Origin: Clostridiales bacterium
Lineage (GTDB): Bacteria; Bacillota; Clostridia; Tissierellales; Sedimentibacteraceae
Direction: 5' to 3'
DNA: 15,434 nt
Assembly: GCA_003487955.1 (NCBI GenBank)
Contig: DNNJ01000364.1
Location: 1 to 15,434, forward strand
Shown here in pieces: positions 1 through 15,434 of the stretch. The number at the start of each line of letters is the position of its first letter. Within the stretch, counting starts at the first letter, position 1. Under the pieces are notes generated by a model. The model saw only the letters and a program-made list of their open reading frames with translations. It did not search any database and was not told the origin of the DNA. Made by a program: the position numbers and the translations under genes.

Positions 1-555
1 GACAGATGTTATACAGACAAATGTTCAATCGGCAGAAGAAATTATGCTCCCGGTCAGCATGGTCAAAATAACAAGAAACTGACTAACTATGGTACTCAGT
101 TAAGAGAAAAACAAAAAGTTAGAAGATATTACGGAGTTTTAGAAGGACAATTTACTGAATATTACAATATTGCAGAAAAAATGTCCGGGAAAACCGGCGA
201 TAATTTGTTGAAATTGTTAGAGCTTAGATTTGACAATGTTATTTACAGATTAGGCTTTGCAAATTCAAGACCTGAAGCAAGACAATTGGTAGTTCACGGT
301 CATTTTACCATAAACGGCAAAAAAGCTGATATCCCGTCAATGATTTTACAAGTCGGCGATGAAATAAAGGTTAAAGATAAAAGCCAAAGTTCCGATAAAT
401 TTAAAATTTTAGCAGAAGCTCACAAAAATACTGCACCCCAATGGCTGCAGGTTGAACCTGAAAGTTTCACAGGTAGAATAATTGCTGAACCTGCTAAAGA
501 AGATATTGAAATACCAATAGAAGAGCATATGATTGTCGAGTTCTACTCCAAGTAA
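1..555 (+). CDS. rpsD: 30S ribosomal protein S4 (5' truncated)
   Basis: S4 is a primary 16S rRNA-binding protein of the small subunit. The frame is open from base 1, so the start lies outside the window and the Met codon at 181 is internal. The first visible residues, [20 protein letters not shown], hold two cysteines spaced C-x4-C, matching the second pair of the four-Cys zinc knuckle in Zn-binding S4. This is therefore probably the C+ form, although the first pair is not in view. The S4 RNA-binding fold follows ([20 protein letters not shown], then [16 protein letters not shown] and the VGDEI turn). The protein ends FYSK at a TAA at 553-555. rpoA begins 52 nt downstream with no terminator between, as in the usual alpha operon. 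Identity is secure. Confidence 0.97.
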
Positions 556-607
556 TAGCATATAAAAATTATTACCCTCGACAAACAAAAAATTAAGGAG
601 GGTTGGG

Positions 608-1555
608 ATGATAGAAATAGAAAAACCAAATATTACTTTAAATGAAAAGAATGAGAATAACACCTATGGTAAAATAGTGGTGGAGCCATTGGAAAGAGGC
701 TATGGGACAACAATCGGGAATTCATTAAGGAGAATACTACTTTCATCGTTACCGGGAGCAGCTGTTACTTCAATAAACATTCAAGGAGTATTGCATGAAT
801 TTTCTACAATACCCGGTGTTCGAGAAGATGTGACAGAAATAATCCTTAACATTAAAAACTTAGCTGCTAAAATGAATGTGCAGGGACCTGTGCAGCTTTT
901 AATAGATGCAAAAGGTCCGAAGACAGTTACGGCAGCAGACATAATTACGGGCGGAGATGTTGAAATAATAAATGAAGACCTGCATATTGCAACTCTTGAA
1001 GAAGGCTCTGAACTCATTATTGAAATGGAAATGGAGCAGGGAAGAGGGTATGTTATAGCAGAAAGAAACAAGAAGGACAGCCAGGCGATTGGAGTTATTC
1101 CTATCGATTCAATTTATACACCTGTAAAAAAGGTAAACTTTACGGTTGAAGATACAAGAGTGGGAAACAGAACGGATTTCGACAAGCTTACTCTTGAGGT
1201 TTGGACTAACGGCACGATAGAGCCTGAAGAAGCAGTTTCTTTAGGTGCCAAAATAATGAATGAACACCTCAACCTATTCATATCATTGACAGAGCATGTA
1301 AATGAAGTGGAAATCATGGTTGAAAAAGAAGAAGATGAAAAAGAAAAAGTTTTGGAAATGACAATAGAGGAGCTTGATTTATCAGTAAGATCTTACAATT
1401 GTCTGAAGAGAGCAGGAATAAATACTGTTGAGGAGCTTACTTACAAGACTGAAGAAGACATGATGAAAGTAAGAAATCTTGGAAAGAAATCTTTGGATGA
1501 AGTATCTAAGAAACTTGAAGAATTAGGATTATCTCTAAGGAAAAATGATAATTAG
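608..1555 (+). CDS. rpoA: DNA-directed RNA polymerase subunit alpha
   Basis: Alpha forms the dimer on which beta and beta' assemble and contacts UP elements and activators. The 315-residue product has the normal length. The N-terminal dimerisation domain shows the [20 protein letters not shown] block (residues about 32-51) and the internal [12 protein letters not shown] segment. An acidic, Lys-rich linker ([10 protein letters not shown]) leads to the C-terminal domain, with [22 protein letters not shown] and the helix-hairpin-helix [12 protein letters not shown]. An AAGGAGG site at 595-601 sets the ATG at 608. It lies between rpsD and rplQ, 18 nt before the latter, so it is co-transcribed with them. 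Nothing is unusual in the sequence. Confidence 0.98.
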
Positions 1556-1573
1556 CTTTAAAAGGAGGACTAA

Positions 1574-1918
1574 ATGGGTAGTCACAGAAAGCTTGGGGTT
1601 AAATCTGACCATAGAGTGGCAATGCTTCGAAATATGACTGCTGACCTTATTACTCATGGCAGAATAAGAACAACAGTTACAAGAGCTAAAGAGCTTAGAA
1701 GAGTTGCAGAAAGAACTATCACTCTCGGAAAAAGAGGAGACCTGCATGCAAGACGTCAGGCGTTAGCTTATTTATACGACAAAGATGCAGTATATAAGCT
1801 ATTCGAAGAAGTTGCTCCTAAATACAAGGATAGAAACGGTGGTTACACCAGAATTCTAAGAATTGGACCTAGAAGAGGCGATGGAGCAGAAATGGCGATA
1901 ATCGAATTAGTAGAATAG
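1574..1918 (+). CDS. rplQ: 50S ribosomal protein L17
   Basis: L17 is a large-subunit protein near the peptide exit tunnel. The 114-residue product opens with the family signature [20 protein letters not shown] and carries [20 protein letters not shown]. It ends with [20 protein letters not shown], the normal short bacterial form. A GGAGG site at 1563-1567 precedes the ATG by 6 nt. It is the last gene of the alpha operon here. A strong palindrome beginning 17 nt after its stop (1935-1980) probably ends transcription. In many Firmicutes the next gene is ecfA1, but here an agr locus of about 3.1 kb intervenes. Confidence 0.97.
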
Positions 1919-1934
1919 TCATTGATATGAATAT

Positions 1935-1980
1935 TAGGGACGATTCATTTTGTTCTTGCGAACAAAATGAACCGTCCCTA
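1935..1980. repeat. GGGACG-family palindrome, copy 1 (likely also terminator)
   Basis: This is an inverted repeat with two 21-nt arms (1935-1955 and 1960-1980) and the loop TTGC. Only one position in the arms fails to pair (A1943 with C1972). The arm begins TAGGGACG and runs into a TTCATTTTGTTC segment. It is followed by a short T-run (TAAATTTTTG), so it could work as an intrinsic terminator for the rplQ operon. A second copy with the same GGGACGGTTC core and the same loop position lies at 5004-5051. The motif resembles short GGGACGGTTC palindromes dispersed in many clostridial genomes and sometimes linked to REP-associated (RAYT/Y1) transposases. That link is recalled knowledge, and no transposase is visible here. 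Confidence 0.85.
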
Positions 1981-2006
1981 AATTTTTGTGAACATGTAAA
2001 TATACA

Positions 2007-2035
2007 TTGAAATAATTGTATTTTTATGGTAATAT
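2007..2035 (+). promoter_or_regulatory. Promoter of agrAC
   Basis: TTGAAA at 2007-2012 is followed after exactly 17 bp by TAATAT at 2030-2035. A TG at 2027-2028 also gives an extended -10. The predicted start is about 2042, giving a leader of about 40 nt before the ATG at 2083. The heptamer CATGTAA occurs at 1993-1999, upstream of the -35, and again at 2039-2045, around the predicted start. This could be a pair of regulator half-sites. Confidence 0.75.
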
Positions 2036-2055
2036 GAGCATGTAATTACATTTCA

Positions 2056-2070
2056 ATTACACAGTGTAAT
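2056..2070. promoter_or_regulatory. Perfect 15-bp palindrome in the agrA leader
   Basis: ATTACAC-A-GTGTAAT is a perfect inverted repeat with a 1-bp centre. It ends directly before the AAGGTG ribosome site at 2071-2076. The 10-bp self-complementary TGTAATTACA at 2041-2050 lies just upstream. The position, just downstream of the predicted start and against the ribosome site, suits a repressor operator. The binding protein is unknown. Confidence 0.45.
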
Positions 2071-2082
2071 AAGGTGAAAAAT

Positions 2083-2802
2083 ATGGTTAATATTGCCGTT
2101 TGTGATGATTCTGAAGAATATGTTGAAATAGTCAAGGAATTAATAAAGGTCATAATGGTGAAAAACAATACAGCCTGTAATATAGATACTTTCATTTCAG
2201 GTTTATCTTTGGTGCAAGCGTGTAAAAAGAAAACGTTTGATATCATATTTCTTGATATGGAAATGCCTGAAACGGACGGTATAAAAACAGGCCTTTTAAT
2301 CAGGGAGCTTAGTAATAAACCTATAATTTATTACTTAACATCACATAAAGAATATGCTTATGAATCATATCAGGTTAAAGCTAAGAATTATTTGCTGAAG
2401 CCGATTCAAAGTGATGTATTAGAGAAGGAATTGATGGAATGTATAAAAGAATTGAATATACCTATTGAATTTCTTGATGTAAAAGATATAACCGGTATAA
2501 TTCACCGCATTTCTCTAAACGATATAACACATATACTAAGGAAAAAAGATGATAGAAAGCTGCATATATATACTCTAAATAAAGAAGAAATAATAATAGT
2601 TCAAACTCTTAGAAGCATAGAAGACAGTCTATCTTCCATCAGTTTTTTTAAAAGATCCGGTAAATCCTGCCTTGTAAATTTGAATAATATACGTGCAATA
2701 CAAAAGAATATAATTTATTTTACAAATAATGAGACAGAAGAAGCCAGCAGACGATGCCTTTCAGATTTAGTTAATTTATTCAAAAAAATAAACAAGAGGT
2801 GA
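2083..2802 (+). CDS. agrA: AgrA-type LytTR response regulator
   Basis: This is the response regulator of a peptide quorum-sensing pair: the kinase phosphorylates it and it binds DNA through a LytTR domain. Counting from the ATG at 2083, the receiver domain (about 1-120) has the acidic pair D8-D9, the phospho-acceptor D58 in IIFLDMEMPETDG, T86 and the K106-P107 switch pair. The LytTR domain (about 135-235) contains ISLNDITHILRKKDDRKLHIYT, FFKRSGKSCLVNLNNI and a C-terminal IYFTNNE strand. At 239 residues it has the size of AgrA. A GTG at 2074 would add three residues, but it overlaps the AAGGTG ribosome site (2071-2076), which is spaced 6 nt from the ATG at 2083, so the later start is preferred. 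The gene ends 4 nt before agrC. Close linkage to agrC, agrD and agrB gives the Agr assignment. Confidence 0.9.
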   Translation: MVNIAVCDDSEEYVEIVKELIKVIMVKNNTACNIDTFISGLSLVQACKKKTFDIIFLDMEMPETDGIKTGLLIRELSNKPIIYYLTSHKEYAYESYQVKAKNYLLKPIQSDVLEKELMECIKELNIPIEFLDVKDITGIIHRISLNDITHILRKKDDRKLHIYTLNKEEIIIVQTLRSIEDSLSSISFFKRSGKSCLVNLNNIRAIQKNIIYFTNNETEEASRRCLSDLVNLFKKINKR

Positions 2803-2806
2803 TAGA

Positions 2807-4150
2807 GTGGATACATGGATTTTAATTGAGGCTTTTATTAATTTTCTTCAAAATTATATTATTTATAAGGTCACGGGACTGTTTTACGACAGAAGGTTAT
2901 CGTTTAAATTTAATGTTGAAATTGTAATAATTATAATGACCTTAATGCTTACCGGATTGAATTATTATTCCCAAATACATTCAAATCCTCTATTGTATTT
3001 TGCTTACTGTTTATTAATGCTCATAACAGCAGCAATAATATTTAAAGGCAATATTATTTCAAAGGCTGTAATAATATTTTCGCTTATAGTAGTTACGGGA
3101 ATCCTTGAATTGCTGGCAGCAGTCTTGATTACAATTTTAGGAGGTTTTGATTTAAACACTATTCAAGAGCAAAACAATGTCAGACTTGAAGTGATGATAA
3201 TATCCCAAACACTTTATGTATATTTTTATATGTTAATGAGAAAAAAGTTTGCTAAGGATAAAATAAGCTTTATTAATAATAAATACAATATCCTTGTAGG
3301 CACAATATTAATCTTGACTGTGATAATTATGATTATTCTTGCATGGATGTATGGAAATATTGATGTTACCAATGAAAGTATAGGTAAAACCTTATTGATA
3401 CTGACACTGTGCGTTTCATTATTGTCTATTATTTCTATAACCTTAATAAACCAGGTTCTAAAAGATATGGAAGAAAAACATAAAAACGAAATGGAGCTTC
3501 AGCAAATCAAATTAGAAAGAGCTTATTTAACGGATGTAAATGCTGCCTTGGAGGAAATCAGAATTTTGAGACATGATATGCGCGGAGAGTTAGCATTAAT
3601 ACACGGTTACAATGAATTAAACAAAAAGGATAAAATCAGAGCACATATTGAAAAGAGGCTTCATGAAATGGATGTACAGCTTATTCCTCAAATAGACAGC
3701 GAGAATATTATAACTTCATTCTTAAATTTCAAAATAAAGGAAGCAGAGTCCAAGAATATAAATGTTGACTTAACAAGCAAAATAAACGATGAAGAAATAT
3801 ACATCGATAAGGGAGATATTTGCAGGGTTATAAACAATATAATGAACAATGCAATTGAAGCATTACAAGATTGCGATACAAAAAGTATGAAGCTGTTTAT
3901 TGGAATAGCGGGAGGCTATTTAATTATAAAATCAGAAAATCCTTATAAGGGCAGCTTATTAACTGAAGGCAAAAAAATTATTACAATTAAAAAGGATAAA
4001 GCAAAACATGGCTACGGCTTAAAAAGTATTAACAATATAGCTGAAAGGTATAATGGTTTTATGAGTATATTGTACGAGGATAATAAATTTAAGATAGATG
4101 TAGAAATGTTAAACATTGGAGTGTATAAAAATGCAGCTGCTGAATGGTAA
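2807..4150 (+). CDS. agrC: AgrC-type sensor histidine kinase
   Basis: This is a membrane kinase expected to sense the cyclic peptide made from AgrD and to phosphorylate the upstream-encoded regulator. The 447-residue product starts at a GTG (2807), 7 nt after the GAGG of an AGAGGTGAT site. Residues about 1-215 hold six or so hydrophobic segments, for example IVIIIMTLMLTGL, AVIIFSLIVVTGILELLAAV and ILVGTILILTVIIMIILAWM. A charged coiled stretch (KDMEEKHKNEMELQQIKLER) leads to the dimerisation helix with phospho-acceptor H256 in ILRHDMRGELALIHGY. The GHKL ATPase domain shows the N box NNIMNNAIEAL (343-353) and the G box HGYGLKSI (401-408). This AgrC/HPK10 layout, a polytopic sensor with an HDxxxxL-type helix and an Spo0B-like ATPase, fits the neighbours. 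It is co-transcribed with agrA. Confidence 0.88.
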   Translation: MDTWILIEAFINFLQNYIIYKVTGLFYDRRLSFKFNVEIVIIIMTLMLTGLNYYSQIHSNPLLYFAYCLLMLITAAIIFKGNIISKAVIIFSLIVVTGILELLAAVLITILGGFDLNTIQEQNNVRLEVMIISQTLYVYFYMLMRKKFAKDKISFINNKYNILVGTILILTVIIMIILAWMYGNIDVTNESIGKTLLILTLCVSLLSIISITLINQVLKDMEEKHKNEMELQQIKLERAYLTDVNAALEEIRILRHDMRGELALIHGYNELNKKDKIRAHIEKRLHEMDVQLIPQIDSENIITSFLNFKIKEAESKNINVDLTSKINDEEIYIDKGDICRVINNIMNNAIEALQDCDTKSMKLFIGIAGGYLIIKSENPYKGSLLTEGKKIITIKKDKAKHGYGLKSINNIAERYNGFMSILYEDNKFKIDVEMLNIGVYKNAAAEW

Positions 4151-4174
4151 AATACAACACAGCACTCCGTTTTT
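4118..4174 (+). terminator. Possible weak terminator at the end of agrC
   Basis: GGAGTG at 4118-4123 can pair with CACTCC at 4163-4168, followed by G and five T (4170-4174). The loop is long and contains the self-complementary GCAGCTGC. ATAAAAA (4125-4131) could instead pair with TTTTTAT (4170-4176), which would hide the T-run. The loop is large and the call is weak. It would partly separate agrAC from agrDB. Confidence 0.3.
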
Positions 4175-4200
4175 ATGGCAATTATGTTCGAGAAATTTAC

Positions 4201-4233
4201 CGGTTGAGCAATAAAAACAACCGAATAAGCAAT
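4201..4233. promoter_or_regulatory. Candidate AgrA operator upstream of agrDB
   Basis: CGGTTG (4201-4206) and CAACCG (4218-4223) form a perfect inverted repeat with an 11-bp gap. AGCAAT occurs at 4207-4212 and again at 4228-4233, 21 bp apart, which is two helical turns. The block ends 14 bp upstream of the -35 box at 4248. LytTR regulators usually bind paired 9-bp sites with a GTT core just upstream of a weak -35, so the position fits AgrA. The half-sites are not a clean match to the usual LytTR consensus, and their arrangement is inverted rather than direct. Confidence 0.45.
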
Positions 4234-4247
4234 TTATGGAAAAAATG

Positions 4248-4276
4248 TTGAAGTTTGTCACTTTTTATCTTATTAT
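4248..4276 (+). promoter_or_regulatory. Promoter of agrDB
   Basis: TTGAAG at 4248-4253 is followed after 17 bp by TATTAT at 4271-4276, placing transcription start near 4283, about 20 nt before the agrD ATG. The -35 matches consensus at four of six positions, as expected for an activated promoter. It gives agrDB a transcription unit separate from agrAC, so pheromone production could be autoinduced independently of the sensing genes. Confidence 0.65.
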
Positions 4277-4303
4277 CTTATTAATAGGAAAGGGGGATTT
4301 AAA

Positions 4304-4438
4304 ATGAAGAAACATTTATCATTATTATCATGTATTTCAATGCTTTTGGTAACAACAGCTCAAGCATCTATGGGAATAACATGCATACTATTTATTAATC
4401 AACCAAAAGTGCCTCAATGCCTGCTGGAAAATGATTAA
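4304..4438 (+). CDS. agrD: AgrD-type cyclic autoinducing peptide precursor
   Basis: This 44-codon gene encodes the quorum-sensing pheromone precursor. A GGGGG ribosome site (4292-4296) lies 7 nt before the ATG at 4304, and TAA is at 4436-4438. Residues 1-23 form a basic then hydrophobic N-terminal helix (MKKHLSLLSCISMLLVTTAQ). The signal region is GITCILFI, and the C-terminal recognition tail is NQPKVPQCLLEND with P34 and P37. It aligns with the clostridial AgrD pattern, for example the A-C-L-W-F-T-H-Q-P-E-E-P core of the Clostridium perfringens protein. By that alignment C27 forms a thiolactone with the carboxyl of I31, giving a five-residue CILFI ring with a tail of unknown length. The ring boundaries are inferred. 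C10 in the leader and C39 in the tail are additional cysteines. The stop codon overlaps the start of agrB by 8 nt. Confidence 0.9.
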   Translation: MKKHLSLLSCISMLLVTTAQASMGITCILFINQPKVPQCLLEND

Positions 4439-4991
4439 TAAATTCTCAGCAAAATTGTCTGAAGAATTGAGCCTAAGCCTCAATTCTTCAGACAATGAAA
4501 AAGAAATATACGCATACAGCATTGAAGTACTGATATCTTTATTAATAAATCTCATTATCCTTTCCATAACGGCATATTTTTTTAAAAAACCGGCTGAGCT
4601 CATTGTATTCATTATATTTTTTTCAATTCTCAGAAGTTATGCCGGAGGGTATCATGCCAAGACTCATATAGAGTGTATATCCTTATCATTGTTCTTATTT
4701 GTAATATCAGCCTTAAGCAGTACTTATTTAATAGAGTTCGGAAAAGTAATATTATCTTTTGGAATTTTGTTTTCAATAATAATGGTATTTGTCTTTGCTC
4801 CATCTGAATCTGAAAATAAACCTTTAAGCAAAAAAAGGTACAAGAAGTATAGAACGCTCAGCAGGATAATAGTAATAGCATTATCTGTGACAGCAATTTG
4901 TTTGTACTTCACTAAAGAAACTACCGGGCATTTATATATAACTGCAGTAGCGGCAATGTCTTTTGAGTCACTAAGCCTATTGAAACATTAA
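4431..4991 (+). CDS. agrB: AgrB-type accessory gene regulator protease
   Basis: AgrB is the membrane cysteine endopeptidase that removes the AgrD C-terminal tail and helps form the thiolactone. The 186-residue product contains the signature RSYAGGYHAKTHIEC with H75 and C82, a spacing of seven that equals H77/C84 of the Staphylococcus aureus enzyme. An amphipathic N-terminal stretch (about 1-30) precedes hydrophobic segments around 33-50 (LISLLINLIILSITAYFF), 54-66, 83-100, 104-123, 139-155 and 160-175. The basic KPLSKKRYKKYR segment (about 128-139) is also typical. The ATG at 4431 lies within the last codons of agrD (overlap ATGATTAA) and has only a weak GGA upstream, so translation is probably coupled to agrD. 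Codons 8-22 fall in a perfect 18-bp inverted repeat (4454-4496). Confidence 0.93.
   Translation: MINKFSAKLSEELSLSLNSSDNEKEIYAYSIEVLISLLINLIILSITAYFFKKPAELIVFIIFFSILRSYAGGYHAKTHIECISLSLFLFVISALSSTYLIEFGKVILSFGILFSIIMVFVFAPSESENKPLSKKRYKKYRTLSRIIVIALSVTAICLYFTKETTGHLYITAVAAMSFESLSLLKH
4454..4496. repeat. Perfect 18-bp inverted repeat inside agrB
   Basis: The arm ATTGTCTGAAGAATTGAG (4454-4471) has its exact reverse complement at 4479-4496, separated by 7 nt. In mRNA it would form a very stable stem starting 15 nt after the agrD stop codon. It encodes the N-terminal Leu/Ser/Glu/Asn-rich part of AgrB without breaking the frame. No T-run follows, so it is not a standard terminator. It could slow ribosomes, protect the agrD message or mark a processing site. 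Confidence 0.9.
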
Positions 4992-5003
4992 ATATTGAGG
5001 ATA

Positions 5004-5051
5004 TTTGGGACGGTTCTTTTTGTTCTTGAGAATAAAAATTACCGTCCCAAA
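5004..5051. repeat. GGGACG-family palindrome, copy 2
   Basis: Arms at 5004-5025 and 5030-5051 are separated by TTGA. The stem pairs at 20 of 22 positions if one G-T wobble is allowed; the mismatches are T5015 and C5016 against T5040 and T5039. The core TTTGGGACGGT and the following TTTTTGTTCTTG match copy 1 at 1935-1980. It begins 12 nt after agrB and may serve as its terminator. The two copies together bracket the agr cassette. Confidence 0.82.
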
Positions 5052-5072
5052 ATTTATGCTCATCTTTTAAAA

Positions 5073-5165
5073 CCCGAGATCCTTCGTTATACTCAGGATG
5101 ACAACCCGTTGGGTGCGAACAGTAACTTGCTATTCACCGTCAGTATATAGCGTAAAATTTACTGT
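5073..5165. repeat. Repeat mosaic upstream of ecfA1
   Basis: GAGATCCTTCG, a short spacer, then CTCAGGATGACAA (about 5075-5104) matches a widespread intergenic repeat type recalled from clostridial and other genomes. It is followed by the small hairpin ACCC-GTT-GGGT (about 5104-5114). Next is a nested imperfect palindrome: ACAGTAA (5119-5125) pairs with TTACTGT (5159-5165), and inside it GCTAT (5129-5133) pairs with ATAGC (5147-5151). No coding capacity is seen. With the GGGACG palindrome next door, at least three repeat types lie in 160 bp. Confidence 0.5.
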
Positions 5166-5193
5166 TGTAAAATAATGTGAATGATGATATTAT
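5165..5193 (+). promoter_or_regulatory. Promoter of the ecfA1-ecfA2-ecfT-truA operon
   Basis: TTGTAA at 5165-5170 is followed after 17 bp by TATTAT at 5188-5193, with a TG at 5185-5186 giving an extended -10. The predicted start is near 5200, about 38 nt before the ecfA1 ATG. A private promoter is expected here because the palindrome and the agr locus separate this operon from the alpha operon. Confidence 0.65.
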
Positions 5194-5237
5194 TCTTATG
5201 CGGCTTTAACCGTTAAAATTTAAATAACAGGTGTAGA

Positions 5238-6062
5238 ATGAACGAATACATAATTAAAATTGATAATGTGAAATATAAATATGAAAAAAACTCCGATTAT
5301 GCTGTTAACGGAATTTCACTTAATATTAAAAACGGAGAGTTTACTGCAATTATCGGTCACAATGGCTCAGGAAAATCCACTTTAGCAAAACTAATCAATT
5401 CAATTTTACTTCCCACAGGAGGAAAGATTTTCGTTAAAGGAATGGATACCTCCGACGACTCTAAGCTTTGGGACATAAGACAGACTGCAGGCATGGTGTT
5501 TCAAAATCCGGATAATCAGTTAGTGGCAACCATTGTTGAGGAAGACATTGCTTTCGGTCCTGAAAATTTAGGTGTTGAACCGGCTGAAATAAGAAAAAGG
5601 GTTGATGATGCTTTAAATACCGTAGGTATGTATGAATTCAGAAAAAGACCGCCCCATTTATTATCCGGCGGACAAAAACAAAGAATAGCAATAGCAGGCA
5701 TATTGGCTTTAAATTCCGACTGCATAATTTTGGATGAGCCTACTGCAATGTTAGACCCTTCCGGCAGGAGAGAAGTTATGGAAACATTAAAAAAGTTGAA
5801 TGCTGAAGGGAAGACAATACTTCTTATCACACACTATATGGATGAAGCTGTTCAAGCAGATAGAGTAATAATCATGGATAAGGGGAATATTAAATTGGAC
5901 GGGACACCTAAGGAAGTATTCAGAAATATTGATGAAATTAAAAAATACGGTTTGGATGTTCCACAGGTAACGGAGCTGTCACAGGAACTTATTAAGGAAG
6001 GAATGAAACTACCTCCTGATATAATAAATGTAAAGGAATTGGTGGACATATTATGTCAATAA
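5238..6062 (+). CDS. ecfA1: ECF transporter ATP-binding subunit EcfA1
   Basis: This is the first of the paired ATPases that power energy-coupling-factor importers of vitamins and metal ions. The 274-residue ABC protein has Walker [10 protein letters not shown] (40-48), the Q-loop VFQNPDNQ with Q89, the signature LSGGQ (142-146), Walker B IILDEP with D166-E167, and the switch histidine in [10 protein letters not shown]. An AGGTG site at 5229-5233 lies 4 nt before the ATG, a short spacing. The gene overlaps ecfA2 by 10 nt. With ecfT it forms a group II ECF module shared by several S-components encoded elsewhere, as none is in the window. The older name cbiO implies cobalt transport, for which there is no evidence here. 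Confidence 0.95.
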
Positions 6063-6913
6063 GAACAGAAAACATTAAATATGTATACAGTGAAGGTACT
6101 CCGTTCAGAACCTTGGCATTGGACGATGTGAACGTTACAATCGAGAAAGGTGAATTTGTGGGAATAATAGGTCACACCGGCTCCGGTAAGTCAACATTGA
6201 TACAGCTTTTTAACGGTCTTGAACCTCCTACGGAAGGAAAGGTTGAAGTTGACGGCACTATAGTGGGTGAAGACAAGAAAAAACTGAAGTTAATACGTCA
6301 AACAGTAGGTTTGGTATTTCAATATCCTGAATACCAGCTTTTTGAAGAAACAGTTGCAAAAGATGTTGCTTTTGGGCCTTTGAATTTAAATCTTTCTCAG
6401 AAAGAAATTGATTTTAGAGTTAAAGAAGCATTGGAATTAGTTGGTTTTAATTATAAGAAAATAAAAGATGCATCTCCCTTTGAACTGTCGGGAGGTCAAA
6501 AAAGAAGAGTTGCAATTGCCGGCGTACTTGCAATGAAACCGGATTACCTTATTTTAGATGAGCCTACGGCAGGCCTCGACCCTGCAGGCAGGAATGAAAT
6601 ATTCCATCAAATAAGGAAATTGCATGAGGAGTCTAATTTTACCGTTGTATTGGTATCACACAGTATGGAGGATATTGCAAAATTAGTAGACAGAGTTATA
6701 GTGTTATCCAAGGGGAAAATACATATGCAAGGCTGCCCAAAGGAAATATATTCGCAAGCTGAAGAATTGGAAAAAATCGGTCTTGGTATTCCTCAGATAG
6801 CTTCTATTGTCAGAGAACTTAAGATTAGAGGATTCAATATTAGACAGGACATACTCACAATTGAAGAAGCAAAAGAAGAAATATTAAAGGAAGTGAGGAG
6901 AAGAAATGTTTAA
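6053..6913 (+). CDS. ecfA2: ECF transporter ATP-binding subunit EcfA2
   Basis: This is the second ATPase of the ECF module and forms a heterodimer with EcfA1 at the membrane. The 286-residue product has Walker [10 protein letters not shown] (40-48), the Q-loop motif [17 protein letters not shown], the signature LSGGQ (145-149), Walker B LILDEP with D169-E170, and the switch histidine in LVSHSMEDI. The C-terminal extension [16 protein letters not shown] is typical of EcfA rather than other ABC proteins. The ATG lies 10 nt inside ecfA1 after a GGTGG site, and the 3' end overlaps ecfT by 8 nt. The chain of overlaps argues for coupled translation and balanced subunit supply. Confidence 0.95.
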
Positions 6914-7703
6914 GAATTTAACTATCGGACAACATTATCCGGTTGATTCTCCCGTACACGACCTTGACCCTCGGCTTAAGATAATCATGACATTTATTTT
7001 TATAATTTCATTATTTTTGATTGAAAGCTTTGCGGGTTTTATATTTGTTATAATATTTTTGACTGTAACTATAACAATTTCAAAAGTACCTGTTAAATTT
7101 GTGCTCAAAGGATTAAGACCGATACTATTCATCATAGTGGTTACTTTTATCATCAATCTTTTGATGACGCCGGGAAGAGTAATTTTTACATTGGGATTCA
7201 TAAAGGTTACTGAAGAAGGGTTGAGGCAGGCAGGGTTTATGGCTGTACGGCTTACTCTTCTTATAATGGGAACATCTCTTTTAACGCTGACAACTTCACC
7301 CATTATATTGACCGATGGAATTGAAAGCCTTTTAAAGCCGTTTAAAAGATTCGGTCTTCCTGCCCATGAACTTGCAATGATGATGACAATTGCTCTACGC
7401 TTTATTCCTACCCTTATGGAAGAAACAGAAAAAATAATGAAAGCACAAAAATCAAGGGGTGCTGATTTCGAAAGCGGCAATATTATGAGCAGAGCTAAAA
7501 ATTTAGTTCCACTGTTGGTTCCGCTTTTCATAAGTGCATTCAGGCGCGCCGACGAATTAGCTATGGCAATGGAAGCAAGATGTTATCGGGGTGGAGAGAA
7601 CAGAACAAGAATGAGACAAATGAAAATTTCAAAAGGTGATTATGCTGCAGCATTTGTTTTCACGGTTTATTTTGCAGCAGTAATAATATTTAAGATATGG
7701 TAA
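6906..7703 (+). CDS. ecfT: ECF transporter transmembrane subunit EcfT
   Basis: EcfT is the membrane scaffold that couples the EcfA ATPases to exchangeable substrate-binding S-components. The 265-residue product begins with the family-like QHYPVDSPVHDLDPRLKI. Hydrophobic segments follow at about 26-60 (FIFIISLFLIESFAGFIFVIIFL) and about 74-90, with further ones to the C-terminus. Two Arg-containing coupling motifs lie in cytoplasmic helices, SRG at 183-185 and ARC at 224-226 within EARCYRGG. These correspond to the conserved X-R-X motifs that dock on the ATPases. A GAGGAG site at 6895-6900 precedes the ATG. The gene overlaps ecfA2 by 8 nt and truA by 7 nt. Confidence 0.95.
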   Translation: MFKNLTIGQHYPVDSPVHDLDPRLKIIMTFIFIISLFLIESFAGFIFVIIFLTVTITISKVPVKFVLKGLRPILFIIVVTFIINLLMTPGRVIFTLGFIKVTEEGLRQAGFMAVRLTLLIMGTSLLTLTTSPIILTDGIESLLKPFKRFGLPAHELAMMMTIALRFIPTLMEETEKIMKAQKSRGADFESGNIMSRAKNLVPLLVPLFISAFRRADELAMAMEARCYRGGENRTRMRQMKISKGDYAAAFVFTVYFAAVIIFKIW

Positions 7704-8440
7704 GAAATATTAAACTTTTAATTGCTTATGACGGTACTTCCTATCATGGGTGGCAAACCCAATTAAACAAGGCTACAATTCAAGGAACAATTGAAAATGC
7801 AATTAGTATCATAACGAAGCAAAAAATTGAGCTAACGGGCTCAGGAAGGACTGACAGCGGTGTTCATGCTTTGGGACAGGTGGCAAATTTCAAAGCAGAC
7901 ACCAAAATCCCTGAGGATAAGATAAAAATTGCACTTAATGCAAATTTGCCCCCGGATATTAGGATTATGGAATCCGTAGATGTTGATATGGATTTTAACT
8001 CAAGGTTCGATGCTCTTGACAAGACATATATGTATCGAATTTATAATGACAGGGTTCAAAGTCCCTTCTATGCAAGGTATTCATGTTTTATTCCGCAGGT
8101 TTTGGATATTGATAAAATGGAAGAAGCACTTAAATTGATTATTGGAACCCATGATTTCATAGGATTTATGGCTTCCGGCTCCTATGTAAAAACCACGGTG
8201 AGAACAGTATATGATGCAAAGCTTTTAAAAGAAGGAAATTTAATAAGAATTTATATAAACGGTGATGGATTTTTGTACAATATGGTAAGAATAATTGCAG
8301 GAACATTAATTGATATAGGAAAAGGCACAAAAAATATTTCCTGCATAGAAGAGGCTCTTACAAATAAGGACAGGAAAATCTTAGGACAGACAGCTGCTCC
8401 CGAAGGGTTGTTTTTAATGCAGGTAAATTACAAAAAATGA
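7697..8440 (+). CDS. truA: tRNA pseudouridine(38-40) synthase TruA
   Basis: TruA converts uridine to pseudouridine at positions 38-40 of the tRNA anticodon arm. The 247-residue product shows the N-terminal YDGTSYHGWQ (11-20) and the catalytic motif GSGRTDSGVHALGQVANF with nucleophile D53. The central DKTYMYRIYN and the C-terminal FLYNMVRIIAGTLIDIGKG and AAPEGLFLMQVNY segments are also present. The ATG at 7697 overlaps the end of ecfT by 7 nt. The stop codon is immediately followed by the rplM promoter. Its position after ecfT and before rplM is the standard Firmicutes arrangement. Confidence 0.97.
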   Translation: MVRNIKLLIAYDGTSYHGWQTQLNKATIQGTIENAISIITKQKIELTGSGRTDSGVHALGQVANFKADTKIPEDKIKIALNANLPPDIRIMESVDVDMDFNSRFDALDKTYMYRIYNDRVQSPFYARYSCFIPQVLDIDKMEEALKLIIGTHDFIGFMASGSYVKTTVRTVYDAKLLKEGNLIRIYINGDGFLYNMVRIIAGTLIDIGKGTKNISCIEEALTNKDRKILGQTAAPEGLFLMQVNYKK

Positions 8441-8441
8441 C

Positions 8442-8470
8442 TTGACATTTTGTTTTGATTCCTATAGAAT
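8442..8470 (+). promoter_or_regulatory. Promoter of rplM-rpsI
   Basis: A perfect TTGACA at 8442-8447, one base after the truA stop codon, is followed after 17 bp by TAGAAT at 8465-8470. An alternative -10, TATAGA at 8463-8468, gives a 15-bp spacing. Start of transcription is expected near 8477, leaving a leader of almost 100 nt before rplM. Confidence 0.8.
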
Positions 8471-8476
8471 GTCATA

Positions 8477-8560
8477 GGTATTACTTAGATAGAGAAAAAC
8501 CGTTCCAATGCCCCGGAGCTTAGGTTTTTTGAATAGATAATTAAATAAACAGTAGAATTA
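8477..8560 (+). ncRNA. Structured rplM leader, candidate L13 leader
   Basis: AAAAACC (8495-8501) pairs with GGTTTTT (8523-8529). Directly inside, GTTCC (8502-8506) pairs with GGAGC (8515-8519, one G-U), with a three-base bulge on the 3' side and an 8-base loop. The 3' arm ends in six T, so the stem looks like an intrinsic terminator inside the leader. Many Firmicutes have an autoregulatory L13 leader RNA at this place, and position and shape agree. I could not match the consensus base by base. Confidence 0.55.
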
Positions 8561-8574
8561 CAGGAGGAAATTAA

Positions 8575-9003
8575 ATGAAAAGCTTCTTGGCTAAACCTAA
8601 TGAAGTTGAAAGGGCATGGTATGTCATAGATGCCGAAGGCAAGACTTTAGGAAGACTTGCAACAGAAGTTGCCAAACTTTTAAGAGGTAAACATAAAGCA
8701 ATATATACACCGCATGTTGATACAGGAGACTTTGTAATAATAGTAAATGCAGAAAAGGTTGTATTGACAGGAAAAAAATTAGATCAGAAATTATACAGAC
8801 GCCACTCTCTATATCCGGGCGGTTTGAAGGAAGTACCTTACAGGAATTTATTCCAGAGTAAACCAACACAGCCTGTTTATTTGGCAGTAAAGGGAATGCT
8901 TCCAAAGAACAGCCTTGGAAGAAAAATGTTAAAGAAATTAAAAGTATACGCAGGTCCCGAGCACAACAATCAAGCTCAAAAACCTCAAGTATACGAGTTT
9001 TAG
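8575..9003 (+). CDS. rplM: 50S ribosomal protein L13
   Basis: L13 is an early-assembling large-subunit protein that binds 23S rRNA. The 142-residue product has the full family length, with [25 protein letters not shown] near the N-terminus. The signature region around residues 100-120 reads [21 protein letters not shown], and the end is [14 protein letters not shown]. An AGGAGG site (8561-8566) sets the ATG at 8575. It is the first gene of the two-gene rplM-rpsI operon, with its own strong promoter and a structured leader that may allow L13 to control its own synthesis. Confidence 0.97.
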
Positions 9004-9021
9004 TAGGAGAGGAGGAGTATG

Positions 9022-9411
9022 ATGGAAGCACAGTACAGAGGAACAGGCAGAAGAAAAAAAGCTATAGCAAGAGTGAGATTAGTTCCCGGAACAGGGAAAA
9101 TCAATATAAATGAAAGAAATTTAGAAGATTATATTAAATATGAAACTTTAAGAACTGTAGTTAGAGAGCCCTTGATGATTACTGATACAATGGGTCAGTA
9201 TGACGTATTGGTAAATGTAAAAGGCGGCGGATATACAGGTCAGGCAGGAGCTATCAGACATGGCATATCAAGAGCACTTTTACAGGTAGATAAAGAATTA
9301 AGACCGCTTCTTAAAAAGGCAGGATTCTTGACAAGAGATTCAAGGATGAAGGAAAGAAAGAAATACGGTTTGAAAAAAGCAAGAAGAGCTTCACAGTTCA
9401 GCAAGAGATAA
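9022..9411 (+). CDS. rpsI: 30S ribosomal protein S9
   Basis: S9 binds the 3' domain of 16S rRNA, and its C-terminal tail reaches the P-site tRNA. The 129-residue product carries [20 protein letters not shown], the central [19 protein letters not shown] and the basic tail [18 protein letters not shown], whose final Lys-Arg residues are the conserved tRNA-contacting end. Two ATG codons are adjacent. AGGAGG at 9010-9015 lies 6 nt from the ATG at 9022 but only 3 nt from the ATG at 9019, so the second is preferred, and the difference is one Met. It is co-transcribed with rplM, 18 nt upstream. Confidence 0.97.
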
Positions 9412-9416
9412 GCAGA

Positions 9417-9470
9417 TGACCCAAATCTTCGATTTGGTGTCAGTCGCTTATACTGTAAGTGAAATTTTTA
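9417..9470 (+). terminator. Tandem hairpins after rpsI
   Basis: The first stem pairs TGAC plus CCAAATC (9417-9427) with GATTTGG plus GTCA (9431-9442), with one bulged T and the loop TTC. It has no T-run. The second pairs TCGCTTA (9444-9450) with TAAGTGA (9456-9462, one G-U) and is followed by AATTTTTA. The pair probably ends or trims the rplM-rpsI transcript. Confidence 0.6.
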
Positions 9471-9482
9471 TAAATTAAAATC

Positions 9483-9512
9483 AAGGAGTCACGGAAATGT
9501 GGCTCCTTTTTC
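9483..9512. terminator. Bidirectional terminator between rpsI and the regulator gene
   Basis: AAGGAGTCAC (9483-9492) pairs with GTGGCTCCTT (9499-9508; one G-U) around the loop GGAAAT. A T-run follows on the plus strand (to 9511), and a weaker GATTTTAATTT follows on the minus strand. The stem overlaps the last six codons and the stop codon of the minus-strand regulator gene, so the hairpin sequence is also coding. Confidence 0.8.
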
Positions 9513-12371
9513 TAAATACTTTACTGCCTCTTCATAAATTTCCCGGTATTTGATACTTTTCACAACAGCCCAAAGCGCTTCGAAATCTGACAAGTACTCT
9601 CCTTTATATAGAGATATAATTTTTGTTGCTTGTTCCTTGGTATTATGAAGTTTAAATTCTTCATATATTCTTTCAAAAAGATCACTATCGCAAACAATAT
9701 CATCCCGACAGATAAAATAGCGGTTTTCACGATAGGAGACTGCTTCCTCCAAGCCGGCGCATTTAAGATCATTTTTTAAATGTCTCAAATTTACCGCAAT
9801 TAGGTTTTTAATATTTTTAGATTCCGACTCCCACCAAATAGCGTTATATATTTGTTCTTTAGTAGCCCCTTGACCACCTGCATCAAGCAAGAAAGCCAAA
9901 AGCTCCCGTTCCTTTTTCGTTCTGAATTTTATTATATTTTGCCTTTTTTTATCCCGGTAAACAGTAAAAGCCCCCAATGTTTCAACATATGTTTTCTTTG
10001 GTTTGTATCCGGCAAATTCCATCATCTGTTTTGTAATTTCAGGTTCTATCCCATTGTCATAGGCAAATTCAAGTACCGGGTCATAAGTCTTCCGAAGTTT
10101 GAAATATTCATAAAGGCCATTGTCAGAGCAAAGCTTAAGATAATGCCTTGTAAGGCTTATAGAATTTTCATAGTCATTTGTATCTATTGCCGCTTTTGCA
10201 AGAATTCCGTACGCTAAAGACGAATGAAGCAGCATGCCTGAGTTCTCTCCTGCTGCTATGCACATTTGTGCACATTTAACTGCACTTTGAAAATCGGATA
10301 TGGCAGAAAAATAACCCATAAGCCTGGCCAATACTACATTTTTCAAATAAGCTCCTGCATTATCTAAGTTTTCAAAGATTTCCTGCACCTGATTTTTATT
10401 ATGTGTATCAGAAAAAAAGAGACCATAAGTAAGCCGCTGTAGTTTTGCCCACTGCATCTGAAAATATGTTTTACGGTAAAGGGGCGCATACTCGTCTGCT
10501 AAAGTAAAATACTTTATGCATGTTCCAAAGGAAGCATCAAAACCATTCATTTTATCAATGAAGCTGTTCTGGTAATAAATTTCAGCAGCAAGCAGGTAAC
10601 CTGCCCACATTTCTTCATAATTACCCGTATTCCTTAGCCGCTTCAGCTCAGCTGAGAGTATGGACAAGGAACGGCTTCTTTCTCCCATCATCTGATAAGC
10701 TTTAGCCACATAAATGCCGGTACTGTGCATACCCAAATATTTCAGTTCATCCTCAGGAATTTCAAGAGACTTTTCGTAATAGTAGATACAATCCTTCATC
10801 CTGCCTGCAAAAAAATGTATTGTGCAAAGGTATCTTTCAAACCAATTCATGACCTTAATTTTACCGGACTTGGCACAGAGCTCTATCATATTACGAGCAA
10901 GTGCATAAGCTTCATTAATCCGGGAATTCCAGCACAGGTTGTACAATTTTTCGATAACTACTGCATATGATAGTTCCACATCCTGATTGTTAAGTTCGGC
11001 AATAAGTTTATCAAGCAGCATGTTTGATTCCTCAAATGAAACGAAATTGCGCAATACCCTTGCCTTATGTATCATAGCTTCAAAATAAAGCTCCATATTA
11101 TCTTTGCTGATTTGCGGCAGCGCCGTATCAATATATTCATTAGCCTTTACAAAATTTCCAATAACGGAATTAAATGCCCCTATTGCAACAAGAATTTCGG
11201 AACTTAGTTGAATTGCCGTATTGTCTAATGATTGGAACCATATACGAAGCTCATTGAATTTGCAGCCCTTTAAATAATCCCTGTAGCATACGAGGATTAT
11301 CTTTTCTAAAAGTTCGTAATCCTTTGAATTCATGGCGTATCTACCTGCCCTTGAATACTGTTTTTGATCAAAATAATATCGGGCTGCTTTTTGCCTTAAC
11401 AATGACCTTTGGACATTATCCATCCTTTCCAGCAGACTGTTTTTAAAAAGCGTGTGGTAGCGGTATAATCCGTTACTCGTTTTAATGGTAAATATATTTC
11501 TGTTTACAAGGCTTTCTAACATAAGTTTCGTATTTTTTTTATTCAACACATCATCTAACATATGTGCATCCAATTCGTCAAAGCAGGCAGAACTTTTAAG
11601 GAAATCTACCATGTCGCTGTTCAAATTTGCTATACATTCACGGAAAAGGTAGGCATACAAGGTTTCATGGCTGTAAGAAGTAATGTCGCCAATGGATATA
11701 CCGTTCTCCAACAATACCTTGAATGAGCCTATGGCTAAGGGCCACCCCTCTGTTGTATCATAAATGGCTGGATCGTCAAAACCCAAGATACCAGCAATCT
11801 CTTCTCTCGTAAATGCTAACTCCTTTTGGGTCAGTTCGGTAATTTCGCCCTTTATTTTATAAGATAACAAATCCTCACAAGGTGCTTCCCTGCTGCCCAA
11901 ACAAACTTTAATGTTTTTCGGAATATACTTGATAAGAGAGACGATAAATTTTTTGACTTGTTCTTCTTCAATGGTATGCAGATCATCCATAATGACAACA
12001 AAATCTTCAGGGATATTTTCAATACTGCAGATAAATGCACCAGCAAGCATGGAGATGAAATTGCTTTTTTCGTAAAATGGCAAGTATTCCGTTGTGGAGA
12101 AGTCAAATTCCGGAAAAGTATACTTTACGGCCTCACACAATGTGTCTATGAATGTAAAAACATCGTTTTCTCCGTCTAAAGAGAGCCAGACAGCGTTTCC
12201 GGAACAGTTTGCAATTTGTGACAGAAAGGTAGTCTTGCCGTGACCGGCGCCGGCATGGATGTATATAAGCTTTTTAGGGCTGTTAATTATGGTATCTATT
12301 AGAATTTCTCTAAGGATTTCTCCATCGAAGGACTTAGGAACAGTAAGTCTTACACTTGGTACATTAAGCAT
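9489..12371 (-). CDS. MalT-like STAND ATPase regulator with SARP-type C-terminus
   Basis: This is a large signal-transducing transcription factor of 960 residues from the preferred start. Walker A AGAGHGKTT (40-48) and Walker B VVIMDDLH (125-132), with LGSREAP as likely sensor 1, define a STAND/MalT-type NTPase. The following several hundred residues are helical and TPR-like (KAARYYFDQKQYSRAGRYAM and similar), a common arm for sensing ligands or partner proteins. The C-terminus (from about 795) is not a LuxR helix-turn-helix. It is an OmpR/SARP-type winged helix (FRTKKERELLAFLLDAGG, then NLIAVNLRHLKNDL) plus a short BTAD-like segment (ISLYKGEYLSDFEALWA). An upstream ATG at 12411-12413 would add 14 residues but lacks a ribosome site. 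A GAGGT (12379-12383) lies 7 nt from the ATG at 12369-12371. The gene is divergent from the surface-protein gene, which it may control. The inducer is unknown. Confidence 0.85.
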   Translation of the reverse strand: MLNVPSVRLTVPKSFDGEILREILIDTIINSPKKLIYIHAGAGHGKTTFLSQIANCSGNAVWLSLDGENDVFTFIDTLCEAVKYTFPEFDFSTTEYLPFYEKSNFISMLAGAFICSIENIPEDFVVIMDDLHTIEEEQVKKFIVSLIKYIPKNIKVCLGSREAPCEDLLSYKIKGEITELTQKELAFTREEIAGILGFDDPAIYDTTEGWPLAIGSFKVLLENGISIGDITSYSHETLYAYLFRECIANLNSDMVDFLKSSACFDELDAHMLDDVLNKKNTKLMLESLVNRNIFTIKTSNGLYRYHTLFKNSLLERMDNVQRSLLRQKAARYYFDQKQYSRAGRYAMNSKDYELLEKIILVCYRDYLKGCKFNELRIWFQSLDNTAIQLSSEILVAIGAFNSVIGNFVKANEYIDTALPQISKDNMELYFEAMIHKARVLRNFVSFEESNMLLDKLIAELNNQDVELSYAVVIEKLYNLCWNSRINEAYALARNMIELCAKSGKIKVMNWFERYLCTIHFFAGRMKDCIYYYEKSLEIPEDELKYLGMHSTGIYVAKAYQMMGERSRSLSILSAELKRLRNTGNYEEMWAGYLLAAEIYYQNSFIDKMNGFDASFGTCIKYFTLADEYAPLYRKTYFQMQWAKLQRLTYGLFFSDTHNKNQVQEIFENLDNAGAYLKNVVLARLMGYFSAISDFQSAVKCAQMCIAAGENSGMLLHSSLAYGILAKAAIDTNDYENSISLTRHYLKLCSDNGLYEYFKLRKTYDPVLEFAYDNGIEPEITKQMMEFAGYKPKKTYVETLGAFTVYRDKKRQNIIKFRTKKERELLAFLLDAGGQGATKEQIYNAIWWESESKNIKNLIAVNLRHLKNDLKCAGLEEAVSYRENRYFICRDDIVCDSDLFERIYEEFKLHNTKEQATKIISLYKGEYLSDFEALWAVVKSIKYREIYEEAVKYLEKGATFP

Positions 12372-12440
12372 GCGCATTACCTCATAACTGGTATAATTAT
12401 TAAATCTTAACATAAAGGTGGGAAAATTTAAAGCAATTTG

Positions 12441-12503
12441 CGATAAAATTACAAAATATTACAGAATATTCATAAAAAATATATTATTCGATAAAATATT
12501 ACA
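12441..12503. promoter_or_regulatory. Phased ATTACA repeats, candidate operator
   Basis: ATTACA begins at 12448 and 12458, a diverged unit ATTCAT begins at 12468, and a further exact ATTACA begins at 12498. The first three are spaced by 10 bp, one helical turn. CGATAAAAT occurs at 12441-12449 and 12489-12497, and AAAATATTACA at 12453-12463 and 12493-12503. SARP-family regulators are known to bind direct repeats spaced by about one turn, so the block could bind the divergently encoded regulator. Its AT-richness means some of this could be chance. Confidence 0.45.
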
Positions 12504-12522
12504 AATTTTTTGTTATGTTCAC

Positions 12523-12551
12523 GGTTTTGTTAACTGCCTGTAGCTTATAAT
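12523..12551 (+). promoter_or_regulatory. Possible promoter of the surface-protein leader
   Basis: A perfect TATAAT at 12546-12551 has only a poor -35 (GGTTTT at 12523-12528 with 17-bp spacing). TTGTTA at 12527-12532 would need a 13-bp gap. Such a promoter would need an activator, which fits the phased repeats just upstream. Start of transcription would be near 12558, leading through the small Cys-rich ORF to the surface-protein gene. Confidence 0.45.
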
Positions 12552-12599
12552 TATATACAACAATACACTGCTGCTAAACAAATTTATTCTCGAGGTGAG

Positions 12600-12842
12600 G
12601 TGAATACCATAGAAACTGATAATATAAAAAAAATGCCTGATGAGGATTGCAGCGTGAATGAGGACATGTTTCCCTGCCTAGGGAAGTGCTGTCGCAAAAA
12701 TGATGCACCCTTTAGCTCTTCTTATAAAAAGGTTTGCAGGCATTGTAACATATCGACTTCCCTTCCCTATGGAAGAGACCTGAAAATAGTGATTATTTTT
12801 GAATGCAGCAGATTTGGATATGGCAAAAGGGTAACTGAATGA
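12600..12842 (+). CDS. Small Cys-rich hypothetical protein (uncertain)
   Basis: An 80-codon frame from a GTG at 12600, 4 nt after the GAGG of a GAGGTGA site (12592-12598). The product is not recognised. It has seven cysteines, in the local patterns CLGKCC and CRHC, which could bind a metal or carry modifications, with no signal peptide and no clear membrane segment. The start spacing is short. The same DNA holds several complementary segments that could form RNA structure (8 bp between 12632-12639 and 12737-12744; 7 bp between 12681-12687 and 12756-12762). It may therefore be a structured leader of the surface-protein gene that happens to be open, or a real leader peptide. It ends 100 nt before the next gene. 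Confidence 0.35.
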   Translation: MNTIETDNIKKMPDEDCSVNEDMFPCLGKCCRKNDAPFSSSYKKVCRHCNISTSLPYGRDLKIVIIFECSRFGYGKRVTE

Positions 12843-12879
12843 AGGAATAATGTAACGATATAATGATTATAATGTTGAG

Positions 12880-12917
12880 GTTATATAATTGTACAGGAAT
12901 TATAACATGATTATTAT
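12880..12917 (+). promoter_or_regulatory. Second promoter of the surface-protein gene, with palindrome
   Basis: TTGTAC at 12889-12894 and TATTAT at 12912-12917 are 17 bp apart, placing a start near 12924. That start is only about 19 nt before the ATG and just before the GGGAGG ribosome site at 12927-12932. GTTATATAATT (12880-12890) and AATTATAAC (12899-12907) form an imperfect palindrome across the -35 box, a possible operator. Confidence 0.5.
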
Positions 12918-12942
12918 AACTATATTGGGAGGTAGCAAGCAA

Positions 12943-15434
12943 ATGTTAAAAAAGATTCATAAGCAGATTATTATTGTATTGATTATATCAATGTTCTTGC
13001 AATTGCTCGTTGGCGTGACACCGGTAATGGCAGAAGATTTAAGTGACCAGAATACTGAGCTGATTGAAGAGGTTGGTGAAGATATTGTAGAAGAATCAGA
13101 GTTTGTACAGCCATTGGAAGTAAAATTGTCCCCCGGTACAACCGCAGGAGCTATTTCGGCAACTATTGTTGAGGGTATAGAGCCTATGGCTGTTGGACAA
13201 TACTCTTACATAGATGAAAATGGAGAGACAAAGTACATAGGAGCCGATACGGTTATAAAAGTCACCCCGGATACCAACACTCTTGATGGCGGCTGGTATA
13301 TCGTGGAAGGCACAATCAATAGAACCGGCACAATTACTGTAAGTGGTCATGTCCATCTGATTCTTGGAAATAATTCATCCCTTACGGTTAGTGGAAATGA
13401 TAATAATGCGGGCATCCATGTCTCCGGAGGTAACAGTATAACCATCTACTCTCAATCAAGGGGAGAAGAGATGGGGTCCCTCCATGCCACCGGTGCTGTC
13501 GGTGCTGCCGGCATAGGTGGTGGCTATGATGGTGATGGAGGAACAATTAATATTAACGGTGGTACGGTTACAGCAACAGGTGGTGAATCCGCTGCAGGCA
13601 TTGGAGGAGGCTACAATTGCGTTGGAGTAAATATAGAAATTAATAATGGAACAGTTACAGCAACAGGCGGCAGACTTGGAGCCGGCATAGGCGGCGGGGC
13701 ACTTAGCTCCGTCATAGAGATTACAATCAACGGCGGAATTATTAATGCAACGGGAAATGTGGGCGGAGCAGGAATAGGAGGAGGCTATGAAGGTGGTGGA
13801 GGTACTATAATAATCAATGGCGGTACAATAAATGCAATTGGATTATCCGGCGGTGCAGGTATTGGCAGTGGAGTTTATAGTGAAAATGGCAGTATAATTC
13901 ACATTGACGGAAATGCAAATATTGCGGCAGTATCTTTAGGTGGTGAAAATAAGCCTGCAATTGATGCACAAAGTGACAGCAGTGGTATTATCATAAACGC
14001 TACGCTTCAAACTCCAATTAGCAATGATTATGCAGTATACCTAAAATCAGACTCTTCCATACTAAAACTACCAGCGGGATTCAAGGGCTTTGCATTCAGT
14101 CCCACATATGATCCGGATAATTTTACATACAATTCGAAAATATCCGTTTATTCAGATGAGAGTTGTACCATCCCCAAAGGCAGGATTATAACTGATTTTT
14201 TAGGAGGTATAGGAATAAAAATTCCTTCTGTTTCGTTGGAACTTGAACAAAAGGCTACTTTGGTTAAATATAATATTCCTATTACAGATGGCAATGTTAA
14301 TATCAGTGGAGTTAACGAAAGCTATATCTATACAGGTAACATAATCACTCCGGAGCCCATAGTAGAATATGAGAATGTTATACTTGAAAAAGACAGGGAC
14401 TATGCTGTCCAGTATCGTGATAATATCTGGGTGGGCACTGCTGAGATAGTTATTACTTTTATTGGAATATACTCAGGCTCTGTTACGAGAAACTTTAAAA
14501 TTCTTAGTAAGACCTATAATCTTGGACCGGAAGGAAACGAAGCTGCTGTAACAGGCACTGTTGATTCCAATGGAACTCTTACAATCACAGGCAGTGGACC
14601 GATGGGAGATTATGAAACGGAATCTCCCCTAAAAAACTATCCAAATATAAAATCTGTAGTAATAAATAACGGAATGACAACAATTGGCTCATATGTGTTT
14701 TTCTACCTTTACAATTTGGAATCAGTAACAATCCCGAGCTCAGTCACCAATATTAAAAACGATGCATTTAGATACTGTACTAAGCTAAATTCTGTTACAT
14801 TTGAAGATGGTTCAAAACTCCAAATCATTGGAGATGATGCTTTTGATACTTGTTCTGCCCTAAAATCCATAACAATACCTTCTTCGGTCGAAAGCATTGG
14901 CAATAGTGCATTTTATGGCTGCTCTTCCCTGGCTGCCATTGTAAATTATTGCAGTAATAATCAGATTATAGGAAATAATGCATTTGTCACCGGTACTGCC
15001 GGTACAAAAATAGCAACTGCCTATAATTCAAATTTGAACTTTATCCATGCTGCCCAGTCGGCAGGGTATACAATAGAATATTTTCCATTCTATACCGTGA
15101 GCTTTGATGCTAACGGCGGTGAAACGCCTTCACCGGTCAGCAAGTTTGTTAATGATTCCGGCACTTATGGAGATTTAGCAGTAGTTATAAGGACAGGATA
15201 TACATTTAATGGCTGGTTTACAGCATTAACCGGAGGTACAAAGGTTGAAACAACCACAACCATCAATAACTCAGATCATACCCTGTATGCCCGGTGGACA
15301 ATAAATCAGTATAACATCAGCTTTGACAGTGCGGGAGGTACTCCTGTAGAATCCATAACTCAAGATTACGGTACAGCAGTAGCAGTGCCTGTTAATCCAA
15401 CCAAGGAAGGCCACACATTCAAAGGATGGCAACC
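12943..15434 (+). CDS. Secreted modular surface protein with LRR_5 and InlB B-type repeats (3' truncated)
   Basis: The frame is open from the ATG at 12943 to the window edge: 830 complete codons, no stop. GGGAGG at 12927-12932 precedes the start. Residues 1-30 are a signal peptide (basic MLKKIHK, hydrophobic core, cleavage after TPVMA). An acidic linker leads to a beta-strand-rich part. Residues about 187-315 hold five AGIGGG-type motifs at G190, G219, G248, G277 and G306, an exact 29-residue period with INGGTxxAxG strands between, typical of a beta-helix. About 447-521 is a Lachnospiraceae-type beta-sandwich module (YIYTGNIITPEP, then YAVQYRDNIWVGTAEIVIT). About 560-680 are BspA-like LRR_5 repeats (LESVTIPSSVTNIKNDAF). 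From 718 are InlB B-type repeats (YTVSFDANGG to LYARW, then a second to the edge). Probably an adhesin or envelope protein. The wall anchor would lie beyond the window. Confidence 0.9.
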   Translation, partial: MLKKIHKQIIIVLIISMFLQLLVGVTPVMAEDLSDQNTELIEEVGEDIVEESEFVQPLEVKLSPGTTAGAISATIVEGIEPMAVGQYSYIDENGETKYIGADTVIKVTPDTNTLDGGWYIVEGTINRTGTITVSGHVHLILGNNSSLTVSGNDNNAGIHVSGGNSITIYSQSRGEEMGSLHATGAVGAAGIGGGYDGDGGTININGGTVTATGGESAAGIGGGYNCVGVNIEINNGTVTATGGRLGAGIGGGALSSVIEITINGGIINATGNVGGAGIGGGYEGGGGTIIINGGTINAIGLSGGAGIGSGVYSENGSIIHIDGNANIAAVSLGGENKPAIDAQSDSSGIIINATLQTPISNDYAVYLKSDSSILKLPAGFKGFAFSPTYDPDNFTYNSKISVYSDESCTIPKGRIITDFLGGIGIKIPSVSLELEQKATLVKYNIPITDGNVNISGVNESYIYTGNIITPEPIVEYENVILEKDRDYAVQYRDNIWVGTAEIVITFIGIYSGSVTRNFKILSKTYNLGPEGNEAAVTGTVDSNGTLTITGSGPMGDYETESPLKNYPNIKSVVINNGMTTIGSYVFFYLYNLESVTIPSSVTNIKNDAFRYCTKLNSVTFEDGSKLQIIGDDAFDTCSALKSITIPSSVESIGNSAFYGCSSLAAIVNYCSNNQIIGNNAFVTGTAGTKIATAYNSNLNFIHAAQSAGYTIEYFPFYTVSFDANGGETPSPVSKFVNDSGTYGDLAVVIRTGYTFNGWFTALTGGTKVETTTTINNSDHTLYARWTINQYNISFDSAGGTPVESITQDYGTAVAVPVNPTKEGHTFKGWQ

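What the first reader, a model, noticed from the sequence alone, without database searches (positions are those of the whole stretch)
1919..5237. A complete agr quorum-sensing cassette inside the rplQ-ecfA1 junction, bordered by matching palindromes
Seen: agrA-agrC-agrD-agrB lies between rplQ and ecfA1, and one copy of the same GGGACG-core palindrome lies at each border (1935-1980 and 5004-5051). Known: in many Firmicutes rplQ is followed directly by ecfA1 (cbiO). Inferred: the cassette was gained at this highly expressed locus, and the palindromes are either the footprint of its movement or insulators that keep it apart from ribosomal-protein transcription.
Basis: partly seen in the sequence, partly recalled or inferred. 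Interest (0 to 1): 0.75.

Follow-up and report, generated by a model that had tools for sequence, protein, structure and literature searches.

The report
Conserved agr locus beside mobile palindromes
A bacterial peptide-signalling gene set sits at a spot its genus has used for a long time, and the matching palindromes at its edges look like common mobile repeats that settle behind genes, not marks of how the gene set moved in.

Summary
In detail: a complete agrA-agrC-agrD-agrB set lies between rplQ and ecfA1, with a GGGACG palindrome 15 nt after the rplQ stop and 12 nt after the agrB stop. The host is probably Sedimentibacter. The set was gained within this genus: present in 14 of 23 genus genomes with a readable junction, in none of 36 order relatives. 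The palindromes are not its footprint. Of 11 agr loci readable at both borders, two carry both palindromes, one a variant on the right only, eight neither. In the species tree agr is older than the left palindrome, and three agr-less relatives nested among carriers keep it. The repeat is scattered through the genome, mostly just behind genes, and matches terminal inverted repeats of Y1 (TIRYT/RAYT-type) transposase genes in relatives. The two "borders" are simply the 3' ends of rplQ and agrB. Mechanism (inferred): agrAC from its own promoter, agrDB from a promoter behind a conserved 21-nt AgrA-type direct repeat, giving a self-inducing switch. One unexpected feature: a hairpin inside agrB (4454-4496), more stable than synonymous-codon controls in 12 of 13 genus genomes; it may set the AgrD:AgrB ratio.

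The parts
1574..1918 (+). rplQ, ribosomal protein L17 (left neighbour)
   Evidence: PF01196 E 2e-43; TIGR00059 over cut-off
1934..1981 (.). Left palindrome (TIR/REP-like repeat), 15 nt after the rplQ stop
   Evidence: same family elsewhere in genome
2007..2035 (+). Candidate promoter of agrAC (TTGAAA-17-TAATAT, TG before the second hexamer)
   Evidence: consensus match (total number of such matches not above shuffles); ATTGAA shared by 8 of 12 aligned rows upstream of agrA
2083..2802 (+). agrA, response regulator with LytTR DNA-binding domain
   Evidence: PF00072, PF04397
2807..4150 (+). agrC, sensor histidine kinase
   Evidence: PF14501 GHKL E 6e-18; NF046015 AgrC E 7e-7, below its cut-off
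4199..4231 (+). AgrA-type box: direct repeats starting at 4199 and 4220 (21 nt apart)
   Evidence: aligned and largely conserved in 13 of 13 loci incl. the window, most diverged in G007; pattern search: 14 places in 13 of 25 genomes, 12 of them upstream of agrD, one upstream of agrC (G007), one elsewhere (G010:C59), reversed control 0
4248..4276 (+). Candidate agrDB promoter (TTGAAG-17-TATTAT); proximal repeat centred near -59 by my count
   Evidence: consensus match; conserved region
4304..4438 (+). agrD, autoinducer precursor; predicted core TCILFI before NQPKVPQCLL
   Evidence: TIGR04223 over cut-off; alignment
4431..4991 (+). agrB, AgrD-processing membrane peptidase
   Evidence: PF04647 E 4e-37
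4454..4496 (+). Conserved hairpin inside agrB (about codons 8-22), 15 nt after the agrD stop
   Evidence: (I9)
5004..5051 (.). Right palindrome (same family), 12 nt after the agrB stop
5165..5193 (+). ecfA1 promoter candidate (TTGTAA-17-TATTAT), with or without agr upstream
   Evidence: TTGTAAA in 17 of 19 aligned genus rows, not in the two family outgroups
5238..6062 (+). ecfA1, ECF transporter ATPase (right neighbour)
   Evidence: TIGR04520 over cut-off

Best explanation
A complete, self-inducing agr system gained by an ancestor within this Sedimentibacter-like genus and since inherited mostly vertically at the rplQ-ecfA1 junction, with several losses. agrAC is transcribed from its own promoter; AgrA-phosphate acts at a box upstream of agrDB, closing the feedback loop (inferred from footprint). 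ecfA1 keeps its own promoter, so the cassette sits between two independent transcription units. The two palindromes are separate, later arrivals: copies of a dispersed repeat that matches terminal inverted repeats of Y1 (TIRYT/RAYT-type) transposase genes. They settle mostly just behind stop codons, here behind rplQ and behind agrB. They therefore mark gene ends, not cassette ends. Shown: positions, phylogeny, dispersal, 3'-end placement, TIR match in relatives. Inferred: mobilisation by Y1 transposase, AgrA binding, promoters, any terminator use.
For: agr at the junction in 14 of 23 readable genus genomes, 0 of 36 order relatives. The agr tree largely follows the species tree. DNA tree: G004, with agr and no left palindrome, branches outside the seven-genome clade (98/99) in which a left palindrome occurs in 6 of 7 (decayed in G012); agr-less G023, G015 and G002 nest in that clade, and no AgrB match at all was found in these three genomes. 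Palindrome family scattered: 33 half-sites in own genome vs 5 reversed controls; in 18 of 25 genus genomes, up to 132 copies. Placement behind genes: 10 of 10 chosen intergenic own-genome sites with both neighbours known adjoin a stop, none divergent; 16 of 18 such clusters in G002. TIR link: GGGACGG 48 times in 88 kb around 30 Y1 loci vs 4 in 68 kb around 21 of the 30 rplQ loci; inverted copies on both sides in 7 of 21 Y1 genes checked; genomes with a long-type Y1 gene: 14 of 14 have the repeat, without: 4 of 11 (Fisher p 0.0007, grouping made, relatedness ignored). AgrA-type box aligned in 13 of 13.
Against: The only Y1 gene found in the window's own genome (L038) has no GGGACGG flank, though the assembly is about 80% complete. 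The TIR core GGGGACGG differs by one base from the published TIRYT consensus GGGGWSAS. Nine of 21 Y1 loci lack the repeat within 600 nt. The background of spacers in the G002 stretches is also mostly non-divergent (19 of 23), so the 3' preference rests mainly on the short distance to stops (14 of 19 within 20 nt); 2 of 15 own-genome sites lie inside open frames. Promoter-like matches over 1500-5300 are not more than shuffles give (27 vs 21.4, sd 4.3). The minimum of 5 changes for agr does not itself choose gain over loss, and G007's agr (order C-D-B-A) groups differently in the two trees.
Confidence: 0.85

Rival explanations
1. The palindromes are the ends of a mobile unit that carried agr into the rplQ-ecfA1 junction.
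For: Both borders carry them in the window and in G005; empty sites with one palindrome exist (G023, G015); in G024 a Y1 gene with GGGGACAG palindromes sits in this very junction together with a deacetylase-like gene.
Against: Eight of 11 agr loci readable at both borders have neither repeat and one has only a variant on the right; agr is older than the left palindrome; the repeats sit 12-15 nt after stops, much as elsewhere in the genome.
Confidence: 0.05
2. The palindromes have been adopted as terminators or insulators that separate rplQ, agr and ecfA1 transcription.
For: They are the strong hairpins in these two spacers; relatives have other hairpins, several followed by T runs, at the same two places; the left one is followed by ATTTTTG, and in G005 the left one ends in a run of eight T.
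Against: The terminator scan found no site at either palindrome; the right one has no proper T run; many copies elsewhere show no sign of such a role.
Confidence: 0.3
3. Recombination or slippage between the two flanking palindromes is how agr was lost in G015/G002 and G023, leaving one palindrome.
For: G005, sister to G015 and G002, has palindromes at both borders while those two have one at the rplQ end and no agr.
Against: No junction was seen with a hybrid palindrome or a deletion scar; simple deletion explains the same data; G002's contig ends before ecfA1.
Confidence: 0.15

Closest known systems
agr quorum-sensing systems (S. aureus agrBDCA; C. difficile agr2, agrACDB, PMC3754575, passages read)
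   Same: AgrB, AgrD, AgrC and AgrA all present; order A-C-D-B is that of the C. difficile locus; the direct repeat near -59 resembles the S. aureus placement (proximal repeats near -60, PMC4227749, passages read).
   Different: Genus-specific place at rplQ-ecfA1; the AgrA-type box lies between agrC and agrD, so agrAC and agrDB look like two units, whereas the C. difficile locus is suggested to be one transcript; agrB contains a conserved hairpin.
TIR repeats of TIRYT transposases (Di Nocera 2013, PMC3733652, abstract, passages and section 16 read; subclass 2.1 / RAYT group 1 in PMC6006769, passages read)
   Same: Inverted repeats with a GGGGAC.G core on both sides of Y1 transposase genes in relatives; dispersed single and dimeric copies.
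   Different: Core GGGGACGG departs from GGGGWSAS by one base; found here in a Sedimentibacter-like genus; the window's own genome shows no cognate gene.
REP/REPIN elements with RAYTs (PMC2817692, passages read; PMC3116915, search listing only)
   Same: Short palindromes, dispersed, mostly behind genes, tied to a Y1 transposase.
   Different: No GTAG/GTGG tag at the hairpin foot.
CGTC REPs (PMC3733652)
   Same: Contains CGTC near the foot.
   Different: CGTC is inside the paired stem here; arms are 22-23 nt, not 8-9 bp.

Membership tests
agr quorum-sensing system | AgrB peptidase | tested here: met
   PF04647 E 4e-37
agr quorum-sensing system | AgrD cyclic-peptide precursor | tested here: met
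   TIGR04223 25.3 bits over cut-off 19
agr quorum-sensing system | AgrC histidine kinase and AgrA LytTR regulator | tested here: met
   PF14501; PF00072 plus PF04397; NF046015 AgrC (Staphylococcus) model itself far below cut-off
agr quorum-sensing system | Promoter activated by AgrA (feedback) | tested here: inconclusive
   21-nt direct repeat upstream of agrD in 13 of 13 aligned loci; binding not testable
agr quorum-sensing system | Secreted peptide senses density | not testable with these tools
   needs bench work
TIR repeats of TIRYT (Y1) transposases | Inverted copies flank a Y1 transposase gene | tested here: met
   in relatives, 7 of 21 Y1 loci; the one Y1 gene found in the window's genome is not flanked
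TIR repeats of TIRYT (Y1) transposases | Consensus GGGGWSAS | tested here: not met
   GGGGACGG has one mismatch, and the published consensus covers only some TIRs; G024 junction copy GGGGACAG fits
TIR repeats of TIRYT (Y1) transposases | Transposase with C-terminal HTH/DnaA-like domain | tested here: inconclusive
   4 proteins scanned: below-cut-off Bac_DnaA_C E 0.008 in L038, HTH_19 E 0.03 in L207, none in L205 and L224
GTAG REP / REPIN | GTAG or GTGG tag at hairpin foot | tested here: not met
   window 1934-1981 and 5004-5051 begin TTAGGGACG and TTTGGGACG
CGTC REP | unpaired CGTC tag, 8-9 bp stem | tested here: not met
   CGTC paired, arms 22-23 nt; definition
intrinsic terminator | GC-rich stem followed by T run | tested here: inconclusive
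   scan calls none at either palindrome; left hairpin followed by ATTTTTG

The most novel reading that the evidence does not exclude
In this genus the agrB message carries, 15 nt behind the agrD stop, a hairpin kept by selection on codon choice. agrD and agrB overlap and should be translated together, so the hairpin would act as a valve (cleavage site, ribosome brake or end-cap for agrD mRNA) that makes more AgrD peptide than AgrB enzyme: a post-transcriptional gain control of quorum sensing built into a coding sequence.
Probability: 0.3. Interest if true: 0.55.

Novelty: new member of a known kind. Interest (0 to 1): 0.33.

Why it matters
It replaces an attractive mobility story with a simpler one: repeats that settle behind genes will look like cassette borders whenever genes are co-oriented. 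It documents a ribosomal-operon junction that holds different cargo across one genus, and a footprinted agr feedback promoter in little-studied anaerobes. The hairpin in agrB is the one part that could open new work on how producers balance signal precursor and processing enzyme.

Tried and rejected
Insertion footprint: rejected on phylogeny, dispersal and placement. GTAG or CGTC REP membership: rejected on the tag. Known RNA family: no Rfam match over the gathering score in the window; with E up to 1 over 4150-5240 only three hits at E 0.6-0.9, far below their gathering scores. Palindrome letters in print: a search for the 10-mer and its complement gave 41 papers; the 20 listed, seen as titles and abstract starts only, looked unrelated. 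The word TIRYT occurs in 2 held papers, both used here. Sedimentibacter with agr and quorum sensing: 6 papers listed, none read. The agrB hairpin in print: two searches listed 4 and 1 papers whose titles pointed to no such element; not read. A wider AgrA regulon: the stringent box pattern gave only one place away from agr in 25 genomes, G010:C59. Same hairpin in distant agrB genes: not seen in 15 tested (z above -2 at every start tried) nor in the G024 paralogue. Covariation in the agrB hairpin is modest because most pairs barely vary: score reached in 8 of 500 shuffles, cells paired in 24 of 500, pairs changed on both sides in 228 of 500; the +1 slide also shows 2 such pairs.
Full report
What is there. 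The window holds rpoA, rplQ, agrA-agrC-agrD-agrB, ecfA1-ecfA2-ecfT-like, truA-like, rplM-like and rpsI-like genes (names other than rplQ, agr and ecfA1 are by eye). Domain searches confirm the four agr genes and both neighbours. The palindromes are real and fold strongly. Among the few named AgrB relatives two are called Sedimentibacter and others Tissierellia, Bacillota or Tissierella, so the genus is an inference.

The junction in relatives. A search for L17 found rplQ in 21 of 25 genus genomes including the window's. Of the 20 relatives, agrA (or agrC in G007) follows rplQ in 11 (G001, G005, G007, G008, G010, G011, G012, G014, G017, G019, G021; in G012 the contig ends within agrA), ecfA1 follows directly in 4 (G013, G015, G016, G023), and 5 hold something else: radical-SAM-like gene rows in G003 and G018, a Y1 transposase and a deacetylase-like gene in G024, permease-like and other genes in G009 (no ecfA1 in the 10 kb read), an SLH-like gene before the contig end in G002 (names by eye except Y1). 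G004 and G006 have agr before ecfA1 on contigs that end at or before rplQ. That makes 14 of 23 with the window; G020 and G022 could not be read. Outside the genus, 32 of 36 order relatives have ecfA1 68-433 nt behind rplQ, three (G029, G046, G059) have no ecfA1 in about 4 kb, one contig (G058) ends, and none shows agr there (seven of the 36 were read over 1.5 kb only).

Age of the parts. The agr tree recovers the two main species clades, with G007 and its near twin L089 the exception. In the DNA tree of rpoA, rplQ, ecfA1 and ecfA2 G004 lies outside {G000, G001, G012, G023, G005, G002, G015} (98/99; with G004 96/96), (G005,(G002,G015)) has 100/99 and G023 with these 81/86; six rows fill under half of the columns. 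A repeat-type hairpin in the spacer behind rplQ occurs in G000, G005, G002, G015 and G023 and, decayed, in G012 and in distant G009; G001 has another hairpin there. So agr came first, the left palindrome later, and agr was then lost in G023 and in the G002/G015 line, which keep the palindrome. Both palindromes around agr occur in 2 of 11 loci readable at both borders (G000, G005); G004 has a variant on the right only; 8 have none by a scan for GGGACG or CGTCCC and by eye. Strongly decayed copies could be missed.

What the palindromes are. In the window's genome the half-site is found 18 times with up to 3 mismatches (control 0), and a shorter one 33 times (control 5). Exact copies of a 14-mer occur in 18 of 25 genus genomes, 132 in G002 (reversed control: one hit in all). 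They cluster around Y1 transposase genes: 48 GGGACGG in 88 kb (13 of 30 loci; some loci overlap, so a few copies are counted twice), against 4 in 68 kb around rplQ (3 of 21 loci; the window's own and 8 more distant ones left out) and 5 in 96 kb around agrB (2 of 29 loci), with reversed controls 2, 0 and 4. Of the 30 Y1 loci 21 held a gene that passed my motif filter; in 7 an inverted pair brackets it, in 5 the repeat lies on one side or in other orientations, in 9 it is absent. In L205 the repeat reads GGGACGGTTCTTTTTGTT, as in the right palindrome of the window. This fits the TIR repeats of TIRYT transposases in PMC3733652 (abstract, passages and section 16 read) and subclass 2.1 in PMC6006769 (passages read). 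I examined 15 own-genome sites outside the window, leaving out five weak one-mismatch hits (on C101, C228, C247, C303, C314), C375 and a second site on C358: 10 are intergenic with both neighbours known, all beside at least one stop and none divergent; 3 are at contig edges; 2 inside open frames. In 20 fetched stretches of G002, 23 clusters: 18 with both neighbours, 16 beside a stop, 2 divergent; the nearest stop is within 20 nt in 14 of 19 with a stop on either side. The window's two copies, 15 and 12 nt behind stops, are typical.

How the locus likely works. Upstream of agrD all 13 aligned loci show two CCG-like elements 21 nt apart, most diverged in G007. The pattern with up to 3 mismatches occurs at 14 places in 13 of 25 genomes: 12 upstream of agrD, one upstream of agrC in G007, one in G010 near a short open frame away from agr; reversed control 0. 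The 21-nt spacing resembles the AgrA sites of S. aureus (9-bp repeats 12 bp apart, recalled); PMC4227749 (passages) places the promoter-proximal repeats near -60, and here the centre falls near -59 from a start that I placed 7 nt after the -10 match. No such box was found before agrA. Hence agrAC is probably basal and agrDB autoinduced. ecfA1 has a promoter-like element, TTGTAAA being shared by 17 of 19 aligned genus rows whether or not agr is present. Single promoter matches carry little weight alone, as their number does not exceed shuffles. PMC3754575 (passages) reports the same gene order in C. difficile and suggests one transcript there.

The hairpin in agrB. One search listed an inverted repeat at 4454-4496. 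Folding of the first codons of agrB gives -25 to -33 kcal/mol in 12 of 13 genomes and -14.8 in G011. Against 1000 synonymous recodings with the locus's codon usage, z is -3.8 to -6.1 in those 12 (0-2 of 1000 as stable), -1.0 in G011 and +0.8 in the G024 paralogue; windows further along agrB in the two genomes scanned (G000, G008) stay above -2, while the start of agrA in G000 gives -2.4. Codon 12 and the serine codon 19 change together: GGA with TCC in 7, GAA or AGA with TCT in 6 of 13 (Fisher p 0.0006, relatedness ignored). Formal pair counts are supportive but modest. The agrD stop lies 5 or 8 nt behind the first base of agrB in all 13, so the two genes overlap. I take this as a real, genus-limited RNA element of unknown effect; a valve on AgrB relative to AgrD is my proposal.

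Verdict. The finding is an accurate description with a mostly ordinary explanation.

Noticed in passing
window 4454-4496: Hairpin inside agrB, more stable than synonymous recodings in 12 of 13 genus genomes.
   Followed up: yes
window 5076-5103: A near-copy (one base shorter than the pattern) of a second dispersed repeat, TCATCCTGAG...GAAGGATCT, found in 16 of 25 genus genomes and 96 times in G018; copies or variants also lie behind rplQ in G002, G012 and G015.
   Followed up: partly
L087 (G024 junction, minus strand): A Y1 transposase gene with GGGGACAG palindromes, followed by a deacetylase-like gene, sits between rplQ and ecfA1.
   Followed up: partly
L078 and L077 (G003, G018): Rows of radical-SAM-like genes with a permease-like and an acetyltransferase-like gene fill the same junction (names by eye).
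   Followed up: no
L084 (G017): AgrD has Ser in place of the ring Cys (TSIFIY), which would give a lactone peptide (chemistry recalled).
   Followed up: no
L083 (G007) and L089: agr order is C-D-B-A with an AgrA-type box before agrC as well; a G011:C280 copy has the same AgrA, AgrC and AgrB as far as the tree shows, possibly a stray contig.
   Followed up: partly
L269 (G010:C59): A second AgrA-type box with a promoter-like stretch near a short open frame: a possible target outside agr.
   Followed up: no
window 9489-12413 (-) and 12889-15432 (+): A 974-aa protein with a nucleotide-binding (STAND-like) match and a C-terminal regulator domain match, both below cut-off, and the start of a surface-type protein with BspA leucine-rich and Listeria-Bacteroides repeats.
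   Followed up: no
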